Origin: Planotetraspora mira
GTDB lineage: Bacteria; Actinomycetota; Actinomycetes; Streptosporangiales; Streptosporangiaceae
Reading direction: 5' to 3'
Length of the DNA: 64,000 bases
Assembly (NCBI RefSeq): GCF_016863275.1
Contig: NZ_BOOO01000041.1
Span: forward strand, 1 to 64,000
Part shown: piece after piece, positions 1 to 64,000 of the stretch
Position numbering within the stretch: the stretch's first letter is position 1
How the letters are laid out: every line of letters starts with the position of its first letter
Program-made: the position numbers and the translations under genes
Notes under the pieces: generated by a model
The model's database searches: none
What the model was told of the DNA's origin: nothing
What the model saw: the letters and a program-made list of their open reading frames with translations, nothing else

Positions 1-580
1 TGGCCGCATCCACCAGCACTGCCACCAGCTCATCCGGGCCGGCGGGGGCTGCCGTGTGCGCCGATTCGGATGATTCGCCCGGCCCGGATGATTCGCCCGG
101 CCCGCCTGATCGGCTGGGCTCACCTAGGTTCGGCTCACCTGATTCGCCCGGCTCACCTGATCGGCTGGGCTTACCTGGGCTGGGCTCACCTGATTCGCCG
201 GGCTCGGCTGATGCGTCCGCTTGCGACTCCTGTCCGGTGCGCGCATGGTCACGTGGGCCGGACGGCGACGAATGGTCCAGTGCGGAGCCCGACGGCTCGA
301 GGGCCGACGGCTCGAGGACTGGTGGCGCGGGGTCAGGCCGAGCGGAGTCTGATGGCCTGGGGTTAGGCTGAGCGGAGTCTGGTCGCTCGGAGTCTGGTGG
401 CGCGGGGTCTGATGGTGGGGAATCTGGCCATGGATCTACCAGGGGCGGCGAACTCAACGCCGAACTGCCATCGGATGACCATGACCGGGCGCGCGCCGTC
501 ACCTGCGCCCACCACTGTGGACCACAGGGCATCTCGTCGGTCGATGAGAAGGAGTGACGTCTCCCGTGTGAGTCGTTCAC
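1..580 (-). CDS. Partial low-complexity protein of unknown function (5' part, runs off left edge)
   Basis: An open frame on the minus strand starts with GTG at 580 and runs 193 codons without a stop to the window edge. A GGGGAAAGGGGG ribosome-binding site lies just upstream (588-599). The first 35 or so residues are mixed and include CGPQWWAQV. The next 140 are rich in Pro, Ser, Asp, Glu and Gly, with repeats built on GEPSRSG and GEPGESGEP. The last visible residues, PDELVAVLVDAA, look like the beginning of a folded domain that continues outside the window. The repeat region therefore looks like a flexible linker. No family is recognised; function unknown. The absence of stops across a repetitive stretch, together with the strong ribosome-binding site, supports a real gene. 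Confidence 0.6.
   Translation of the reverse strand, partial: MNDSHGRRHSFSSTDEMPCGPQWWAQVTARARSWSSDGSSALSSPPLVDPWPDSPPSDPAPPDSERPDSAQPNPRPSDSARPDPAPPVLEPSALEPSGSALDHSSPSGPRDHARTGQESQADASAEPGESGEPSPGKPSRSGEPGESGEPNLGEPSRSGGPGESSGPGESSESAHTAAPAGPDELVAVLVDAA
66..205 (-). repeat. Degenerate coding repeats in the linker of the left-edge gene
   Basis: Units of about 12-20 bases such as CTCACCTGATCGGCTGGGC and CTCACCTGATTCGCCCGG alternate several times. Read on the minus strand they encode GEPSRSG and GEPGES. They lie inside the open frame, so they are best read as an expanding coding repeat and not as an intergenic array. Confidence 0.6.
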
Positions 581-1266
581 GGCGGCACCCCCTTTCCCCA
601 TCTGCATCGAACGTGTGTCTGAATAATCTCACGCTGAGTAGTCAGTCCGCTACAGATTTAGAACAGAAATTCTAAGCCGCGAGTGAACGTGTAGGTCTGC
701 GACGGTCGGTGCGAGCGGGTGCTCCCGGTGCGGCCGGGTTCATCGAGGAACCGCATCACCAAGCGGGGCGGAAGGAGGGTACGGGAGAGTTGTCCGCTTA
801 TGGCGTGAGGGAGACTAAAGGCCAGCCGTATGACTTGAGGCGGTTTTTGGCCCTCAAAAGTCCGTTGCCACTGACGGTTCTCACATTCGCGTCCGGTGCC
901 CGCGTTGGGGCATGCGCCCGGTCTCCTCGGATGCACCCATACGTGGCTGGCCTCAAGGTTTGTCATGAAAACAGATGGATAGGCTGGAAGAGAACTGAAG
1001 TGGACCGGTTGGCTGAATTCGCCGCATACGCGCGGAGGGCATCCGCCTGGCGAGCCGTGACCGTTTCCGCCTCGTCGTGTTCACGCCGTGAAGGCATCGT
1101 GAAGGCGCCGTGTTCACGCCGTGAAAGTGATCATGCCGTGAAGGCGATCCGTGGTGGGGGCCGCGGACGGCCAGGGAGGCGGCGGCGAGGCGAAGCCAGG
1201 GAGCGGACCGGCTGACGCCACAGGACGCTCGGGCCGTGCTATGCCCGATCTCCGAGAGGGGCTTCA
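581..1266. other. 686-base intergenic region with operator-like repeats
   Basis: I see no convincing gene here; the short open frames on both strands are rich in Arg and Ser and lack ribosome-binding sites. The segment near 610-680 is AT-rich compared with its surroundings and could hold the promoter of the left-edge gene. The clear structure is the cluster of CGTGAA repeats at 1080-1145 (separate entry). A GAGAGGGG ribosome-binding site for the cytochrome b gene sits at 1254-1261. Confidence 0.5.
1080..1145. promoter_or_regulatory. Cluster of TTCACG-C-CGTGAA inverted repeats (candidate operator)
   Basis: The 13-base inverted repeat TTCACGCCGTGAA occurs exactly at 1080-1092 and 1113-1125, 33 bases apart, about three helical turns. 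A degenerate copy (ATCATGCCGTGAA) lies at 1130-1142 and an extra CGTGAAGGC half-site at 1098-1106. The cluster ends about 120 bases before the cytochrome b start. Symmetry, repetition and phasing suggest cooperative binding by a dimeric regulator; the protein is unknown. Confidence 0.5.
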
Positions 1267-2955
1267 TTGAAAACCGCCCCGAAACTCATCGCAGGGGTCT
1301 CGACCTTCCTCGACGACCGCATCGGGCCGGGCGGCTTTCTCAAGCGCAACCTGAGGAAGATCTTCCCCGATCACTGGTCGTTCCTGCTGGGCGAGATCGC
1401 GCTGTACTCGTTCATCATCCTGCTGCTGACCGGCACGTTCCTGACGTTCTGGTTCAAGCCGAGCATGGGCGAAGTCGTGTACTCCGGCTCCTACCAGCCT
1501 CTGGTGGGCGTGAGGATGTCCGAGGCCTACGCCTCGGCGCTGAACATCAGCTTCGACGTCCGCGGCGGTCTGCTGATCCGGCAGATCCACCACTGGGCGG
1601 CGTTGCTGTTCGTGGCGGGCATGACCGTCCACATGCTGCGGGTGTTCTTCACCGGCGCCTACCGCAAGCCGCGTGAGCTGAACTGGCTCATCGGCCTCGG
1701 ACTGCTCACACTGGCGCTGCTGGAGGGCCTGACCGGCTACTCCCTCCCTGACGACCTGCTCTCCGGCGCCGGTCTGCGGATCACTCAGGGCGTCATACTG
1801 GGCATCCCCGTGGTCGGGACGTACTTGGCGTTCCTGCTCTTCGGTGGAGAGTTTCCCGGCCATGACATCATTCCGCGGTTCTTCACGATCCACATCCTGC
1901 TGATCCCGGGCATCCTGCTGGCGCTGATCTCCGCCCACCTGGTTCTCATGTGGGTGCAGAAGCACACGCAGATGCCGGGCACCGGCCGGACCGAGAAGAA
2001 CGTGGTGGGCGGGCCCTTCTACCCCTCCTTCATGGCGAAGTCGGGCGCGTTCTTCCTGTTCACCTTCGCCGTCATCGCGCTGCTGGCCACCTTCGCCCAG
2101 ATCAACCCGATCTGGCTGTTCGGTCCATATACGCCGGCGGCCATCTCGGCGGGCAGCCAGCCCGACTTCTACATGGGATTCCTGGAGGGCTCGCTGCGGT
2201 TGATGCCCTCCTGGGAGATCAACTTCCTGGGTCACACGCTGTCGCTGAGCGTGCTGATCCCGGCGCTGTTGCCGATGGGGGTCATCCTGACGGGCCTGGC
2301 GGTGTATCCGTTCGTCGAGCAGTGGGTGACCGGAGACCGGCGGGAGCACCACTTCGCCGACCGGCCGCGCGACAACCCCGTCCGCACGGGGATCGGCTTC
2401 GCGGGAATCACCTTCTACGGTCTTCTTTGGCTGCTCGGAGCGAACGACGAGATCTCGGCCAACTTCCACATCAGCCTGTACCTGACGACGATCTTCGGGC
2501 GCTTCGCGATCTTCATCGGTCCCGCGCTGGCCTTCGTCGTCGCGTACCGGATCTGCATCGGCCTCCAGCGCAGGGACGCGGAGATGCTGTCCCACGGCGT
2601 GGAGTCGGGCGTCATCAAGCGCCTGCCGAACGGTGAGTACATCGAGGTCCACACCCCGGCGACGCAGGACATCGCCGACCACATCCGGGGCAAGGAAGAG
2701 ATTCCGATCATCGAGAGCGGCGTGGACGGCGACGGCATCCCACCGAAGGAGACCCGCACCGCCCTCGGCCGGCTGCGGGCGAAGGTCAGCGAGGCCTACG
2801 GCACGGACCACGTCCCGCTCGAAGAGGAACGCAGCCACGACGAGCGCGCGGCCATCGGCGCCGGAGACGATGTCCATGCCGATGCCGGAGAGCGGAACCC
2901 GATCACGAGGCGCAGACGACAGCGCTCCGGCAGGCCCGGCGGCGGGGCCCGCTAG
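1267..2955 (+). CDS. qcrB: Cytochrome bc1 complex cytochrome b subunit, stand-alone paralog
   Basis: Di-heme membrane subunit that oxidises menaquinol in the actinobacterial bc1 complex. The 562-residue protein has multiple membrane helices and the four axial histidines: His108/His122 in one helix and His209/His224 in another, the second pair 15 apart as in b6-type proteins. The quinol-site motif is PDFY (residues 299-302); as I recall, the main actinobacterial protein has PDWY. A hydrophilic tail of about 120 residues follows the last helix, as in actinobacterial QcrB. The TTG start follows a GAGAGGGG site. The usual qcrC and qcrA partners are absent on both sides, so this is probably a second copy next to a housekeeping qcrCAB operon elsewhere. 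Candidate operators lie upstream (1080-1145). Family call firm; physiological role uncertain. Confidence 0.9.
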   Translation: MKTAPKLIAGVSTFLDDRIGPGGFLKRNLRKIFPDHWSFLLGEIALYSFIILLLTGTFLTFWFKPSMGEVVYSGSYQPLVGVRMSEAYASALNISFDVRGGLLIRQIHHWAALLFVAGMTVHMLRVFFTGAYRKPRELNWLIGLGLLTLALLEGLTGYSLPDDLLSGAGLRITQGVILGIPVVGTYLAFLLFGGEFPGHDIIPRFFTIHILLIPGILLALISAHLVLMWVQKHTQMPGTGRTEKNVVGGPFYPSFMAKSGAFFLFTFAVIALLATFAQINPIWLFGPYTPAAISAGSQPDFYMGFLEGSLRLMPSWEINFLGHTLSLSVLIPALLPMGVILTGLAVYPFVEQWVTGDRREHHFADRPRDNPVRTGIGFAGITFYGLLWLLGANDEISANFHISLYLTTIFGRFAIFIGPALAFVVAYRICIGLQRRDAEMLSHGVESGVIKRLPNGEYIEVHTPATQDIADHIRGKEEIPIIESGVDGDGIPPKETRTALGRLRAKVSEAYGTDHVPLEEERSHDERAAIGAGDDVHADAGERNPITRRRRQRSGRPGGGAR

Positions 2956-3150
2956 ACCTGCCGATACCGGCACCCGCGCCGCCGAACTCAACGCTGCTTC
3001 ACCTGACGGCAAGGCCGCGCTGGTGTGTAAGTGATCCGCAAGCGAGGCGGTCAGGCGGCGCAATCATGCTGCAAGGAACGTGATCTATCTCTTGTCGTGC
3101 GGTCCCGGGAGCGTCGCCGGAGCCGGCCCTCTCACTTCAGGAGAATCACC

Positions 3151-3900
3151 ATGCACCTCTCAACGCGCGCCCAGATCAGGACCGAGGCAGGCAGTCGCCG
3201 CATCGCCGTCCGCCTCGCTTCCCTGACCGCCGCCGTCGGCGTCCTCGGCACCTCCCTCATGGGCTGCGGCGTCATCGGCCAGGTCACGAACGTGGTCGAC
3301 TCCGCCAACACGCTGTCCACGTTCAGCGACAGGCTGGGCAAGTCGGCCGGCCTCACGTTCACCGCCACGTACAAGTCCACCGACGGGGGCACGGTGACGC
3401 TCGTCCAGGAGCCGCCGAACTCGGTCTTCATCGGCCCCGAAGGCAGGTACATCTTCACGCCCGACCACATGCTGCTCTGCGCGGAGAACACCTGTACCCG
3501 CGCCCCGGCTGCCGGCGCCGGCAACGCCGGGGCGCTGACGGCCGCGACCGGGCCCGGCTTCGTCACGCCGGAACTGGCGCTCGGGGTCGTCGCGGCCGCC
3601 GCTGTGGTCCCCGGCGCCGACATCGAGAGCGAGGAGAAGGAGATCGCCGGTCAGGACTCGCTCTGTGCCACCGCCACAGGGCTGGAGGCGGCCGCGTCGC
3701 CGGGCGACACCGACGCACCGCGCGACTTCTCGGTGTGCGTCACGGAGGCGGGCGTTCTCGCCTCCTTCACCGGCACGTTGACCAACGGGGAAAAGGCCTC
3801 GATCGAACTGGTGAGCTTCACCGATGAGGCCGACTCCAAGGCGTTCGAAGCGCCCGAGGGCGCCGAGATCGTCGACGCCGCGAGCCTCTCGGCCGGCTGA
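3151..3900 (+). CDS. Putative secreted lipoprotein of unknown function
   Basis: A 249-residue protein starting at ATG 3151, chosen because AGGAGA lies just upstream; the open frame extends further back to GTG 3031 but that part looks non-coding. Residues 1-38 form an Arg-containing signal peptide ending in a lipobox with the lipidated Cys at 39 (SLMGC). The mature part is a soluble domain with four more Cys, in the segments LLCAENTC, SLCAT and FSVCV, which could form disulfides outside the cell. A hydrophobic Ala/Val-rich stretch sits mid-protein. I do not recognise the family; it resembles cell-envelope lipoproteins of no known function. It stands alone between the cytochrome b and globin genes. 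Confidence 0.7.
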   Translation: MHLSTRAQIRTEAGSRRIAVRLASLTAAVGVLGTSLMGCGVIGQVTNVVDSANTLSTFSDRLGKSAGLTFTATYKSTDGGTVTLVQEPPNSVFIGPEGRYIFTPDHMLLCAENTCTRAPAAGAGNAGALTAATGPGFVTPELALGVVAAAAVVPGADIESEEKEIAGQDSLCATATGLEAAASPGDTDAPRDFSVCVTEAGVLASFTGTLTNGEKASIELVSFTDEADSKAFEAPEGAEIVDAASLSAG

Positions 3901-3957
3901 GCCGGTCTCGGAAGGACAGCGGGCGGCCGGACGCCGGCCTGTGGCACAGTGGTAGCC

Positions 3958-4422
3958 GTGTCGCGGCCATCGATATTCGAGTTCGCCGGCGGCGAGCAGG
4001 CGTTCCTCGCGCTCGCGGCCGCCCACCACGAACGCTGCCTGCGGGATCCGGTGCTGAACCATCCGTTCTCGCATCCCGGTCATCCCCAGCATGTGGAGAG
4101 ACTGGCGAGCTATTGGGCTGAAGTGTTCGGTGGTCCCGCCCTCTACTCGCAGTCGTGCGGGGGGCACTCGGCGATGCTCGGCATCCACGCCGGCCAGGGC
4201 GCGGAACATGACCTGGGGGAACGCTTCGTCAGATGCTTCGTGCAGGCGGCCGATGACGCGGGCCTGCCCGAAGACCCCGACTTCCGGGCCGCTCTGCGGT
4301 CGTACATGGAGTGGGCTGTGGCAGAGGTGGTCTCGTACTCTCCGCGCGGCTCCCAGGTGGCTTCGAGCCTGCCCGTGCCCCGTTGGTCCTGGGAGGGCCT
4401 GGCCGGCACCGGCGCGGTTTAA
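3958..4422 (+). CDS. Truncated hemoglobin (group II-like globin)
   Basis: Small heme protein of about 154 residues, in the size range of truncated hemoglobins, which bind O2 or NO. Recognisable segments are the N-terminal FEFAGGEQAFLALAAAHH helix, YWAEVFGGP, and GIHAGQG, whose His is the probable proximal heme ligand, followed by the helix with ERFVRCF. GTG at 3958 is preferred to the GTG nine bases upstream because relatives begin close to the FEFAGGE segment; no clear ribosome-binding site is seen. It faces the gamma-glutamyltransferase gene tail to tail across a hairpin. Family call good; ligand and role not determinable here. Confidence 0.8.
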   Translation: MSRPSIFEFAGGEQAFLALAAAHHERCLRDPVLNHPFSHPGHPQHVERLASYWAEVFGGPALYSQSCGGHSAMLGIHAGQGAEHDLGERFVRCFVQAADDAGLPEDPDFRAALRSYMEWAVAEVVSYSPRGSQVASSLPVPRWSWEGLAGTGAV

Positions 4423-4449
4423 GCGGCTTAAGCGGTTTAACCGGTGCCG
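4403..4449. terminator. Hairpin between convergent globin and GGT genes
   Basis: CGGCACCGG (4404-4412) pairs with CCGGTGCCG (4441-4449), with an AT-rich loop containing CTTAAG. It overlaps the end of the globin gene and lies just past the stop of the opposite gene, so it could stop transcription from both sides. There is no clear T-run, which is usual in high-GC actinomycetes. Confidence 0.5.
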
Positions 4450-4463
4450 TCGGCGTCATCGAC

Positions 4464-6275
4464 TCACCTGCCCACGGCGTATCCCTGGGCGCCGCGCGGG
4501 TTGGCCGCCGCGTGGAGGAATCCGCCCGGAGCCGTGTCCCGCGCGACCGCGCTCAGCCTGCCGAGCGACCACGGACCGAGCACCTCCACCTGGTGGCCGC
4601 GCTGCCGCAACTCGGCGACGAGCGCCGGATCCGCCCGCTCCTCGATGTGCAGGACACCCGGCAGCGAGCCGCGGGGGAAGAACGAACTGGGGAAGTGCTC
4701 GGAATGGAACATGGGGTCGTCGACGGCCTCCTGGAGGCCGAGCCCGCCGTGGACCACGGAGAGGAAGAAGTTCAGGCTCCACTGATCCTGCTGGTCCCCG
4801 CCGGGGGTGCCGAACGCCAGCCAGGGCCTGCCGTCCCGTAGGGCGAAAGAGGGGGACAGGGTGGTACGCGGCCGGCTTCCCGGGCGCAGCGACGCGGGCA
4901 GCCCGTCCTGCAGCCAGAACATCTGGCCTCTCGTGCCCAGGCAGAACCCGAGCGAGGGGATCGTCGGCGAGCTCTGCAGCCAGCCGCCGCTGGGCGTGGC
5001 GGAGACCATGTTGCCGTGCCGGTCCACGACGTCCACGTGGCAGGTGTCGCCCTTGACCCGGCCGTCGCCGCCCACGGTCGGTTCCCCCACACCAGCGGTC
5101 CCGCGCGTGCGGGACACCCCCGGCGCGTGGCTGACCGTGCCCGGCCCGGGCAGGTGGGGAAGCCGCGGAACGCGGCCCTCCGGGGCGCCCGGCCGTAGTT
5201 CGTAGGAGGCGTCCTCGCCGACCAGCGTGCGCCGCTCCACGTTGTACGCCTCGCTCAGCAGGCCGGCCATCGGCACGTCGGCGAAGCCCGGATCGCCGTA
5301 CCACGCCTCCCTGTCGGCGAAGGCCAGCTTGGCGCACTCGATGACGGTGTGCACGTAGTCAGGACTGAGGTGGCCCATCCCGCCCAGGTCGAACCCGGAC
5401 AGCAGCGCGAGTTGCTGCAGGAAGACCGGCCCCTGACCCCACGGCCCCGTCTTGCACACGGTGTGGCCGTGGTAGTCGAAGGTCAGCGGCTCCTCCACGG
5501 ACGCCGCCCAGCCTGCCAGGTCGTCGCCGGTGAGCAGGCCGGAGTGCGGCTCTCCCGAGCTGTCGCGCCAGGCCTTGCCTCCGCTGAAGTGGGCGATCTC
5601 CTCGGCGACGAAGCCCCGGTACCACGCGTCCCTGGCTGCGGCGATCTGCCCCTCCCGCGTGCCGGAGGCCTGTGCGGCCTCGGTCACCAGGCGCCGGTAG
5701 GTCGCGGCCAGCACCGGGTTGGTCAGCCGTGAGCCCGGCTCCGGCACCTGACCGTGCGGCAGCCAGGTGGCGGCCGAGGTCGGCCAGTCCTCGGAGAACA
5801 GCCGCTCCACGGTGCCGATCGTCGCCGAGACGCGCTCCAGCACCGGGACGCCGTGCTCGGCGTAGGAGATGGCGGGTTCCAGCACGTCGGCCAGCGACCA
5901 CGTGCCCCAGCGCTCCAGCATGAGCATCCACCCGCCGAAGGCGCCGGGCACGGTGGCGGCCAGCAGCCCGGTCCCGGGGACGACGTCCAGACCGAGGTCG
6001 GTGAACCGCTCGATGGTCGCCGCCGCGGGTGCCACGCCCTGCCCGCAGACCACGAAGGGCCGCTGCTCGGCCTCGCTCCACAGCAGGATCGGCACCTCGC
6101 CGCCGGGTCCGTTGAGGTGCGGCTCGGCCACCTGGAGGACGAACCCCGCCGTCACGGCCGCGTCGAAGGCGTTGCCCCCGCGCTCCAGCACGCTCATCCC
6201 CGCGGCGGAGGCCAGCCAGTGCGTGCTTGCCACCATTCCGAAGTCGCCCGTCAGTTCGGGTCTTGTGGTGAACAC
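4464..6275 (-). CDS. ggt: Gamma-glutamyltransferase family protein
   Basis: N-terminal-nucleophile hydrolase that cleaves gamma-glutamyl bonds, for example in glutathione. The 603-residue protein has the family opening (MVASTHWLASAAG, then LERGGNAFDAAVTAGF) and the processing/nucleophile region GDTCHVDVVD with Thr411 in the position of the catalytic threonine that becomes the N-terminus of the small subunit after self-cleavage. The later loop FGTPGGDQQDQ resembles the hydrolase-like subgroup more than E. coli GGT. No signal peptide is visible, so it probably acts in the cytosol. It begins 25 bases after the second ATPase gene of the peptide importer and is the last gene of that operon, suggesting that imported gamma-glutamyl peptides are its substrates. 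Confidence 0.88.
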   Translation of the reverse strand: MFTTRPELTGDFGMVASTHWLASAAGMSVLERGGNAFDAAVTAGFVLQVAEPHLNGPGGEVPILLWSEAEQRPFVVCGQGVAPAAATIERFTDLGLDVVPGTGLLAATVPGAFGGWMLMLERWGTWSLADVLEPAISYAEHGVPVLERVSATIGTVERLFSEDWPTSAATWLPHGQVPEPGSRLTNPVLAATYRRLVTEAAQASGTREGQIAAARDAWYRGFVAEEIAHFSGGKAWRDSSGEPHSGLLTGDDLAGWAASVEEPLTFDYHGHTVCKTGPWGQGPVFLQQLALLSGFDLGGMGHLSPDYVHTVIECAKLAFADREAWYGDPGFADVPMAGLLSEAYNVERRTLVGEDASYELRPGAPEGRVPRLPHLPGPGTVSHAPGVSRTRGTAGVGEPTVGGDGRVKGDTCHVDVVDRHGNMVSATPSGGWLQSSPTIPSLGFCLGTRGQMFWLQDGLPASLRPGSRPRTTLSPSFALRDGRPWLAFGTPGGDQQDQWSLNFFLSVVHGGLGLQEAVDDPMFHSEHFPSSFFPRGSLPGVLHIEERADPALVAELRQRGHQVEVLGPWSLGRLSAVARDTAPGGFLHAAANPRGAQGYAVGR

Positions 6276-6300
6276 CCGGTCCCTTCCTTCAGCAAACCGA

Positions 6301-7293
6301 TCAGTACTCGAGCGTCCGCCCGGGGACGGCCGCGTCGGGCCGGCGTTCGGGCGTCACCAGGTGACAGGCGGCCGGGTGGTCGCCGTCCCGGGGGTCGGTC
6401 AACGCCGGATCGACCGTACGGCAGGCGTCGAAGGCCAGCGGACAGCGGGTGTGGAAACGGCAGCCCGCCGGAGGATCGAGAGGGCTCGGGACGTCGCCGC
6501 CGAGCACGATCCTGCGGCGCTCGCGCGCCCTGGCGGGGTCGGGAACGGGAGCCGCGGACAGCAACGCCTGCGTGTACGGATGCCGGGGTCCGGCGAACAA
6601 CTCCGCGGTCGGCCCGGTCTCCACGATCTTCCCCAGGTACATGACCGCGATCCGGTCGGCCAGGAACTCCACCACCGACAGGTCGTGGGTGATGAACAGG
6701 CAGGAGAAGCCCATGTCGCGCTGCAGGTCGGTGATCAGGTTGAGCACCGAGGCCTGGACCGAGACGTCGAGGGCGGACACCGGCTCGTCGGCCACCACGA
6801 GCTTCGGCTCCAGGACCAGCGCCCTGGCCAGGCCCACGCGCTGCCGCTGCCCGCCGGACAGCTCGTGGGGGAGACGCGACATCATCTCGGTGCGCAGCCC
6901 GACCTTCTCCAGCATCGCGGCGACGCGCTCGCCCGCCTCTCGCCTGCGCATCACCTTGTGCCGGAGCAGCGGCTCGCTGACGATCTGCTCGATCGAGAAG
7001 CGCGGGTTGAGCGACGAATAGGGGTCCTGGAACACCATGTGGACGTCCCTGCGGAGCGGGCGCATGGCCCGGCGTGACAGGTGGGTGACGTCCCGGCCGC
7101 CCAGCGTGATCGTGCCGGAGGTGGGCTCGGTCAGGCGCAGCACGCACTTGCCGACGGTGGACTTTCCGCTGCCCGACTCCCCGACCAGGCCGAGCACCTC
7201 GCCCTGCCCGATCGTCAGCGACAGCCCGTCCACGGCTCTGACCTGGCCGTAATGCTTGACCAGGGAGTCGATCCGCAGGACGGGTTCGTTCAC
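6301..7293 (-). CDS. Oligopeptide/dipeptide ABC transporter ATPase (DppF/OppF type)
   Basis: Second ATPase of the peptide importer, 330 residues. It has Walker A (GESGSGKST), the signature LSGGQRQRV, Walker B ending in ADEP, the switch His in ITHDL, and the C-terminal oligopeptide-transporter extension with the Cys-containing segments GCRFHTRCP and AACH. The open frame reads much further upstream, but the start is GTG 7293: AGGAG lies ahead of it and it overlaps the stop of the first ATPase gene by four bases (GTGA). Fifth gene of the operon: binding protein, two permeases, two ATPases, GGT. Confidence 0.93.
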   Translation of the reverse strand: MNEPVLRIDSLVKHYGQVRAVDGLSLTIGQGEVLGLVGESGSGKSTVGKCVLRLTEPTSGTITLGGRDVTHLSRRAMRPLRRDVHMVFQDPYSSLNPRFSIEQIVSEPLLRHKVMRRREAGERVAAMLEKVGLRTEMMSRLPHELSGGQRQRVGLARALVLEPKLVVADEPVSALDVSVQASVLNLITDLQRDMGFSCLFITHDLSVVEFLADRIAVMYLGKIVETGPTAELFAGPRHPYTQALLSAAPVPDPARARERRRIVLGGDVPSPLDPPAGCRFHTRCPLAFDACRTVDPALTDPRDGDHPAACHLVTPERRPDAAVPGRTLEY

Positions 7294-8282
7294 GGTTGTT
7301 CTCCTGATCGCGCGGGATGGAAGCAGGCGGCGAGGTGCGCCGGGCCGTGCCGTACGAGGGAGGGCCGGGCCGCGAGGCAGTCGTCCTGCCCGCTCGGGCA
7401 GCGGGCGTGGAAGGCGCACTCGGCGGGGTCGGCGAGTGGTGAGGGGACCATTCCCGGGATCTCCGCCAGCCTGCGCCGCCCGCCGGGGCCGGCGGCGACG
7501 GCGGCGGCGGGCAGGGCCTTCATGAGGCCCAGGGTGTACGGGTGGAGGGGACGGGCGAACAACTCCTCGACGGGGGCCTGCTCGGCCGCCCGTCCCGCGT
7601 ACATGATCACGGCACGGTCGGCGATGTCGGCGACCACGCCGAGGTCGTGAGTGATCAGGATGATCGCGGTGCCCAGCCGGTCGCGCAGGTCGCGGAAGAC
7701 GTCGAGCACGCCCGCCTGGATCGTCACGTCCAGGGCGGTGGTCGGCTCGTCGGCGATCAGCACGCGCGGCGAGCACGCCACCGCGATGGCGATCATCACG
7801 CGCTGCCGCATCCCCCCGGAGAGCTGGTGGGGATACTCCTTGATCCGCTGGGCCGGAGCCGGGATGCCGACGAGTTCGAGCAACTCGACCGCGCGGCGGC
7901 GGGCGGCGCCGCGTGACAGGTTCTCGTGCCTGCGCAGCACCTCGGCGATCTGGAAGCCGACCGTGAACGACGGATTCAGGGAGGTCATCGGCTCCTGGAA
8001 GACGACGGAGACCTCCTTGCCGCGCACCTGGCGCATCTGCGGCTCGGGCAGGGTGGTGAGCTCGCGGCCGTCGAGCCGGATCGAGCCGGTCAGGCGGGTG
8101 GTGCGGGGTGGCAGCAGCCTCGGCACCGACATCGCCGTGACCGTCTTGCCGCAGCCCGACTCGCCGCACAGGGCGAGGATCTCCCCCTCTTCCAGGCTGA
8201 GTGAGACCTCCTTGACCGCGTGGACGTGGCCGTCCTCGGTGTCGAAGCCGACGGTCAGGTCGGTGATGTCGAGAAGGCTCAC
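7290..8282 (-). CDS. Oligopeptide/dipeptide ABC transporter ATPase (DppD/OppD type)
   Basis: First ATPase of the peptide importer, 330 residues, with Walker A (GESGCGKT), signature LSGGMRQRV, Walker B ending in ADEPTTALD, the ITHDLGVV switch region, and the C-terminal peptide-transporter extension (ECAFHARCP). GTG 8282 is taken as start because it overlaps the stop of the upstream permease gene by four bases and the protein then begins MSLLDITDLTV, typical for the family. Translational coupling should keep it equimolar with its partner ATPase. Confidence 0.93.
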   Translation of the reverse strand: MSLLDITDLTVGFDTEDGHVHAVKEVSLSLEEGEILALCGESGCGKTVTAMSVPRLLPPRTTRLTGSIRLDGRELTTLPEPQMRQVRGKEVSVVFQEPMTSLNPSFTVGFQIAEVLRRHENLSRGAARRRAVELLELVGIPAPAQRIKEYPHQLSGGMRQRVMIAIAVACSPRVLIADEPTTALDVTIQAGVLDVFRDLRDRLGTAIILITHDLGVVADIADRAVIMYAGRAAEQAPVEELFARPLHPYTLGLMKALPAAAVAAGPGGRRRLAEIPGMVPSPLADPAECAFHARCPSGQDDCLAARPSLVRHGPAHLAACFHPARSGEQP

Positions 8283-9166
8283 AGGCCGCTCCTGGGATCG
8301 AGGACGTCGCGCAGCCCGTCGCCGAGCAGGTTGAATCCGAGTGTGGCCAGCGCGATCAGCAGACCCGGCCAGATCGCCAGCCACGGGGCGACGTCGAGGT
8401 ACTGCTGGGCGACGGTGAGCATGACGCCCCACGACGGGGTCGGCGGCTGCACGCCGAGACCGAGGAAGGACAGGGTGGCCTCACCGATGATCGCCGTCGG
8501 AATCGCCACCGTGGCCTGGACGATCAGCGGCCCGGCGCAGTTCGGCAGGACGTAGCGGAGCAGGATGTGGCCGTCGGCGGCGCCGTCCGCGATCGCCGCG
8601 GAGACGTAGTCCATCTCCTTGATCGCCAGGACCTCGCCACGGGTGATCCGGATGACGGCGGGGAGCTGGGCGAAGCCGAGAGCCAGCACGACCCCGGTGA
8701 GCGACGGGCCGATGATCGCGGCCAGGCCCACCGCGAACACCAGGAACGGGAATGCCAGTGTTACGTCGACCAGCCTCCCGACCAGCGGGTCGAGCCAGCG
8801 CCGATAGAAGCCCGCCAGCAGCCCGATCGGGATGCCCGCCACCATGGCGAGCAGCGTGGACAACACGCCCGCCTGGAGGGAGACCCGCGCGCCCGAGGCG
8901 ATCCTCGCCAGCACGTCCCGGCCGAGATCGTCGGTGCCCATCGGATGGGCGGCCGACGGCGGGGCGAGCGTGGCCGCGTAGTCCTGGATGATCGGGTCGC
9001 CGGTCACCAACGGCCCCACCAGGGCGAGCAGGAGGAACCCGGCGACGAGCACGAGGCCGGCCATCGGCATCGGGCGGCGGCGGAACCGCCGCCACAGCCG
9101 GCGTCGTCGCTCCGCCGGGCTCCCCACGCGGATGGCCCCCACGGAGACCGTCATCGGGTCAGCCAT
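8279..9166 (-). CDS. Peptide ABC transporter permease (DppC type)
   Basis: Inner-membrane permease subunit of 295 residues. It has an N-terminal cytosolic Arg-rich stretch, a first helix near residue 35, then the periplasmic segment with HPMGTDDLGRDVLARI, a strong DppC/OppC hallmark, and five further helices. The ATPase-contact loop lies near DYVSAAIADGAADGHIL. The start overlaps the end of the DppB gene by eight bases. Confidence 0.93.
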   Translation of the reverse strand: MADPMTVSVGAIRVGSPAERRRRLWRRFRRRPMPMAGLVLVAGFLLLALVGPLVTGDPIIQDYAATLAPPSAAHPMGTDDLGRDVLARIASGARVSLQAGVLSTLLAMVAGIPIGLLAGFYRRWLDPLVGRLVDVTLAFPFLVFAVGLAAIIGPSLTGVVLALGFAQLPAVIRITRGEVLAIKEMDYVSAAIADGAADGHILLRYVLPNCAGPLIVQATVAIPTAIIGEATLSFLGLGVQPPTPSWGVMLTVAQQYLDVAPWLAIWPGLLIALATLGFNLLGDGLRDVLDPRSGL

Positions 9167-10118
9167 GGGACGCCCCCGAAAGCCGGATGCGCGGGTTGAG
9201 GAAGGCGTACACGATGTCGACCAGCAGGTTGATCACCACGTAAGCGGTCACGGTCACCAGCACCACCGCCTGGATGACCGGATAGTTCCTGGTCAGCACG
9301 GCGTCCACGGTGAGCTTGCCGAAGCCCGGGATCACGAAGATCTGCTCGGTGACGACGGCTCCGCTGATCAGCGCGCCGAGCTGCAGGCCGAGCACCGTCA
9401 CGACGGTGGTGAGGCTGTTGCGCAGCGCGTGCACACCCACCACGGCGCGTTCCGGCAGGCCCTTGGAGCGGGCCGTACGGACGTAGTCGGCGGACAGCGC
9501 GCTCAGCATCGCCGAGCGGGTCTGCCGCATCAGCACGGCCGCGAACCCCATGCCGAGGACCAGCGTCGGCAGCAACATGCGCTGCAGGTTCCCCACCGGG
9601 TCCTCGGTGAACGGGACATACCCGGAGGCGGGCAGCCAGCGCAGCGTGACCGAGAACAGCAGGATGGCCAGCAGCCCGAGCCAGAAGTGCGGGATGGACA
9701 ATCCCGCCAGGCCGAAGCCGGTGGCCACGTAGTCGGCGGCGCGGCCGCGCCGGACGGCGGCGACGATGCCCGCCAGCACGCCGACCGTGACCGCCACCAA
9801 CATGGCGAGCGCGGTCAGCTCCAGCGTCACCGGCAGCCGCTCGGCCAGGATGGTCGCGACGGGCAGTTGGTCCTGGGTGGACCTGCCGAGATTGCCGGAC
9901 AGGGTCTGGCGCAGGTACTCGACGTACTGCACGGGAAGCGGCCGGTCCAGGCCGTACTCCTCCCGGATGGCCGCGACCAGGGCCGGTGAGGCGTCCTCCC
10001 CGGCCATGACCAGCGCGGGATCCCCCGGCAGCGCCCTGACCCCGAGGAAGATCAGGACGCTGCCCAGGAGGAGCACGATCACCGCCGCGCCGCAGCGCCG
10101 CAGAATGAACCAGGTCAT
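9159..10118 (-). CDS. Peptide ABC transporter permease (DppB type)
   Basis: First permease subunit, 319 residues with six predicted helices. Family marks are the opening FILRRCGAAVIVLLLGSVLIF, the extracytoplasmic YGLDRPLPVQY segment, the contact loop YVRTARSKGLPERAV, and the ending LVDIVYAFLNPRIRL. It overlaps the binding-protein stop by four bases (ATGA) and pairs with the DppC-type subunit. Confidence 0.93.
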   Translation of the reverse strand: MTWFILRRCGAAVIVLLLGSVLIFLGVRALPGDPALVMAGEDASPALVAAIREEYGLDRPLPVQYVEYLRQTLSGNLGRSTQDQLPVATILAERLPVTLELTALAMLVAVTVGVLAGIVAAVRRGRAADYVATGFGLAGLSIPHFWLGLLAILLFSVTLRWLPASGYVPFTEDPVGNLQRMLLPTLVLGMGFAAVLMRQTRSAMLSALSADYVRTARSKGLPERAVVGVHALRNSLTTVVTVLGLQLGALISGAVVTEQIFVIPGFGKLTVDAVLTRNYPVIQAVVLVTVTAYVVINLLVDIVYAFLNPRIRLSGASHG

Positions 10119-11731
10119 TTCGCGGTGAACCCGGCCGTGGTGAAGCGAGGCAGGCCGTCCTTGAAGTACTGGACGCCGGCGACGGTCTTGTTCATGCCCA
10201 GGTAGTACTTGTTGTGGTATAGGTAGATGAATCCGCGCAGGTCAGCGGCTTTCTGGATGGCCTTCGCGTACAGCTCGGCCCGCTCGGCCGTGTCGGTGGC
10301 CGCCGCGGCCTGCTTGATCGGCTCGTCGATGTCGGGGTCCGACATGCCGGGGTAGTTGTTGCTGCCCCCGGTGGTGATGATGTTGGTCAGGTTGCCGTCC
10401 GGGTCTACGCGGCCCGACCAGCCGGTGAGCAGCGTGTCGTACTTGCCCGCCCCGCCCTGCTCCAGAGTGGCGACGAACTCGGCGGTCTCCACCTTGACAT
10501 CGAAGCCGACCTCCTTGGTCATCTGCTGGATCACCTGGGCGAGCCGCTGGTTGGTGGCGTCGTTCGGCGTGGTCAGGGTCACCGGGATCGGCGTCGGCAC
10601 GCCGGAGGCCTGGACGAGCTGCTTGGCCTTGGCCACGTCGTGCGGCGCGCACTGGAGGCTCGCCGCGCGGTACGGGCTGTCGGCCGGCAGCGGGAAGCAG
10701 TCGGACTCGTACAGGCCGTTGTAGACGGTCTTGTTGATCGCGTCACGGTCGAGCGCGAGCTCGAACGCCTCGCGGAGCTCCGGGCTCTTGCCGAGCGCGC
10801 TGTCCACCGAGCCGTACTTCTCCGTCGAACCGGCGACGTTGCCGATGTTGACGTTGATCCCGAAGTAGCCGAGACCTCCGCCCGACACGACCTTGAGGTT
10901 GGGGTCGGCCTGCACTCCGGCGACCGTGGTGGTGGCGAGCTGGTCGCCGACCTGTACGTCACCCGACCTGAGGTTGGCGGCGCGGACGTTCGGGTCGACG
11001 ATGATCTTGTAGACGATCTTGTCGAGCTTGACCTTGGCGGCGTCGTAGTAGTCAGGCGCGCGCTCCAGCACGACCTCGCTGCCGGAGGTCCGGCTCGCGA
11101 ACTTGAACGGCCCGACGCACACCGGGTTCGCGCCGAAGGCGTCGCCTTCACTGTCCAGCGCCTTGGGCGACATGATCATGCCGGCCCGGTCGGCGAGCTG
11201 GGCGGTGAGCGGGGTGGCCGGCCGGGACAGGGTGAGCTTGACCGTGTCCTCACCCACCGTGGTCACGTCGGTGACGGCGGCCAGATCCGCCTGCCGGGCG
11301 GACTTCTCCCAGGAACGGTGCCGGTCCAGCGACTTCTTGACCGCGGCGGCGTCCATCACGGTGCCGTCGTTGAACTTGAGGCCCGTCCGCAGCTTGATCG
11401 TCACCTCTTTGCCGTCGGGGGAGAGCTGGGGCATGGCAGCGGCCAGCTGGGGGACCAGCGTGGAGGTCGCGTCGATGTCGTAGAGCTTCTCGCACATGTT
11501 GACGAAGACCTCACGGCCGACGAGCGTCGTGGCGGTGCTCGGGTCCAGTGCGTCGGGGTCGGCGTTCAGGGCGACGGCGAGCGTGCCACCGCTCTGGACG
11601 GTGCGATTGTCGGCGGTGGCGTCGGCCACAGAGGGGGCGCTGGTGGGGGCGCCGCCTCCGCCACAGGCCGCGAGGGCCAGGGGGAGGGCGACGAGCGGGA
11701 CGATCGTTTTCAGGTGGCGCGCGGACCGCAT
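10115..11731 (-). CDS. Peptide ABC transporter substrate-binding lipoprotein (SBP family 5)
   Basis: Extracellular binding protein of 538 residues that delivers substrate to the DppB/DppC permease. The signal peptide ends in a lipobox with lipidated Cys23 (LALAAC), followed by a Gly/Ser/Ala linker. The mature protein has the family-5 opening GGTLAVALNADPDALDP and the characteristic EKLYDIDATSTLVPQLA segment. ATG 11731 is chosen over the upstream extension because GGAGGAAACGG lies just ahead. It is the first gene of a six-gene operon ending in GGT, so gamma-glutamyl peptides such as glutathione are possible ligands; other short peptides cannot be excluded. Confidence 0.92.
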   Translation of the reverse strand: MRSARHLKTIVPLVALPLALAACGGGGAPTSAPSVADATADNRTVQSGGTLAVALNADPDALDPSTATTLVGREVFVNMCEKLYDIDATSTLVPQLAAAMPQLSPDGKEVTIKLRTGLKFNDGTVMDAAAVKKSLDRHRSWEKSARQADLAAVTDVTTVGEDTVKLTLSRPATPLTAQLADRAGMIMSPKALDSEGDAFGANPVCVGPFKFASRTSGSEVVLERAPDYYDAAKVKLDKIVYKIIVDPNVRAANLRSGDVQVGDQLATTTVAGVQADPNLKVVSGGGLGYFGINVNIGNVAGSTEKYGSVDSALGKSPELREAFELALDRDAINKTVYNGLYESDCFPLPADSPYRAASLQCAPHDVAKAKQLVQASGVPTPIPVTLTTPNDATNQRLAQVIQQMTKEVGFDVKVETAEFVATLEQGGAGKYDTLLTGWSGRVDPDGNLTNIITTGGSNNYPGMSDPDIDEPIKQAAAATDTAERAELYAKAIQKAADLRGFIYLYHNKYYLGMNKTVAGVQYFKDGLPRFTTAGFTAK

Positions 11732-11979
11732 CCGTTTCCTCCTGGAAGATTCTTTTGGAAGAACGTATACAGGGTCCGGTATTTCGTATTCGTTACATTC
11801 TTGTGGAGTTTTCTGACATATGTCGTTATAACGGTCTTCCGTATCGGCTCGCATCGACCGTGCGAACCCCTCGGGCGCCGCCCAAGACCTGCCCGATTTA
11901 GCCGTCTATGTTGCCGTATGACCTATTTATCGAAACGATGGACGGCGGTGGTCACGTGACATAAGGAGAGGTGAAGACG
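11732..11979. promoter_or_regulatory. Divergent promoter region with palindrome GACATATGTC
   Basis: The 248 bases separate the peptide-importer operon (minus) from the methyltransferase gene (plus). The part from about 11750 to 11850 is clearly AT-rich and must hold at least the importer promoter. A perfect 10-base palindrome GACATATGTC lies at 11815-11824, about 85 bases upstream of the binding-protein start, and is a candidate operator. I could not assign -35/-10 boxes with confidence. Confidence 0.4.
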
Positions 11980-13050
11980 GTGGCGGATGCCAAGAAGCTT
12001 GACCAGGACCGGGTCGCGGAGTTCCTGGGACGGGTGGCCGCCGACAGCGCCGCCGCGTTCGCGGGACTGTCCACCTCGATCGGCGCCCGGCTCGGCCTGT
12101 ACGCGGCGCTGGCCGGGGCCGGACCCCTCACCTCGGTGGAACTGGCCGAGCGGGCCGGGCTCGCCGAGCGGTACGTGAGGGAGTGGCTGGCCGCACAGGT
12201 GGCCGGCGAATACGTGCTCTACGACGCCGGGACGAGCACCTACCTGCTGCCGGACGAGCACGCGGCCGTGCTGGCGGACCCCGGCGCACCCACGTATCTG
12301 GTCGGCGCCTTCACGATGCTCAAGCCGCTGTACGCCACAGAAGACGCGTTGGTGGACGCCTACCGCACGGGCGAGGGCGTGGCCTGGCAGGAGCACGGGC
12401 CGGAACTGTACGAGGGGGTCGCCGCGTTCTTCCGTCCCGGCTACGCGGCGATGCTGGTGCAGGAGTGGCTGCCGGCGCTGGACGGCGTCGTGGAGAAGCT
12501 GGAACGGGGCGCGTCGGTCGCCGACGTCGGGTGCGGCTTCGGCCACTCCACCCTGCTCATGGCACAGGCGTTCCCGAGGTCCCGCTGCCAGGGATTCGAC
12601 TTCCACGCTCCGTCCATCGAGGCCGCGCGCAGTGCGGCGCGGGAGCAGGGGCTGGGTGACCGGGTGACGTTCGACGTCGCCGCCACCACGGACTTCCCCG
12701 GCGACGACTACGACCTGATCACCTTTTTCGACTGCCTGCACGACCTCGGGGACCCGGGTGCGGCCCTCCGCCACGCCGAGCGGGCGCTGGCCGCGGACGG
12801 CGGCTGCATGGTCGTCGAACCGAATGCCCCGGCCGATCCCCTGGACCTGATCAACCCGATCGGCCGGTCCTTCGCGTCCACTTCCGCCGTGCTCTGCCTG
12901 CCTGGCGCGCTGGCCCAGAAGGGCCCGCGGGCACTGGGCAATCACGCGGGCGAGGAGGTCATGAGGAGCATCGCCGGCGAAGCGGGGCTGCACAGGTGGA
13001 GGCTCGCCACGGAGACCCTCACCAACCGTGTCTACGACGTCAGGCGATGA
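11980..13050 (+). CDS. Class I SAM-dependent methyltransferase with N-terminal winged helix (Rv2258c-like)
   Basis: About 356 residues. The N-terminal 90 residues form a winged-helix region (LTSVELAERAGLAERYVREWL), typically used for dimerisation in this family. The C-terminal Rossmann domain has SAM motif I at ADVGCGFGHST, followed by FDFHAPSIEAA and VVEPNA. The arrangement matches mycobacterial Rv2258c and relatives, whose substrates are not well defined. Two in-frame GTGs compete: 11971 is only two bases from AAGGAG, while 11980 has 11-base spacing and is preferred. It is transcribed away from the peptide-importer operon and stands alone. Confidence 0.82.
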   Translation: MADAKKLDQDRVAEFLGRVAADSAAAFAGLSTSIGARLGLYAALAGAGPLTSVELAERAGLAERYVREWLAAQVAGEYVLYDAGTSTYLLPDEHAAVLADPGAPTYLVGAFTMLKPLYATEDALVDAYRTGEGVAWQEHGPELYEGVAAFFRPGYAAMLVQEWLPALDGVVEKLERGASVADVGCGFGHSTLLMAQAFPRSRCQGFDFHAPSIEAARSAAREQGLGDRVTFDVAATTDFPGDDYDLITFFDCLHDLGDPGAALRHAERALAADGGCMVVEPNAPADPLDLINPIGRSFASTSAVLCLPGALAQKGPRALGNHAGEEVMRSIAGEAGLHRWRLATETLTNRVYDVRR

Positions 13051-13117
13051 CACTCCACGACCGATGAGCCGAGCGCCTTGTCCGCCGGCCTGACCGCGGG
13101 CGATCGCGGCGACGCCC

Positions 13118-13495
13118 TCAGCGGGCCTTGTGGATGAGTGACGTCGTCAGGGCGGCGGCGGCGGGGATGAGGGTGAGAGCCACCAGGAACACCACGCCGA
13201 CCGGCCAGAGCCCCTGGTCGTCCTCCCCGAGATCCCTGATGATGGTGATCGCGAAATATACGAAGAACGGGGCGACGGCGAGCAGGCCCCACAGGATCCC
13301 CGTCCGAGGGACGAACCATCCGGCCAGACCGGCCAGGACCCCCAAGCCCGCGAACGCGAGCAGCAGGTAGGGCGAGTCGAAGAAGTCGCGGGGGGCGTCG
13401 GGGGCGATTTTCGGGGCGGTGAGGACGCAGACGGCCACCGCGACGGACCCCGCGATGACGAGGCCGAGGGCCCACACGAGGGCGGAACGGGGCAT
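13118..13495 (-). CDS. Small four-helix membrane protein of unknown function
   Basis: A protein of 125 residues with four predicted membrane helices, roughly at residues 5-27, 45-65, 70-90 and 100-120, and a short basic tail (IHKAR). ATG 13495 is chosen because AGGAG precedes it by four bases; an in-frame ATG 39 bases upstream lacks a spaced ribosome-binding site. No family is recognised. It lies downstream of the SARP regulator on the same strand, 81 bases away, and faces the methyltransferase gene. Confidence 0.6.
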   Translation of the reverse strand: MPRSALVWALGLVIAGSVAVAVCVLTAPKIAPDAPRDFFDSPYLLLAFAGLGVLAGLAGWFVPRTGILWGLLAVAPFFVYFAITIIRDLGEDDQGLWPVGVVFLVALTLIPAAAALTTSLIHKAR

Positions 13496-13576
13496 GGGAC
13501 TCCTAGGCGCGAAAACCTGCTGCTCAAGACTCATCCTGATCGACCATGGGCCTTTCCGGTTAGCGCGGAGATATCG

Positions 13577-16500
13577 TCATGACTGAGTAGATTGCGATGT
13601 CGGATCAGATACCGTCCCGGTGAGGGCGTCCACCTCCCGGCGTGCCCCGGCAGCCGCCACGAGGTCGCCGGCCGCGGTGTAGGCGTCGGCGAGGCTGCTC
13701 AGCGCGCCCGCGAGGAAGTCCTGCCAGCCACGGGTGCGCCAGAGCCGCACCGACTCCTCCAGATGGGTGACCGCCTCGCCGAACCTGCCCTCTGCCAGGT
13801 CGACGTCGCCGAGCACCCAGAGCGCGTCGGCCCTGTGGTGGGCCAGGTGATGGGAGCGGCTCAGCGCCTCGGCCGCCTCCGCCGCGGCCCTGGCCCGGGG
13901 GTCGCGGGCCACGCCGTAGAGCTTGGCCAGCGCCACCAGGCCCATCGCCTCCAGCAGCGGGTCGCGGAACTGGCGGTAGATGGCCAGCGCCTTGACCAGA
14001 TATTCCAGACCGGCCTCGAACTCTCTCGCATGGGCGTGCGCGAGGCCGAGGAACTGCAGCGTCGTGGCCTCGAAGCGCGGGTTGCCCAGCTTCTCGGCCA
14101 GCGGCAGGGCTTTCAGCAGGTGGACGATGGCCATCCTGATCTCTCTGGGCCCGTACGTCACAGCCATGCAGACGTGTGCCCTGGCCTGGCCGCTCATGTG
14201 GCCGCTGCCTTCCGCCAGGCGCAGCGCGATCTGCCCTGACCGAAGGCCCTGCGCCATGTCGCCCCTGGCCGCCTCCCCCCAGGCGCGCAGCACGTAGGCG
14301 TCGGCCAGGCCGCGATCCTCGCCCAGTTCGGTGAACATGGCGATCAGCTGCTCGGCCCCGTCGTACTGCGCGGCCATGGCCCCGCCGGTCTCCATCCACG
14401 TGGTGGCGTGCGTGAGCCCTCGAAGGATCATCGCTTCGCCGAGCCTGTTGCCCGACTTGCGGCAGGCCTCCAGTACGCGCTCGTGCAGGGCGCGCCAGTC
14501 GTCGAACTGCCCGCTCACGTCGAAGTAGCGTTCCACGCAGCAGGCCGTATCCCATGCGACCTCGGTCAAGCCCATCGAGCAGGCTTGGCGGATCGACGCG
14601 ATCAGCGCCGTCCGCTCGGTGTCGAACCACGCCATGGGGTCCTGCTCGGCCAGACCCGCCCAGGGAGCCCCGTCGGGGGAGTTCCAGCGAGGAGCGGTGC
14701 CGTGGATGATGGCGGACGAGGTGCCCTGCACCCTTTCTGTGGCACGTTCTGCCAGCGTGAGCCAGGCCCCGAAAGCCCTGCCCAGTGCCGCGGCCACGGC
14801 CTCCGGCTCGTCTTCGAGGCCGTTGCGCTCGCGGGCGTACAGGCGGACGAGGTCGTGGAACCGGTAGCGGGGCTGCCCCACCAGGTCCGTTCCGCTGACG
14901 AGCACGAGTTGCGTGTCCACCAGAGCCTCGACCAGCTCCTCTCCCGCGGCCACCGGCAGGTCGAGCAGCGCCCCGGCGACCCAGCCGGCGAATTCGGGCA
15001 CGTCCAGCGAGCCGAGCAGCCGGAACGCCCTGCGCGTGACGTGGTCGAGACCGACGTAGCTGAGCGCCAGGCTGGCCCTGACCGCGAGGTCGCCGGTGGC
15101 GAACTGGTCGAGCCGCCGCCGCTCATCGGTGAGCTGCCCGGCCAGGCGGGTCAGCGACCAGTGCGGCCGCGCGGCGAGGCGGGCTCCCGCCACCCGGACG
15201 GCGAGCGGGATGTGGTCCGACAGCCGGACGATCTCGGCCGCCGCGTCCGGCTCGGCCGCCACCCGGCCGGCCCCCGCGATCCTGGAGAGCAGTTGTACGG
15301 CCTGCTCGGGCAGGAGCACGGAGAGCTCGATCAGATTCGCGCCGGACAGCCCGTTCAGCCGGGACCTGCTGGTGACGATGACCGCGCAGCCGGGCGTGCC
15401 GGGGAGCAACGGGCGGACCTGCTGCTCGGAGGCGGCGTTGTCGAGCACGATGAGCATCCGGCGTCCCGCCAGCAGGCTCCGGAAGAACGCGGCCCGTTCC
15501 TCTGTGGTCTCCGGCAGCGTGGAGCGCGGCGCGCCGAGCGCGGTGAGGAAGGCCGCGAGCACCTGGGAGGGGTCGGCGAGGGAGGCCTCGGCGCCGTGCA
15601 GGTTCGCATGGAGCTGGCCGTCGGGATAGTGCCGCGCGACCTGATGGGCGGCGTGTACGGCGAGCGTGGTCTTGCCGACGCCGCCCATCCCCGTGATGAC
15701 GCACACACGCACGGGCCCGGGGCCCGGGGGAGGCTCCCTGCCGAGAAGGTCCGTCAGCCGGGCCAGGTGGTCGTCCCTGCCGGTGAAGTCGGAGATGTCC
15801 GTCGGGAGCTGGGCGGGGGTGACGTCACCTGACGAGACCGTGGAGGGGTCGACGGGGAGCGTGCCGGTGAGGATGGCCTGGTGCAGGTGGCGGAGCTCGG
15901 CACCGGGATCCAGGCCGAGTTCCGCGGCGAACACCCGGCGGGCGTCCTGGTAGGTGGCCAGCGCCTCCGCCTGACGTCCCGACCTGGCCAGGGCGAGCAT
16001 GAGCTGCATGCGTGGCCGCTCTCTCAGCGGGTGCTCGGCGACGAGCCCGATGAGCTCGGCGACGCACGCGGCATGCATCCCGCGAGCCAGGTCCGCCTCG
16101 ATCCGGTTCTCCAGCGCGGTGAGCCGTTCCTCTTCGAGGCGGTGGGCGTGTTCGCTGAGCCCGGTGGTGAGGTTCAGCCCCGCGTACGCGGGACCGCGCC
16201 ACAGCTCCAGAGACTCCCTGAGCAGCGCGGCGGCCCGTTCGTGGTCTCCCGCGGCGAGGGCGGTCCCGCCCTGTTCGGCAAGGATCTCGAACCGGCCGGC
16301 GTCCAACTCACCCGGATGGATGGACAGCACGTAACCGGTGCTGGTGCGGACGATCCGGTCAGGGCCCAGCGTCCTGCGGAGCTGGTGCACGTAGAGCCGG
16401 AGGTTGTCGGTGGCGGTTCGTGGCGGCGACTGCCCCCACAACGCCTCAATGAGAGTGGAAGGGGGCACGGCGCGTCCCATATGGCAGATGAGTTCGGCGA

Positions 16501-16585
16501 GCAGGGTGCGCTGCTTGCCCGCACCGAGGGGCAGAGGCTGGGCTTCGGCTGCGACGCGCAGCGGTCCTAGGACGGCGAACTCCAT
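13577..16585 (-). CDS. SARP/AfsR-family transcriptional regulator with BTAD, NB-ARC and TPR domains
   Basis: A 1002-residue regulator. Residues 1-90 form an OmpR/PhoB-type winged helix with the SARP pattern (GAGKQRTLLAELI, LWGQSPPRTATDNLRLYV). The bacterial transcriptional activation domain spans about 95-245. An NTPase follows with P-loop GMGGVGKTT near residue 298 and the downstream motif MLIVLDNA. Residues from about 640 are tetratricopeptide-like helical repeats. This is the AfsR architecture, known to activate secondary-metabolite and stress genes on ATP-dependent oligomerisation. ATG 16585 has GGGAG ahead of it; the frame extends upstream but without support. It follows the RHS gene on the same strand across a terminator. 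No biosynthetic cluster is nearby, so its targets are unknown. Confidence 0.9.
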   Translation of the reverse strand: MEFAVLGPLRVAAEAQPLPLGAGKQRTLLAELICHMGRAVPPSTLIEALWGQSPPRTATDNLRLYVHQLRRTLGPDRIVRTSTGYVLSIHPGELDAGRFEILAEQGGTALAAGDHERAAALLRESLELWRGPAYAGLNLTTGLSEHAHRLEEERLTALENRIEADLARGMHAACVAELIGLVAEHPLRERPRMQLMLALARSGRQAEALATYQDARRVFAAELGLDPGAELRHLHQAILTGTLPVDPSTVSSGDVTPAQLPTDISDFTGRDDHLARLTDLLGREPPPGPGPVRVCVITGMGGVGKTTLAVHAAHQVARHYPDGQLHANLHGAEASLADPSQVLAAFLTALGAPRSTLPETTEERAAFFRSLLAGRRMLIVLDNAASEQQVRPLLPGTPGCAVIVTSRSRLNGLSGANLIELSVLLPEQAVQLLSRIAGAGRVAAEPDAAAEIVRLSDHIPLAVRVAGARLAARPHWSLTRLAGQLTDERRRLDQFATGDLAVRASLALSYVGLDHVTRRAFRLLGSLDVPEFAGWVAGALLDLPVAAGEELVEALVDTQLVLVSGTDLVGQPRYRFHDLVRLYARERNGLEDEPEAVAAALGRAFGAWLTLAERATERVQGTSSAIIHGTAPRWNSPDGAPWAGLAEQDPMAWFDTERTALIASIRQACSMGLTEVAWDTACCVERYFDVSGQFDDWRALHERVLEACRKSGNRLGEAMILRGLTHATTWMETGGAMAAQYDGAEQLIAMFTELGEDRGLADAYVLRAWGEAARGDMAQGLRSGQIALRLAEGSGHMSGQARAHVCMAVTYGPREIRMAIVHLLKALPLAEKLGNPRFEATTLQFLGLAHAHAREFEAGLEYLVKALAIYRQFRDPLLEAMGLVALAKLYGVARDPRARAAAEAAEALSRSHHLAHHRADALWVLGDVDLAEGRFGEAVTHLEESVRLWRTRGWQDFLAGALSSLADAYTAAGDLVAAAGARREVDALTGTVSDPTSQSTQS

Positions 16586-16600
16586 CGTGCTCCCGGACAG

Positions 16601-16663
16601 AACGATCATGCACAAACAAGATCGAAGCCGCCTTAATATGCACGATCGTTTTACTCCCGTCAA
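16601..16663 (-). promoter_or_regulatory. Promoter and inverted repeat upstream of SARP gene
   Basis: On the minus strand a TTGACG box (16658-16663) and CATATT (16635-16640) are separated by 17 bases, a plausible promoter reading into the SARP gene. Two arms, TGCACGATCGTT (16639-16650) and AACGATCATGCA (16601-16612), form an inverted repeat with one mismatch; one arm lies in the spacer and the other near the start of the transcript. This placement suits repression or autoregulation. Confidence 0.4.
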
Positions 16664-16690
16664 CACTTGAGTCGAGCCGAGCCACCTGTG

Positions 16691-16727
16691 CACCGGGCGG
16701 GAGCCCGTCATGCGGCTCCCGCCGGTG
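16691..16727 (-). terminator. Terminator hairpin downstream of RHS toxin gene
   Basis: CACCGGGCGGGAGCC (16691-16705) pairs with GGCTCCCGCCGGTG (16714-16727), with one bulged G and an 8-base loop. It lies 31 bases past the RHS stop codon and before the SARP promoter, so it should separate the two units. Confidence 0.6.
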
Positions 16728-16757
16728 CGGGTTCACTGATTCAGCAAGCGGTCACGG

Positions 16758-19700
16758 CTAGCCGATGTAGTGCACCGCGAGGTAGTACTTGTAGGCGATG
16801 CCCCTGCAGGTCCCCTTCCAGAAGTAGTGCGAGCAGACGCCGTAGTAGAGGACGTAATAGAAGACGTTGTCGACCTCGCCCTTGCTGCGGACGTATCCCA
16901 TGTTGCGCAGGGCCAGTCCGTAGTCGTGCATCATGCACGCCCACCGGAAGTCGTACCCGAGCGGCTTGTCGGGGGCCTTCGTGCAGTAGTCGTACTTGAT
17001 TCCGCGGATCCACCAGCCCGCGGGGGTCTTCTTCCAGGAGACCCAGAGCCAACTGCCGTGATACCAGGCGTAGTTGACGCCGCAGTGGTTGAACGCGAAG
17101 TCCCAGAAACTCGTGCACCAGTACCACTTCTTGCCGTCCAGGTCGGCCTTGGCGGTGGGCGCCTGGGCGGCGTAGTCGTAGGCGTTGGCGCTGCCGCCGT
17201 CCACCGGGTCGGTCTGCAGGAACCGTCCCAGCTTGGGCTGGTAGAGCCGGACACCCATGAGCATGGTGCCGTCGGGGGTGTCGGCGGCTCGCTGGGCCGC
17301 GCCGTGCCAGCCGTACCGCGTTGAGGGCTGGCCCGGGCGCGGGTTGCCGAACTCGTCGTAGTCCAGTGCCAGAGGCACTCCGCCGACCACGGTGTAGACC
17401 ACGTTGATGTCGTCGTGCAGGTTGGTGAGCTGCAGCCGGACGTCTCCGGTCGCCGATGTGACGGCCGCGAGACCACCCGCGATCGAGGTGACGTTCCTGG
17501 TGACGGCGCCGGAGGTGGTGTCCTCCACGACCCACGCGGGGGTGTCGTCATCGGCGTCGAAGTGCTCGATCCGCGTGCTGACGTTGTTCCAGACGCCGCC
17601 CGACTGCTGCGCCAGCACGGTGGTGTCGCGCCGGAGTTGCGGGTCGAGGGTGTAGGACTGCCGCACCGAGCCCGAGGTCATCGTCTTGACCAGGTCGGTG
17701 TTGTAGTAGTCCACCTTCAGCCCGCCGGGCGTGGCCGTGGTGCGGCCGTAGGCGTCGTACACGTAGCCGGAGTCGGCCAGCCGGTCCCCGCCGTCGTAGA
17801 CGTGGTTCTCGGTGACCGCGCCCGAGCCGTCGCAGCCGCTCCTGGTCAGCGCGGTCCGGTTGGAGTTGGCGTCGTATCCGTACCTCCGCCGCGCGCAGGT
17901 CCCACTCACGGTGTCGTCCACCGAGCTGATCCTGCCCGCCTTGTCGTAGCCGATCTGCTGGGACGACAGCCCGTTGTGCGAGACCTGCTCACCGTGGATC
18001 GACCAGGTCACCGAGTCGTCGAGCAGCTTCACACCTGTGGCGTTCTGGTAGCCGCGCCAGGTCGGTGCGCCTGCCGGGTCCCTGGTGACGCTGTAGGAGA
18101 CGCCTCCCGGCAGGTTCTCGTGGACGACGGCGCCGTCCAGGTCGTAGGCGGCGGTGAAGCTGCCCGCGACCGAGTCGGTCATCGAGGTGAGCACGCCCCG
18201 GGGGTCGGCCGCGGTGTCGTAAACGTAGGTCACCGTGGACGGCGCGCCGTCCGTCTTCTTGGTGACCCGGTCGAGCGCGTCGTACTCCGCCCTGGTCACG
18301 CCGCCGCCGGAGTCGGTGTAGGAAACCTGCCGTCCCAGCACGTCGTACTCCCGTTTGATCACGGTCCCGTTGGACGCGCTGGTCTGCACCGCGTGTCCCG
18401 CCGCGTCGTAGGTCGTGGTCACCACCGGTACCGCCGTGCCCACACCGCCGGTGATCGAGGTCTGCACGACCCGGCCCCCGGTGTCGTAGGTCATGGAGGT
18501 GGTCCTGGTGACCCCGTTCGCCGTCTCGGTCACGGCGGAGACGCGGCCGCCCGCTTCGTAGCTGTAGACCTTGCTGACCAGTTCGGCGGGGTTGGAGCCG
18601 CTGTCGGAGATCGCAGCCTTCGCCTTCGATCGGCACAGCAGCCCGGCCCACTCGGGCTTGCCGCCGCAGGTTCCGGTGCCGTCGGCGGTGTAGTACTCGG
18701 TGGTGGTCGTGCCGGCGTCGGCGCCCGACGACTTCGGCATGGTGGTGCTGATCACCCTGCCGTCCGTGTCGTATCCGGTGGTCTTGGTGATCGCCAGACC
18801 ACCGGGATCGTCGACGGTCTTGGTGGCCTGGCCGGAGCTCCAGTCGTAGTACGTCTTGCTGACCCGGAGATCGGCGTCCGCCGTCCCGCCGGGCACCGAG
18901 GCGCCCACGGTGACGGTGGTGACCAGGTTCGCCACCTTGGCGTCCGCCGGCCGGCCCTCGTCGTAGGTGTTGACCGTGTGCTTCCTGGCGGCGACCTGGG
19001 CGCCGCCTGAGGTGATCAGGTGCAGCGGTTCGAGCTCGGACTCCTCACGCTGCCCGTCGGCACTGTAGGTGGTCTGCTCGGAGAGCAGCCGCGCCCGCTC
19101 CGCCGTCGGTGTGTTGAGCAGGCCGAGCTGGGTCAGGACGTTCGCCGCGTTCGGCCCCTGGCCCAGGGCGAGCGCCCGGTTGGCCGCCGAGAGTGAGAGC
19201 ACGGTGTTGCCCTGCCCGTCGTCCTGGCTGACGGATACGCCGCCGCCTGGCTCCGCGCGGTTGACCAGCTGCGCCGACGCGTCGAGGTAGGTGATCGTGG
19301 CGCGGCCGTAGTCGGACCCGGCCAGGCCGCCGCGTCCGGTGTTGTTCGCGGGCACCTGGTCGGCGGGGAAGATCGCGGTCGCGTCGGCGGGCGCGTCGGA
19401 CTGCCCCCACGTCGCCGTGGTCGCCGGGGCCAGGTTGTACGGCGCGCCGGCCCCGCTGATCGGGACGTCGTACACGACCGAGACGGTCGCGGTGCCGTTC
19501 GTCTCGCTCAGGGTTCCCGGGCGGAGCGTCGGCCGGGAGACACTGAGCAGCATCCCGTCGGACGCGGTGTCGGCGTTGCCCGCCCTGCCGTACGCCATGG
19601 TCCACGGCAGCTGTCCGGGCGGGGTGTACCGGTTCACCCGGCCACCCAGGTCGTAGTCGTAGCGGGTCTTGACGGTCGGGCTGTCGGGGTCCCACGTCTC

Positions 19701-22700
19701 GCGGAGGCGGCCCAGGTCGTCGTAGCTGTACACGGCCAGGCCCTGGGGCGTGCTCGCCCCGCCCTCCCAGAGGCTGATCTGCTTGACCTGCCCGGCCACG
19801 TCGCCGAGCTGCGCGCCGGCGGTCGTCGTGGTGGCGTAGGTGAACTTGATCAGCTGGCAGCCCTTGGGCAGGGAGGCGAGGTCGTCCACGTCGCAGTCGG
19901 TCTGCGAGGCGACCGACCAGGACGGGGCGATGATCTTGAGTGGCCTGGCCAGAGTCGTGCCGTCAGAGCCGGTCACCGGCTCCCAGATGAAGACCGTGCT
20001 GCCCTTGCCGCTCGCCGGGTAGGCGGCGCGGACCAGGTAGGTCGTCGCCGTGGGGTTCACCTTGGCGAAGACCGTCCGGTCTGCCGAGTTGACGTCGGAA
20101 AGGGTGTAGCGGTCGGTCGCCGCATCGAAGGTCAGCGTCAGGTTGGAGGCGTCCGGCTGAGGGGTGAAGGAGCCGTCGGTGTTCTTGGTGAAGGCCACTG
20201 AGGAGTCTTCGCCGCTGATCTCGACGGAGGTGGCCGAGGTGGGACGGAGCTGCGTGAAGGAGCCCTGCCCCGCCTGGGCGAGCCCGCTCGAGGTCCACTC
20301 GGTGCCGAAGATCGCCGCGACCCCCGGCAGGGACGATCCCTTGCGCGGGTCGCGCGAGGAGAAGGAGCGCATGAGCCCGACGCCGAACACGTTGACGTCC
20401 GTGGCCGCCATCTTGAACTCGCCGGTGAGCATGTTGACCACCCCCGGCCCGATGGGCTGGGTGGACGCGCCCTGCGCCTCACGGTCGACGACCAGGTCGA
20501 CCGAATCGGACGCCGCCGTTCCCGTCGAGGTGGTGAACTCGGCACGCACCTGGATCACGCCGTCCTCGGTGAGCGTGTGCGTGGTGTCCCAGATCAGCTC
20601 CGGAGAGACGCCTGAGGCCATCGCCACCGGCCAGGTGATCGCCGTGCCGTCCGACTTCTTCCGGACGTCCGCGGCGGGAACCTGGTGCCAGGTGTCGGTC
20701 TCGCCGCGCCGGTAGGAGAAGGTGACCGCGGTCAGTCCCGGGCTGCCCGTCGCGGCCAGCACGGTGCGGCGAGCGGTCGACTGCCCGTCCGTCGGCGAGG
20801 TGACGGCCGATGTGCCGGCGTTGAAGGCATACGTGGTGGCGGCCGACAGGTTGCCCGCCTTGTCCTTCACCCACGCCTTCAGGGTGTGCGGGCCGTCACT
20901 GCCGGGGGTCCAGTTGAGCGCGTACGGCGCGCCGGAGTTCGCCGCGGACTGCTGGGCGCCGCCGTCGAAGGACCAGAGCACCGCCGACACGTCGGTGCCG
21001 CCGGGCGTGATGATGAATTTGCCCGCCTGGCCGGATCCCTTCGCCCACCCGTCTTCGGGGTAGTCGTCGGAGGAGACGGCGGGAGCGGGCGGCGGAGTGG
21101 CGTCCACGGTGAAGGTGAACCAACTCGACCACGCGCTGTAGTCGGTGCCGTCGAAGGAGCGGACCCGCCAGTGATAGGAGGTGTTGGCGAGAGGCGTGCC
21201 CACCTTCCACGATCCGGTGGCGCCGGAGGCGATGTTCGAGACGGAGCCGCCGGTGACCTTGGTCACGTGGTCGGGAGTCCACACCTCGAAGTCGGCCCGC
21301 TGCGCCTGCGCGTCCGTGTCGCTGACCTTGGCGGACAGCGTCGGCTGGGGAGCGCTCACCAGGGCGGGACTGGCACACGTGGTGCACGGCGCGATCGCCA
21401 GGCTCGCGGGCGTCGCCGGGATCGTGTTGTAGGTGATGGAGATGCTCGGGTTGTTCTCGAACCGCTTCCAGTAGTAGTTGTCGGTCTCGCTGCCGGCCTT
21501 GACCATGAACGTGATGGACGTGCCGCCGGCGGTCACGGTGCTCTGCAGGGCGCTGGTCACGTCCCAGCCGACGACGGCCGCCGGGCAGGTCGAAGGGCCG
21601 CCGAGCCCGCTGGACGACCAGCCGTAGGCGACGTTCTTCGCGCCGATGGACAGGTTGGAGGCGGGCTGGTTGTTCCAGTTGGTGGAGGAGCCGACCGCGG
21701 CGGTTCTGTGCAGTTCGACGTTCCTGGCCGAGCAGGACCAGGCCCAGGTCTCCTTGATGTTGAACGTCGCGGAGATGATGTGCTTGCCCGTGCCCATCCC
21801 CGAGAAGCTCATGTTGAAGAACGAGCGCCGCTTGGCCGCGCCGGCGCTACTGGTGCCGGCCGTGGCGTCATTGGTGGAGTTGTAGTAGGCGCTGGTCGGA
21901 TAGGCAGAGTCGACGTACGTCCAGCCCGACTTGGCGGCGGTGAAGCTCGGGTCGATCGTCACGGGGAAGACGGTGGCGGGGTCGGTGAGCAGGGCGGCGT
22001 CAGGGGTGACCTTCAGGGCGCCGGCCGAAAGCCGCACGTCCATCTTGCTGCGCCTGCCCGCCTGCGCGCCGACGGCCGGGGTGGCGGGGTTGCGCGTCAT
22101 GGCCTTTTCCGCGGTGGCGTCCCACATCTCCGCGGCTGAAGTCGTGAACACCGGGTCGTCCTTGGTGTTCACGATCGCGACGTTGCCGTACTCGTCGGCC
22201 TTGATCTTGCCCTTCTTCAGGGAGGTGGCGAACGTCAGCGCCTTCAGCTTGGGATCGGCGGCCGCTGCGCGGGACTTGACCACGAGTTTCTCGGCGAACC
22301 CGTCGACATCTGCGGTCAGCACCAGGTCGACGCCGGGCAGCACCTCGGAGTAGGTGGCGGTCGCGCCGTTCAGCACCGGCTTGGGCAGAGCGCCGAGCGG
22401 CGAGTCCAGGGAGAACTCGGTGCCCTTCTCGGATGCGCGTACCAGCGGGCCCTGACCGCCGCCGGAGAAGCTGTAGGAGACGGACGAGGCCTTCGGAGCG
22501 ATCGACCCGTCCGGGTTCGCGACCAGCGTCGCGTCCGCGGCGGTCCACTCGTCGCCACGTTTCACCCGTACGGGGCGGTAGCGGTGCTCCTGAGTCACCG
22601 TGCCGCCGGGGTTGATGAAGTACTCGTCGGTCTCCGAGGTGAGTGACGTCACCTTGATCCGTTTGCCGCAGACCGCGGCGGCCAGCCTGGCGGAGATCTC

Positions 22701-22853
22701 GGTCGGCATCTCGTCGGGACAGGTCGCGGCCGGCGCCTGGGCCTTGGCCGAGACCGGCGCCGCTCTCGCTGGGACCGGCACCACGACAGTGGACACCAGC
22801 GCCAGGGCCATGAGGGCCGGTAACGCGGTCGGCCGCCTTGATTTCTTCAACAC
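16758..22853 (-). CDS. Secreted RHS/YD-repeat polymorphic toxin with C-terminal phospholipase A2 domain
   Basis: A 2031-residue exported protein. Residues 1-31 are a Sec signal peptide ending ARA. An N-terminal region includes a DNRLRE-like module (about 310-480), then fibronectin-III-like and Ig-like segments. YD repeats fill most of the second half. The RHS-associated core ends near residue 1895 with LGRFLQTDPVDGG, ANAYDY and DLDG, the usual junction before a variable toxin. The remaining 135 residues end in a prokaryotic secreted PLA2 fold: DYCTKAPDKPLGYDF, then RWACMMHDYG, closely following the Streptomyces violaceoruber enzyme. The His-Asp dyad is probably His1976/Asp1995, with Asp1955 as a calcium ligand. 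Phospholipid hydrolysis of competitor membranes is the inferred activity. GTG 22853 has GGAGG six bases ahead. No immunity gene is evident next to it. Confidence 0.88.
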   Translation of the reverse strand: MLKKSRRPTALPALMALALVSTVVVPVPARAAPVSAKAQAPAATCPDEMPTEISARLAAAVCGKRIKVTSLTSETDEYFINPGGTVTQEHRYRPVRVKRGDEWTAADATLVANPDGSIAPKASSVSYSFSGGGQGPLVRASEKGTEFSLDSPLGALPKPVLNGATATYSEVLPGVDLVLTADVDGFAEKLVVKSRAAAADPKLKALTFATSLKKGKIKADEYGNVAIVNTKDDPVFTTSAAEMWDATAEKAMTRNPATPAVGAQAGRRSKMDVRLSAGALKVTPDAALLTDPATVFPVTIDPSFTAAKSGWTYVDSAYPTSAYYNSTNDATAGTSSAGAAKRRSFFNMSFSGMGTGKHIISATFNIKETWAWSCSARNVELHRTAAVGSSTNWNNQPASNLSIGAKNVAYGWSSSGLGGPSTCPAAVVGWDVTSALQSTVTAGGTSITFMVKAGSETDNYYWKRFENNPSISITYNTIPATPASLAIAPCTTCASPALVSAPQPTLSAKVSDTDAQAQRADFEVWTPDHVTKVTGGSVSNIASGATGSWKVGTPLANTSYHWRVRSFDGTDYSAWSSWFTFTVDATPPPAPAVSSDDYPEDGWAKGSGQAGKFIITPGGTDVSAVLWSFDGGAQQSAANSGAPYALNWTPGSDGPHTLKAWVKDKAGNLSAATTYAFNAGTSAVTSPTDGQSTARRTVLAATGSPGLTAVTFSYRRGETDTWHQVPAADVRKKSDGTAITWPVAMASGVSPELIWDTTHTLTEDGVIQVRAEFTTSTGTAASDSVDLVVDREAQGASTQPIGPGVVNMLTGEFKMAATDVNVFGVGLMRSFSSRDPRKGSSLPGVAAIFGTEWTSSGLAQAGQGSFTQLRPTSATSVEISGEDSSVAFTKNTDGSFTPQPDASNLTLTFDAATDRYTLSDVNSADRTVFAKVNPTATTYLVRAAYPASGKGSTVFIWEPVTGSDGTTLARPLKIIAPSWSVASQTDCDVDDLASLPKGCQLIKFTYATTTTAGAQLGDVAGQVKQISLWEGGASTPQGLAVYSYDDLGRLRETWDPDSPTVKTRYDYDLGGRVNRYTPPGQLPWTMAYGRAGNADTASDGMLLSVSRPTLRPGTLSETNGTATVSVVYDVPISGAGAPYNLAPATTATWGQSDAPADATAIFPADQVPANNTGRGGLAGSDYGRATITYLDASAQLVNRAEPGGGVSVSQDDGQGNTVLSLSAANRALALGQGPNAANVLTQLGLLNTPTAERARLLSEQTTYSADGQREESELEPLHLITSGGAQVAARKHTVNTYDEGRPADAKVANLVTTVTVGASVPGGTADADLRVSKTYYDWSSGQATKTVDDPGGLAITKTTGYDTDGRVISTTMPKSSGADAGTTTTEYYTADGTGTCGGKPEWAGLLCRSKAKAAISDSGSNPAELVSKVYSYEAGGRVSAVTETANGVTRTTSMTYDTGGRVVQTSITGGVGTAVPVVTTTYDAAGHAVQTSASNGTVIKREYDVLGRQVSYTDSGGGVTRAEYDALDRVTKKTDGAPSTVTYVYDTAADPRGVLTSMTDSVAGSFTAAYDLDGAVVHENLPGGVSYSVTRDPAGAPTWRGYQNATGVKLLDDSVTWSIHGEQVSHNGLSSQQIGYDKAGRISSVDDTVSGTCARRRYGYDANSNRTALTRSGCDGSGAVTENHVYDGGDRLADSGYVYDAYGRTTATPGGLKVDYYNTDLVKTMTSGSVRQSYTLDPQLRRDTTVLAQQSGGVWNNVSTRIEHFDADDDTPAWVVEDTTSGAVTRNVTSIAGGLAAVTSATGDVRLQLTNLHDDINVVYTVVGGVPLALDYDEFGNPRPGQPSTRYGWHGAAQRAADTPDGTMLMGVRLYQPKLGRFLQTDPVDGGSANAYDYAAQAPTAKADLDGKKWYWCTSFWDFAFNHCGVNYAWYHGSWLWVSWKKTPAGWWIRGIKYDYCTKAPDKPLGYDFRWACMMHDYGLALRNMGYVRSKGEVDNVFYYVLYYGVCSHYFWKGTCRGIAYKYYLAVHYIG

Positions 22854-22921
22854 CCTCTACCTCCGCATAACGCGAATACACAGTCGGACTCATGTTGATC
22901 AGCGGCTGTATAGGTGTCGTA

Positions 22922-22975
22922 TAGATGGCGTTAGGCCGATAGATGCGGTAGGTCCCCTAGATGCGTCAGGTCCCC
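22922..22975. repeat. Three tandem 18-base repeats in a divergent intergenic region
   Basis: Units begin at 22922, 22940 and 22958. The second (TAGATGCGGTAGGTCCCC) and third (TAGATGCGTCAGGTCCCC) differ at two positions; the first is more diverged (TAGATGGCGTTAGGCCGA). They lie 70-120 bases upstream of the RHS start and just upstream of the hydroxyproline operon promoter, so they could act on either. Confidence 0.7.
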
Positions 22976-22989
22976 GAGCACCGCCGGTC

Positions 22990-23028
22990 TTGAAAATCGC
23001 CTGACGGCGCTCTAACAATGTGACATTG
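22990..23028 (+). promoter_or_regulatory. Hydroxyproline operon promoter with 13-base operator
   Basis: TTGAAA (22990-22995) and TAACAA (23013-23018) are separated by 17 bases, a good vegetative promoter. A perfect inverted repeat CAATGT-G-ACATTG (23016-23028) overlaps the -10 box and start point. The GT-G-AC core fits sites of GntR/FCD regulators, and the third gene of the operon encodes such a protein. Repression lifted by hydroxyproline or an intermediate is the likely mode. Confidence 0.6.
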
Positions 23029-23061
23029 CACTAGCCGCATACGCACTGAGGAGAGTCCGGG

Positions 23062-23967
23062 ATGACCATCTCCGCCAGGCCCTGGCGCGGCGTCCACGTC
23101 GCGTCGGCGCTGCCCTTCAACGAGGACCTCTCCGTCGACCACACCGCGTTCGCCGAGCACGTGCGGTTCCTCGCCGCGGGCGGCTGCGACGGAGTGGTGC
23201 CCAACGGCTCGCTGGGCGAATACCAGACGCTCACCCCGGAGGAGCGGGCCCGCGTCGTCGAGACGGCCGTCGAGGCCGCCCCCGAAGGGTTCGGCGTGAT
23301 GCCGGGCGTCGCCGCGTACGGCGCGCTGGAGTCCCGCCGCTGGGCCGAGCAGGCCGCCGCCGCCGGGGCCACGTCCGTCCTCCTGCTCCCGCCGAACTCC
23401 TACCGCGCCGGGAGGGAGGCCGTCGTCGAGCACTACCGCGAGGTGGCCAAGGCCGGACTGCCGATCGTCGCGTACAACAACCCCGTCGACACCAAGGTCG
23501 ACCTGACGCCGGGACTGCTCGCCGAACTCTTCCACGAGGGCCTGATCGTCGCCGTCAAGGAGTTCACCGGCGACGTCCGCAGGGCGTACGAGATCGCCGA
23601 ACTGGCACCCGGCCTCGACGTGCTGGTCGGCGCCGACGACGTGCTGCTCGAGTTGGGAGTCGCCGGGGCCGTCGGCTGGATCGCCGGCTACCCGAACGCG
23701 TTCCCTGAGGCCACGTCCGCGCTCTATCGGCTGGTCACCTCCGGCGAAGGCGCCGACATCGCCACGGCGCTGCCGATCTACCGTGACCTGCACCCTCTGC
23801 TGCGCTGGGACTCCAAGACCGAGTTCGTTCAGTCGATCAAGTTGTCGATGGACGTCGCCGGCCGCAGAGGCGGTCCCTGCCGCCCGCCGCGCCTGCCGCT
23901 CCCGCCGGAACTGGTCGCCCGCATCACCGCCGACACCGAAGCCGTCCTCGCGAAGGGCTACAAGTGA
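23062..23967 (+). CDS. DHDPS-family enzyme, probable pyrroline-4-hydroxy-2-carboxylate deaminase
   Basis: A class I aldolase-fold enzyme of 301 residues. It has NGSLGEYQTLTPEER, the core Tyr138 (IVAYNNP) and Lys166 (AVKEFTGD), which would form the Schiff base with the substrate. In context it is most likely the deaminase that converts delta-1-pyrroline-4-hydroxy-2-carboxylate to alpha-ketoglutarate semialdehyde, the third step of the D-hydroxyproline pathway, and not the lysine-biosynthesis enzyme. ATG 23062 follows GAGGAGAG. First gene of a six-gene operon; its stop overlaps the epimerase start by four bases. Confidence 0.85.
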   Translation: MTISARPWRGVHVASALPFNEDLSVDHTAFAEHVRFLAAGGCDGVVPNGSLGEYQTLTPEERARVVETAVEAAPEGFGVMPGVAAYGALESRRWAEQAAAAGATSVLLLPPNSYRAGREAVVEHYREVAKAGLPIVAYNNPVDTKVDLTPGLLAELFHEGLIVAVKEFTGDVRRAYEIAELAPGLDVLVGADDVLLELGVAGAVGWIAGYPNAFPEATSALYRLVTSGEGADIATALPIYRDLHPLLRWDSKTEFVQSIKLSMDVAGRRGGPCRPPRLPLPPELVARITADTEAVLAKGYK

Positions 23968-24965
23968 GATCACGCCGCACCTTCCACGCCGTCGAGTCCC
24001 ACACCGAGGGCATGCCCACGCGGGTCATCGTCGGCGGCATGGGGACGATTCCCGGCGCGACCATGGCCGAGCGGAGGCTGTGGTTCATGGAGAACAGCGA
24101 CGACGTCCGCACGCTGCTCATGTACGAACCGCGCGGCCACGCGGCGATGAGCGGCGCGATCCTGCAGCCCCCCACGCGTCCCGACGCCGACTACGGTGTG
24201 CTGTTCATCGAGGTCTCCGGCCTGCTGCCGATGTGCGGTCACGGCACGATCGGGGTCGCGACGGTCCTGGTCGAGACCGGGATGGTGCCCGTCGTCGAGC
24301 CGGTGACCACGATCAGGCTCGACACTCCCGCCGGGCTCGTCGTCGCGTCCGTCGCGGTCGAGGACGGTGCGGCGAGGTCGGTCACCATCCAGAACGTGCC
24401 GTCGTTCTCGTACGCGCTGGACCGGAAGGTCGAGGTTTCCGGTTTCGGCGAAGTCGGCTACGACATGGCGTTCGGGGGGAACTTCTACGCGGTCGTCGAG
24501 CTGTCGGACCTGGGACTGCCCTTCGACCGATCCCGCGCCGGCGACCTGCTGGCCGCCGGACTGAAGATCATGGATGCGGTGAACGAGCACGACCGGCCCG
24601 TCCACCCGGAGCGCGACGACATCAACGGCTGCCATCACGTCTATCTGAAGGCCCCCGGCTCGACCGCCGAGTTGTCGCGGCACGCCATGGCCATCCACCC
24701 CGGCTGGTTCGACCGTTCCCCGTGCGGCACGGGCACGAGCGCCCGGATGGCCCAGCTGCACGCGCGTGGAGAGCTGGGGATCGGCGAGGACTTCGTGAAC
24801 GAGTCGTTCATCGGCACGCGCTTCACGGGACGACTGCTCGGCGAGACCACGGTCGGGTCGCTTCCCGCGGTGCTGCCGTCGATCACCGGCCGGGCATGGG
24901 TCACCGGAACCTCGCAGTTCCACCTCGACCCCACCGACCCGTTCCCCGCCGGTTTCCTGCTGTGA
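23964..24965 (+). CDS. Proline racemase family protein, probable 4-hydroxyproline 2-epimerase
   Basis: A 333-residue member of the proline racemase fold with both catalytic cysteines: Cys91 in PMCGHGTIG and Cys254 in SPCGTGTSA. Retention of two Cys argues for racemisation or epimerisation; the trans-3-hydroxyproline dehydratase branch replaces one of them. It would turn trans-4-hydroxy-L-proline into cis-4-hydroxy-D-proline, the entry step of the pathway, for the FAD dehydrogenase downstream. The start GTG overlaps the deaminase stop (GTGA). Proline racemase activity is the main alternative. Confidence 0.87.
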   Translation: MRSRRTFHAVESHTEGMPTRVIVGGMGTIPGATMAERRLWFMENSDDVRTLLMYEPRGHAAMSGAILQPPTRPDADYGVLFIEVSGLLPMCGHGTIGVATVLVETGMVPVVEPVTTIRLDTPAGLVVASVAVEDGAARSVTIQNVPSFSYALDRKVEVSGFGEVGYDMAFGGNFYAVVELSDLGLPFDRSRAGDLLAAGLKIMDAVNEHDRPVHPERDDINGCHHVYLKAPGSTAELSRHAMAIHPGWFDRSPCGTGTSARMAQLHARGELGIGEDFVNESFIGTRFTGRLLGETTVGSLPAVLPSITGRAWVTGTSQFHLDPTDPFPAGFLL

Positions 24966-25645
24966 GTCCCGCCTCCGTTCCCGGTCTGCCGGACATCGGC
25001 CGGCGGGAGAACCTCCGCGACCGGATCAGGGACGCCCTGCGGGCCGCGATCATCTCTGGCAGGCTGGAGCCCGGCGTGGTCTACTCGGCTCCCACGCTGG
25101 GCGCGCAGTTCGGCGTCTCGCCCACCCCTGTACGGGAGGCCATGCTCGACCTGGTGAAGGAGGGCCTGGTCGTCGCGCACCCGAACAAGGGCTTCCGGAT
25201 CACCGAGGTGTCCGATGAGGATCTCGACAACCTCGCCGCCGTACGGCTGCTCATCGAGCCGCCGACCGTTCGGGACGCCGTCGCCGTGATACCGGCGGAG
25301 GACTTTCCCGGGTTGCGGACGCTGGCCCAGGCCATCGTCGACGCCGCCGAGCGCGGCGACCTCGTCGGATACGTCGAGGCCGACCATGTCTTCCACCTGA
25401 CCTTGCTCGGCTACAGCCGCAACCGGTTCCTCCTGGAGGTCGTCTCAGGCCTGCGCGCCAAGACGCGGCTGTTCGGCCTGGCCGCGCTGCTGCGCGGCGG
25501 CAGGCTGGGCGCCTCGGCCGCCGAGCATCACGAACTGCTCGACCTCGTCGAGGCCCGCGACCCGGTCGGAGCCGAGATCCTGATGCACCGCCACGTCGGC
25601 CACGTGCGCGGGTTGTGGGCAGGTGCCGCCACGGACGCCCCATGA
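24962..25645 (+). CDS. GntR-family regulator (FCD domain) of the hydroxyproline operon
   Basis: A 227-residue repressor-type protein. The N-terminal winged helix (residues 12-80) includes LRAAIISGRLEPG and FGVSPTPVREAM; the C-terminal half is an all-helical ligand-binding FCD-like domain with the acidic/His segments ADHVFH and AEHHELL. GTG 24962 overlaps the epimerase stop by four bases; the longer frame upstream is a shadow of the preceding genes. Sitting inside the operon, it probably controls the promoter at 22990-23028 through the CAATGTGACATTG operator. Confidence 0.88.
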   Translation: MSPASVPGLPDIGRRENLRDRIRDALRAAIISGRLEPGVVYSAPTLGAQFGVSPTPVREAMLDLVKEGLVVAHPNKGFRITEVSDEDLDNLAAVRLLIEPPTVRDAVAVIPAEDFPGLRTLAQAIVDAAERGDLVGYVEADHVFHLTLLGYSRNRFLLEVVSGLRAKTRLFGLAALLRGGRLGASAAEHHELLDLVEARDPVGAEILMHRHVGHVRGLWAGAATDAP

Positions 25646-26799
25646 GTGCGGACCTCGTCGTCGTCGGAGCGGGCGTGGTGGGTGCGGCCAGTGCGTACTT
25701 CGCGTCGCTGGCCGGGCTGCGGGTGGTCGTCGTCGAACGCGGCGCGCTCGCCGGAGGCACGTCCAGCGCGGGGGAGGGCAACCTGCTGGTCTCCGACAAG
25801 GAGGCCGGCCCCGAGCTCGACCTGGCGCTGTACTCGCAGCAGGTCTGGCGTGAGGACCTGGTGGAACACGCCGGTCTGTGGGAGTTCGAGGCCAAAGGGG
25901 GTCTGGTCGTCGCGGGCTCGGAGCACGGCCTCGCCTCGCTGCGCGCGCTCAGCGTCCACCAGCGCCGGTGCGGCGTCGAGGTCCGGGACGTCGCGCGGGC
26001 CGAGTTGCACGATTACGAGCCGCATCTTTCCCGCGAGCTCGCCGGAGGCGCCTTCTACCCCCAGGACGCCCAGGTCCAGCCGATGCTGGTGGTCGCGCAC
26101 CTGCTCCGCCTCGCCCGCGAATCGGGGGCGGAGGTGCGTACGCGTACCGAGGTGGTCGGATTCCTGCGCGACGGCGACCGGGTGAAGGGCGTGCGGACCT
26201 CCGGAGGCGACATCCCGGCCGGCGCGGTGCTCAACGCGGCGGGCACGTGGGCCGGCGGCGTCGCCGACCTCGCCGGAGTGCGCGTGCCCGTGCTGCCCCG
26301 CCGCGGCTTCATCCTGGTCACCCAGCCCATGCCGGCCCGGACGATCCGCCACAAGGTGTACGCCGCTGAATATGTCGGGGACGTGGCCAGCTCGGACGCC
26401 GCCCTGCAGACGTCGCCCGTCGTCGAGGGCACCGGCAGCGGCACGATCCTCATCGGCTCGTCGCGCGAGCGCGTCGGTTTCGACCGTACGGTGTCCGTCA
26501 CCGCGATCAGCGCCCTCGCCGCCAAGGCGATCACGCTGTTCCCGATGTTGCGGGAGGTCCGAGCGATGCGCACCTACCTCGGCTTCCGTCCCTACTGTCC
26601 CGACCACCTGCCCGTCATCGGCCCGGATCCGCGCGCGCCCGGCCTGTGGCACGCCTGCGGGCACGAGGGCGCCGGCATCGGCCTGTCCGCCGGGACGGGC
26701 AAGCTGATCGCCCAGGCTCTCGCGGGAGTGAAGCCCGGCCTGGATCTCGTGCCGTTCGCCCCTGACCGATTCCCCGACGACGAGGAGGCGCTCAGGTGA
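25642..26799 (+). CDS. FAD-dependent oxidoreductase, probable D-hydroxyproline dehydrogenase catalytic subunit
   Basis: A 385-residue DAO/glycine-oxidase fold flavoprotein. The FAD site is VVGAGVVGAASAY (from residue 7), with ERGALAGGTSS after it; the C-terminal part has RTYLGFRPYCPD and GHEGAGIGLSAGTG. It resembles HcnC and the catalytic subunit of bacterial D-hydroxyproline and octopine dehydrogenases. With the two following genes it forms the expected three-subunit dehydrogenase that oxidises cis-4-hydroxy-D-proline and passes electrons on through the iron-sulfur subunits. ATG 25642 overlaps the regulator stop by four bases. Confidence 0.87.
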   Translation: MSADLVVVGAGVVGAASAYFASLAGLRVVVVERGALAGGTSSAGEGNLLVSDKEAGPELDLALYSQQVWREDLVEHAGLWEFEAKGGLVVAGSEHGLASLRALSVHQRRCGVEVRDVARAELHDYEPHLSRELAGGAFYPQDAQVQPMLVVAHLLRLARESGAEVRTRTEVVGFLRDGDRVKGVRTSGGDIPAGAVLNAAGTWAGGVADLAGVRVPVLPRRGFILVTQPMPARTIRHKVYAAEYVGDVASSDAALQTSPVVEGTGSGTILIGSSRERVGFDRTVSVTAISALAAKAITLFPMLREVRAMRTYLGFRPYCPDHLPVIGPDPRAPGLWHACGHEGAGIGLSAGTGKLIAQALAGVKPGLDLVPFAPDRFPDDEEALR

Positions 26800-27065
26800 C
26801 CTACCGGATGACCTTCCGCGGTTCCGTCGTCCCCGCCCAGCCCGGCCAGAGCGTCGGCGCGGCCCTGGTGGCGGCGGGGATCCTCGACTGGCGCACCACC
26901 CGCCAGGGCGGCAGACCCCGTGGCCTGTTCTGCGGCATCGGGGTCTGCTTCGACTGCCTGATCACGGTCGACGGCATGCCCGATCAGCGTGCCTGCCTCG
27001 TCCCGGCCGGGGACGGCATGGAACTCGGCGACGACGAGGAGGGCGGCCGTGCCGTACACGCATGA
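26796..27065 (+). CDS. Small (2Fe-2S)-binding subunit (HcnA-like)
   Basis: An 89-residue ferredoxin-like protein with the plant-type cluster motif: Cys46, Cys51 and Cys54 (FCGIGVCFDC) and Cys67 (DQRAC). It matches the small subunit of heterotrimeric hydroxyproline, octopine and cyanide-forming dehydrogenases. The start GTG overlaps the catalytic-subunit stop, and its 3' end overlaps the next gene by 17 bases, so all three are translated together. Confidence 0.87.
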   Translation: MTYRMTFRGSVVPAQPGQSVGAALVAAGILDWRTTRQGGRPRGLFCGIGVCFDCLITVDGMPDQRACLVPAGDGMELGDDEEGGRAVHA

Positions 27066-28575
27066 CGTCGCCGTGGTCGGCGCGGGCCCGGCCGGGCTCG
27101 CCGCCGCCGTGGAGAGCGCCGAGGCCGGGCTCGCCGTCGCCCTCATCGACGGCGCCGGACAACCCGGCGGCCAATACTGGCGGCACTACGACGAGAGCCA
27201 CGCCCGTCCCGGCGACCACCGCGGCCACCACGGCTGGCCGGCCTTCACCCGTTTGCGCGACCGGCTGGACGCCCTGACCGCCGCAGGCCGGATCCACTAC
27301 CTCCCCGGCCACCAGGTCTGGCTCATCACCCGCGACGATCCCGGCGTGTTCACCCTGCGGGTGACGCGCTCCTTCGACGGATCCGCCGGACGCGCCGCGG
27401 CCGAAGTGATCGGGGGCACGGGAACCGGGCCGAACCGGGAGGTGGCGGCGCGGGCGCTGATTCTCTGCCCGGGGGGATACGACCGGCAGTTGCCCGTCCC
27501 CGGGTGGGACCTGCCCGGGGTCATGGCCGCCGGCGGAGCCCAGGCCCTGCTCAAGGGGCATCGCACGCTTGCGGGCAAGCGCGCCGTCGTCGCCGGCACC
27601 GGGCCGTTCCTGCTTCCGGTGGCCACGGGCCTCGCGCGAGCCGGGGCGAGTCTGGCGGCCGTCGTCGAGGCCAACGGCACGCTCGGCTGGCTGCGTGATC
27701 CCCTGGGCACGGTGGCGGTCCCGGGCAAGGGCGTGGAGGCGCTGCAGTACGCGGCGCTGATGGCACGTCACCGCATTCCGTACCGCCGCAGGACCGTGAT
27801 CCGCGAGATCCTCGGCGAGAACAGGGTCGAGGCGGTCCGGATCGCCAGGGTCGATCGCGAGGGCCGCCGTGCCGGGCCGGACAGGGAGATCGCCGCCGAC
27901 CTCGTGGCCCTCGGCTGGGGCTTCACCCCCTCGCTCGAGTTGCCGCTCATGCTCGGCGTGGACACCAGGAAGGACACGGACGGCTCCCTCGTCGTGGTCG
28001 TCGACGACCTCCAGCGCAGCAGCGTCGACGGCGTGTACGTCGCGGGAGAGGCGACCGGCGTCGGGGGCGCGGCCCTGGCCGTCGCCGAGGGCCGCTTGAG
28101 CGCCCTCGCCCTCAGTGCCTCACTTCGCCGTCCGGCGACGGCCGCTGTGGCAGGGCGGTTGCAAAGGGCGATCCGGCGGGGACGGAGGTTCGCCGCCGCC
28201 ATGCATCGCGCGTATCCGGTGCCGGGCGCGTGGACGGAGTGGCTGTCGGAGTCGACACTGGTGTGCCGGTGCGAGGAGGTCTCCTACGGTGACCTCCTCC
28301 ATGCCTGTCACGACCTCGGCGCGGAGGATCCACGCACGTTGAAGATGCTGGCCAGGCCGGGGATGGGCTGGTGCCAGGGGCGCATATGCGGCTTCGCGAG
28401 CGCGGAGATCGCGTCCTGCCTGAGCCGTCGTGAGACCACTCCGGAAGACCTCCGCTCGCTGTCCACCCGCAGCCTCGCGTTCCCGGTGACCCTGGGCGAG
28501 CTCGCCGCCCTCACGGATGACACGGGGCGTCCTCGGCTGAACCCGGCATCGGAGGCCACGACGGAGAGGGGCTGA
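27049..28575 (+). CDS. FAD/NAD(P)-binding subunit with C-terminal BFD-like (2Fe-2S) domain (HcnB-like)
   Basis: A 508-residue pyridine-nucleotide-disulfide-reductase fold subunit. The N-terminal dinucleotide site is VVGAGPAGLAAAVE; a second FAD region contains DGVYVAGEATGVGGA. The C-terminus has the four Cys of a BFD-type cluster (CRCEE, then WCQGRICG). This is the large subunit of the three-part dehydrogenase. GTG 27049 is preceded by GGAGG; it lies inside the end of the ferredoxin gene. Last gene of the operon. The aldehyde dehydrogenase that would finish the pathway and a transporter are not in this window. Confidence 0.87.
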   Translation: MPYTHDVAVVGAGPAGLAAAVESAEAGLAVALIDGAGQPGGQYWRHYDESHARPGDHRGHHGWPAFTRLRDRLDALTAAGRIHYLPGHQVWLITRDDPGVFTLRVTRSFDGSAGRAAAEVIGGTGTGPNREVAARALILCPGGYDRQLPVPGWDLPGVMAAGGAQALLKGHRTLAGKRAVVAGTGPFLLPVATGLARAGASLAAVVEANGTLGWLRDPLGTVAVPGKGVEALQYAALMARHRIPYRRRTVIREILGENRVEAVRIARVDREGRRAGPDREIAADLVALGWGFTPSLELPLMLGVDTRKDTDGSLVVVVDDLQRSSVDGVYVAGEATGVGGAALAVAEGRLSALALSASLRRPATAAVAGRLQRAIRRGRRFAAAMHRAYPVPGAWTEWLSESTLVCRCEEVSYGDLLHACHDLGAEDPRTLKMLARPGMGWCQGRICGFASAEIASCLSRRETTPEDLRSLSTRSLAFPVTLGELAALTDDTGRPRLNPASEATTERG

Positions 28576-28701
28576 GGTTACCCGGCCGGGTTTCAGTATG
28601 AATGTCGTGGTTTATCCCGTTCTCGGGGGAGCCCGGTGCGCGCATGCTGGTGGAGTGGGTGTTCGACCGCACGTCCAGCCGTGGATCGAGGAAAGCCGAG
28701 A

Positions 28702-29607
28702 ATGCCGAGAATGAACCGCATCCGGAGCTCTGCCGAGCAGATCACTGAGCATGCGCTCAGGCAGCAGCGCCAGTTCGCCGCCGATGCGTCGCACGAACTG
28801 CGCACCCCCCTCGCGGCCATCCGTGTCGAGTTGGAGGCGGCGCTGCTGTATCCGGGGGACGCGCGCGAGGCGATCAGCGGGGCGCTGGGGGCCATCGGCA
28901 GGCTGGAGACGATAGTGGCCGACCTGCTGCTGCTGGCGGACATCGGGGCCGTGCCGCCCACTGCCGGCGACGAGGTGGATCTGGGGCGGCTGGTCGCGGG
29001 CGAACTCTTGTGCCGCGCGGGACGACGGCCGATCCGGTTCCACCGAGAGGCGGGCGTGACCGTCGAGGGGTCGCGCCCCCTGCTGTCCCGGCTGGTGGCG
29101 AGCCTGCTGGACAACGCGGAACGGCACGGCGCGACGATGGTCGACGTGGAGGTCCGCCGGGACGGCGAGCGAGCCCTGTTGTCGGTGGGCAACGACGGCG
29201 AGCCCGTGCCCGAGGAGGACCGTGAGCGGATGTTCCACCTGTTCTCCCGGAGGGACACGGCCAGGAGCAGATGCGACGGCGGCCCCGGCCTCGGCCTGGC
29301 CATCGTCCGCGAGGTCGTCGAGGCCCACGGCGGAGACATCCTCGTCCAGGACGCCGATCCCGGCGTCCGGTTCGTGGTCCGCCTCCCGCTCGCGTCGTCC
29401 GTCCAGACGCCCCCGGGGGATCATTGGCCGTACGGCCGCCCGCTGGACGCGGTCGCGCCGAATTCGCCCACCCCGTCCAGGGAAGTGCGGCACATCCGTG
29501 GTCAGCGGGGCGCGGCGGGTGAACCGGCGAACGATCCCTCTATGGCCTTGCTTGCTCAGCGGCCTTTCGAGCCGTCATCCAGGCCGCGATCTGGGTGCGC
29601 GACCTGA
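28702..29607 (+). CDS. Histidine kinase catalytic core lacking a sensor region (probably truncated)
   Basis: About 301 residues. The phosphoacceptor H-box is clear (FAADASHELRTPLAA), followed by the N box (LLDNAERHGA) and G box (GGPGLGLAIVREVVEAHGG) of an ATPase domain ending FVVRLPLA. No membrane helix, sensor or HAMP domain precedes the H-box; only about 20 residues do. The last 70 residues are unlike any kinase tail and run past the stop of the convergent LuxR gene, overlapping it by 68 bases. No response regulator is nearby. It looks like the surviving 3' part of a two-component sensor gene; a cytosolic kinase is the less likely reading. ATG 28702 follows GAGGAAAG. Confidence 0.6.
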   Translation: MPRMNRIRSSAEQITEHALRQQRQFAADASHELRTPLAAIRVELEAALLYPGDAREAISGALGAIGRLETIVADLLLLADIGAVPPTAGDEVDLGRLVAGELLCRAGRRPIRFHREAGVTVEGSRPLLSRLVASLLDNAERHGATMVDVEVRRDGERALLSVGNDGEPVPEEDRERMFHLFSRRDTARSRCDGGPGLGLAIVREVVEAHGGDILVQDADPGVRFVVRLPLASSVQTPPGDHWPYGRPLDAVAPNSPTPSREVRHIRGQRGAAGEPANDPSMALLAQRPFEPSSRPRSGCAT

Positions 29608-31876
29608 ATCCGAGCTTGGTCAAGATGTGCTTGACATGGCTCTCCGTGGTGCGCTGGGCGATGACGAGCGCGGACGAGATCTCCTTGTTGCCCAATCCCC
29701 GGGCGACCAGTTCCGCGACCTCGTGCTCTCGCCGGGTCAGCGGCGACGGCGCCGGCTTCTCCGCGGCCTTCTCCTTGTCGTCCGGCCGGATGCCGAGCGC
29801 CTCCGCGGTCGCGTTTTCGACCGTCAACCCGCCGCCCTGCCGTACCGCGGCGGCGAAGGCCTCCTCGCCCAGCTTCTCCCGCAGGGTGGCGACGCACTGC
29901 TCGTGGAACTCGGCGTGCTGGCTCCAGCCGGTGAAGATGCCGGCCGTGCGGCGTATCTCGTCCGCGGCGCCGAGCATGCGGGCCGCGCCGATGAGGTGAC
30001 CCTCGCTCGCCAGGATCCAGCCGAGCGCCCTCATGCCGATCGTGATGATCAGCCGGTCGTCGAAGTCGCGCCCGACCGCCAGGCTTTCGCGTAACAGCGA
30101 GATCGCCCGCGCGTTGTCGCCGTGCTCCCAGGCGCCGACGGCGACGATGATCAGCACCCAGGAGCGGATCCAGCTCTCCCCATGGGCCTCGGACAGTGCG
30201 CGACTCCGCTCGATCAGCTCGGCGGCCCGCCACCGGTCGCCGAGGTAGTGGGCGGCCGTTCCGAGGGAGAGCAGGGCGCACACCAGGCGGAAGGTGTTGC
30301 CGGCGGCGGCGTTCCTGGTCGCGGCATCCTCGAGCAGGACGGCCGCCCGCCCGTAGTCGCCTCTGATGTTCGCCGCCGTGCCCGAGATCAGCGAGGCCAG
30401 GCCTATGGCCTCCGAGTGGCCCAGCTTGTGGGCCAGCACCCGGCCCTCCTCGGCGAGAAGCTCGGCCGCCGCGATGTCGCCCTGGGTGAAGGCGGCGTCG
30501 GCCTCGGCGCACAGGGCCTGCGCTCGCGTGGCGGTGGGACCCGGAGCCGCTTCCAGCACGCGGTCGAGCCAGTGGCGGCCCTCGCTGTAGAACGCGTTGG
30601 GCTTCCAGTGGGTCTCGTACAGGCAGGTGGCGATGTGCAGCCCGGTCTCCGCCTCGCCGGGCTCCTGCAGGCAGAACTCCATGGCGGCCCGCAGATGCGC
30701 GCGCTCCAGCCGGAGCCGGGTGAACCAGGAGACCTGCCGGGGGCCGAACCATTCGGCGACCGCCTGATCGACCAGCAGCCGGTACCGGTCCCGGTGCCTC
30801 CGCAGCAGCGACCGCCGCTCGTCGGCGCCCAACCTCAGCCGCCCGAACTCCCGGAGCGTATCCAGCATGCGATAGCGGACCTGTCCCTCGTGTTCCTCGC
30901 GCTGCAGCAGCGACTTGTCCAGCAGCGCGTCGACCAGGTCCAGCGCGTCCTGCCGCTCGATGCCGCCGCCGGTGCAGACGGATTCGACGGTCTCCAGATC
31001 GAAGTCTCCCGGGAAGATCGACAGGCGGCTCCACAGTGTCTGCTCACTGGGGGAGAGCAACTGGAAGCTCCAGTCCACCAGCGCGTGCAGGGTCCGCTGA
31101 CGCGGCGCGGCCGTACGGCTGCCGCGCGTCAGGAAGCCGTAACGATCGTTGAGATGCTCGACGAGCGCGTTCACCGACAGCGCCCGCAGACGCACTGCGG
31201 CGAGTTCGATCGCCAGGGGGATGCCCTCCAGCCGGCGGCACAGCTCGGCGACCGCGGCCTGATTGTCCTGGTTCAACGAGAACTCGGGCAGCACCGCCAC
31301 CGCCCGTTCCACGAACAGGGCCAGCCCGTCGTACAGCTCCGGCGCCTTCGCCGCCAGGGGCTGATCCGGGCCGGGAACGGCGAGCGGTGCCACCTTCATC
31401 CCACGCTCGCCCGGGATGCCGAGCGACTGCCGGCTCGTCGCGATGATCCGCAGTTCCGAGGCGGTCCGCAGAAGACAGTCGGCCAGCCCGGCGCAGGCGT
31501 CGCTCAGGTGCTCGCAGTTGTCGAGGACGAGCAACGTCCGCTGCGAGGACAGCAGCAGGGAAAGCCTGTCCAGTGGGCGGGTCGTGGACTCATCGCGCAG
31601 GCCGATGGTCGCCGCCACCGTCTCCACCACGAGCTCCGGGTCGTCGAGGCCGGTCAGGTCCACCAGCCACACCGCGTCGAACGCGCGATGCTGCTCGGCC
31701 GCCGCCCGGAGGGCGAGCCGCGTCTTGCCGACGCCGCCCGGCCCCGTCAGCGTCACCAGCCGCGAGCCGGTCAGCAGCTGCCTGATCTCGGTGAGCTCCC
31801 GTTTCCTGCCCACGAAGCTGGTCAGGTCGGCAGGCAGGTTGCCAATCCGCTGCATATGCCGCAAACCGACCATCAC
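29540..31876 (-). CDS. LuxR-family regulator with NB-ARC-type ATPase and TPR-like region
   Basis: A 778-residue STAND-type regulator. The P-loop is TGPGGVGKTRLAL (near residue 45), with the Walker B-type segment TLLVLDNCEHL about 75 residues later. The middle is helical and repeat-like. The C-terminal 65 residues form the LuxR helix-turn-helix (LTRREHEVAELVARGLGNKE, then TTESHVKHILTKLG). ATP-dependent oligomerisation on ligand binding is the family model. The start is a GTG/ATG pair close to a GAGGTG sequence. It lies downstream of the MarR gene on the same strand with a 186-base gap. Confidence 0.88.
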   Translation of the reverse strand: MMVGLRHMQRIGNLPADLTSFVGRKRELTEIRQLLTGSRLVTLTGPGGVGKTRLALRAAAEQHRAFDAVWLVDLTGLDDPELVVETVAATIGLRDESTTRPLDRLSLLLSSQRTLLVLDNCEHLSDACAGLADCLLRTASELRIIATSRQSLGIPGERGMKVAPLAVPGPDQPLAAKAPELYDGLALFVERAVAVLPEFSLNQDNQAAVAELCRRLEGIPLAIELAAVRLRALSVNALVEHLNDRYGFLTRGSRTAAPRQRTLHALVDWSFQLLSPSEQTLWSRLSIFPGDFDLETVESVCTGGGIERQDALDLVDALLDKSLLQREEHEGQVRYRMLDTLREFGRLRLGADERRSLLRRHRDRYRLLVDQAVAEWFGPRQVSWFTRLRLERAHLRAAMEFCLQEPGEAETGLHIATCLYETHWKPNAFYSEGRHWLDRVLEAAPGPTATRAQALCAEADAAFTQGDIAAAELLAEEGRVLAHKLGHSEAIGLASLISGTAANIRGDYGRAAVLLEDAATRNAAAGNTFRLVCALLSLGTAAHYLGDRWRAAELIERSRALSEAHGESWIRSWVLIIVAVGAWEHGDNARAISLLRESLAVGRDFDDRLIITIGMRALGWILASEGHLIGAARMLGAADEIRRTAGIFTGWSQHAEFHEQCVATLREKLGEEAFAAAVRQGGGLTVENATAEALGIRPDDKEKAAEKPAPSPLTRREHEVAELVARGLGNKEISSALVIAQRTTESHVKHILTKLGFRSRTQIAAWMTARKAAEQARP

Positions 31877-32062
31877 CTCACGCTAGAGAGAGCTAAGGCG
31901 CTGGTCAACGTCATCGTTCATCGGTTCGCGAAACCCGGGGAGATCTTTGGGCGGCGCGCCCATGGCCCGGGGAAGGGCCGACGGCGAGAACGATTGACGG
32001 GCGCGGGCCGGCAATGCGTGCACGAGCCGGGTCGCTTCCTGGGAGGTGACGGGTGGGGTTCC

Positions 32063-32521
32063 TCATTCAGTGGTGATGCGACGGGCCAGAGCCTGGCCGG
32101 CCGGCAGGTCGGCGACGAAGGCGCGGAGAAAACCGGTGATCTGGTCGAGGTCACGGCCTTCGGATGCGGCGTCGATGGACTCGTAGAGGCCTTCTTCGAT
32201 CGCGGCGATCTGCCCGGCGAGGCGCAGGCCCTCCTCTGTGAGGGTCACCTCGACGTGGCGGCGGTCGTGCGCCGACACCTGGCGGTCCACCAGGCCCGCG
32301 GACGTGAGCCGGTCGACCAGCCGGCTGGGACTGTTGCCGCTCTCGCAGACCAGCAGGTCGCCGAGGCCGTTGAGGGTGAGCAGCCGGCGATCCTGGAGGA
32401 TGCGGATCACTTCGGCCTGTGAGGGGGTGATGCCGAGCGGCCGCAGAGCCTGGGCGAGAAGCCGGTTGCCCTCGCGCTGGGCGGCCAGGATGAGGTAGCG
32501 GAGCTCTTCTGCGGGTCTCAC
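32063..32521 (-). CDS. MarR-family transcriptional regulator
   Basis: A 152-residue winged-helix protein. The recognition region is NGLGDLLVCESGNSPSRLVD, and the wing follows with VDRQVSAHDRRHVEVTLT, where the D-R-R signature is typical of MarR. Its GTG start overlaps the stop of the metallo-hydrolase gene by four bases, so both are made from one transcript starting at about 33423. A 12-base palindrome inside that promoter is the likely binding site, giving autoregulation together with the hydrolase. Confidence 0.88.
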   Translation of the reverse strand: MRPAEELRYLILAAQREGNRLLAQALRPLGITPSQAEVIRILQDRRLLTLNGLGDLLVCESGNSPSRLVDRLTSAGLVDRQVSAHDRRHVEVTLTEEGLRLAGQIAAIEEGLYESIDAASEGRDLDQITGFLRAFVADLPAGQALARRITTE

Positions 32522-33423
32522 GCGGCGGTCTCCCGTCCCTCGGCAAGAGCCCTGGTCACGGGGGCCAGCCGTGACGCCGCTCCCGGATCGTGGGCGGGAA
32601 GGATCACCAGGCCCGGGTTCCGCTCCCGCAGCTGGTTGATCATCTTGGTGGTCTCCGTCAGTTGCCGCTTGTTCCCGACGCCCGGCACGTGGCCTTCCTC
32701 CAGCAGGTGCGCGTCGTAGGTCAGGTCGCCGACCATGAGCAGCGGCGGCTGCCCGGGGGCTCGGACCAGCAGCGACATCGACCCGGGGGTGTGACCGGGG
32801 GTGGACAGCAGGATCAGGGCGCCGTCGCCGAACAGGTCGTGGCCGGTCGTGAAGGGCGCGATCTGAGGATCGTGGACGGGGCCGGGATCGACGTGTCGCC
32901 AGCGCAGCCCGGGCAGGTCGATGTGGTCGCGAAGGAGACCGCGGGGTTCCGGCAGGGGCCCGTCGAGGGTCCGCCGTTCCTCACCGCTGATCACGATCTC
33001 CGCGCCGGCCAGCTCGGGCAGCCCCCCGATGTGGTCCTGATGCAGGTGCGAGAGCACGGCCACGCGCACGTCGGCGATGTCGTAGCCGATGGCGGCCAAC
33101 TGGGCCGTGAGGGTGTCGGCCGCGCCGATGTCGAAGCGGGCCAGCCTGTCGTACACCACTCCGCTGACGCCGCCGGGGAAGTAGCCGGGGTCGGTCACCG
33201 ACGCCCGGTCCTGACCGGTGTCGAACAACACCAGCCCCTCGTCGTGCTCGATCACGTAGACGTTGATCGGCAGCGGATCCGTCCACCGGCGCGAGGTGAA
33301 CAGCCACCAGTACAACGGCTTGCGCGTGGCGGCCACATGCTCGGGGTGGATCGACACCGTCCCGGTGCTGACCACCGAGACCTGCTTGATCGGGCTTGTC
33401 GCGCCCTTCGGTTCGCTCGTCAT
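32518..33423 (-). CDS. Metallo-beta-lactamase fold hydrolase, N-acyl homoserine lactonase-like
   Basis: A 301-residue zinc hydrolase. The metal motif HxHxDH appears as SHLHQDHIGGLPEL; later ligands are in STPGHTPGSM and MVGDLTYDA. The region NVYVIEHDEGLVLFDTG and overall length fit the AHL lactonase (AttM/AiiA) branch. Quorum-signal cleavage is possible; other lactones or esters are equally open. ATG 33423 coincides with the expected transcript start of the promoter at 33431-33458, so the mRNA is probably leaderless; an upstream in-frame ATG (33444) would lie inside that promoter. First gene of a two-gene unit with MarR. Confidence 0.85.
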   Translation of the reverse strand: MTSEPKGATSPIKQVSVVSTGTVSIHPEHVAATRKPLYWWLFTSRRWTDPLPINVYVIEHDEGLVLFDTGQDRASVTDPGYFPGGVSGVVYDRLARFDIGAADTLTAQLAAIGYDIADVRVAVLSHLHQDHIGGLPELAGAEIVISGEERRTLDGPLPEPRGLLRDHIDLPGLRWRHVDPGPVHDPQIAPFTTGHDLFGDGALILLSTPGHTPGSMSLLVRAPGQPPLLMVGDLTYDAHLLEEGHVPGVGNKRQLTETTKMINQLRERNPGLVILPAHDPGAASRLAPVTRALAEGRETAA

Positions 33424-33430
33424 GGAAAGT

Positions 33431-33458
33431 AGATTACATGACATATATGTCGTGTCAA
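33431..33458 (-). promoter_or_regulatory. Leaderless promoter with MarR-type palindrome
   Basis: On the minus strand TTGACA (33453-33458) and TAATCT (33431-33436) are separated by 16 bases. The expected start point, about seven bases after the -10 box, falls on the ATG of the metallo-hydrolase. A perfect 12-base palindrome GACATATATGTC (33440-33451) fills most of the spacer, where a bound dimer would block RNA polymerase. The adjacent MarR protein is the obvious candidate. Confidence 0.65.
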
Positions 33459-33501
33459 CTATTTGTTCTGGCGCCCCACACGCGGTCCGGCCTGACGCCG
33501 A

Positions 33502-34113
33502 TCAGCCGCGAAGGTCCATCACCATGATGGAGCCCCAGTCACCAGGACGTTCCTCGCTGAAGCCGACGGCCTGGTAGAAGGCGAAGGCCCCCGGGTTTCC
33601 GCTTCCCACGCCCAGGTGGAGGCCGCGCACCCGCCGTTCCCGCAGCGCCTCGACGAGCGTGGCCATGAGCCGCCGGCCGAGCCCCACGCCCTGGCCGCGC
33701 GGCAGGATGTCGATGTGGAGGTGCGCCGGATACCGGTCGTACAGCTCGTCGGCCTGCGGTCGCGTCTCGTGAATGTGGGCGATCCGTTGCCAGTCCTCGG
33801 TTCCGTCGCCCGGATCGGCGGCCCGCTCCCGTGGGTACCGCTCGCGCAGCGCCGGCCACCAGTGCTCCTCCAGCCAGGTCTCGAACCTGAACGTGTCGGC
33901 GGTCGCCACGATGTAACCGAGGACGCCGTCGGCGTCGGCGGCGACGAACGTCAGGCCGGGGTCGGCGGCCGGGTACGGCGCGGCGTAGACATGGGCGAGC
34001 AGGTCGGGATCGTGATAGAGCCCGGTGGCGTCCCTTCCGGAGTCGCCGGTCCGCAGGCACACCCGGTACATGCCGGGCAGATCGAACGGCTGAAAGGGAC
34101 GGATGATCGCCAT
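33502..34113 (-). CDS. GNAT N-acetyltransferase related to the O-GlcNAcase acetyltransferase-like domain
   Basis: A 203-residue GNAT-fold protein. The acetyl-CoA site lies at ILPRGQGVGLGRRLMATLV, and the end is VGSGNPGAFAFYQAVGFSEE. The N-terminal segments MYRVCLRTGDSG, GLYHDPDLLAHVYAAPY and ADTFRFETWLEEHWWP are typical of the branch found at the C-terminus of eukaryotic O-GlcNAcase and in bacterial amino-sugar loci. It is the fourth gene of the GH20-GH1-GH9 operon, ten bases after GH9. Acetylation of free glucosamine or glucosaminides released by the neighbouring hydrolases is a reasonable but unproven role. Confidence 0.8.
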   Translation of the reverse strand: MAIIRPFQPFDLPGMYRVCLRTGDSGRDATGLYHDPDLLAHVYAAPYPAADPGLTFVAADADGVLGYIVATADTFRFETWLEEHWWPALRERYPRERAADPGDGTEDWQRIAHIHETRPQADELYDRYPAHLHIDILPRGQGVGLGRRLMATLVEALRERRVRGLHLGVGSGNPGAFAFYQAVGFSEERPGDWGSIMVMDLRG

Positions 34114-34123
34114 CGCCGTCCCC

Positions 34124-35845
34124 CTATCCGAGCGCCGAGACGGCGAGCATGAACCAGGCGCTGTGGGGGATCCACTGCTCGGCCCAGCGCCACGAGTTCC
34201 CGCTGGCGCGGTGCTCGTCCGGCATGAACGCGATGTCGTGCTCGTCGTCGAAGCCGCTGGTCACGCCGTTGAGGATGCCTCCTGGCACATTCTGGAACGC
34301 CGTCGAGTACTCGACGTTGCCCCGTCCTCTGCCCTGGATCATCGAGGCGTCGAACGGGTTCAGCCCCATCACCCACTGCACCTGGTCGTCCGCGAGCCTG
34401 AGCAGCCGCTCGCGCAGCGCGGGGTCGCACTCGGGAAGCTCGGCGGCGAGCAGCGCGGCGTAGGCGATCGAGGAGATGTTCGCGTTCTCGCCCTGCCACC
34501 AGTAGCCGGTCTCGTTGTCGTGCGGGTAGAAGAAGGTGGTCCTGGGCGGGCATCCGGCCGGCTGCGCGTACTGCCGGGCGTAGCCGAAGGGGTTCGGCAC
34601 CTCGTCGGCCAGGAAGGCCGCGTCCCGCAGGAGCGTGAGCGCGACTGAGCGGGCCCGGCCGGCGAGCGCCGAGTCGCGCCGCACCTCCGCGAATCGCATC
34701 AGCGCCAGCGCGGGCAGACCGGACTCCGCCGCGTGGAAGAACGGCCGGCCCTCGACGTCGCCGAGCAGGTAGCCGAAACCCATGCCCGTGGTGGTGTGGC
34801 GGTTCATCAGCGACTCCGCGCGCCGATCCGCGGCCTTCGCGAAATCCGCGGGGTCGGGGCCGCCGGGCATGATTCCGGCGGCGTGGGCAAGCTCGGTCGC
34901 GGCCATGAGCGCGCAGTAGTCGTCGATGACCGACTCCGCCCCGTCGTAGAGGTAGTCGAGGTTGTGCTCCTCCAGGTGGGTGAACCCGCGGTGCGCCGCC
35001 TCGAGGTACTGCCGGGGCGTGAAGTCGCCGTGGTCGTCCAGCGTCGACGCGCGGGCGAGCGCGGCGATGGCCATGCCTCCGCCCTGGCGGTAGGCGGCCT
35101 GCCAGCGGGTGGTCCTGACGCTGTCCTGCAGGGGCGCGTTGATCACGCGTTCGTCGAGGTCCTTGGTCAGCGCGTCGAAGATCGCCGTGTAGAAGTAGCC
35201 GTCCTCCGACTGGAACCGCATGAGGAAGTCCGCGCCGTGGAGGCCTTCGTCACGCATCCGGCCGCCGAGGCTGCGGAACAGCTCCGGATGCGCGGCGGCG
35301 AGCCGGTCGTGTGCGGCGATGAACGCCCACGCGCACAGCGGGGTCTGCTGCGGATTCATCATCCGGGTGTAGTTGAGGTGGCTGAGGAACTTGCTGTGGT
35401 CGCCGGACGCGTCCAGCCAGCCCCCGTGAGCGTCCACCGTGCGGCCCGAGTCGTCCTGGTAGAACCGCGCGTGCCGGTCCTTGCGATCGATCTCGCCGCT
35501 GGATCGGACGGCCTTGAAGTAGTAGAGCGTGTCCGACAGCGTCATGTGGTGGATGCGTCGCGTGCCGATGGTGAACGGCTCGCACGTGCGCACGCCGTCC
35601 GGCGTGACCACCTCGATCCGATATCGGCCCTCGGCCCTGACATGGGTGAAGTCGATACGCAGGAACGTGCCGAGAGACCATCCGTCCACCCGCTCCTCCG
35701 GACCGACGGCGAGCCCGGTCCGCGTGCCGTCATCCTCGTTCACGAGGGCGGCGTCCTCGATCGTGACGGGACCGCGGAGCAGCGCGACGGCCTTCTTCGT
35801 GCCTGCGGCGTTGTAGCCGAGGTGGCTGGTGAGAACGGTGATCAA
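34124..35845 (-). CDS. Glycoside hydrolase family 9 protein, possible exo-beta-glucosaminidase
   Basis: A 573-residue enzyme with an N-terminal Ig-like cellulase domain (residues 1-95) and an alpha6/alpha6-barrel catalytic domain. The catalytic Asp region reads GGWLDASGDHSKFL, in place of the usual DAGDHGK form, and the C-terminal barrel carries HDNETGYWWQGENANISS. No signal peptide is present, so it acts on imported oligosaccharides. GH9 enzymes of this cytosolic kind occur in Vibrio chitin loci next to GH20 enzymes and BadF-type kinases, where they are exo-beta-glucosaminidases; the same partners are present here. TTG 35845 is chosen: AGGAGG is seven bases ahead and it overlaps the GH1 stop (TTGA). 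Confidence 0.82.
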   Translation of the reverse strand: MITVLTSHLGYNAAGTKKAVALLRGPVTIEDAALVNEDDGTRTGLAVGPEERVDGWSLGTFLRIDFTHVRAEGRYRIEVVTPDGVRTCEPFTIGTRRIHHMTLSDTLYYFKAVRSSGEIDRKDRHARFYQDDSGRTVDAHGGWLDASGDHSKFLSHLNYTRMMNPQQTPLCAWAFIAAHDRLAAAHPELFRSLGGRMRDEGLHGADFLMRFQSEDGYFYTAIFDALTKDLDERVINAPLQDSVRTTRWQAAYRQGGGMAIAALARASTLDDHGDFTPRQYLEAAHRGFTHLEEHNLDYLYDGAESVIDDYCALMAATELAHAAGIMPGGPDPADFAKAADRRAESLMNRHTTTGMGFGYLLGDVEGRPFFHAAESGLPALALMRFAEVRRDSALAGRARSVALTLLRDAAFLADEVPNPFGYARQYAQPAGCPPRTTFFYPHDNETGYWWQGENANISSIAYAALLAAELPECDPALRERLLRLADDQVQWVMGLNPFDASMIQGRGRGNVEYSTAFQNVPGGILNGVTSGFDDEHDIAFMPDEHRASGNSWRWAEQWIPHSAWFMLAVSALG

Positions 35846-37221
35846 AGCTCGCCCTCCTCCGCGGCGGCCTTCTTCTCGGCCGCGACACGCTCGGCGAAGT
35901 AGCGCGCCGACCGCTTCGGGGTGCGCTCGAGCGTGTCGTAGTCGACCCGGACGATGCCGAACCTGCGGTCGTAACCGAAGGACCACTCGAAGTTGTCGAG
36001 CAGCGACCAGGCGAAGTAGCCGCGGACGTTCGCGCCGAGATCGCGAGCCTCGAGCGTGGCGTCGATGTGCGCCCGCAGGAAGTCGGTCCGCTCGGCGTCG
36101 TCCACATAACCGGTCTGGTCCGGCACGTCCGCGTACGCGGCGCCGTTCTCCGTGATGTACCAGGCGGGGCCCGGATACTCCCGCTCCAGCCGCAGGAGCA
36201 GGTCCGTCAGCGCGCCGGGCGTGACCTCCCAGTCCATGGCCGTGCGCGGGACGTCACGGCGGAGAGTGACCGATCCGGGCCAGCCGTTCTGACCGGTGGG
36301 TGCCGCCTCCACCACCTGCGATGAGTAGTAGTTGACGCCGAGGACGTCCAGTGGCTGGGCGATCAGTGGGAGGTCGCCGTCCCGGATCGGGAGCGGGCAT
36401 CCCAGCTCGTCGAGCTTCCCGGCGATGTCGGCCGGATAACGCCCGCGCAGGAGCGGGTCGAGGTAGAGCCGGTTGGAGAGGCCGTCCTCCCAGCGGGCGG
36501 CGGCCAGGTCGGCGGAGGACTCGCCGGCCGGGAGCTTGGGGGACAGGTTGAGCGTGATGCCGACCTCGAGGTCGGCGGCGCGGCCGGCGGCCTCCGCCCT
36601 GTCGCGGATCGCGCGTACGGCCAGGCCGTGCCCCAGCAGCAGGTGGTGGACGGCTGCCATCGCCGCGCGGGCGTCCTGCCGCCCGGGTGCGTGCTCGCCG
36701 CTCATGTAGCCGAGGATGGCCGAGCACCACGGCTCGTTCAAGGTCGTCCACTGGCTCACCCGGTCGCCGAGCGCGTCGTAGGCGATGGCCGCGTAATCGG
36801 CGAAGCGGTACGCGGTGTCGCGGTTCGGCCAGCCTCCCGCGTCCTCCAGCGCCTGGGGAAGGTCCCAGTGATAGAGCGTCACCCACGGGCGGATGCCCCT
36901 GGCCAGCAGTTCGTCGACAAGACGGTCATAGAAAGCGATCCCGGCGGGGTTGCCTCCGCCGGTCCCGTCCGGCTGCACACGCGGCCAGGCGAGGGAGAAG
37001 CGGTACACGTCCAGCCCGAGATCCGCCATGATCGCGACGTCCTCGGGCATCCGGTGGTAGTGGTCGCACGCGACGGCGCCGGTGTCGCCGTCCGCCACGG
37101 TGCCGGGAGTCGCGCAGAAGGTGTCCCAGATGGAGGGGGTGCGCCCGTCCTCGCTCACGGCGCCCTCGATCTGATACGACGAGGTAGCCGAACCCCACAG
37201 GAAATTCGCACGCTGAGTCAT
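35842..37221 (-). CDS. Glycoside hydrolase family 1 beta-glycosidase
   Basis: A 459-residue TIM-barrel retaining glycosidase. The acid/base Glu163 is in TLNEPW and the nucleophile Glu358 in ITENGAAY. Other family marks are FLWGSATSSYQIEGA at the start and the sugar-binding SLLDNFEWSFGY near the end. There is no signal peptide, so it works in the cytosol on imported beta-linked sugars. ATG 37221 starts just before the conserved opening; the longer frame upstream overlaps GH20 and is rejected. Second gene of the GH20-GH1-GH9-GNAT operon. Specificity for glucoside, galactoside or other sugar cannot be read here. Confidence 0.9.
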   Translation of the reverse strand: MTQRANFLWGSATSSYQIEGAVSEDGRTPSIWDTFCATPGTVADGDTGAVACDHYHRMPEDVAIMADLGLDVYRFSLAWPRVQPDGTGGGNPAGIAFYDRLVDELLARGIRPWVTLYHWDLPQALEDAGGWPNRDTAYRFADYAAIAYDALGDRVSQWTTLNEPWCSAILGYMSGEHAPGRQDARAAMAAVHHLLLGHGLAVRAIRDRAEAAGRAADLEVGITLNLSPKLPAGESSADLAAARWEDGLSNRLYLDPLLRGRYPADIAGKLDELGCPLPIRDGDLPLIAQPLDVLGVNYYSSQVVEAAPTGQNGWPGSVTLRRDVPRTAMDWEVTPGALTDLLLRLEREYPGPAWYITENGAAYADVPDQTGYVDDAERTDFLRAHIDATLEARDLGANVRGYFAWSLLDNFEWSFGYDRRFGIVRVDYDTLERTPKRSARYFAERVAAEKKAAAEEGEL

Positions 37222-37273
37222 CGGGCAGACCGTCCATTCACGAGAGAAACAGGATCTTTCGGGTGCTGAGAGA

Positions 37274-38914
37274 TTACGGCTCGCGAGAGATGGACTCGAC
37301 CCACTTCTTGGTCTCCTCGATCTGCCCGGGCCCGGAGCGCCGCCATACGCCCGCCCCGCCGGTCTGCCACGGGTGCGGCCCGGCCGGCGGCCGGTAGTCG
37401 ACGCCCAGCGCGTCGAGCCGTTCGAGGTGGACGGACAGCCGCCGTTCGAAATCCGGAAGGTCCGTGACCCGCCCCCTCCACAGCACCTCGGCGAGCGCGC
37501 ACGCGCGGGGGAAGGCCAGGTAGTCGAGGCGCCGCTCGGTGGGGACCCACTCGGTCCAGATCTGGAACTGGCCGCCGAGGACCCGGTCCCGCATGTCGTC
37601 CGGCCACTCCGCGGGCGCAGGGGAGAAGGCCGCGACGTCGTCGAGCGTGATGGGGCCGCCCTCCGAGCGCGGCTCCTCGGGCAGGTCCGACTGGTCGAAG
37701 TTGAAGTACGTCGGGAACAGCGGTGCCCGGACCACGTCATGCGACGCCGCCGCCCGGCCCGCGACCTCGTGCCCGCGCCAGGCCATGACGACGGTGTCCG
37801 GCAGCACGCCTCCCGTGACCAGCCCCTCGTCCCACACGACCATGCGCACGCCGCGCGTGGCGAGGAAGCCGCCGAGGGACCTGAGGAAGTGGCCGTGCAT
37901 CTGCTTCACGTCGGTGTAGCCGTGCTCGGACATCTCTGCGGCGATCGCGGCGTCGTCCGCCCACCAGCTCATGTCGCACTCGTCGCCGCCGAGGTGGACG
38001 TACGGAGTGTCGACGGCGTCGAGGATCTCCTCCAGGACGTCCTGGAGGAAGGCCACGACCGGCGGGGTGGGGCTGATGGACGAGCCGCCGGCCCAGACGG
38101 TGTCGAGCACCGCCTGTTCCTGCCCGGGCCGGCCCAGCTCCGGGTAGGCCGCGCGCAGCGCCGAGGTGTGCCCCGGCACGTCGATCTCGGGGACGAGCGT
38201 GATCCCCCGAGCACGCGCGTAGGCAGAGATCTCGGTCAGGTCGTCGAGTGTGTAGTAGCCGCCGTGCGGGGTGCCGTCGGCGACGCCGTCGGGGCCGAGC
38301 CGGGTCGAGGGCCGCCAGCTCCCGACCTGGTGCAGCCGCGGATGGCGCCGGCTCTCCACCCGCCATCCCTGGTCGTCGGCGAGGTGCAGGTGCAGGCGGT
38401 TGAACCGGTGCGCGGCGAGCAGGTCGACGTAGCGCAGGATCGTGCTCTTGGGGAAGAAGTGGCGGGCCACGTCGAGCATCGCGCCGCGCCAGCCGTACTC
38501 CGGCCGGTCCACCACCGTGCCGCACGGTACGGCCCAGCCGCCGCCGTCGGCGCTCCACTCGCGCCGCCAGGCCTGGGCCGGCATGAGCTGCCGCAGCGTC
38601 GTCAGCGCGTTGACCGCGCCCTCGAACCCGCCGGCGCGGATGTCGACGCGGGACTCGGTGACCTCGACGCCGTAGGCGCCGGGCACGTCGTCCGTCTCGG
38701 TGACGAAGATCCGTGCGGTCTGAGTGGTATTAGCTGGACCGCTCGGAGGTCCGTCGGCCGCCGGGAGCGGCAGTCCGGCGACGAACCGCCTGAGCAGCCT
38801 GTCGATCTCCGGGGATCCCGTCACCTCGACGGGCGTATGCCCATTTAGCAGGCACATTCCAGGCTGGGAAAAGGCCAGTTCAGGCTGGGGGAGAAGAACG
38901 GAATAGGGGTCCAA
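37274..38914 (-). CDS. Glycoside hydrolase family 20 beta-N-acetylhexosaminidase (cytosolic)
   Basis: A 546-residue enzyme that removes terminal GlcNAc or GalNAc by substrate-assisted catalysis. The catalytic pair Asp311-Glu312 is in VHLGGDECD. An N-terminal GH20b-like domain (about 1-130) precedes the barrel, which begins RGAMLDVARHFFPK and HLHLADDQGW. No signal peptide is found, in contrast to the secreted GH20 at 54616. TTG 38914 is the best start I can see, without a strong ribosome-binding site. First gene of the minus-strand operon, transcribed from the shared control region at 38915-39093. Confidence 0.9.
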   Translation of the reverse strand: MDPYSVLLPQPELAFSQPGMCLLNGHTPVEVTGSPEIDRLLRRFVAGLPLPAADGPPSGPANTTQTARIFVTETDDVPGAYGVEVTESRVDIRAGGFEGAVNALTTLRQLMPAQAWRREWSADGGGWAVPCGTVVDRPEYGWRGAMLDVARHFFPKSTILRYVDLLAAHRFNRLHLHLADDQGWRVESRRHPRLHQVGSWRPSTRLGPDGVADGTPHGGYYTLDDLTEISAYARARGITLVPEIDVPGHTSALRAAYPELGRPGQEQAVLDTVWAGGSSISPTPPVVAFLQDVLEEILDAVDTPYVHLGGDECDMSWWADDAAIAAEMSEHGYTDVKQMHGHFLRSLGGFLATRGVRMVVWDEGLVTGGVLPDTVVMAWRGHEVAGRAAASHDVVRAPLFPTYFNFDQSDLPEEPRSEGGPITLDDVAAFSPAPAEWPDDMRDRVLGGQFQIWTEWVPTERRLDYLAFPRACALAEVLWRGRVTDLPDFERRLSVHLERLDALGVDYRPPAGPHPWQTGGAGVWRRSGPGQIEETKKWVESISREP

Positions 38915-38982
38915 GGCAGTCCCGTCGGGGTTGATCCGGCCGGCCTGTCAGGGGTTCCGGCACACCAACTTATGACCGCGAA

Positions 38983-39050
38983 GGTACCCATTGTCTTACT
39001 TTGGTGCAACTGGTATCTTCCCGGTACTTCCTTGGTATTTACCTGGTTGG
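38983..39050. promoter_or_regulatory. Divergent control region with helically phased GGTA repeats
   Basis: Between the GH20 operon and the sugar permease operon, GGTATCTTCC (39012), GGTACTTCC (39023) and GGTATTTACC (39034) start exactly 11 bases apart, and a weaker GGTTGG follows at 39045. The third copy is a GGTA-TT-TACC palindrome, and GGTACC occurs at 38983. One-turn spacing places all sites on the same face of the helix. A GntR/UTRA regulator is encoded in the locus (45335) and is the likely ligand, but this is inference. Confidence 0.5.
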
Positions 39051-39093
39051 CATAGACGCATCGGCGGTCCACCTGACTCGGTGAGAGGTGTGC

Positions 39094-40068
39094 ATGACGC
39101 TTAAACAGGCATTGCCCCGGGTCGCCCCACAAAGCGATGAAACGCGGCAAACTTCGCAAAAGGCGCCATTTCTTGCGCGGTTATGGCGGGACGCGCCGCT
39201 GCTCGTCATGGTGGCGCCGGCCGCGATCGTGCTCCTGCTGTTCACGTACGTCCCGCTCCTGGGAAGCGTGATCGCGTGGATGGACTACGTCCCGTTCCTC
39301 GGGTTCACCGGATCCGACTGGGTGGGCTGGGACAACTTCACCGCGCTCTTCTCCGACCCCTCGTTCTGGACCGCCGTGTGGAACACGGTGCAGATCACCT
39401 TCCTGCAACTGGTGCTGTTCTTCCCCGTGCCGATCCTGCTGGCGGTGCTGCTGAACACGGTGGCGTTGCCGGTGGCGAAGAAGTTCGTCCAGTCGGTCAT
39501 CTACCTGCCGCACTTCCTTTCGTGGGTCATCATCGTCGCGCTGTTCCAGCAGGTCCTCGGGGGCGCGGGGATCGTCAACCGGTTCCTGATCACGCACGGG
39601 CTCTCGCCGTTCGACGTGATGTCCAACCCGGACACCTTCAAGCTGCTGCTCACCACCCAGGCCATCTGGAAGGACGCGGGCTGGGGCACCATCATCTTCC
39701 TCGCCGCCATCGCGGCCATCGACCCCGGCCTGTACGAGTCGGCGACGATGGACGGCGCCGGCGCGTGGGGCAGGTTCTGGCACATCACGCTGCCCGGAAT
39801 GCGGCCCATCATCGTGCTGATGCTCATCCTCCGCCTCGGCGACTCCCTGACGGTCGGGTTCGAGCAGATCCTGCTGCAACGGGACGCGGTCGGCCCCGGC
39901 GCCGCCGAGGTACTGGACACCTTCGTCTACTACAACGGCGTCGTCGACGGGAACTGGGGGACCGCCACCGCGGCAGGCCTCCTCAAGGGCGTCGTCAGTC
40001 TCTTTCTCGTCCTGGCGGCGAACAAGCTCGCCCACCGGTTCGGTGAGGAAGGTGTGTACAAGCGATGA
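39094..40068 (+). CDS. Sugar ABC transporter permease (LplB type)
   Basis: First inner-membrane permease of a carbohydrate importer, about 324 residues with six predicted helices. The ATPase-contact loop is AIDPGLYESATMDGAGAWGRF. The sequence resembles the LplB/PalB branch that works with YtcP/LplC-type partners on large oligosaccharides. ATG 39094 follows GAGAGG by about six bases; a GTG two codons upstream is possible. It starts the plus-strand operon. No ATPase gene is present, so a shared MsiK-like ATPase encoded elsewhere probably energises it, as is common in actinomycetes. Confidence 0.92.
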   Translation: MTLKQALPRVAPQSDETRQTSQKAPFLARLWRDAPLLVMVAPAAIVLLLFTYVPLLGSVIAWMDYVPFLGFTGSDWVGWDNFTALFSDPSFWTAVWNTVQITFLQLVLFFPVPILLAVLLNTVALPVAKKFVQSVIYLPHFLSWVIIVALFQQVLGGAGIVNRFLITHGLSPFDVMSNPDTFKLLLTTQAIWKDAGWGTIIFLAAIAAIDPGLYESATMDGAGAWGRFWHITLPGMRPIIVLMLILRLGDSLTVGFEQILLQRDAVGPGAAEVLDTFVYYNGVVDGNWGTATAAGLLKGVVSLFLVLAANKLAHRFGEEGVYKR

Positions 40069-40958
40069 GCCTTCCAGGCAGGCCCGTCTGGCTCGGCAAG
40101 CCGAAGCCCGTGGCCGTCGCGCTCAAGGCGCTGGCCCTCGTGCTGATCAGCGCGGTCGTGATCTTCCCGTTCCTGACCGTCGTCTCCACGAGCCTGGCCA
40201 CCAAGCAGCAGATCGACGAGAACGGCGGCTACGTCCTGTGGCCTACGAAGATCTCTTTCGAGGCCTACTACCAGATCTTCAACGGCACGCAGGTCGCCAG
40301 GTCGATCGTCATCAGCGTCGGCGTCACGCTCGTGGGCACCGCGTTCAGCCTGTTCTGCACGGTCCTCGCGGCGTACGGCCTGAGCCGGAGGGGGTCCCTC
40401 TTCCAACGGGGCCTGCTGTCGTTCGTGCTGCTCACCCTGCTGTTCGGCCCCGGGATGATCCCCGTCTACCTGATGGTGAAGCAGCTCGGCATGCTCAACA
40501 CGTACTGGTCGCTGATCATCCCGGGCGCGGTGAGTGCGTTCAACATCGTCATCGTCCGGGGCTTCATCCAGGGCATTCCCAAGGAATTGTTCGACGCGGC
40601 GCGAATTGACGGCGCGGGTGAGTGGCGGATCCTGTGGTCGATCGTGCTGCCCCTTTCCAGGGCGGTCATCGCGGTCGTCGGCCTGTTCCTCGCCGTCGGC
40701 TACTGGAACAACTATTTCGGCCCGCTGCTGTATTTGAACGACACGCAAATGTGGCCGCTCCAGCTCGTCATGCGGACATTCGTCCTGCAGAACAACGTCA
40801 CATCCACCGCGGCGTCCATTCCCGGATATGTGGCGCCGCCCACGCAGTCGGTGCAGATGGCTCTGGTGGCGATCGCCACCATCCCGATCCTGTGCGTCTA
40901 TCCCTTCCTGACGAAGCACATGTCGAAGGGGATGCTGACCGGGGCGATCAAGGGTTAG
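40065..40958 (+). CDS. Carbohydrate ABC transporter permease (YtcP/LplC type)
   Basis: Second permease subunit, 297 residues and six predicted helices. The contact loop is GIPKELFDAARIDGAGEWRIL, and the C-terminus ends in the basic segment TKHMSKGMLTGAIKG typical of this branch. ATG overlaps the stop of the first permease gene (ATGA). The pair with an LplB-type partner and a large Tat-dependent binding protein suggests import of an oligosaccharide and not a monosaccharide. Confidence 0.92.
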   Translation: MSLPGRPVWLGKPKPVAVALKALALVLISAVVIFPFLTVVSTSLATKQQIDENGGYVLWPTKISFEAYYQIFNGTQVARSIVISVGVTLVGTAFSLFCTVLAAYGLSRRGSLFQRGLLSFVLLTLLFGPGMIPVYLMVKQLGMLNTYWSLIIPGAVSAFNIVIVRGFIQGIPKELFDAARIDGAGEWRILWSIVLPLSRAVIAVVGLFLAVGYWNNYFGPLLYLNDTQMWPLQLVMRTFVLQNNVTSTAASIPGYVAPPTQSVQMALVAIATIPILCVYPFLTKHMSKGMLTGAIKG

Positions 40959-40981
40959 TCGAGAACGTAAGGAATAGATCA

Positions 40982-42658
40982 ATGCCGTTCATCAATGGAT
41001 CCGGCTCCTCCGCCTCCAACGAGGGCCTCAGCCGCAGGACCCTGCTGAAGCGTGCCGGGCTGGCCGCCGCGCTCGTCCCCGTGAGCGGCGTGCTCGCCGC
41101 CTGCGGCGGCTCCGGTTCGTCGGGGGGCGGCGGTGGCGGCGGCGCCGCGGCCGCCAAGTCGGTGCCGCTGCCGACCTACGTTCCGCCGGTCAAGCCCAAG
41201 CCTCTGCTGGAGGGCAGCGCGCAGGGCGTCATGGACGTCTACGCGTCCTTCCCGATGGACGGGCCGCGCACGGTCAACGGGACGATCGGCGACGGCAGCG
41301 AATTCAACGTGCTCATCATGACGTACGGCCAGCCGTCCCCGCCGGTGGACCAGAGCCCCTACTGGCAGTTGCTGAACAAGGAGCTCAACCTCAAGGTCAA
41401 GCCCCTTCAGGTGCCCTACGCCGACTTCCAGACGAAGTTCCCCGCCCTGGTGGCCGGCGACGACCTGCCCGAGTTCGTCTCCGTCCCCCTGTACGAGAAC
41501 GTCGCCCGGCTGCCGCAGCTCGCCGAGGCGCAGTTCACCGACCTGAGCGAGTACCTCTCCGGCGACGCGGTGAAGAAGTACCCCAACCTCGCGGGCATCC
41601 AGAAGGCGGGCTGGCTCAACGGCTACCTCAACGGCCGGATCTACGGCGTTCCCAAGTCCGACCCCGTGTTCTCCACGCAGATCTACACCAAGACGGACGT
41701 CATCAAGGCCGCGGGCGCCAACCCGCAGCCGGCGAACCTTCAGGAGTTCAAGGACCTCGCCAAGGCCGTCACCAACGCGCAGGCGGGCGTGTACGCCTTC
41801 GGCGGCAACATCGCCGACTTCATGATGATGATGTTCGGCGTGCCCAACAAGTGGACGCGGAAGGCCGACGGCACCTTCGTCTCGGCCTGGGAGCACGAGG
41901 CGTTCGTCCCGGCCATGTCCGAGCTCGCCGACCTCTACAAGAGCGGCTGCTTCCACCCCGACACCCCCACGCTGATGACCAACAAGGTCCAGCGCGACGC
42001 GCTCTTCCGGTCGGGCAAGCTGGCCATGCTCTACGACGGCAACCGCTCGGTCGGCATCGTGGCCGATGACAAGGACGTCGTCTTCGACATCATGACCCCC
42101 TTCGGCAAGGACGGCGGCAACGCCGTGCACTGGACCGGCGGCGGCGCCTACGCGATGACGATGATCAAGAAGACGACCGACAAGAAGAGGATCGACATGT
42201 TCCTCCGGGTCCTCGACTACATCGCGGCGCCCTTCGGCTCCCGGGAGTCGTTCATCATGAGCTACGGAGTCGAGGGCGTGGACTACGAGGTCAAGGACGG
42301 CGTCGCCGTGCTGACCACGCGCGGGCAGCGTGAGCAGGACCTCGGCCTGGCCTACATCGCGGGCGGCCCCCAGGTCCTGTGCGACCCGCAGGGCGCCCCC
42401 GGTGTCGACCAGCTCAACCACGACTGGCAGCAGAAGGTCGTCCCGATGCTCCTCGACAACCCGGCGGCGCACCTGTACTCCGAGACCTTCAACTCCAAGG
42501 GCGCGTCCCTGCAGCAGCAGATGCAGGACGCGATCACCGCGGTGTTCCTCGGGCGGGAGTCCGCCTCCAGCCTGACGGCGGCGGTCCAGAAGTGGAAGAC
42601 GGGTGGCGGCGACAAGATGGCCAAGGAGTACGCGGAGGCGGCGGCGCTGGCCGGCTGA
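40982..42658 (+). CDS. Sugar ABC transporter substrate-binding protein, Tat lipoprotein
   Basis: A 558-residue binding protein. The twin-arginine signal is at residues 17-26 (SRRTLLKRAG) and the lipobox Cys is 41 (VLAAC), so it is folded before export and anchored in the membrane. A Gly/Ser/Ala linker follows. The mature part has the extracellular family-1 pattern (PYWQLLNKELNLKVKPLQV, LPEFVSVPLYENVARLPQL, FRSGKLAMLYDGN). Third gene of the import operon; a strong hairpin follows it. The large size agrees with the LplA-type partners of LplB/YtcP permeases. Confidence 0.92.
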   Translation: MPFINGSGSSASNEGLSRRTLLKRAGLAAALVPVSGVLAACGGSGSSGGGGGGGAAAAKSVPLPTYVPPVKPKPLLEGSAQGVMDVYASFPMDGPRTVNGTIGDGSEFNVLIMTYGQPSPPVDQSPYWQLLNKELNLKVKPLQVPYADFQTKFPALVAGDDLPEFVSVPLYENVARLPQLAEAQFTDLSEYLSGDAVKKYPNLAGIQKAGWLNGYLNGRIYGVPKSDPVFSTQIYTKTDVIKAAGANPQPANLQEFKDLAKAVTNAQAGVYAFGGNIADFMMMMFGVPNKWTRKADGTFVSAWEHEAFVPAMSELADLYKSGCFHPDTPTLMTNKVQRDALFRSGKLAMLYDGNRSVGIVADDKDVVFDIMTPFGKDGGNAVHWTGGGAYAMTMIKKTTDKKRIDMFLRVLDYIAAPFGSRESFIMSYGVEGVDYEVKDGVAVLTTRGQREQDLGLAYIAGGPQVLCDPQGAPGVDQLNHDWQQKVVPMLLDNPAAHLYSETFNSKGASLQQQMQDAITAVFLGRESASSLTAAVQKWKTGGGDKMAKEYAEAAALAG

Positions 42659-42666
42659 TCGTCCAC

Positions 42667-42713
42667 GCGGGCGGCCGCCGCCCCCGCTCGTGCGGCCTGC
42701 GGCGGCCGCCCGC
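42667..42713 (+). terminator. Intercistronic hairpin after the binding-protein gene
   Basis: GCGGGCGGCCGCCGC (42667-42681) and GCGGCGGCCGCCCGC (42699-42713) form a perfect 15-base stem with a 17-base loop, starting nine bases past the binding-protein stop. The ThuA-like gene begins 19 bases after it. It could be a partial terminator or a 3' stability element that keeps binding-protein mRNA more abundant than the downstream genes. Confidence 0.65.
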
Positions 42714-42732
42714 ACTACCGAAGGAAGCATGA

Positions 42733-43470
42733 ATGAAGTTGAGACGCTCGCCGTCCGCGATGGTGATCGTCGACGGCACGGACATCCATCACGACCTGAT
42801 CGGCGCCGCGCTGGCGCTGCAGGAGATCGTGACCGAGGCCGGGCTCCCCACGGCCAGGGCCGTGGGGATGGGCCGCTTCGCCGATCTCACGCCGGCCACG
42901 GCCGAGGCGGATGTGTACGTCGTGTACCGCTCGTCGGTCGTCTTCGACCGCCGCGAGCAGCAGGCCCTCTCCGACCTGGTCGCCGAAGGCAAGGGCCTGG
43001 TCGTCCTGCACGCGAGCAACCTGTTCGGGTTCGGCGAGGGCGGCCTCGACGCGGATCGGGTCGCCTTCGACCTGGTGGGCTCCCGGTACCTGTCCCATGG
43101 GGCGTCCGGCTCCGAGGGCCGGTTCGACGTGCGGCTGCGCGGCGGCTCCCACCCCGTGACGCGGCACCTGGAGGACTTCGGCATCGACGACGAGTTCTAC
43201 ATCCTCGAGTACGCCCCGGACGTCCAGGTGCTGGCCGAGCGGGAGACGCCCGACGGCGCCGAGCCGCTCGTCTATGTACGCGACCACGGCCGGGGCAGGG
43301 TCTGCTACACCGCACTGGGGCATGACGCGCGAGCGTGGGGGAACCCCGGCTTCCGGCAGCTGGTCCGCCAGGCGACGCTCTGGGCGGCAGGCGTAGAAGA
43401 CGACGAGATCCTCACGTGGTCGACGCGCTGGCCGCTCGGCAACGGGCGAACGATCGGAGGTGTGTCATGA
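42733..43470 (+). CDS. ThuA-like domain protein
   Basis: A 245-residue protein of the ThuA family, a class I glutamine-amidotransferase-like fold found in sugar-utilisation loci. Visible marks are the opening VIVDGTDIHHD, LVVLHASNLFGFG in place of the usual catalytic-loop sequence, and the GRVCYTALGHDARAWGNPGF end that is typical of the family. The biochemical activity of ThuA-like proteins is poorly defined; in rhizobia they are linked to keto-sugar formation from disaccharides. ATG 42733 follows AAGGAAGC. It leads a coupled trio with the next two genes. Confidence 0.82.
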   Translation: MKLRRSPSAMVIVDGTDIHHDLIGAALALQEIVTEAGLPTARAVGMGRFADLTPATAEADVYVVYRSSVVFDRREQQALSDLVAEGKGLVVLHASNLFGFGEGGLDADRVAFDLVGSRYLSHGASGSEGRFDVRLRGGSHPVTRHLEDFGIDDEFYILEYAPDVQVLAERETPDGAEPLVYVRDHGRGRVCYTALGHDARAWGNPGFRQLVRQATLWAAGVEDDEILTWSTRWPLGNGRTIGGVS

Positions 43471-44267
43471 GCCGTCTAGGCGCGTCCGGCCCCGCGCCGA
43501 TCGCCGCGCAGCTGTGGTCTCTGCACGAGGAGGCGTCCCGGGACCTGCTCGGTGTGCTCGCGCGTGTCGCGGCGCTCGGGTACGTCGCGGTCGAGCCCAT
43601 CAGCCTGTACGGCCACAAGCCGTCCCTCGTACGGGGGGTGGCCGACGACCTCGGCCTGGAGATCTGCAGCGCGCACGCGCCGTTCCCGGTGGGAGACGCC
43701 GCCGAGGCGATCCTCGACGAGAACGAGGAGCTCGGCGTCGAGACGCTCGTCTGGAGCATGGAGCCGGAGGAGTTCACCACGCTGGACGGCGTGCTGAGGG
43801 GGGCGGAACGCATCAACGAGGCGGCGGCCAACGCCGCCGGGCGGGGCATGCGCATCGCCTACCACAACCACTTCGCCGAGTTCGAGAACGTCTTCAGCGG
43901 GGAGCGGGCCTACGAGATCCTGCTCCGCGAGCTGGATCCGGCGGTCGTCGTCGAGCTGGACGCCTACTGGGTCCGCACCGCCGGGGTGGAGCCGGCGCCC
44001 GTCGCCGCCTCGCTGGGCGAGCGGCTGGAGTTCGTCCATCTCAAGGACGGGCCGGCCCGGGGAATGGACGACTACATGCTCCCCTTCGGGGAGGGCGTGG
44101 TCGATGTGGAGAGCGTGGCCCGTGCCAATCCTTCGGTGAGGTGGCAGATCGTCGAGGCGGACCGCGCCCGTCAGGACATGTACGAACTGCTGCGCCGCTG
44201 CTACGACTTCCTCGTCGGCCGCGGTCTGGCCACGGGCAGGCGATCGGTGGAGGTGGGGCCGCGATGA
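43467..44267 (+). CDS. Sugar phosphate isomerase/epimerase family protein (xylose isomerase-like TIM barrel)
   Basis: A 266-residue AP-endonuclease-2 fold protein. Metal and substrate-binding segments include EICSAHAPFPVGDAAEA, MRIAYHNHFAEFE, the Glu/Asp in VVVELDAYWV and FVHLKDGPA. Such enzymes handle keto- and inosose-type sugars. It overlaps the ThuA-like gene and the next gene by four bases each. Together with ThuA and the NAD-dependent epimerase, it suggests processing of an oxidised (keto) sugar intermediate. Substrate unknown. Confidence 0.85.
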   Translation: MSRLGASGPAPIAAQLWSLHEEASRDLLGVLARVAALGYVAVEPISLYGHKPSLVRGVADDLGLEICSAHAPFPVGDAAEAILDENEELGVETLVWSMEPEEFTTLDGVLRGAERINEAAANAAGRGMRIAYHNHFAEFENVFSGERAYEILLRELDPAVVVELDAYWVRTAGVEPAPVAASLGERLEFVHLKDGPARGMDDYMLPFGEGVVDVESVARANPSVRWQIVEADRARQDMYELLRRCYDFLVGRGLATGRRSVEVGPR

Positions 44268-45253
44268 GCGGAATACGGGTGCTCTTCCTCGGGGGAACCG
44301 GCGTGCTCAGCGCCGCCTGCGCCCAGGAGGCCGTCGCGGCCGGCGTGGATCTGACCGTCGTCACCAGGGGCCGCACGACACTGCGTCCCGTGCCGGAGGG
44401 CGTGCGCGTCGTCCACGCCGACGTGCACGACGACGCCTCGATGCGTGGGGCCCTCGGCGACGAGACGTTCGACGCCGTGGTGAACTTCATCGGGTACACC
44501 CCCGAGGACATCAGGACCGACGTGGCCAGGTACGCCGGCCGCACCGGGCAGTACGTCTTCATCTCGACCGGATCGGTGTACGCGCGGCCGGCCCCCAGCC
44601 TGCCGATCGTGGAGTCCTCCGCACGGCGGAACAACGGCTTCGAGTACCCCACGCAGAAGCTCCGCTGCGAGGAGGCGCTCGAACAGGCGTACCGCTACGA
44701 GGCGTTCCCCATGACGATCGTCCGCGCGGCGCACGTCTATGACGAGACGGTGCTGCCCATCCTGGCCGGCTGGACCGCGATCGCCCGCTGGCGCGAGGGC
44801 AGGCCGGTGGTCGTCCACGGCGACGGCACCTCGCTGTGGAACCTGTTGCACGCCCGCGACTTCGCACGCGGGCTGACCGGCCTGCTCGGCAACCGGCACG
44901 CCGTGGGACAGAGCGTGCACATCACCTCTGACGAGCTTCTAACCTGGGATGAGATTCATTTCTCCCTCGCCCGGGCCGCGGGCGTGGCGCCCGAGATCGT
45001 GCACCGGTCGAGCGAGGACATCGGCCGGGAAATCGCGTGGATGGGTCCGGTCCTGCAGGAAGATTTCCGGCACTCAGTTATTTATGACAACTCGATGATT
45101 AAGCGCCTTGTGCCGGGTTTCTTGCCGCAAGTGCCATTTGAACAAGGGGCGCGAGAGATTCTGTCCTGGTTTGACCGGGAGGCGGCGCGACGCCGGACGG
45201 ACCCGGAGTTGGACGCGGCATTCGACCGCCTGGTCGGAGACCGTCACGGGTGA
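44264..45253 (+). CDS. NAD-dependent epimerase/dehydratase family protein
   Basis: A 329-residue extended-SDR protein. The NAD site is LFLGGTGVLSAAC near residue 8. The region ISTGSVYARP carries the catalytic Ser. The usual Tyr-x3-Lys pair appears as YPTQK after FE, consistent with an active enzyme. ATG 44264 overlaps the isomerase stop by four bases. It closes the six-gene import and processing operon; the regulator gene begins 81 bases later. Substrate unknown; a nucleotide sugar or a free keto-sugar are both possible. Confidence 0.85.
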   Translation: MSGIRVLFLGGTGVLSAACAQEAVAAGVDLTVVTRGRTTLRPVPEGVRVVHADVHDDASMRGALGDETFDAVVNFIGYTPEDIRTDVARYAGRTGQYVFISTGSVYARPAPSLPIVESSARRNNGFEYPTQKLRCEEALEQAYRYEAFPMTIVRAAHVYDETVLPILAGWTAIARWREGRPVVVHGDGTSLWNLLHARDFARGLTGLLGNRHAVGQSVHITSDELLTWDEIHFSLARAAGVAPEIVHRSSEDIGREIAWMGPVLQEDFRHSVIYDNSMIKRLVPGFLPQVPFEQGAREILSWFDREAARRRTDPELDAAFDRLVGDRHG

Positions 45254-45334
45254 TGCTCGGCGCCCGGATTCGGTGTGAGAATGACATTATGTTCGCCGCG
45301 GAAGGCGAGCAGGAGCAGGAAAGGACGTGGACCG

Positions 45335-46102
45335 GTGAATAGGGTGTCTCAGGCGACTCTCATCGCTTCGGACAGCCCTGAGCCCCTGTGGGTGCAGGCG
45401 GCTGAGCTGATCGAGCGCCAGGTGCGGGAGGGGGCCCTTCCCGCCGGGCGGCGCCTGCCCGCCGAGCGTGAGCTGTGCACCCAGATGGGCATCAGCCGGG
45501 TGACGCTCCGGCGTGCGCTCCAGCACCTGGTCGAGCAGGGTGTGCTGCAGTCCTCCCACGGCCGCGGCTGGTACGTCGCGAGCCGGCCGGATCGTGACTG
45601 GCCCAACTCCTTGGAGTCGTTCACGGAAACGGCGCGGCGCAAGGCGTTGGTCGCGACCTCCCGGGTGATCCGCGCAGAGGTCAAGGAGGCCTCCCTCGAC
45701 GAGGCGGACCAGTTCGGCGTGGCGGCGGGCACCCAGCTCTTCGTGCTCGAACGCGTGCGCATGCTGGACGGCGTCCCCATAGGAGTGGACGCCTCATGCG
45801 TGGTGCTGAACCTCGCGCCCCGGCTCCAGGACGCCGACTTCGCCACGGCGTCGCTGCTCGAGGAACTCGCCGCCGCGGGGGCGGAGCCGGTCGTCGCCCA
45901 GTCCGTCATCGAGGCCAGGGGATGCTCAGAGGAGATCGCCGAGCACCTCGACCTCGTTCCCGGAGATCCGGTCCTGGTGATGTACCAGTCGATGGTCGAC
46001 GCGGTGGGCCGTGTCGTGTTGGTGTCGACCATCACCTACCGGGGCGATCGGTATCGCCTGCGCACGTCGTTCATCCGGGGTGGAAGTTCCGTCGGACGAT
46101 GA
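45335..46102 (+). CDS. GntR-family regulator with UTRA ligand-binding domain
   Basis: A 255-residue HutC/DasR-type regulator. The winged helix covers residues 15-85 (LPAERELCTQMGISRVTLRR), and the UTRA domain fills the rest (FVLERVRMLDGVPIGVDASC). UTRA domains of this class often bind phosphorylated sugars such as GlcNAc-6-P. GTG 45335 is preferred over the GTG at 45275 because AGGAAAGGA lies ten bases upstream. Position between the two halves of the locus makes it the likely controller of the GGTA-rich sites at 38983-39050 and 46197-46240. Confidence 0.88.
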   Translation: MNRVSQATLIASDSPEPLWVQAAELIERQVREGALPAGRRLPAERELCTQMGISRVTLRRALQHLVEQGVLQSSHGRGWYVASRPDRDWPNSLESFTETARRKALVATSRVIRAEVKEASLDEADQFGVAAGTQLFVLERVRMLDGVPIGVDASCVVLNLAPRLQDADFATASLLEELAAAGAEPVVAQSVIEARGCSEEIAEHLDLVPGDPVLVMYQSMVDAVGRVVLVSTITYRGDRYRLRTSFIRGGSSVGR

Positions 46103-46196
46103 CGCCACCGTGGGATCCACGTCACGCGTGAGTTCCACGGCTTCGTGCTGCCTGGGCAGTGACTTGTCCCTTAGATCCTGATCAACCCCCAATGCC

Positions 46197-46244
46197 GCAT
46201 ACCAGGTTCCTCTACGGCATCATGTGGTATGCAGAGGTATCTCC
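46197..46244. promoter_or_regulatory. GCATACCA/TGGTATGC inverted repeat upstream of the SIS gene
   Basis: GCATACCA (46197-46204) and TGGTATGC (46225-46232) form a perfect 8-base inverted repeat 20 bases apart, followed by GAGGTATCTCC. The GGTATCTCC part resembles GGTATCTTCC at 39012. The site lies 80-120 bases before the SIS gene and just after the GntR/UTRA gene, so it may be an operator of that regulator. Confidence 0.45.
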
Positions 46245-46313
46245 TTTGAATCTTGTGGTCAGCTCATGGGAACGTCCGGTACTTCACACGTCTCTCGAAG
46301 GGAAATGACGGAA

Positions 46314-47342
46314 ATGTCGGGAGAACGAATCCCCTACATCGACGGCAGGGCGGCGCAGCCTGCCGCCCTGGAGCGGATCGCGACCCGGGTCGCGGATCAA
46401 CTCGCGGCCGGCAGCCACGTGTTCGCGGACTGCTCACGGCCCGTCTTCGTCGGCATGGGGGCCAGCCATGCCGCGCTCGCCCTGCCGCTGAGGATGTTGT
46501 CCGACGGCGACGTGCTGGCCCGCCAGGAGCTGGCCAGTGAGGTGAGCTCGGGGATCAGGTTCGACGGCGCGGACCTGGTGATCGGTGTCTCGCAGTCCGG
46601 GCGCAGCCCGGAGACGGTGGACGCGCTGGCCTTGGTGCCGAGGGAGCGGCGGGCGGCGGTGGTCAACGTCGTCCCCTCCCGGCTCGCCGACTCGGTGGGG
46701 CACTGCGTCGACCTCGGGAACGAGCCCGACAGCTACGCCTCGACCATCGGCTACACCGGCACACTCGTGGCCCTCGCCATGATCGCCCACACCGTGCTCG
46801 GCCGCTCGCCGGCCGACAGCGCAGGCGAGTGGGCGGGAATCGCGGACGTCCTCGCGCGCCACGAGGCGGCCCTGGCCCCGGTGGTGGACGACGTGGCCGA
46901 GCGGGCCGGGCGGGTCGTCGCCGCGGACATCGTCGCGTCGGGAGCCTCCCGCTCCGCGTCCGAGTCCGGTGCCCTGCTGCTCCGGGAGGTGTGCCGGGTT
47001 CCCGCCTCGGCGCTGGTCACGCGCAACTACCTGCACGGGGAGATGGAGTCGGCAGGGGAGACCCTCCACGTCGTGATCGGCGACGGCCGCGAACTGGAGC
47101 TCGCGCGCAGCCTGGCCGGCAGCCGCCACCACACTCTCTGCGTCACCTCTGCGGCCGTGGAGCCCGCTGATCACCTGCATGTGGTGCGCATCCCCGAGGG
47201 CGTGTCGATGCCGGTGCGCACCGTCCTCGAGACGGCCGTCGTGCAGCGGCTCGCCGGGTCACTCGCGCAGGCCAGGGGCGTGGAGATCGAGGACTTCGTC
47301 TTCAACAACACGGACACGAAGATCGAGGAGCCCATCGGATGA
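46314..47342 (+). CDS. SIS-domain sugar isomerase-like protein
   Basis: A 342-residue protein with two SIS domains, similar to the isomerase half of glucosamine-6-phosphate synthase. The phosphosugar-binding segments are FVGMGASHAALAL and GVSQSGRSPETVDAL in the first domain, with ASGASRSASESGALLL and YLHGEMESAGET in the second. In amino-sugar loci such proteins act as deaminases or isomerases of glucosamine-6-phosphate. ATG 46314 has AAGGG 11 bases upstream; ATG 46305 is an alternative with only two-base spacing. It overlaps the kinase gene by four bases, suggesting consecutive steps. Confidence 0.85.
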   Translation: MSGERIPYIDGRAAQPAALERIATRVADQLAAGSHVFADCSRPVFVGMGASHAALALPLRMLSDGDVLARQELASEVSSGIRFDGADLVIGVSQSGRSPETVDALALVPRERRAAVVNVVPSRLADSVGHCVDLGNEPDSYASTIGYTGTLVALAMIAHTVLGRSPADSAGEWAGIADVLARHEAALAPVVDDVAERAGRVVAADIVASGASRSASESGALLLREVCRVPASALVTRNYLHGEMESAGETLHVVIGDGRELELARSLAGSRHHTLCVTSAAVEPADHLHVVRIPEGVSMPVRTVLETAVVQRLAGSLAQARGVEIEDFVFNNTDTKIEEPIG

Positions 47343-48238
47343 CGACGGCGGTGGCCGGTGTGGACGTCGGGGGCACCAAGACACGGATGCAGCTGGCGGA
47401 CGCGGGGACCGGCGACGTCCTCGCCGACCTGACGGTGGCCAGCTCCGGCTGGCAGACCGCCTCGCTTCCGCAGGCGGCGGCATGGCTGGCGTCGTACCTC
47501 CAGCCGCTGCTCGACCCGGGCCACGAGGTGCGGCACGTCGTCGTGGGAGCCCACGGCTGTGAGACTCCCGACCACTGCGATCGGCTGGCCCGTGAGCTCA
47601 CGGGGGCGATCGGGGTCGCGACGACCGTGGTCAACGACGCCGAGCTGCTCGTGCCGGCCGCGGGTCTGACCGGTGGCGTCGGCGTCATCGCCGGCACCGG
47701 AGCCATCGTCGTGGGCAGGCACCGCGTCACGGGTGCGTACCTGTCGGCCGGCGGGTGGGGATGGGTGCTGGGCGACGAGGGATCGGGCTCCGCGCTCGTC
47801 CGTGACGCCGCCAGGGCGGTGCTCGGCCACGCGGACGAGGGGGCTGACGAGGACGGGCTCGAGGAGGCGCTGCTGCGGTCCTTCGGTGTTCCCGGCCTGC
47901 CCGAACTGGCCGCGGTGATGAGCTGGAACGGGGGCGTCGAGAGCTGGGGTGCTCATGTTCCGGCCGTCTTCGCGGCGGCAGAGGCCGGGTCCGCCACGGC
48001 CGACGCCGTCATCAGGGCGGGCGGCGGGTCTCTCGCCCGCCTCGTGGCGTGTCTGGCCCGGCGGGGCGCCGAGGCTGGCGCCGTGGTCGTCGCGGGTGGC
48101 GTCATCAGCAACCAGCCCCGCCTCATGGCGGCGTTCGAGAACGAGCTGGCATCCCAGCTCCCCGGGGTCGCCGCCTCGCTGCTCCAGGCTCCGCCCGTCA
48201 GGGGAGCCGTCGAGCTGGCCTGCCGTACCCAGCGCTGA
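47339..48238 (+). CDS. BadF/BadG-type kinase, probable N-acetylglucosamine kinase
   Basis: A 299-residue ASKHA-fold ATPase. The phosphate-1 motif is GVDVGGTKTRMQLAD, the adenosine region GVIAGTGAIVVGR, followed by GGWGWVLGDEGSG, which is typical of the GlcNAc-kinase branch of this family. It would phosphorylate the amino sugar released by the hydrolases, feeding the SIS protein encoded immediately upstream (ATGA overlap). A 26-base gap separates it from the dehydrogenase gene. Confidence 0.87.
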   Translation: MTTAVAGVDVGGTKTRMQLADAGTGDVLADLTVASSGWQTASLPQAAAWLASYLQPLLDPGHEVRHVVVGAHGCETPDHCDRLARELTGAIGVATTVVNDAELLVPAAGLTGGVGVIAGTGAIVVGRHRVTGAYLSAGGWGWVLGDEGSGSALVRDAARAVLGHADEGADEDGLEEALLRSFGVPGLPELAAVMSWNGGVESWGAHVPAVFAAAEAGSATADAVIRAGGGSLARLVACLARRGAEAGAVVVAGGVISNQPRLMAAFENELASQLPGVAASLLQAPPVRGAVELACRTQR

Positions 48239-48264
48239 ACCGGACCGGAATCCAAGAGGAGATC

Positions 48265-49182
48265 ATGCGCTTTTCCCAGGTCGTCGCCCCCGGTACGTCG
48301 CAGATCGTGGAGGCGCCTGATACGCCCCCCGGCCCGGGGGAGGTCAGGGTGCGCACCCTCGCCTCCGGGATCTGCGTCTCCGAACTGCCCGCGTGGGCCG
48401 AGCACGACGGGGCGGAGCCGCGCCGGCTCGGTCACGAGCTGAGTGGTGAGATCGTCGCGCTGGGCCCCGGCGTCCATGGCTGGTCCCCGGGAGACCGGGT
48501 CACCGGGTTCGCCTCCCTCGCGTTCGCCGACATGGTGAACGTCCCGGCCAGGGACCTGCTCCCCGCTCCGGCCAACGTGCCGAGTCGGGCCCTGCTCGGC
48601 GAGCCGTTGGCCTGCGTCGTCGAGGCACTGTCGCGGTGCGGTCTACGGCCGGGGCAGCGGGTCGCGGTCGTGGGGCTCGGGTTCATGGGGCTGACCGCCC
48701 TGCAGGTCGCCGCCGACCACGCCCCCGCGCGGCTCGCCGGTGTCGACCCGGCGCCGCACGCGCGCGATCTCGCGGCCGAACTGGGCGCCGGCGAGGTGCA
48801 TGCTCCGGATGAGGCCGCCGGGAGCCTTGCCGGGGCGTTCGACGTGGTCGTCGAGTTCTCCGGCCGGGCGGCCGGGCTCAAGCTCGCGGGTGATCTCGTG
48901 ACGACGCACGGCACGCTGTGCGTCGCCGGCTACCACCACGACGGGCGCCGTGACCTGGACGTCGAGCTCTGGTATCGCGGGGTGACCATCGTCAACGGCT
49001 TCACCGGCCAGCGGTGGCGCCTCATGAAGGCCTTGGCGGAAGGGCTGCGGATGATGGCCGACCGGCGCCTCACGTTCGAGCCCCTGATCACCCACAGTGT
49101 CTCGTTGGAAGGGGTCGACACGGGATTCGGCTACTTCGGCGACCGCCCTCCGGGCTTCGTCAAGTGCATCGTCACGCCGTAG
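48265..49182 (+). CDS. Zinc-type medium-chain alcohol/sugar dehydrogenase
   Basis: A 305-residue medium-chain dehydrogenase. The N-terminal catalytic domain has SGICVSELPAW and RRLGHELSGEIVALGP; the Rossmann domain has VAVVGLGFMGLTALQ. The structural-zinc Cys cluster of classic alcohol dehydrogenases is missing, as in shorter sugar dehydrogenases. It ends with VSLEGVDTGFGYFGDRPPG. AGAGGAG precedes ATG 48265. Probably part of the SIS-kinase operon and acting on a sugar intermediate; substrate unknown. Confidence 0.83.
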   Translation: MRFSQVVAPGTSQIVEAPDTPPGPGEVRVRTLASGICVSELPAWAEHDGAEPRRLGHELSGEIVALGPGVHGWSPGDRVTGFASLAFADMVNVPARDLLPAPANVPSRALLGEPLACVVEALSRCGLRPGQRVAVVGLGFMGLTALQVAADHAPARLAGVDPAPHARDLAAELGAGEVHAPDEAAGSLAGAFDVVVEFSGRAAGLKLAGDLVTTHGTLCVAGYHHDGRRDLDVELWYRGVTIVNGFTGQRWRLMKALAEGLRMMADRRLTFEPLITHSVSLEGVDTGFGYFGDRPPGFVKCIVTP

Positions 49183-49187
49183 CGGCC

Positions 49188-49345
49188 TCAGCTCACACGC
49201 AGGGTGGTCAGGGTGCGGACCAGCACCCCGGAGTCGGAGAGCCCCCGCAGGAGGCGCAAAGTGCCGATGCCGATGAGCGCCACGCCGACAGTGATGAGAA
49301 TGAGGATGGCCCTGATCCATGCGCAGGGTCCGATGAGTTCTTGAT
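49188..49345 (-). pseudogene. Possible remnant of a membrane-protein gene
   Basis: The minus-strand frame ending at TGA 49190-49188 encodes a clear membrane helix (WIRAILILITVGVALIGIG) followed by a polar tail ending LTTLRVS. No ATG, GTG or TTG with a ribosome-binding site precedes the helix in frame, and the frame runs into the start of the plus-strand hydrolase gene. It looks like the 3' end of a lost membrane-protein gene; chance is not excluded. Confidence 0.3.
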
Positions 49346-49366
49346 GCGGAAGGGGTCTACACCTTT

Positions 49367-50236
49367 ATGGCAACGCAGATACTCGAGACTCCCGAGGTCG
49401 ACCTCGTCTACGACGTCCACGGCTCACTGCCGACCGCCGACGGACGCCCACCGCTGGTCATGATCGGTCAGCCCATGGACGCCGGCGGCTTCGGCGTGTT
49501 GGCGTCCCACTTCGCCGAGCGCACCGTCGTCACCTACGACCCGCGCGGCCTCGGCCGCAGCACCCGCAAGGACGGCCGGGTCGACCATGAGCCCAGGATC
49601 CAGGCTGCCGACGTGCACGCCGTCATCGAGGCGCTCGGTGCGGGCCCGGTCGAGATGTTCGCGAGCAGCGGCGGTGCGGTGACCGCGCTCGCCCTCGTGG
49701 CGGCCTACCCCGATGACGTGACCACCCTGGTGGCGCACGAGCCGCCACTCATTCCGGTGCTCGCCGACGCCCAGGCTGCCGAGCGCGCCCGGGCCGGCGT
49801 CCGGGATGCGTACGAGGGCAAGGGCCGGGGTGCCGGCATGGCGGCCTTCATCGTGATGACCTCGTGGCAGGGCGAGTTCACCGACGACTACTTCGCCCAG
49901 CCCGTGCCGGACCCCGCCGTGTTCGGGATGCCGACCGATGATGACGGCTCCCGCGACGATCCGCTCCTGTCCGACCGGTCATGGGCGGTCAGCAGCTACC
50001 GGCCCGACGTCGACGCGCTTGCCGCGGCGCCGACGCGGGTCGTGATCGCAGTGGGGGAGGAGTCCCTGGACGTCTTCACCGGACGCACCTCGGTGGCGAC
50101 GGCCGAACTGCTCGGTCAGCAGGCGACGGTCTTCCCGAGCCACCACGGCGGCTTCCTCGGTGGCGAGTTCGGCTACGCCGGGCAGCCCGAGGCGTTCGCC
50201 CGCAAGCTGCGCGAGGTCCTCGACGCCGTCGGCTGA
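49367..50236 (+). CDS. Alpha/beta hydrolase
   Basis: A 289-residue alpha/beta-hydrolase fold protein. The oxyanion region is LVMIGQPMDAGGF, then TYDPRGLGRS, and the nucleophile elbow is FASSGGAVTALAL, with the second Ser as the probable nucleophile. The general acid is ambiguous (DVFTGRT region); the catalytic His is in PSHHGGFLGGEFGYAG. This arrangement is common in actinobacterial esterase- or epoxide-hydrolase-like proteins. It stands alone; substrate unknown. Confidence 0.85.
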   Translation: MATQILETPEVDLVYDVHGSLPTADGRPPLVMIGQPMDAGGFGVLASHFAERTVVTYDPRGLGRSTRKDGRVDHEPRIQAADVHAVIEALGAGPVEMFASSGGAVTALALVAAYPDDVTTLVAHEPPLIPVLADAQAAERARAGVRDAYEGKGRGAGMAAFIVMTSWQGEFTDDYFAQPVPDPAVFGMPTDDDGSRDDPLLSDRSWAVSSYRPDVDALAAAPTRVVIAVGEESLDVFTGRTSVATAELLGQQATVFPSHHGGFLGGEFGYAGQPEAFARKLREVLDAVG

Positions 50237-50362
50237 CGGTCGCCCCTTGTCATCGTCACGCGGTGTTCGTCTGGCTCCCCTCACGCTCGGACACATGACG
50301 AGCCGGCGGACACCGCGATTCACCACCCTGACGGGCGCGCAGCGGGCACGCGGTTGCGTGGG

Positions 50363-50728
50363 TCAGCATGTCGAGTGGAACAGGCCTCCGACGGAGGTCG
50401 TCTCAGCCAACGCGTTGTAGCGCTCAACCGCGGTCCTCGTCTCCTCGACGAAGACCTCGATGCCCTTCTGCTTCAGCAAGTCCAGGGTTTCCGGGCACGT
50501 CTGAAGGACCAGGTCCATCCCTCGCGAGAGGACGACCACCTCGCTGCCGTGGTCGAGTAGCTCGGCGACGTCGGCGGGTTGGATGCCTGGAGTGTGACGC
50601 GTACCCGTCTCGTTCCAGTCCCAGGCTCGACCGCCGCCCGGGTACAGCTTGAAGTCCTTTCCTTCGCCCACCCCCTCGACGACCATGCGGCCCCAAGAGA
50701 TGTGAGTGATCAGTGGAGATCGCTTCAT
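50363..50728 (-). CDS. Mth938-like domain protein
   Basis: A 121-residue protein matching the Mth938/DUF498 fold: ISWGRMVVEG, KLYPGGGRAWDWNETGT, the central LDHGSEVVVLSRGM strand, and the ending VFVEETRTAVERYNAL. Relatives include the human assembly factor NDUFAF3; the bacterial role is unknown. ATG 50728 begins the conserved domain; the longer upstream frame is unlikely coding. The ribosome-binding site is weak. It faces the alpha/beta hydrolase gene across 126 bases. Confidence 0.8.
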   Translation of the reverse strand: MKRSPLITHISWGRMVVEGVGEGKDFKLYPGGGRAWDWNETGTRHTPGIQPADVAELLDHGSEVVVLSRGMDLVLQTCPETLDLLKQKGIEVFVEETRTAVERYNALAETTSVGGLFHSTC

Positions 50729-51169
50729 GGTCGGGAGACTAGCCACGCATGTGCACGTGCGCGAGCCTTCCTTGCTCTGGAGATCAGCATCCGGCCATGC
50801 GGTGGTGCCACCGTCTGTCCAGCTGCAATGGGTGCGGTTGATGGCTGTGGGGTTCGATGAGATCACCTCCAGGCAACCTAACAACTCATAAATTACGAAT
50901 TAATGTTGACATGCTGCCGTAACGAGATACAAGATCCCTGAAAACAAACACCTCAGGAGTGCGGACATGACTGGGTCTGGCAGCCGGTCGGGGACGTTCC
51001 TCGAAGGTCTCGGAGCCGCTGTGCGCCGCGGCTCACGTCGGCTGGTGGGCCACCCCCGCGCAGGCGCCGGAGCGAGGTGAAGGCGGAAACACCTGCAGGT
51101 CCAGAACAAGAAGTCCGGCAAGTTGCCCATCGCGGCGTCCGCCATTCCCCGGCAGCAAAGGAACCCGAT
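50729..51169 (+). promoter_or_regulatory. 441-base region before the alpha-galactosidase, with promoter and leader
   Basis: An AT-rich patch at 50880-50940 contains TTGACA (50906-50911) and TACAAG (50928-50933) with 16-base spacing, a plausible promoter. The resulting leader of about 230 bases contains a 37-codon open frame (50967-51080, separate entry) and ends with AAAGGAA ahead of GTG 51170. Confidence 0.5.
50967..51080 (+). CDS. Possible 37-residue leader ORF upstream of the alpha-galactosidase
   Basis: ATG 50967 has AGGAG eight bases upstream and reads 37 codons to TGA 51078-51080. The peptide is rich in Gly, Arg and Ser and matches nothing I know. It lies inside the predicted leader of the alpha-galactosidase mRNA. 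A regulatory upstream frame and a chance frame are both possible. Confidence 0.3.
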   Translation: MTGSGSRSGTFLEGLGAAVRRGSRRLVGHPRAGAGAR

Positions 51170-53251
51170 GTGAAACGACATGTGCTCGCCGCTGTGACCG
51201 CCCTCGTGGCAGGTCTGCTCGTCGCGCCCGCGACCGCCCAGGCCGATGCGGGCGCGGGGGTGGCAGGCCCGCCGCAAGCGACAAAGCAGGTGGTCAGCCC
51301 GACGCCGTACCAGGGCTGGAACACCTACTTCGGTCTCGGTGGCGCCTTCTCGGAGGAGTCCGTAAAGGAGGTCGCCGACGCGCTCGTCTCCCGCGGCCTG
51401 GCCAAGGCCGGCTACGACATCGTCTGGCTGGACGGCGGCTGGCAGGACCTGGAGCCGCGGACGGCTGCCGGCGACCTGCAGGCCGACCGGACCCGTTTCC
51501 CCAACGGGTTGAAGCCGCTGGTGGACTACATCCACAGCAAAGGCCTGAAGGCTGGCATCTACACCGACGCCGGGCCGTACATCCCCGGGAGCTGCGGACT
51601 CGGCAGTCACGGCTACTACCAGCGCGACGCGGACCAGTTCGCCGCCTGGAAGTTCGACGCGGTGAAGGTGGACTTCCTCTGCGGGATCGCCGCGAACCTG
51701 GACCCGAAGACCGCCTACACCGAGTTCGCCCAGGCGCTGCGGAACAACGCCGCCCACCGGCCGATCATCTTCAGCCTGTGCAACCCGGTGACGTCGCCGG
51801 ACTGGGGAAACTACCCGGAGGAGCAGCAGTCGACGTACTCCTGGAGCTACGCCCCGGCGATCGCGCAGTCCTGGCGGACCTACACCGACGTGGGCTTCGT
51901 CGGCGACATCAAGTTCAAGGACGTGCTGCGCAACTACGACGCCAACGCACGGCACCCCGAGGTCGCAGGCCCCGGTCACTTCAACGACCCGGACTACCTC
52001 GGCCCCGAGTTGGGGATGACGGACGAGGAATTCCGTACCCAGATGACGCTCTGGTCCGTGGCCGCCGCGCCGCTGGTGATCGGCAGCGACGTCCGCAAGC
52101 TCAGCCAGACCTCCGTGGACATCCTCACCGACCCTGACGTGGTCGGGATCAACCAGGACGCCGCCGGTGTGCAGGCCGTCCGCGTCGGTCCCGCCGGCAC
52201 GACGGAGACCTGGGTGAAGCGGCTGGCCGACGGCGACCGGGCAGTGGTGCTGCTCAACCGGGGCGACAGTTCGAAGACCCTGACCACCAAGGCGTCCTCG
52301 GTCGGTCTGTCCGGGGGCCGGTTCACCCTCAAGAACGCGTGGACGAACCAGGTCACCGAGAGCGCCGGCACCATCAGCGCGGCCGTCCCCGCCCACGGCG
52401 CGGCGCTGTTCCGGGTCGGCCGGGCCCATGGCCTGCCGGGCGTCCCGCACGTGGTCGCCGGGCTGCCGCAGGTGACGCGGGTCGGCGACGCCCCGGTGCC
52501 GGACGGGTCGGCACCCGTGGCCGCCGGCGGCGACGAGGTGCGGGTCGAAGTCGGCGTGCGCAACGACGGCACACTGCCGGTCTTCTCGCCGAAGGTCAGG
52601 TTGACGGCGCCCGCCGGCTGGACGGTCCGTGAGCTCAGCGGGGCGCCGAAACTGCTGGGCTCCGGCCACGCCGCCACCTTCGCCTTCGCCGTGGCACTCC
52701 CGGCCACAGCCGCTGCCGGTAACGCGGCACTGACCGCCACCACGTCGTACGACGTGATCGGGCACGGCCGCCCGCAGCAGACGACGATTTCGGCGGTGGT
52801 GGTCGCGCCGGTGCCCCCGGACGGTGAGGCCGTCCTGTCACACCACACCTGGATCAGCGCCACCAGCGGGTGGATGAGCCCGACGGTCGACCTCAGCGTC
52901 GGCGGCGGGTCACCGATCAGCATGCTCGGCCAGGTGTACCCGACCGGCCTCGGGGTCGCCTCGCCGTCCACGGTCCGCTACTACGTCGGCGACCAGTGCA
53001 GCCGGTTGACCGCGACCGTCGGCCTGGACGACGCGGTGCGCAACGTCGGACCCGAGGGCGCCACGTCGACGTTCCAGGTCATCGGCGACGGCCGGGTGCT
53101 GTTCGACAGCGGAGTGCTGACCCGCGACGACGTCCGCCAGGTCGACGTCGATCTGACCGGCGTCCGGATGCTCGACCTGGTCGTCGGCGACGCGGGCGAC
53201 GGTGGTTACAACGACCGCGCCGACTGGGCGGGTCTGAACGCCGCCTGCTGA
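51170..53251 (+). CDS. Secreted GH27 alpha-galactosidase with NEW3 and NPCBM domains
   Basis: A 693-residue exported enzyme. Residues 1-25 form a signal peptide (ending TAQA). The GH27 barrel starts TPYQGWNTYFGLGG; the nucleophile is Asp168 (KVDFLCG) and the acid/base Asp240 (WRTYTDV), with the conserved HFNDPDYLGPELGM later. A beta-sandwich domain and a NEW3-like domain follow (about 430-545), then a C-terminal NPCBM carbohydrate-binding domain (about 560-693). It would release alpha-galactose from plant galactosides outside the cell. GTG 51170 has AAAGGAA about seven bases upstream. A strong hairpin follows the gene and a GntR/FCD regulator lies next to it. Confidence 0.92.
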   Translation: MKRHVLAAVTALVAGLLVAPATAQADAGAGVAGPPQATKQVVSPTPYQGWNTYFGLGGAFSEESVKEVADALVSRGLAKAGYDIVWLDGGWQDLEPRTAAGDLQADRTRFPNGLKPLVDYIHSKGLKAGIYTDAGPYIPGSCGLGSHGYYQRDADQFAAWKFDAVKVDFLCGIAANLDPKTAYTEFAQALRNNAAHRPIIFSLCNPVTSPDWGNYPEEQQSTYSWSYAPAIAQSWRTYTDVGFVGDIKFKDVLRNYDANARHPEVAGPGHFNDPDYLGPELGMTDEEFRTQMTLWSVAAAPLVIGSDVRKLSQTSVDILTDPDVVGINQDAAGVQAVRVGPAGTTETWVKRLADGDRAVVLLNRGDSSKTLTTKASSVGLSGGRFTLKNAWTNQVTESAGTISAAVPAHGAALFRVGRAHGLPGVPHVVAGLPQVTRVGDAPVPDGSAPVAAGGDEVRVEVGVRNDGTLPVFSPKVRLTAPAGWTVRELSGAPKLLGSGHAATFAFAVALPATAAAGNAALTATTSYDVIGHGRPQQTTISAVVVAPVPPDGEAVLSHHTWISATSGWMSPTVDLSVGGGSPISMLGQVYPTGLGVASPSTVRYYVGDQCSRLTATVGLDDAVRNVGPEGATSTFQVIGDGRVLFDSGVLTRDDVRQVDVDLTGVRMLDLVVGDAGDGGYNDRADWAGLNAAC

Positions 53252-53257
53252 ACCGGA

Positions 53258-53295
53258 CAGTCGCACCCAGGTGATGATTCACCTGGGTGCGACTG
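53258..53295 (+). terminator. Terminator hairpin after the alpha-galactosidase gene
   Basis: CAGTCGCACCCAGGTGA (53258-53274) pairs perfectly with TCACCTGGGTGCGACTG (53279-53295) across a TGAT loop, giving a 17-base stem six bases after the stop codon. There is no T-run, as often in actinomycetes. Confidence 0.8.
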
Positions 53296-53464
53296 CCGTC
53301 ACCAGGTCTGCCTCCCGGTGCGAGGATGAGGAATTCGCCGTCGCGCTCAGACCTCGTCGCAGGCCGGTCACGGTGCGGTCGTCCGGTGGTGGACGGGGGC
53401 CGGACCGCGGTGAAAGCCTCAGGCTGAAAGATCGACAGGGACGAGCGGGAAGGGGGCGGAGAGC

Positions 53465-54163
53465 ATGGCACGGTATGCCCGCCGCGGCGTCCACGGGCAG
53501 ACCGTCGAGGTCATCGCACGCCGCATCCTCGCCGGAGAGATCGCCGCGGGTGAAACGCTGAACATGACCGCGCTCCAGGAGGAGTTGGACGTCAGCCTCA
53601 CCGCGCTCCGGGAAGCGCTCAAGGTGCTCTCCGCCAAGGGCATGGTGGACGCCCGGCAGAAGCGCGGCACGTTCGTCCGGCCTCGCGCGGACTGGAACCT
53701 GCTCGACGGTGACGTGATCCGCTGGCAGTTCGCCGAGGGCGCCGATCCGCGACTGCTCGACAAGTTGCACGAGGTCCGTAGCATCATCGAGCCGGCCGCC
53801 GCCCGCCTGGCCGCGAGCCGGGCGACCGAAGACGACCTGGCCGCGCTGGCCGGCGCCCTGGACGAGATGGCCGCCGCGGACGGCGACCCGGCGGCCGCCG
53901 TCGCCGCCGACCTGAACTTCCATCGCGTGCTGCTGACCGCAACGCATAACGAGTTGCTGGAGCGCATGGAGGTCGTCATGGAGACCGGCCTCGCGGAGCG
54001 CGACCGCCTGGTGCACGGCGGCGTCGAACCGCATGACGACCCGGTGCCGAGCCACCGGGCGGTGGTGGAAGCGATCCGGGCGCAGGACGCGACCGCGGCC
54101 GAGGCCGCCATGCGGGGATTGCTGGACAAGGCCGTGCGGGACGTCGAGAAGATTCGCGGATGA
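53465..54163 (+). CDS. GntR-family regulator (FadR/FCD subfamily)
   Basis: A 232-residue regulator. The winged helix spans residues 8-72 (ILAGEIAAGETLNMTALQ, SLTALREALKVL) and the FCD domain follows, with a metal or ligand-binding set (LNFHRVLLTATHN, HRAVVEAI). The DWNLLDGDVIRWQ stretch between them is common in galactonate and related sugar-acid regulators. ATG 53465 follows GGCGGAGAGC. It may control the alpha-galactosidase just upstream, although a terminator separates them. Confidence 0.87.
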   Translation: MARYARRGVHGQTVEVIARRILAGEIAAGETLNMTALQEELDVSLTALREALKVLSAKGMVDARQKRGTFVRPRADWNLLDGDVIRWQFAEGADPRLLDKLHEVRSIIEPAAARLAASRATEDDLAALAGALDEMAAADGDPAAAVAADLNFHRVLLTATHNELLERMEVVMETGLAERDRLVHGGVEPHDDPVPSHRAVVEAIRAQDATAAEAAMRGLLDKAVRDVEKIRG

Positions 54164-54615
54164 GGATCGGGCCGACCTGCGCACTCAACGCCTGAGCAGG
54201 TGCCGTCGCCCCGTCGAGTTCCGGCTCACTCCCGAGATGCCGTCGGCGTCGCCCACCCCGGTATAGACCGGCTGTGGCAACAGCCACCGTTGTTGCGAAT
54301 CCGATACATGGCGGTATGGACCAAAACTTTAACTTCTGTTTACCCTGACAGCCTGAGACCCCTACATAAGGGTCTAACCGCCGCCCAAGGCCGCCAACCG
54401 GTATAGACCAGTCACCCCCCAAGAGCAAGGCGGTAATCGAGATGAGCAAGAAGATCGCCGGGACGGTCGGTCTCCTGGCCGCGTGAACTCCCCCATCCAC
54501 CACATCAGGAAGCTGCACGGACGCTGCAGCGCCGAACGGTTCGCCGGACATGTCCCACCAATGTCCGAACGCGGCCCGTGCTGGAGGTATGCGGTACCCC
54601 GATTTAAGGAGTGAC
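54164..54615 (+). promoter_or_regulatory. Control region of the secreted hexosaminidase with DasR/NagR-type boxes
   Basis: The 452-base gap holds three sites of the GGTATAGACC type: CCGGTATAGACCGG (54258-54271), GCGGTATGGACCAA (54311-54324) and ACCGGTATAGACCAGT (54397-54412); a related GGTCTAACC is at 54371. DasR (actinomycetes) and NagR (bacilli) bind TGGTCTAGACCA-like boxes and release them on GlcNAc-6-P or GlcN-6-P. The promoter is probably in the AT-rich segment 54320-54365. A 14-codon frame with signal-peptide-like start lies at 54442. GTG 54616 follows AAGGAGTG. Confidence 0.65.
54442..54486 (+). other. 14-codon open frame, possible signal-peptide remnant
   Basis: ATG 54442 encodes MSKKIAGTVGLLAA and then stops (TGA 54484-54486). 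The sequence looks like the basic and hydrophobic start of a secretion signal. It may be the decayed start of an older secreted-protein gene or a leader peptide. Confidence 0.3.
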
Positions 54616-57600
54616 GTGAAGATCTCGTTCCTATCGGCGAAGCGCGAGCAGATAAGGGACCGCGGCGGAAGCCGACGGCCACGGGCCCGCGCGGTCTCTG
54701 CTTTGACAATCGGTGCGCTCCTCGCCACCACCCTCACCGGTGTCATGGCGAACACCGCACAGGCCGGCACGGCGTCGACCGCGCCGGCATCACCCCAGAC
54801 CGTTCCCCTCTCGGTTTCGACGAGCACCACGGCCGAGAGCGTCAATCTCGCCCTCCTGCCGGGTGTGGTCGCCTCCGCCAAGTCCCAGCGTCTGACCAGT
54901 CCCGCTGCGACGTACGCGCCCGCCAACGCCATCGACGTCTTCGTCCACAACGGTTGGACCTCGAACTATGCGTCGGTCGGGAACGGCTACAACCCGACTC
55001 AGGACTGGTTCCAGGTCAAGCTGGCCACGCCCGCCCCGGTCTACGAGGTGTTCAGCCGCTGGACGTCGCCGGCCAAGCCGACGGAGTACGACCTGCAGGT
55101 CGCCACGGACGCCGACTGCCAGACGTGGTCGACGGTCACCCACGTGGTGAATCCGAGCGACAAGGATTCCCAGGTGATCGATCGGAAGGACCCGATCTCC
55201 TGCGTCCGGATGCAGGCCCTGGCCACGAATTCCACGACCGGATACACGATCAACGAGTTCGAGGTGTGGTCCGGCCCCAAGCCGGCGCCGGTCGTGGGTC
55301 AAATCATTCCCGTGCCGGTGCAGCAGACGCCCGGCACCGGTCAGCCGTGGGAACTCACGGCCAAATCCCGGATCGTGGTCTCCGGCAGTGGCCTCGCCGC
55401 CTCGGCTGAAGTTCTTGCGGGCTACCTGCGCCCGGCTACCGGGTACGAACTCCCCGTGGTGACAGGTTCTGCCACCGCCGCCGATATCGCCCTCACCGTC
55501 GCGCCAGTGCCCGGCCTTCCACAGGGCAACGAGGTCGCCGCGGCCGAAGGCTACTCCCTCACGGTGTCAAGTTCGGGCGTAAGCGTCGTGGCCCCGAACA
55601 CGCACGGCCTGTTCAACGGCTTCCAGAGCCTTCGGCAGTTGTTGCCGGCGGCGAGCTACTCGCCTTCCATCGGCGTGGGGCCATGGACGGTGCAGCCCAT
55701 AACGGTGGTGGACTACCCCCGTTATGAGCATCGAGGTCTCCAACTCGACCCTGCCCGTAACTTCATGACGGTGGCCGAAGTCAGGTCCATGATCGACCAA
55801 CTGGCGGCGCTGAAGGGCGACCAACTGCACCTGCACCTGAGCGACAGCCAGTCCTGGCGCCTTGAGATCAAGGGCTACCCGGCACTGGACGGCACCGGGT
55901 GCAACGGAGCGGCCTGCCTCGCGGGTTTCTACACGCAAGAGGACTTCAAGGGCCTGGTCAAGTACGCGGCCGATCGGTTCATCGAGATCGTCCCCGAGTT
56001 GGAGGGCCCGGCCCATGCCACGGCGGCAGTCACCGCCCTGGGCGGCCGCACGGTCGTGGGTTGCCAAGGCCAGACCCAGACCGACCGGTTCTGCACCAAT
56101 CCGAATGACCCGGCCAGTGCGCGGGCCCTCGCGTTCTGGAAGGACGCGATCGCGCAGCTTGCCGCGATCTCTCCCGCACCCATCATCCACATCGGCGGCG
56201 ACGAGGCCATCGGGATGCCCCACGAGGACTACAAGTGGTGGATCCGGCAGATGGAGATCATCGTCAACGACAACGGCAAGCGGATGATGGGCTGGAACCC
56301 AGCGCTGGAAGGGTACGCACCGGGTTCCACCTCCATCAACCACTACTGGTCCGACTACACCGGCGGTGGGCCCGCTCTCATCAAGCCTGAGTGGTTCAAC
56401 CAGGGCCGGGACGTCATCGTGACCCCGGAATACAACGCCTATCTCGACTTCGGGTATGACGGATCCCCCGGCAGGACGCCGCGGACGGAACTTCTCCAGT
56501 CCTACTCGTGGGACCCGGAATGGGTGTACGAGAAGTACCGGTCGGTCTGGGCTCAACCCGCGTACGGCGGGCCGAAGGCCGAGGACATCCTCGGTATCGA
56601 GGCGCCCATCTGGGGCGAGCAGATGCGTGGGCTGGCCACGAACGAGTACATGGTTTTCCCGCGGCTGGCCGGCATCCTGGAAAAGGCCTGGTCTCCCAAG
56701 GTGCTCACCCAGGACTACGACGCGTATCGGCAGCGGCTCAGCGCGGCCGGACCCCGGTGGGCCTTCGCGAACGTGAACTACGGCACCATCTCGCAGGTCA
56801 CCTGGAACCCGGCGACGATGGGAACGGTCGCCCGTTTCGGCGTGGACAAGACCCTGAGCAATGCGCCGCTGGCGAATCTGGCCGCCGGCTCGATTGCGCC
56901 GGGTAACGTCACGGCCGTGATCGACTGGGGCGACGGATCCCCGACGGAGCCGGCCGGCATCGCGGGACGCGATTACGTGGCGAGCCAACGGCAGGGTAGA
57001 AGCCTGATGTCGGTCAGCGGGAGCCACACCTATCCGGCGGACCAGCCGTACCACGGAACCGTCACCTTCAGTTATCAGGACCAGACCTGGGTCGTGCCGT
57101 TCATCGCCGGACCGGATTCCATTTACGGTGCGGTCACCGGTCCAGATGGCGGGGCCCTGTCCGGAGTGCGCGTGACGGCGCACGATCCGAAAACGGGAGC
57201 GACCGTTGGCACACCGGTGACGACGAACGAGGACGGGCGCTACCTGCTCAGCGTTCCGGACGGCACGTATGACGTGTGCTTCGACGCGGAGCAGGCCGAA
57301 GGTGCCGGAGCTCAGTTCGGTTTCGTCTCGGCATGTGCGCGTGGAATCACGGTCGGGGCCGTGAACGTCGGCGCTCTTGACCGACAGCTTGCCTCCGCCT
57401 GCACGACGAAGGTGACGGGCCGAGTGAACGGGCCTCTGCCCGTTTCCTCCGGACTGACCTGCCTCGACGGCGCGGTGGTCTCGGGGCCGGTGACGGTCGC
57501 GGCCGGCGCGGGACTGGTCGCGGTGAAGGCCAAGCTGTCCGGGCCGCTGTCGGTGAACCGCGCAGCTCAGGTACGACTGATCGATTCCGTGGTGAGCGGG

Positions 57601-57882
57601 CCCGTCTCGGTGTCCGGGGGCACGGGTCCGGTCTCGCTGACCGATACCACGGTGAACGGTCCGGTCACGGTGTCCGGGGTTACAGGCCGGCTCTCGATAA
57701 CCGGCACGAAGGTGGGTGGTCCGCTCAGCGTGACGGGCAACTCGGTGCAGTCGGCGCCGGTGATCGCTGCGAACCATGTCGGTGGTCCGCTGTCCTGCTC
57801 CGGCAACACCCCGCCGCCCACGAATGGCGGGAAGCCCAATTCGGTGTCCGGGCCGAAGACGGGACAGTGCGCCGGGCTGTAA
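54616..57882 (+). CDS. Secreted multidomain GH20 beta-N-acetylhexosaminidase
   Basis: A 1088-residue exported enzyme. Residues 1-47 are a long signal peptide ending TAQA. A discoidin-like (F5/8 C) domain spans about 70-220, the GH20b domain about 230-370, and the GH20 barrel about 375-720 with catalytic Asp529-Glu530 (IHIGGDEAIG). Then come a PKD-like domain (VIDWGDGSP, SGSHTYP), a carboxypeptidase-regulatory-like domain (GRYLLSVPDGTYDV), and a C-terminal repeat of about 130 residues with SGPVTV/SGPLSV every 19-22 residues, probably a beta-helix. It removes terminal GlcNAc outside the cell, for example from chitin fragments. DasR-type boxes upstream indicate control by amino-sugar phosphates. 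Confidence 0.9.
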   Translation: MKISFLSAKREQIRDRGGSRRPRARAVSALTIGALLATTLTGVMANTAQAGTASTAPASPQTVPLSVSTSTTAESVNLALLPGVVASAKSQRLTSPAATYAPANAIDVFVHNGWTSNYASVGNGYNPTQDWFQVKLATPAPVYEVFSRWTSPAKPTEYDLQVATDADCQTWSTVTHVVNPSDKDSQVIDRKDPISCVRMQALATNSTTGYTINEFEVWSGPKPAPVVGQIIPVPVQQTPGTGQPWELTAKSRIVVSGSGLAASAEVLAGYLRPATGYELPVVTGSATAADIALTVAPVPGLPQGNEVAAAEGYSLTVSSSGVSVVAPNTHGLFNGFQSLRQLLPAASYSPSIGVGPWTVQPITVVDYPRYEHRGLQLDPARNFMTVAEVRSMIDQLAALKGDQLHLHLSDSQSWRLEIKGYPALDGTGCNGAACLAGFYTQEDFKGLVKYAADRFIEIVPELEGPAHATAAVTALGGRTVVGCQGQTQTDRFCTNPNDPASARALAFWKDAIAQLAAISPAPIIHIGGDEAIGMPHEDYKWWIRQMEIIVNDNGKRMMGWNPALEGYAPGSTSINHYWSDYTGGGPALIKPEWFNQGRDVIVTPEYNAYLDFGYDGSPGRTPRTELLQSYSWDPEWVYEKYRSVWAQPAYGGPKAEDILGIEAPIWGEQMRGLATNEYMVFPRLAGILEKAWSPKVLTQDYDAYRQRLSAAGPRWAFANVNYGTISQVTWNPATMGTVARFGVDKTLSNAPLANLAAGSIAPGNVTAVIDWGDGSPTEPAGIAGRDYVASQRQGRSLMSVSGSHTYPADQPYHGTVTFSYQDQTWVVPFIAGPDSIYGAVTGPDGGALSGVRVTAHDPKTGATVGTPVTTNEDGRYLLSVPDGTYDVCFDAEQAEGAGAQFGFVSACARGITVGAVNVGALDRQLASACTTKVTGRVNGPLPVSSGLTCLDGAVVSGPVTVAAGAGLVAVKAKLSGPLSVNRAAQVRLIDSVVSGPVSVSGGTGPVSLTDTTVNGPVTVSGVTGRLSITGTKVGGPLSVTGNSVQSAPVIAANHVGGPLSCSGNTPPPTNGGKPNSVSGPKTGQCAGL

Positions 57883-57908
57883 CACCGATTCCTACGACGT
57901 GAGGTGAT

Positions 57909-57952
57909 GGTGGGACGGAGCGCTCCGCGGACGCGGAGCGGTTCGTCCCACC
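57909..57952. terminator. Bidirectional terminator hairpin
   Basis: GGTGGGACG (57909-57917) pairs with CGTCCCACC (57944-57952), and the inner GCTCCGC pairs with GCGGAGC. It lies between the convergent hexosaminidase and SDR genes and can serve both. Confidence 0.7.
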
Positions 57953-57997
57953 GATCAAGGAAGATCAGCATTGTCGGCCTGATCGGACATGGCGATC

Positions 57998-58810
57998 TCA
58001 GTCGACGAGTGCGCCGGCGGACAGATTGGCGATCGTGCCGGTCATGGCTCCAGCTCGATCTGAAGCCAGGAACGCGGCCGTCTCTGCGATTTCAGAGAGC
58101 GTAGGCAGCCTCTTCAGAAGCGTCCCCTGCGCCATCCCCCCGCCGTCGAGCAATTCCTGGACCGACTGCCCGGCCGCTGCCGCGGTTTGCTTGAAGAGGT
58201 CCTTGGTGTAGGAACCCGCTGCCGGCGCATCGACGACGGCGTGTGGACGGATGCCGATCACCCGGATGTTGCCGGGTGCCAGCTCCGCGGCCAGAACCCG
58301 CGAGAAGGCCTCCTTGCCGGCCGCGCTCACGCTGTGCCCCAAGATGCCGCCGACAGCCAGTTTGGAACCCGGCTCGGACAAAGTCAGGATGACGCCGGGA
58401 CGCTCGCGACCCATGTGCCGTGCCACAGCCTTGCTTGTGATGAACAGCGTCCGCAGAAAGCCATCAATCGGCCGCATGAACTCCTCCAGCGAGAGGTCCG
58501 CCAGGAAAGTCCCCTGGTCGTGCATGACACTCATGGCGTTGAGGGCGATGTCGATGCTGCCGGCCGTCGCCGCGATCGCGTCGGCGTGCTTTTCGACCGC
58601 CTGTTGATCGAGAACGTCAACTTGCGCGGTCTCGACTGTTCCGCCCGTGGCGGCGATATCACGCGCCACGGCGTCGAGCTTCGCCTGCGTCCGCCCGGCG
58701 ATGAAGACCCTCGCGCCTTCCCGGGCGAATACCCGTGCGATTGCGCCGCCGATAGCGCCTCCGCCTCCATAGATCACAGCGTTCTTATCACCAAGCAGCA
58801 ATCCACTCAT
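57998..58810 (-). CDS. SDR-family protein with degenerate active site
   Basis: A 270-residue Rossmann protein. The cofactor loop is YGGGGAIGGAIA in place of TGxxxGIG, and NAMSVMHDQG replaces the usual NNAG. The catalytic Tyr-x3-Lys is absent: the aligned stretch reads HSVSAAGKEAF, with His159 and Ala163 at those positions. The remaining fold is complete and the ribosome-binding site (GGAGG before ATG 58810) is strong, so the gene is probably expressed. It may bind a cofactor without classical SDR chemistry, or use other residues. It lies next to an SRPBCC gene on the same strand. Confidence 0.85.
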   Translation of the reverse strand: MSGLLLGDKNAVIYGGGGAIGGAIARVFAREGARVFIAGRTQAKLDAVARDIAATGGTVETAQVDVLDQQAVEKHADAIAATAGSIDIALNAMSVMHDQGTFLADLSLEEFMRPIDGFLRTLFITSKAVARHMGRERPGVILTLSEPGSKLAVGGILGHSVSAAGKEAFSRVLAAELAPGNIRVIGIRPHAVVDAPAAGSYTKDLFKQTAAAAGQSVQELLDGGGMAQGTLLKRLPTLSEIAETAAFLASDRAGAMTGTIANLSAGALVD

Positions 58811-58913
58811 ATGTGTCCTCCAAAGGTGATTGATTCTTCCGAATGATTACAAGGCGACGAATGTGCCGATCGACATGCCGCCGGCATACGAGCGCCGACA
58901 TCGGTCGCCTCGT

Positions 58914-59381
58914 CTACTTCGTAGCGCCGCTCGCGTGCACCACCGCGGAAGGGGCGTAGCTCTGCAGTCTGGGCAGGAACATGTCCCAGCCGCGTTCGTG
59001 GTCGCGGAAGGCCTCCTCGAGCACAGCGGCTTCCCAGCCCTTCTCGCGCCAGCCGCTCTCAGTCATGCGCAGAATCGTGCCGTCACCGGAGGGCTCGAGC
59101 TTGAAGGTGACCAGGAGGGAGTTGTTCGCATCCGCCAGCTGACCATCAGAAGCGATCCAGCGGAACGCGAACTTGCGGGGCGGATCCACGTTGACCACCG
59201 TGATCGGTTCAACCCCAGCGCGGTCGCCCCACACCAGTTCGCCGACCGCGCCCGGCGCAGGCTCGAACGACGCGTCATCGGACCACCACATCTTGATGTG
59301 CTCGGGACGACTCACGACATCGAACACGATCTCCGGTGCCGCGTCGATGCGGATCTCGCGCTCCAACTTTCCGAACTCCAC
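58914..59381 (-). CDS. SRPBCC (AHSA1-like) domain protein
   Basis: A 155-residue START-fold protein with the AHSA1/activator-like pattern: REIRIDAAPEIVFDVVS, HIKMWWSDD, FRWIASDG and GWEAAVLEEAFRDHERGWD. Such proteins bind hydrophobic ligands and are often paired with ArsR regulators; none is present here. GTG 59381 is chosen because GGAGG is six bases upstream. Two GCAAC-N5-GTTGC inverted repeats lie immediately upstream, so it is likely under specific repression. Confidence 0.83.
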   Translation of the reverse strand: MEFGKLEREIRIDAAPEIVFDVVSRPEHIKMWWSDDASFEPAPGAVGELVWGDRAGVEPITVVNVDPPRKFAFRWIASDGQLADANNSLLVTFKLEPSGDGTILRMTESGWREKGWEAAVLEEAFRDHERGWDMFLPRLQSYAPSAVVHASGATK

Positions 59382-59791
59382 CACGTACCTCCAATAAGCA
59401 ACCATCGGTTGCGCATGACACTAGCGATGGCGGCGGCAACCCGCAACCTCATGTTGCGTAACGACCGTGAGGCCGACACAGGGGAGCGCTTGACCAGGCG
59501 GCGGCGACCTTCGATTGACGGAGGCGCCTGGTGAAACTCGAGCGGTCGACCGGTGACGCGCGGGGCTGGACCAGCGACCCCGAGGGCGGCTGGTGAGAGT
59601 GGCGGCGAGCTCACTTACATCTGCCGCGAGCGGATCTAAAGGAAGGAGTGGCGGCCGTCCTGAGGTGCGGATCGCTCGGGCGCTACGGCAGTACGTGCCG
59701 CGGCTGCGGGAGACCGCTTTCTGCTGTCGACGACGGGTGAAAACCGACCCCCTGGCGGCGCTTGGGTTCTAGTGCTTGTCGCAACACCTGA
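59382..59791. promoter_or_regulatory. Upstream region of the SRPBCC gene with paired GCAAC-N5-GTTGC sites
   Basis: Two inverted repeats with the same arms and spacing are at 59398-59412 and 59443-59457, centres 45 bases apart, the first touching the ribosome-binding site. From 59460 to 59791 I see no gene and no other structure; the open frames there are short and unconvincing. The segment also forms the 3' flank of the YoaK-family gene. Confidence 0.5.
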
Positions 59792-60592
59792 TCATGAGGG
59801 GCGTGTTGATGGCGAGGAGTCCGTGCCCGGGGAGTCGGCTTCTCCTGATCGGAAATCCTGCGCTGAGCTGAGTTCCCGATCAGGGAGGAGTCTCGACGCG
59901 GTGAGCACGATCGCCAGTGCCGCCAACCCGGGGACCAGCGCGAAGGCCTCGCGGAGCTGAAAGAGTCCGGCGCCGGCGAGTGCGCCGGCCAGCAGTGCCG
60001 CCACCGCCCCCGCGCGGCGGCGCCAGCGGACGCTGGTTCCGCCCGCGAGTCGCGAGTCCGCACCGAGACTGGTGAGAGTGCTGGTGACGACTGTCGTCGG
60101 CAGGTCGGCGACGGACAGTTTCTTGGTGGCGGCTCCCTGGACGCCCATCGCGAACGCCAGGAGAGGTGCGATCACGTGCGGCGCAGGCGCCCTCGGTTGT
60201 GTCACCCAGAGGAGGAACACCGACAGGAGCATCGCGAAGGTGATACCTACGCAGACCGTCAGTTGTCGCGGCCAGGTGGCCGTGATGTCACAACGCCGTA
60301 CGATCCGTCCCGCGACGATGGTGCCGACCATGAACGCGCCGAGGGCGATCGCGGAATTCAACAACGGCAGGGCGGCTCCGCCGGCGGCGAATCCGATGAT
60401 CGCGACGTTGCCGGTCATGTTCGCGGTGAACACCTGACCGAGGCCGAGGTAGCTGGCAGCGTCGACCGCACCGGTGACCGATGTCAGCAGCAGGAGGAGC
60501 AGGACGCGGGTGTTCTCACGATCAAGACCGAAGAGTGGTCCGAAGCGTCCGCGATAACGTTTACCTATTGACGGCGGAGGTAGTACGGCCAT
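59792..60592 (-). CDS. YoaK-family (DUF1275) membrane protein
   Basis: A 266-residue integral membrane protein with about six helices. The family marks are the opening SVTGAVDAASYLGLGQVFTA, NMTGNVAIIGF and GVQGAATKKLSVADLPTTVV. YoaK-like proteins are widespread and lack a firm function; a transport role is often guessed. The C-terminal 30 residues are polar. No clear ribosome-binding site is seen before ATG 60592. It is divergent from the oxidoreductase gene. Confidence 0.87.
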   Translation of the reverse strand: MAVLPPPSIGKRYRGRFGPLFGLDRENTRVLLLLLLTSVTGAVDAASYLGLGQVFTANMTGNVAIIGFAAGGAALPLLNSAIALGAFMVGTIVAGRIVRRCDITATWPRQLTVCVGITFAMLLSVFLLWVTQPRAPAPHVIAPLLAFAMGVQGAATKKLSVADLPTTVVTSTLTSLGADSRLAGGTSVRWRRRAGAVAALLAGALAGAGLFQLREAFALVPGLAALAIVLTASRLLPDRELSSAQDFRSGEADSPGTDSSPSTRPS

Positions 60593-60796
60593 CTAGATGG
60601 TGCCTTGCCTTGCAGTTCACAGATGTAACCGATGGTAGAGGGTGCCCTCACCGTGGTGACGCCGCCGTCCGAACGAGGGGGACGGCGCCCACCGGTGCTC
60701 CCCACGGTCGGTTCGACGACTCGGGCGTGGCCCATGACCGTTCTCCCCTCCCCGGCTCTGGTAGGGATCGCCGGCTTCGCGGGCAGAGCGTTCTTC

Positions 60797-60832
60797 GCCG
60801 GGCCTGTTTCATGGGCCGGGCCTGTTTCATGG
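60797..60832 (+). repeat. Perfect 18-base tandem duplication
   Basis: GCCGGGCCTGTTTCATGG occurs twice head to tail (60797-60814, 60815-60832), 39-74 bases upstream of the oxidoreductase start. It may be a recent duplication in a 5' leader. Confidence 0.75.
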
Positions 60833-60870
60833 AAGGAAATCAGAACTTCGTGCGTGGCTAGACTGCAGGC

Positions 60871-61842
60871 ATGAAGGCCGCATTCCGCACCAGGTACGGT
60901 CCGCCGGAAGTGGTTACAGTCACAGAAGTGGAGAAGCCTTCGCCCAAGGACGGCGAACTTCTCATCAAAGTCCACGCGACGACGGTCAATCGCACCGACT
61001 GCGCGCAAAGGGCGGCCAAGCCATTCTTGTGGCGATTCTTCACCGGGCTGATCAGGCCGAGAGTGAGGATTCTCGGGAACGAGTTCGCGGGAGAAGTCGA
61101 CGCGCTGGGCGCCGGTGTCACATCCTTCACCGTCGGCGACAGGGTGTTCGGCTACAACGACGCCGGATTCGGGGCCCACGCCGAATACATGACGGTCGCG
61201 CACGACGGAACCCTCGCGACGATGCCGGAAGGACTGACCTTCGAAGAGGCCGCTCCGAGCACCGAGGGGTCGCACTACGCCCTCTCGGTGATAAGGGCGG
61301 CGAAGATCGAGCGCGGCCACGACGTCCTCGTCTACGGCGCGACCGGGGCCATCGGCTCGGCTGCGGTCCAACTCCTGAAGAGCATCGGCGCCGCAGTCAC
61401 CGCGGTCTGCGGAACGAAGGACATGGAACTCGTCAGGACTCTGGGCGCCGACAAGGCCGTCGACTACATGACAGAAGACTTCACGAGGGACGAGAGGAAA
61501 TACGACTTCGTCATCGACGCCGTGGGCAAGAGCACGTTCCGGCGATGCAGGCGGCTGCTGAAACCACGCGGAGTCTTTCTCGCGACCGACCTGGGCCCGT
61601 GGTCCCAGAATCCGATCCTTGCCCTCACCACTCCGCTGCTCGGCGGAAAGAAGGTCAAGTTCCCGCTGCCGAAGCACGACCCGGCGACGGCGCGTTATTT
61701 CAAGGAACTGATCGAGGCCGGGCGGTTCAAGCCGGTCATCGACAGGCGGTACTCACTGGACGAGATCCTCGAAGCCCACCGGTACGTCGAAACGGGCCAG
61801 AAAACGGGGAACGTCGTGATCAGCATCGACCATTCGGGCTGA
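60871..61842 (+). CDS. NAD(P)-dependent medium-chain oxidoreductase, quinone-reductase-like
   Basis: A 323-residue zinc-independent medium-chain reductase. The N-terminal part has VVTVTEVEKPSPKDGELLIK, NRTDC and ILGNEFAGEVDALGAG. The cofactor domain has VLVYGATGAIGSAAVQLLKS, followed by the NADPH-type pocket AVCGTKDMELVRTLGADKAV. The ending SLDEILEAHRYVETGQKTGN is typical. Catalytic zinc ligands are missing, as in quinone oxidoreductases and enoyl reductases. It is transcribed away from the YoaK-family gene and stands alone. Confidence 0.87.
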   Translation: MKAAFRTRYGPPEVVTVTEVEKPSPKDGELLIKVHATTVNRTDCAQRAAKPFLWRFFTGLIRPRVRILGNEFAGEVDALGAGVTSFTVGDRVFGYNDAGFGAHAEYMTVAHDGTLATMPEGLTFEEAAPSTEGSHYALSVIRAAKIERGHDVLVYGATGAIGSAAVQLLKSIGAAVTAVCGTKDMELVRTLGADKAVDYMTEDFTRDERKYDFVIDAVGKSTFRRCRRLLKPRGVFLATDLGPWSQNPILALTTPLLGGKKVKFPLPKHDPATARYFKELIEAGRFKPVIDRRYSLDEILEAHRYVETGQKTGNVVISIDHSG

Positions 61843-61966
61843 ACCTTCCTTCGGGGTGCTGCCGGCATATGCCGTACAGGGTGGCGTTCCGCCAGGGATC
61901 GCGCGAACCGGCGGGCAACCTTTCTCTCCGATCACGCGTATATGAGGGCATGACCCGAGGAGCGTT

Positions 61967-62470
61967 ATGACCCCGACCGCCGAGGGGTTCGCCGACTTCG
62001 TGGCGGCCAGGGCCACGGCCCTGTTGCGTACGGCATATTTGACCTGCGGATCGGCGGCCGACGCGGAAGACGTGCTGCAGAGTGCGCTCGAGCGGGCCTA
62101 CAGGAACTGGCATCGGCTGCACCGCGACGCCGATCCGGAACCCTACGTGCGGCGGATCATCGTCAACCTGGCCATCAGCCGGGCCCGCCGCCGCGCGATC
62201 CTGCGGCTGATCCCCGTGCACGCCCCGCCCGACACGCCCGCTCCCCGCGGGGACGTAGAGCTTCGTCAGGTGCTGCTCGACGCGCTTCGTGTGCTGCCGC
62301 CTCGCCAGCGGGCGGTGATGGTGCTGCGGTACTGGGAGGACATGACCGAGGCGCAGACGGCCCGGATCCTCGGGTGCTCGGTCGGAACGGTCAAGAGCCA
62401 GGCGTCCAAGGCCCTGGCGCGGCTTCGCGTGCTGCTGGATCGGGAGGTGGTCATCGATGTCGAGGCTTGA
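61967..62470 (+). CDS. SigE-family ECF RNA polymerase sigma factor
   Basis: A 167-residue sigma-70 family protein. Region 2 spans residues 5-75 (FADFVAARATALLRTAYL, AEDVLQSALERAY), and region 4 spans 105-160 (LPPRQRAVMVLRYWEDM, CSVGTVKSQASKALARLR). It belongs to the actinobacterial SigE-fam type, close to regulators of envelope stress. GAGGAG precedes ATG 61967. The following membrane-protein gene overlaps by 14 bases, so the two are coupled. Confidence 0.88.
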   Translation: MTPTAEGFADFVAARATALLRTAYLTCGSAADAEDVLQSALERAYRNWHRLHRDADPEPYVRRIIVNLAISRARRRAILRLIPVHAPPDTPAPRGDVELRQVLLDALRVLPPRQRAVMVLRYWEDMTEAQTARILGCSVGTVKSQASKALARLRVLLDREVVIDVEA

Positions 62471-63905
62471 GAACGAACTGCGCACGGCCATGGCGGAGGG
62501 AACCGCCACGCTACGGGCCGCGCCCGACCTGGTCGACCAGGTCGTACGGCTCTCGCGCCGCCGCAAGGCCCGTCGCCTGAAGCTGGTGGCCGCCGCTGCC
62601 GCCGTCGTCGTCGCGGCGGGTGCTGTGCCGGCCTTCGTGACGCTGTCGCGATCCGACCGGTCTGTTTCTGACAGGGTCGTCGCGGAGGTTGATGGGGTCG
62701 AGGTGCACTATTTGCCCGCCGACATGGGCGAGCCGGAACGGTTGTCGCTGAAGGAGCGCGACCACGGGGGCACGATCCGCCTCCGGGGGGAAGGGCTGAT
62801 GTGGTCGGAGGGAAACCGGTTCGTCCAGGTGTCCGTCTACCGCCCCAAGGACAAGATCACCGACGTTATGGACATCTGGTCACTGAACGTGCTGCCTGAC
62901 GTGGACGAGTCGACGTCCCGCCAGGGCTACGCGTCCACCACCGACCACACCGACCGGATATGGGTCGCCCAGCCGGGCGTCTTGCTGAGGATCATCACCT
63001 CGGTGTCGATGAAGGGTGAGATGGACCGCATCGCCAAGGGACTGCGCGTGAGCCGGTCCTCCCCGAGCACGCGGCCCGCCGCCGCACCATCCCGCCGCGC
63101 CGATGATCCGCGCTCGTTCGGAGGTGTACGGCTGGGCCACCTGCCGGACGGCTTCACGGCCGACCAGGGGGATGCGTCCATGATCACCGATGGCATAGGC
63201 CGGTGGTTCAATCGCGGCGGCGGGAGTCTGTCGGTGGAGGTCGTCCGGGGCGACACGGCGCACGACCTTGACGGCTTGCGCGAGGTCACGGCGTGGCCGA
63301 CGGACGAGCGGCTTGTCAAGGTGCGCGAGACCGAGGTGCGCGAGATCGCCATGCCGGGCACACGCGCGCTTGACGGGCGGGTCCTGTCCGCGAACGGGTT
63401 CGGGGACAAGGGCCGGATGCTCCTCTGGGTGATCCGGCCGGGCCTGGGCGTGCGGATATGGGCGTCACCGGATCTCGTGGACACCATGCCGGAGATCGCC
63501 CGCGGCATCGCCCCCATCGCGCCGCTGAAGGGAGACGCGGTCGACGAGGTGCGGGTGCCCTACGTGCCCGAGGGGTTCCGCCCGGGCACGGCGCGTTCGG
63601 CGACGGGACCCGACTGGGTCATGACGGCCCGGCGCTGGCGCTCGCCCGACGATCCGGCGCGTCAAGTGTCTGTGGAGGTCTATCACGGAGCCGCCGTCGA
63701 ATATCGAGACTGGGCGGGCGGCACCGCCGGCGTCGACGCGGAGCCGGACGTCATCGGCGGAGTCGAGGGCATGGTGCGGCGGTCGGCGCGGGAGCAGAGG
63801 TTCGCCTGGCGGGAGGACACGGGCCTGGGCGTCGCCGTCACCGTTGCGGCGGATTCTCAACCCGAACTGGCCCAGGTGGTCGAGGGCATTCACGCGGGGG
63901 GCTGA
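62457..63905 (+). CDS. Single-pass membrane protein coupled to the sigma factor (possible anti-sigma factor)
   Basis: A 482-residue protein. A cytosolic N-terminal stretch of about 40 residues (MSRLENELRTAMAEGT, then a basic RRRKARRLK) precedes one membrane helix (residues 43-62). About 420 residues lie outside, arranged as repeated beta-rich blocks with similar phrases (VPYVPEGFRPG, GVRLGHLPDGF). No zinc-type His-x3-Cys-x2-Cys motif of classical ZAS anti-sigma factors is present. Overlap with the sigma gene suggests it controls that sigma factor by a different mechanism; direct evidence is lacking. Confidence 0.7.
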   Translation: MSRLENELRTAMAEGTATLRAAPDLVDQVVRLSRRRKARRLKLVAAAAAVVVAAGAVPAFVTLSRSDRSVSDRVVAEVDGVEVHYLPADMGEPERLSLKERDHGGTIRLRGEGLMWSEGNRFVQVSVYRPKDKITDVMDIWSLNVLPDVDESTSRQGYASTTDHTDRIWVAQPGVLLRIITSVSMKGEMDRIAKGLRVSRSSPSTRPAAAPSRRADDPRSFGGVRLGHLPDGFTADQGDASMITDGIGRWFNRGGGSLSVEVVRGDTAHDLDGLREVTAWPTDERLVKVRETEVREIAMPGTRALDGRVLSANGFGDKGRMLLWVIRPGLGVRIWASPDLVDTMPEIARGIAPIAPLKGDAVDEVRVPYVPEGFRPGTARSATGPDWVMTARRWRSPDDPARQVSVEVYHGAAVEYRDWAGGTAGVDAEPDVIGGVEGMVRRSAREQRFAWREDTGLGVAVTVAADSQPELAQVVEGIHAGG

Positions 63906-63968
63906 CGGGCCGTCTTCGGCTTTCGGGGGCCTGCGGCTGCATGCGCGGCGAGAGCCGTACCAAGAAAA

Positions 63969-63999
63969 AGACCAGCTCAGAGCGCATCTGGGCTGGTCT
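63969..63999. terminator. Terminator hairpin at right edge
   Basis: AGACCAGC (63969-63976) pairs with GCTGGTCT (63992-63999), with further pairing of CAGA/TCTG inside the loop. An A-rich run (63964-63968) precedes it, so it would be T-rich on the minus strand; the right flank lies outside the window. It follows the membrane-protein gene by about 65 bases. Confidence 0.6.
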
Positions 64000-64000
64000 G

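Follow-up and report, generated by a model that had tools for sequence, protein, structure and literature searches.

Among Gram-positive bacteria, WapA of Bacillus subtilis is a secreted RHS protein whose C-terminal enzyme, a tRNase, is accompanied by a cognate immunity gene. A class of polymorphic toxin in which a phospholipase A2 (PLA2) is linked to RHS repeats was predicted in 2012, so that the novelty of such a fusion is partial: in the accessible part of the survey by Zhang et al., Tox-PLA2 is entered with the PLA2 fold (1kp4), RHS and ALF repeats, T2SS, Actinobacteria in its phyletic list, and no immunity partner (PMC3482391). For RhsA of Pseudomonas protegens, the available excerpts describe an autoprotease pair (D1324/D1346), a cleavage-site consensus of PxxxxDPxG followed by W, L, or F, and a tip that is disordered or unfolded inside the shell (PMC8765631); the tip of Tse15 is, in the excerpted text, likewise disordered or unfolded within its shell. 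The solved group XIV relative TbSP1, according to the accessible sections of its description, loses an N-terminal sequence when it is activated (PMC11525133). In the open PubMed Central literature that we searched, no experimentally studied RHS-PLA2 or RHS-subtilase pair was found, which fits the first-pass annotation, whose author knew of no characterised Gram-positive RHS protein that delivers a PLA2.

The window, by which we mean the whole 64,000-nt stretch of Planotetraspora DNA analysed here, contains one such gene, and Rfam and tRNA scans of the window returned nothing. The gene and its parts are as follows:

16758..22853, minus strand: RHS-PLA2 gene, 2031 aa, GTG start
21459..21920, minus strand: DNRLRE domain, residues 312-465 (NCBIfam NF033679, 66 bits, cut-off 34)
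17361..20453, minus strand: RHS/YD repeat region, about residues 801-1831 with approximate boundaries (PF05593 RHS_repeat, five stretches)
17133..17360, minus strand: RHS-associated core, residues 1832-1907 (TIGR03696, 42.8 bits, cut-off 32.5)
16761..17132, minus strand: PLA2 tip, residues 1908-2031 (PF09056 together with the model and structural matches)
16989..16991, minus strand: Asp1955, equivalent to Asp43 of the S. violaceoruber enzyme
16926..16928, minus strand: His1976, equivalent to His64 of the S. violaceoruber enzyme (alignment with solved PLA2s)
16869..16871, minus strand: Asp1995, equivalent to Asp85 of the S. violaceoruber enzyme and partner in the His/Asp dyad

A GGAGG lies just 5' of the GTG start, inspection by eye suggests a signal peptide at the N terminus, and PF05593 scores 61.3 bits on the protein. 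The resemblance to RhsA lies in the RHS repeats, the core, and an Asp pair spaced by 22; in contrast to RhsA as described in the available excerpts (PMC8765631), the window protein has no PAAR match in a Pfam and NCBIfam profile search, a signal-like N terminus, an enzyme tip with six Cys, and DLDG-K/R in place of DPxG-W/L/F.

The first-pass annotation had read a PLA2 signature in the C terminus, directly after an intact RHS core junction. Both observations stand: the core lies immediately N-terminal of the tip, and CTKAPDKPLGYDF, ACMMHDYG, and the later Asp map to Asp1955, His1976, and Asp1995, numbered exactly as had been proposed. The proposed search of the last 130 residues against PF09056 gave 49.6 bits (cut-off 29.4); within the whole protein the match covers residues 1954-2031 (43.9 bits, E 4e-11) and profile positions 28/29-110 only, with the first ~28 positions unmatched. 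While the location of the tip was right, the extent assigned to it (16758..17010) was too small, and its first residue is around 1908 (nt 17132). A phmmer search of PDB sequences returned 1faz (E 1.4e-10), 7ygk (1.2e-9), 4aup (8.8e-8), and 8k1w (1.1e-3), and when the tip was modelled with AlphaFold2 (pLDDT 87), the structures that matched it best were four solved PLA2s. His1976 and Asp1995 sit in neighbouring helices of the model (67-82 and 88-106), and the modelled tip has the group XIV PLA2 fold.

The likeness to the group XIV enzymes of S. violaceoruber (1faz) and Tuber borchii (TbSP1, 4aup) comprises the His/Asp dyad, the Asp43 equivalent, four Cys, and the helical core, whereas an extra Cys pair, N-terminal beta strands, and a ~1900-residue RHS stem set the window protein apart. 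The Cys lie at 1913, 1924, 1957, 1973, 2007, and 2016, with 1913/1924 as the extra pair; the N-terminal part of the tip is Trp-rich, and in the model the stretch preceding Asp1955 folds into a short helix and beta strands. In an alignment of the window protein with 11 relatives (one represented by a partial gene), Asp1955, His1976, Asp1977, Asp1995, and the six Cys are invariant in 12/12 proteins. We take Asp1955, as the Asp43 equivalent, to be the calcium site. The roles of the His/Asp dyad and of the Asp adjoining the His are those given in the accessible sections of PMC11525133. Sequence and model together show a PLA2 domain with intact active-site residues, whose activity is itself predicted.

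The reading that we favour, at a probability of roughly 55%, is that the gene encodes a secreted pro-PLA2 with a permanent tip, freed from its RHS stem by proteolysis and requiring no adjacent immunity gene for self-protection. The long RHS stem, ending in a calcium-dependent PLA2 of group XIV type, would be exported with it as a proenzyme and would encapsulate the enzyme; outside the producer cell, the aspartyl autoprotease of the core (Asp1882/Asp1904) would cut after the core and free the enzyme, which would then hydrolyse phospholipids at the sn-2 ester, in foreign membranes (those of rivals or eukaryotes) or in debris. Self-protection would not rest on a gene next door. In the short form of the protein, described below, the stem would perhaps be removed by a partner protease.

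Asp1882 and Asp1904, spaced by 22, are invariant in 14/14 aligned rows (protein starts were trimmed for one of the relatives' alignments). The cut site agrees with the RhsA consensus in part, since all 14 rows have PxxxxDLDG followed by K or R; because PxxxxDPxG-W/L/F is not kept, self-cleavage is plausible but not assured. This partial agreement counts against release, and the unfolded tips of RhsA and Tse15 also sit badly with it when set against what appears to be a disulfide-held enzyme here. The altered cut site is also what would be expected if the tip were attached outside the RHS barrel and worked while tethered, as in the teneurins, whose tip, in the available excerpts, is located on the exterior of the barrel and whose conserved C-terminal region is left uncut (PMC8765631); the six invariant Cys point to a tip that is folded and extracytoplasmic, which would suit display of this kind. 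The invariance of both autoprotease Asp (14/14) points the other way, and we regard a teneurin-like display as unlikely, though deserving some weight.

To follow tip and stem through the relatives, 297 genomes of the family, drawn evenly from a larger group, were searched. Among the matches listed, PF09056 occurs in 107 of them, and in open frames of 2032-2115 aa in eleven, the window's own included; a twelfth long-form gene (G225) is cut by a contig end. The ten other full-length orthologs are 56-89% identical to the window protein. When the 564 N-terminal residues of the stem were used as the query against the same genomes, the best 11 matches were the 11 full-length PLA2-tipped genes, with identities of at least 56%, and the next match, among those listed, falls to 44%. 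A scan of named genomes, based on two peptide patterns from the long form and hence blind to the short form, yielded 13 relatives, in Planotetraspora (3), Nonomuraea (2), Microtetraspora, Microbispora, Herbidospora (4), Rhizohabitans, and Sphaerisporangium. Planotetraspora, in which the long form is present in 3/5 genomes including the window's own, belongs to the Streptosporangiaceae, and the relatives also met in the family sample belong to that same family. Across 396 genomes of the phylum, with at most 10 candidates scored per genome, the long-form tip type was found in the window's own genome only, the seven other matches being of the stand-alone type.

Tip and stem distances are correlated (r 0.93, 55 pairs, with none of 2000 shuffles as high), and the tip has therefore been inherited with its stem. 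Exchange of tips between orthologous stems was not seen, as 11/11 of the closest stems (at least 56% identity) carry the PLA2. What is new, and what comparison of these sequences shows, is a tip that behaves as a fixed, permanent part of the protein and not as an exchangeable cassette. Two outside sources for the tip were considered and rejected: a phage origin, as no relative was found in viral contigs or phages, and a plasmid origin, as the 11 matches in plasmid records are all below 60% identity. Of the plasmid matches, two were inspected: the one from Nonomuraea gerenzanensis is a stand-alone PLA2, and the one from S. clavuligerus pSCL4 is a short RHS-PLA2.

Pairwise dN/dS over eight pairs is 0.26-0.36 for the stem and 0.29-0.58 for the tip, the tip exceeding the stem in 7/8 pairs; for the 82-residue PLA2 core it is 0.45-1.59, estimated from few changes, and exceeds the stem in 8/8. 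The enzyme thus looks to be under weaker constraint than the stem. A tip that retained the PLA2 fold as a catalytically inactive lipid-binding domain might show such values, and it would also accommodate the modified N-terminal part and the Tyr (Asn in one protein) that replaces the expected Leu after Asp1955 in the 12 aligned proteins. With the Asp43 equivalent, His1976, Asp1977, and Asp1995 all kept without exception in those 12 proteins, however, we consider an inactive tip highly improbable.

The fixed tip also bears on the class to which RHS-linked PLA2s were assigned, and the immunity question turns on the genes beside the RHS gene:

13577..16585, minus strand: SARP-type regulator (Trans_reg_C, BTAD, NB-ARC, TPR), likely start at 16585
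13118..13534, minus strand: small membrane protein, 138 aa

A new observation is that the SARP regulator follows the RHS-PLA2 gene, 3' and on the same strand, in all 12 relative loci readable downstream (12/12); in the thirteenth, the contig ends. No terminator was found between the two genes, and the gap holds one sigma-70-like site, with 0.2 expected by chance. On the other side of the RHS gene, DHDPS is present in two congeneric loci only, of ten examined.

The small membrane protein, which has no Pfam family above cut-off, was considered as a dedicated immunity gene and rejected: it is missing from four of the 12 relative loci readable downstream (the four Herbidospora loci; present in 8/12), and nine of the 17 genomes with strong matches to it lack an RHS-PLA2. 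Weaker matches occur in G114 and G256. In nine loci taken from these genomes, the membrane-protein ORF was detected in five (L065, L066, L070, L071, and L073), one of which (L066) has a SARP gene beside it, and in L072 an RHS-repeat ORF lies ~3.4 kb away. The small membrane protein often adjoins a SARP gene. In Rhizohabitans, the membrane-protein stretch (L037:9868-10146; L086:10475-10753) lies between RHS-PLA2 and SARP, the place expected of an immunity gene.

Neighbours were also clustered without regard to identity, taking ORFs of at least 40 aa from 3.5 kb upstream and 4.5 kb downstream in 14 long-form loci. Among the 14 largest clusters listed, those common to at least 11 loci are the SARP gene and frames overlapping it, and no upstream ORF occurs in more than four loci; with the window counted, SARP is present in 13/13 loci readable downstream and the small membrane protein in 9/13. 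Such clustering sees conserved neighbours, and a non-conserved or distant immunity gene falls outside its reach. In this conserved neighbourhood of 14 long-form loci we found no dedicated immunity gene, a result that is likewise new.

A classical polymorphic interbacterial toxin, carrying its tip to competitors with an immunity protein encoded nearby, is the reading under which Tox-PLA2 with RHS repeats has been filed (PMC3482391, accessible part). It would agree with the RHS core just before the tip, with the membrane protein directly after the RHS gene in Rhizohabitans, and with the higher dN/dS of the tip than of the stem in 7/8 pairs, but it fits poorly with a tip fixed throughout the ortholog group, with a neighbourhood in which only the SARP gene and its overlapping frames recur in all 13 downstream-readable loci, with a membrane protein distributed as described above, and with the lack of an immunity partner in the accessible part of the survey itself (PMC3482391). 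In contrast to Tox-PLA2 as a class, the window tip is fixed across orthologs and falls in a clade of RHS-linked PLA2s (81 domains compared). We therefore rate this reading as improbable, and, of the first-pass proposal, the RHS-PLA2 fusion is retained (PF09056, phmmer, invariant residues, and model), while its use as a weapon against rivals or hosts is at most putative, given the fixed tip and the lack of a dedicated immunity gene among the neighbours.

The conserved SARP neighbourhood, the absence of an immunity gene among the clustered neighbours, and the PLA2s in short ORFs that are common across the family would suit a nutritional or developmental phospholipase, secreted under SARP control for lipid scavenging or remodelling of the producer's own membrane and not as a weapon. 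On its own, this account leaves the long RHS stem without a reason, and some genomes have a SARP ortholog but no RHS gene beside it (for example, at 83% identity in G266). We hold this reading to be unlikely.

The secreted pro-PLA2 that we favour has relatives with much shorter stems. In a tree of 81 PLA2 domains, from which second copies (L006, L007, and L097), the window (L001/L088), and a locus with no recognised PLA2 motif (L115) were left out, 35 RHS-linked tips fall on one side of a branch with support of 100/99.9: 14 belong to long forms, 19 to short forms (300-603 aa), and two to proteins of 902 and 1243 aa. Within the RHS-linked PLA2s, the long forms, all 14 of them, make up a clade of their own (100/100). 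This grouping of long and short RHS-PLA2s in a single PLA2 clade is new, as are the missing core and the frequent subtilase neighbour of the short forms described next. An RHS-PLA2 of 1620 aa (L047) falls among the stand-alone enzymes on a very long branch, and L047:3682-8544 is perhaps an independent fusion of RHS with a stand-alone-type PLA2.

The short RHS-PLA2 genes are secreted-looking. RHS_repeat exceeds the Pfam cut-off in 10/11 short proteins scanned (L114 is below), and the RHS core is absent from all 11, from the 902 and 1243 aa forms, and from L047. Immediately downstream, and in the same orientation, 13/19 short loci carry a subtilase gene:

L056:4467-8308, L098, L099, L100, L102, L104-L109, L111, L113: short RHS-PLA2 gene with adjacent subtilase gene

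Subtilases scanned from three of these 13 loci have S8 plus P-domains. S. clavuligerus pSCL4 (L116:6432-10876) carries a similar pair, with S8 and FG-GAP, and the short form is therefore not confined to the window's family. A search for the subtilase came back empty for the window, for 13 long-form loci, and for 46 control PLA2 loci, the last of which are short (median 3.3 kb). Long versus short is one split on the tree, so these locus counts are not independent events. Six of the 19 short loci have no subtilase (one of them, L101, has only a small related ORF), and the five of these six that were checked lack the RHS core too, as do the 902 and 1243 aa forms, which, like the cut site, would speak against release.

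It is tentatively possible, at less than even odds, that a single PLA2 lineage uses RHS stems of very different length as pro-regions that can be removed, with release (i) by the protein's own aspartyl core in the 2000-residue form or (ii) by an adjacent proprotein-convertase-like subtilase in most of the ~540-residue forms, which lack the core. If so, it is the stem that varies and the warhead that is kept, opposite to the rule for polymorphic toxins. If the pro-PLA2 reading is true, Gram-positive RHS scaffolds can bear a permanent enzyme that has no immunity partner, "RHS" would not automatically mean "polymorphic interbacterial toxin," and the long (core) and short (often subtilase-adjacent) forms would allow release of RHS cargo to be tested directly in a pair of related proteins that share their cargo.

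SARP-like ORFs also lie upstream in 4/18 short RHS-PLA2 loci (L055, L099, L104, and L113), the one in L055 matching the window SARP at 37%. Proteins of ~1400 aa with a C-terminal PLA2 (L048-L052) form a separate PLA2 clade, and the two of them that were scanned have DUF5005-type N-terminal matches and many fn3 domains.
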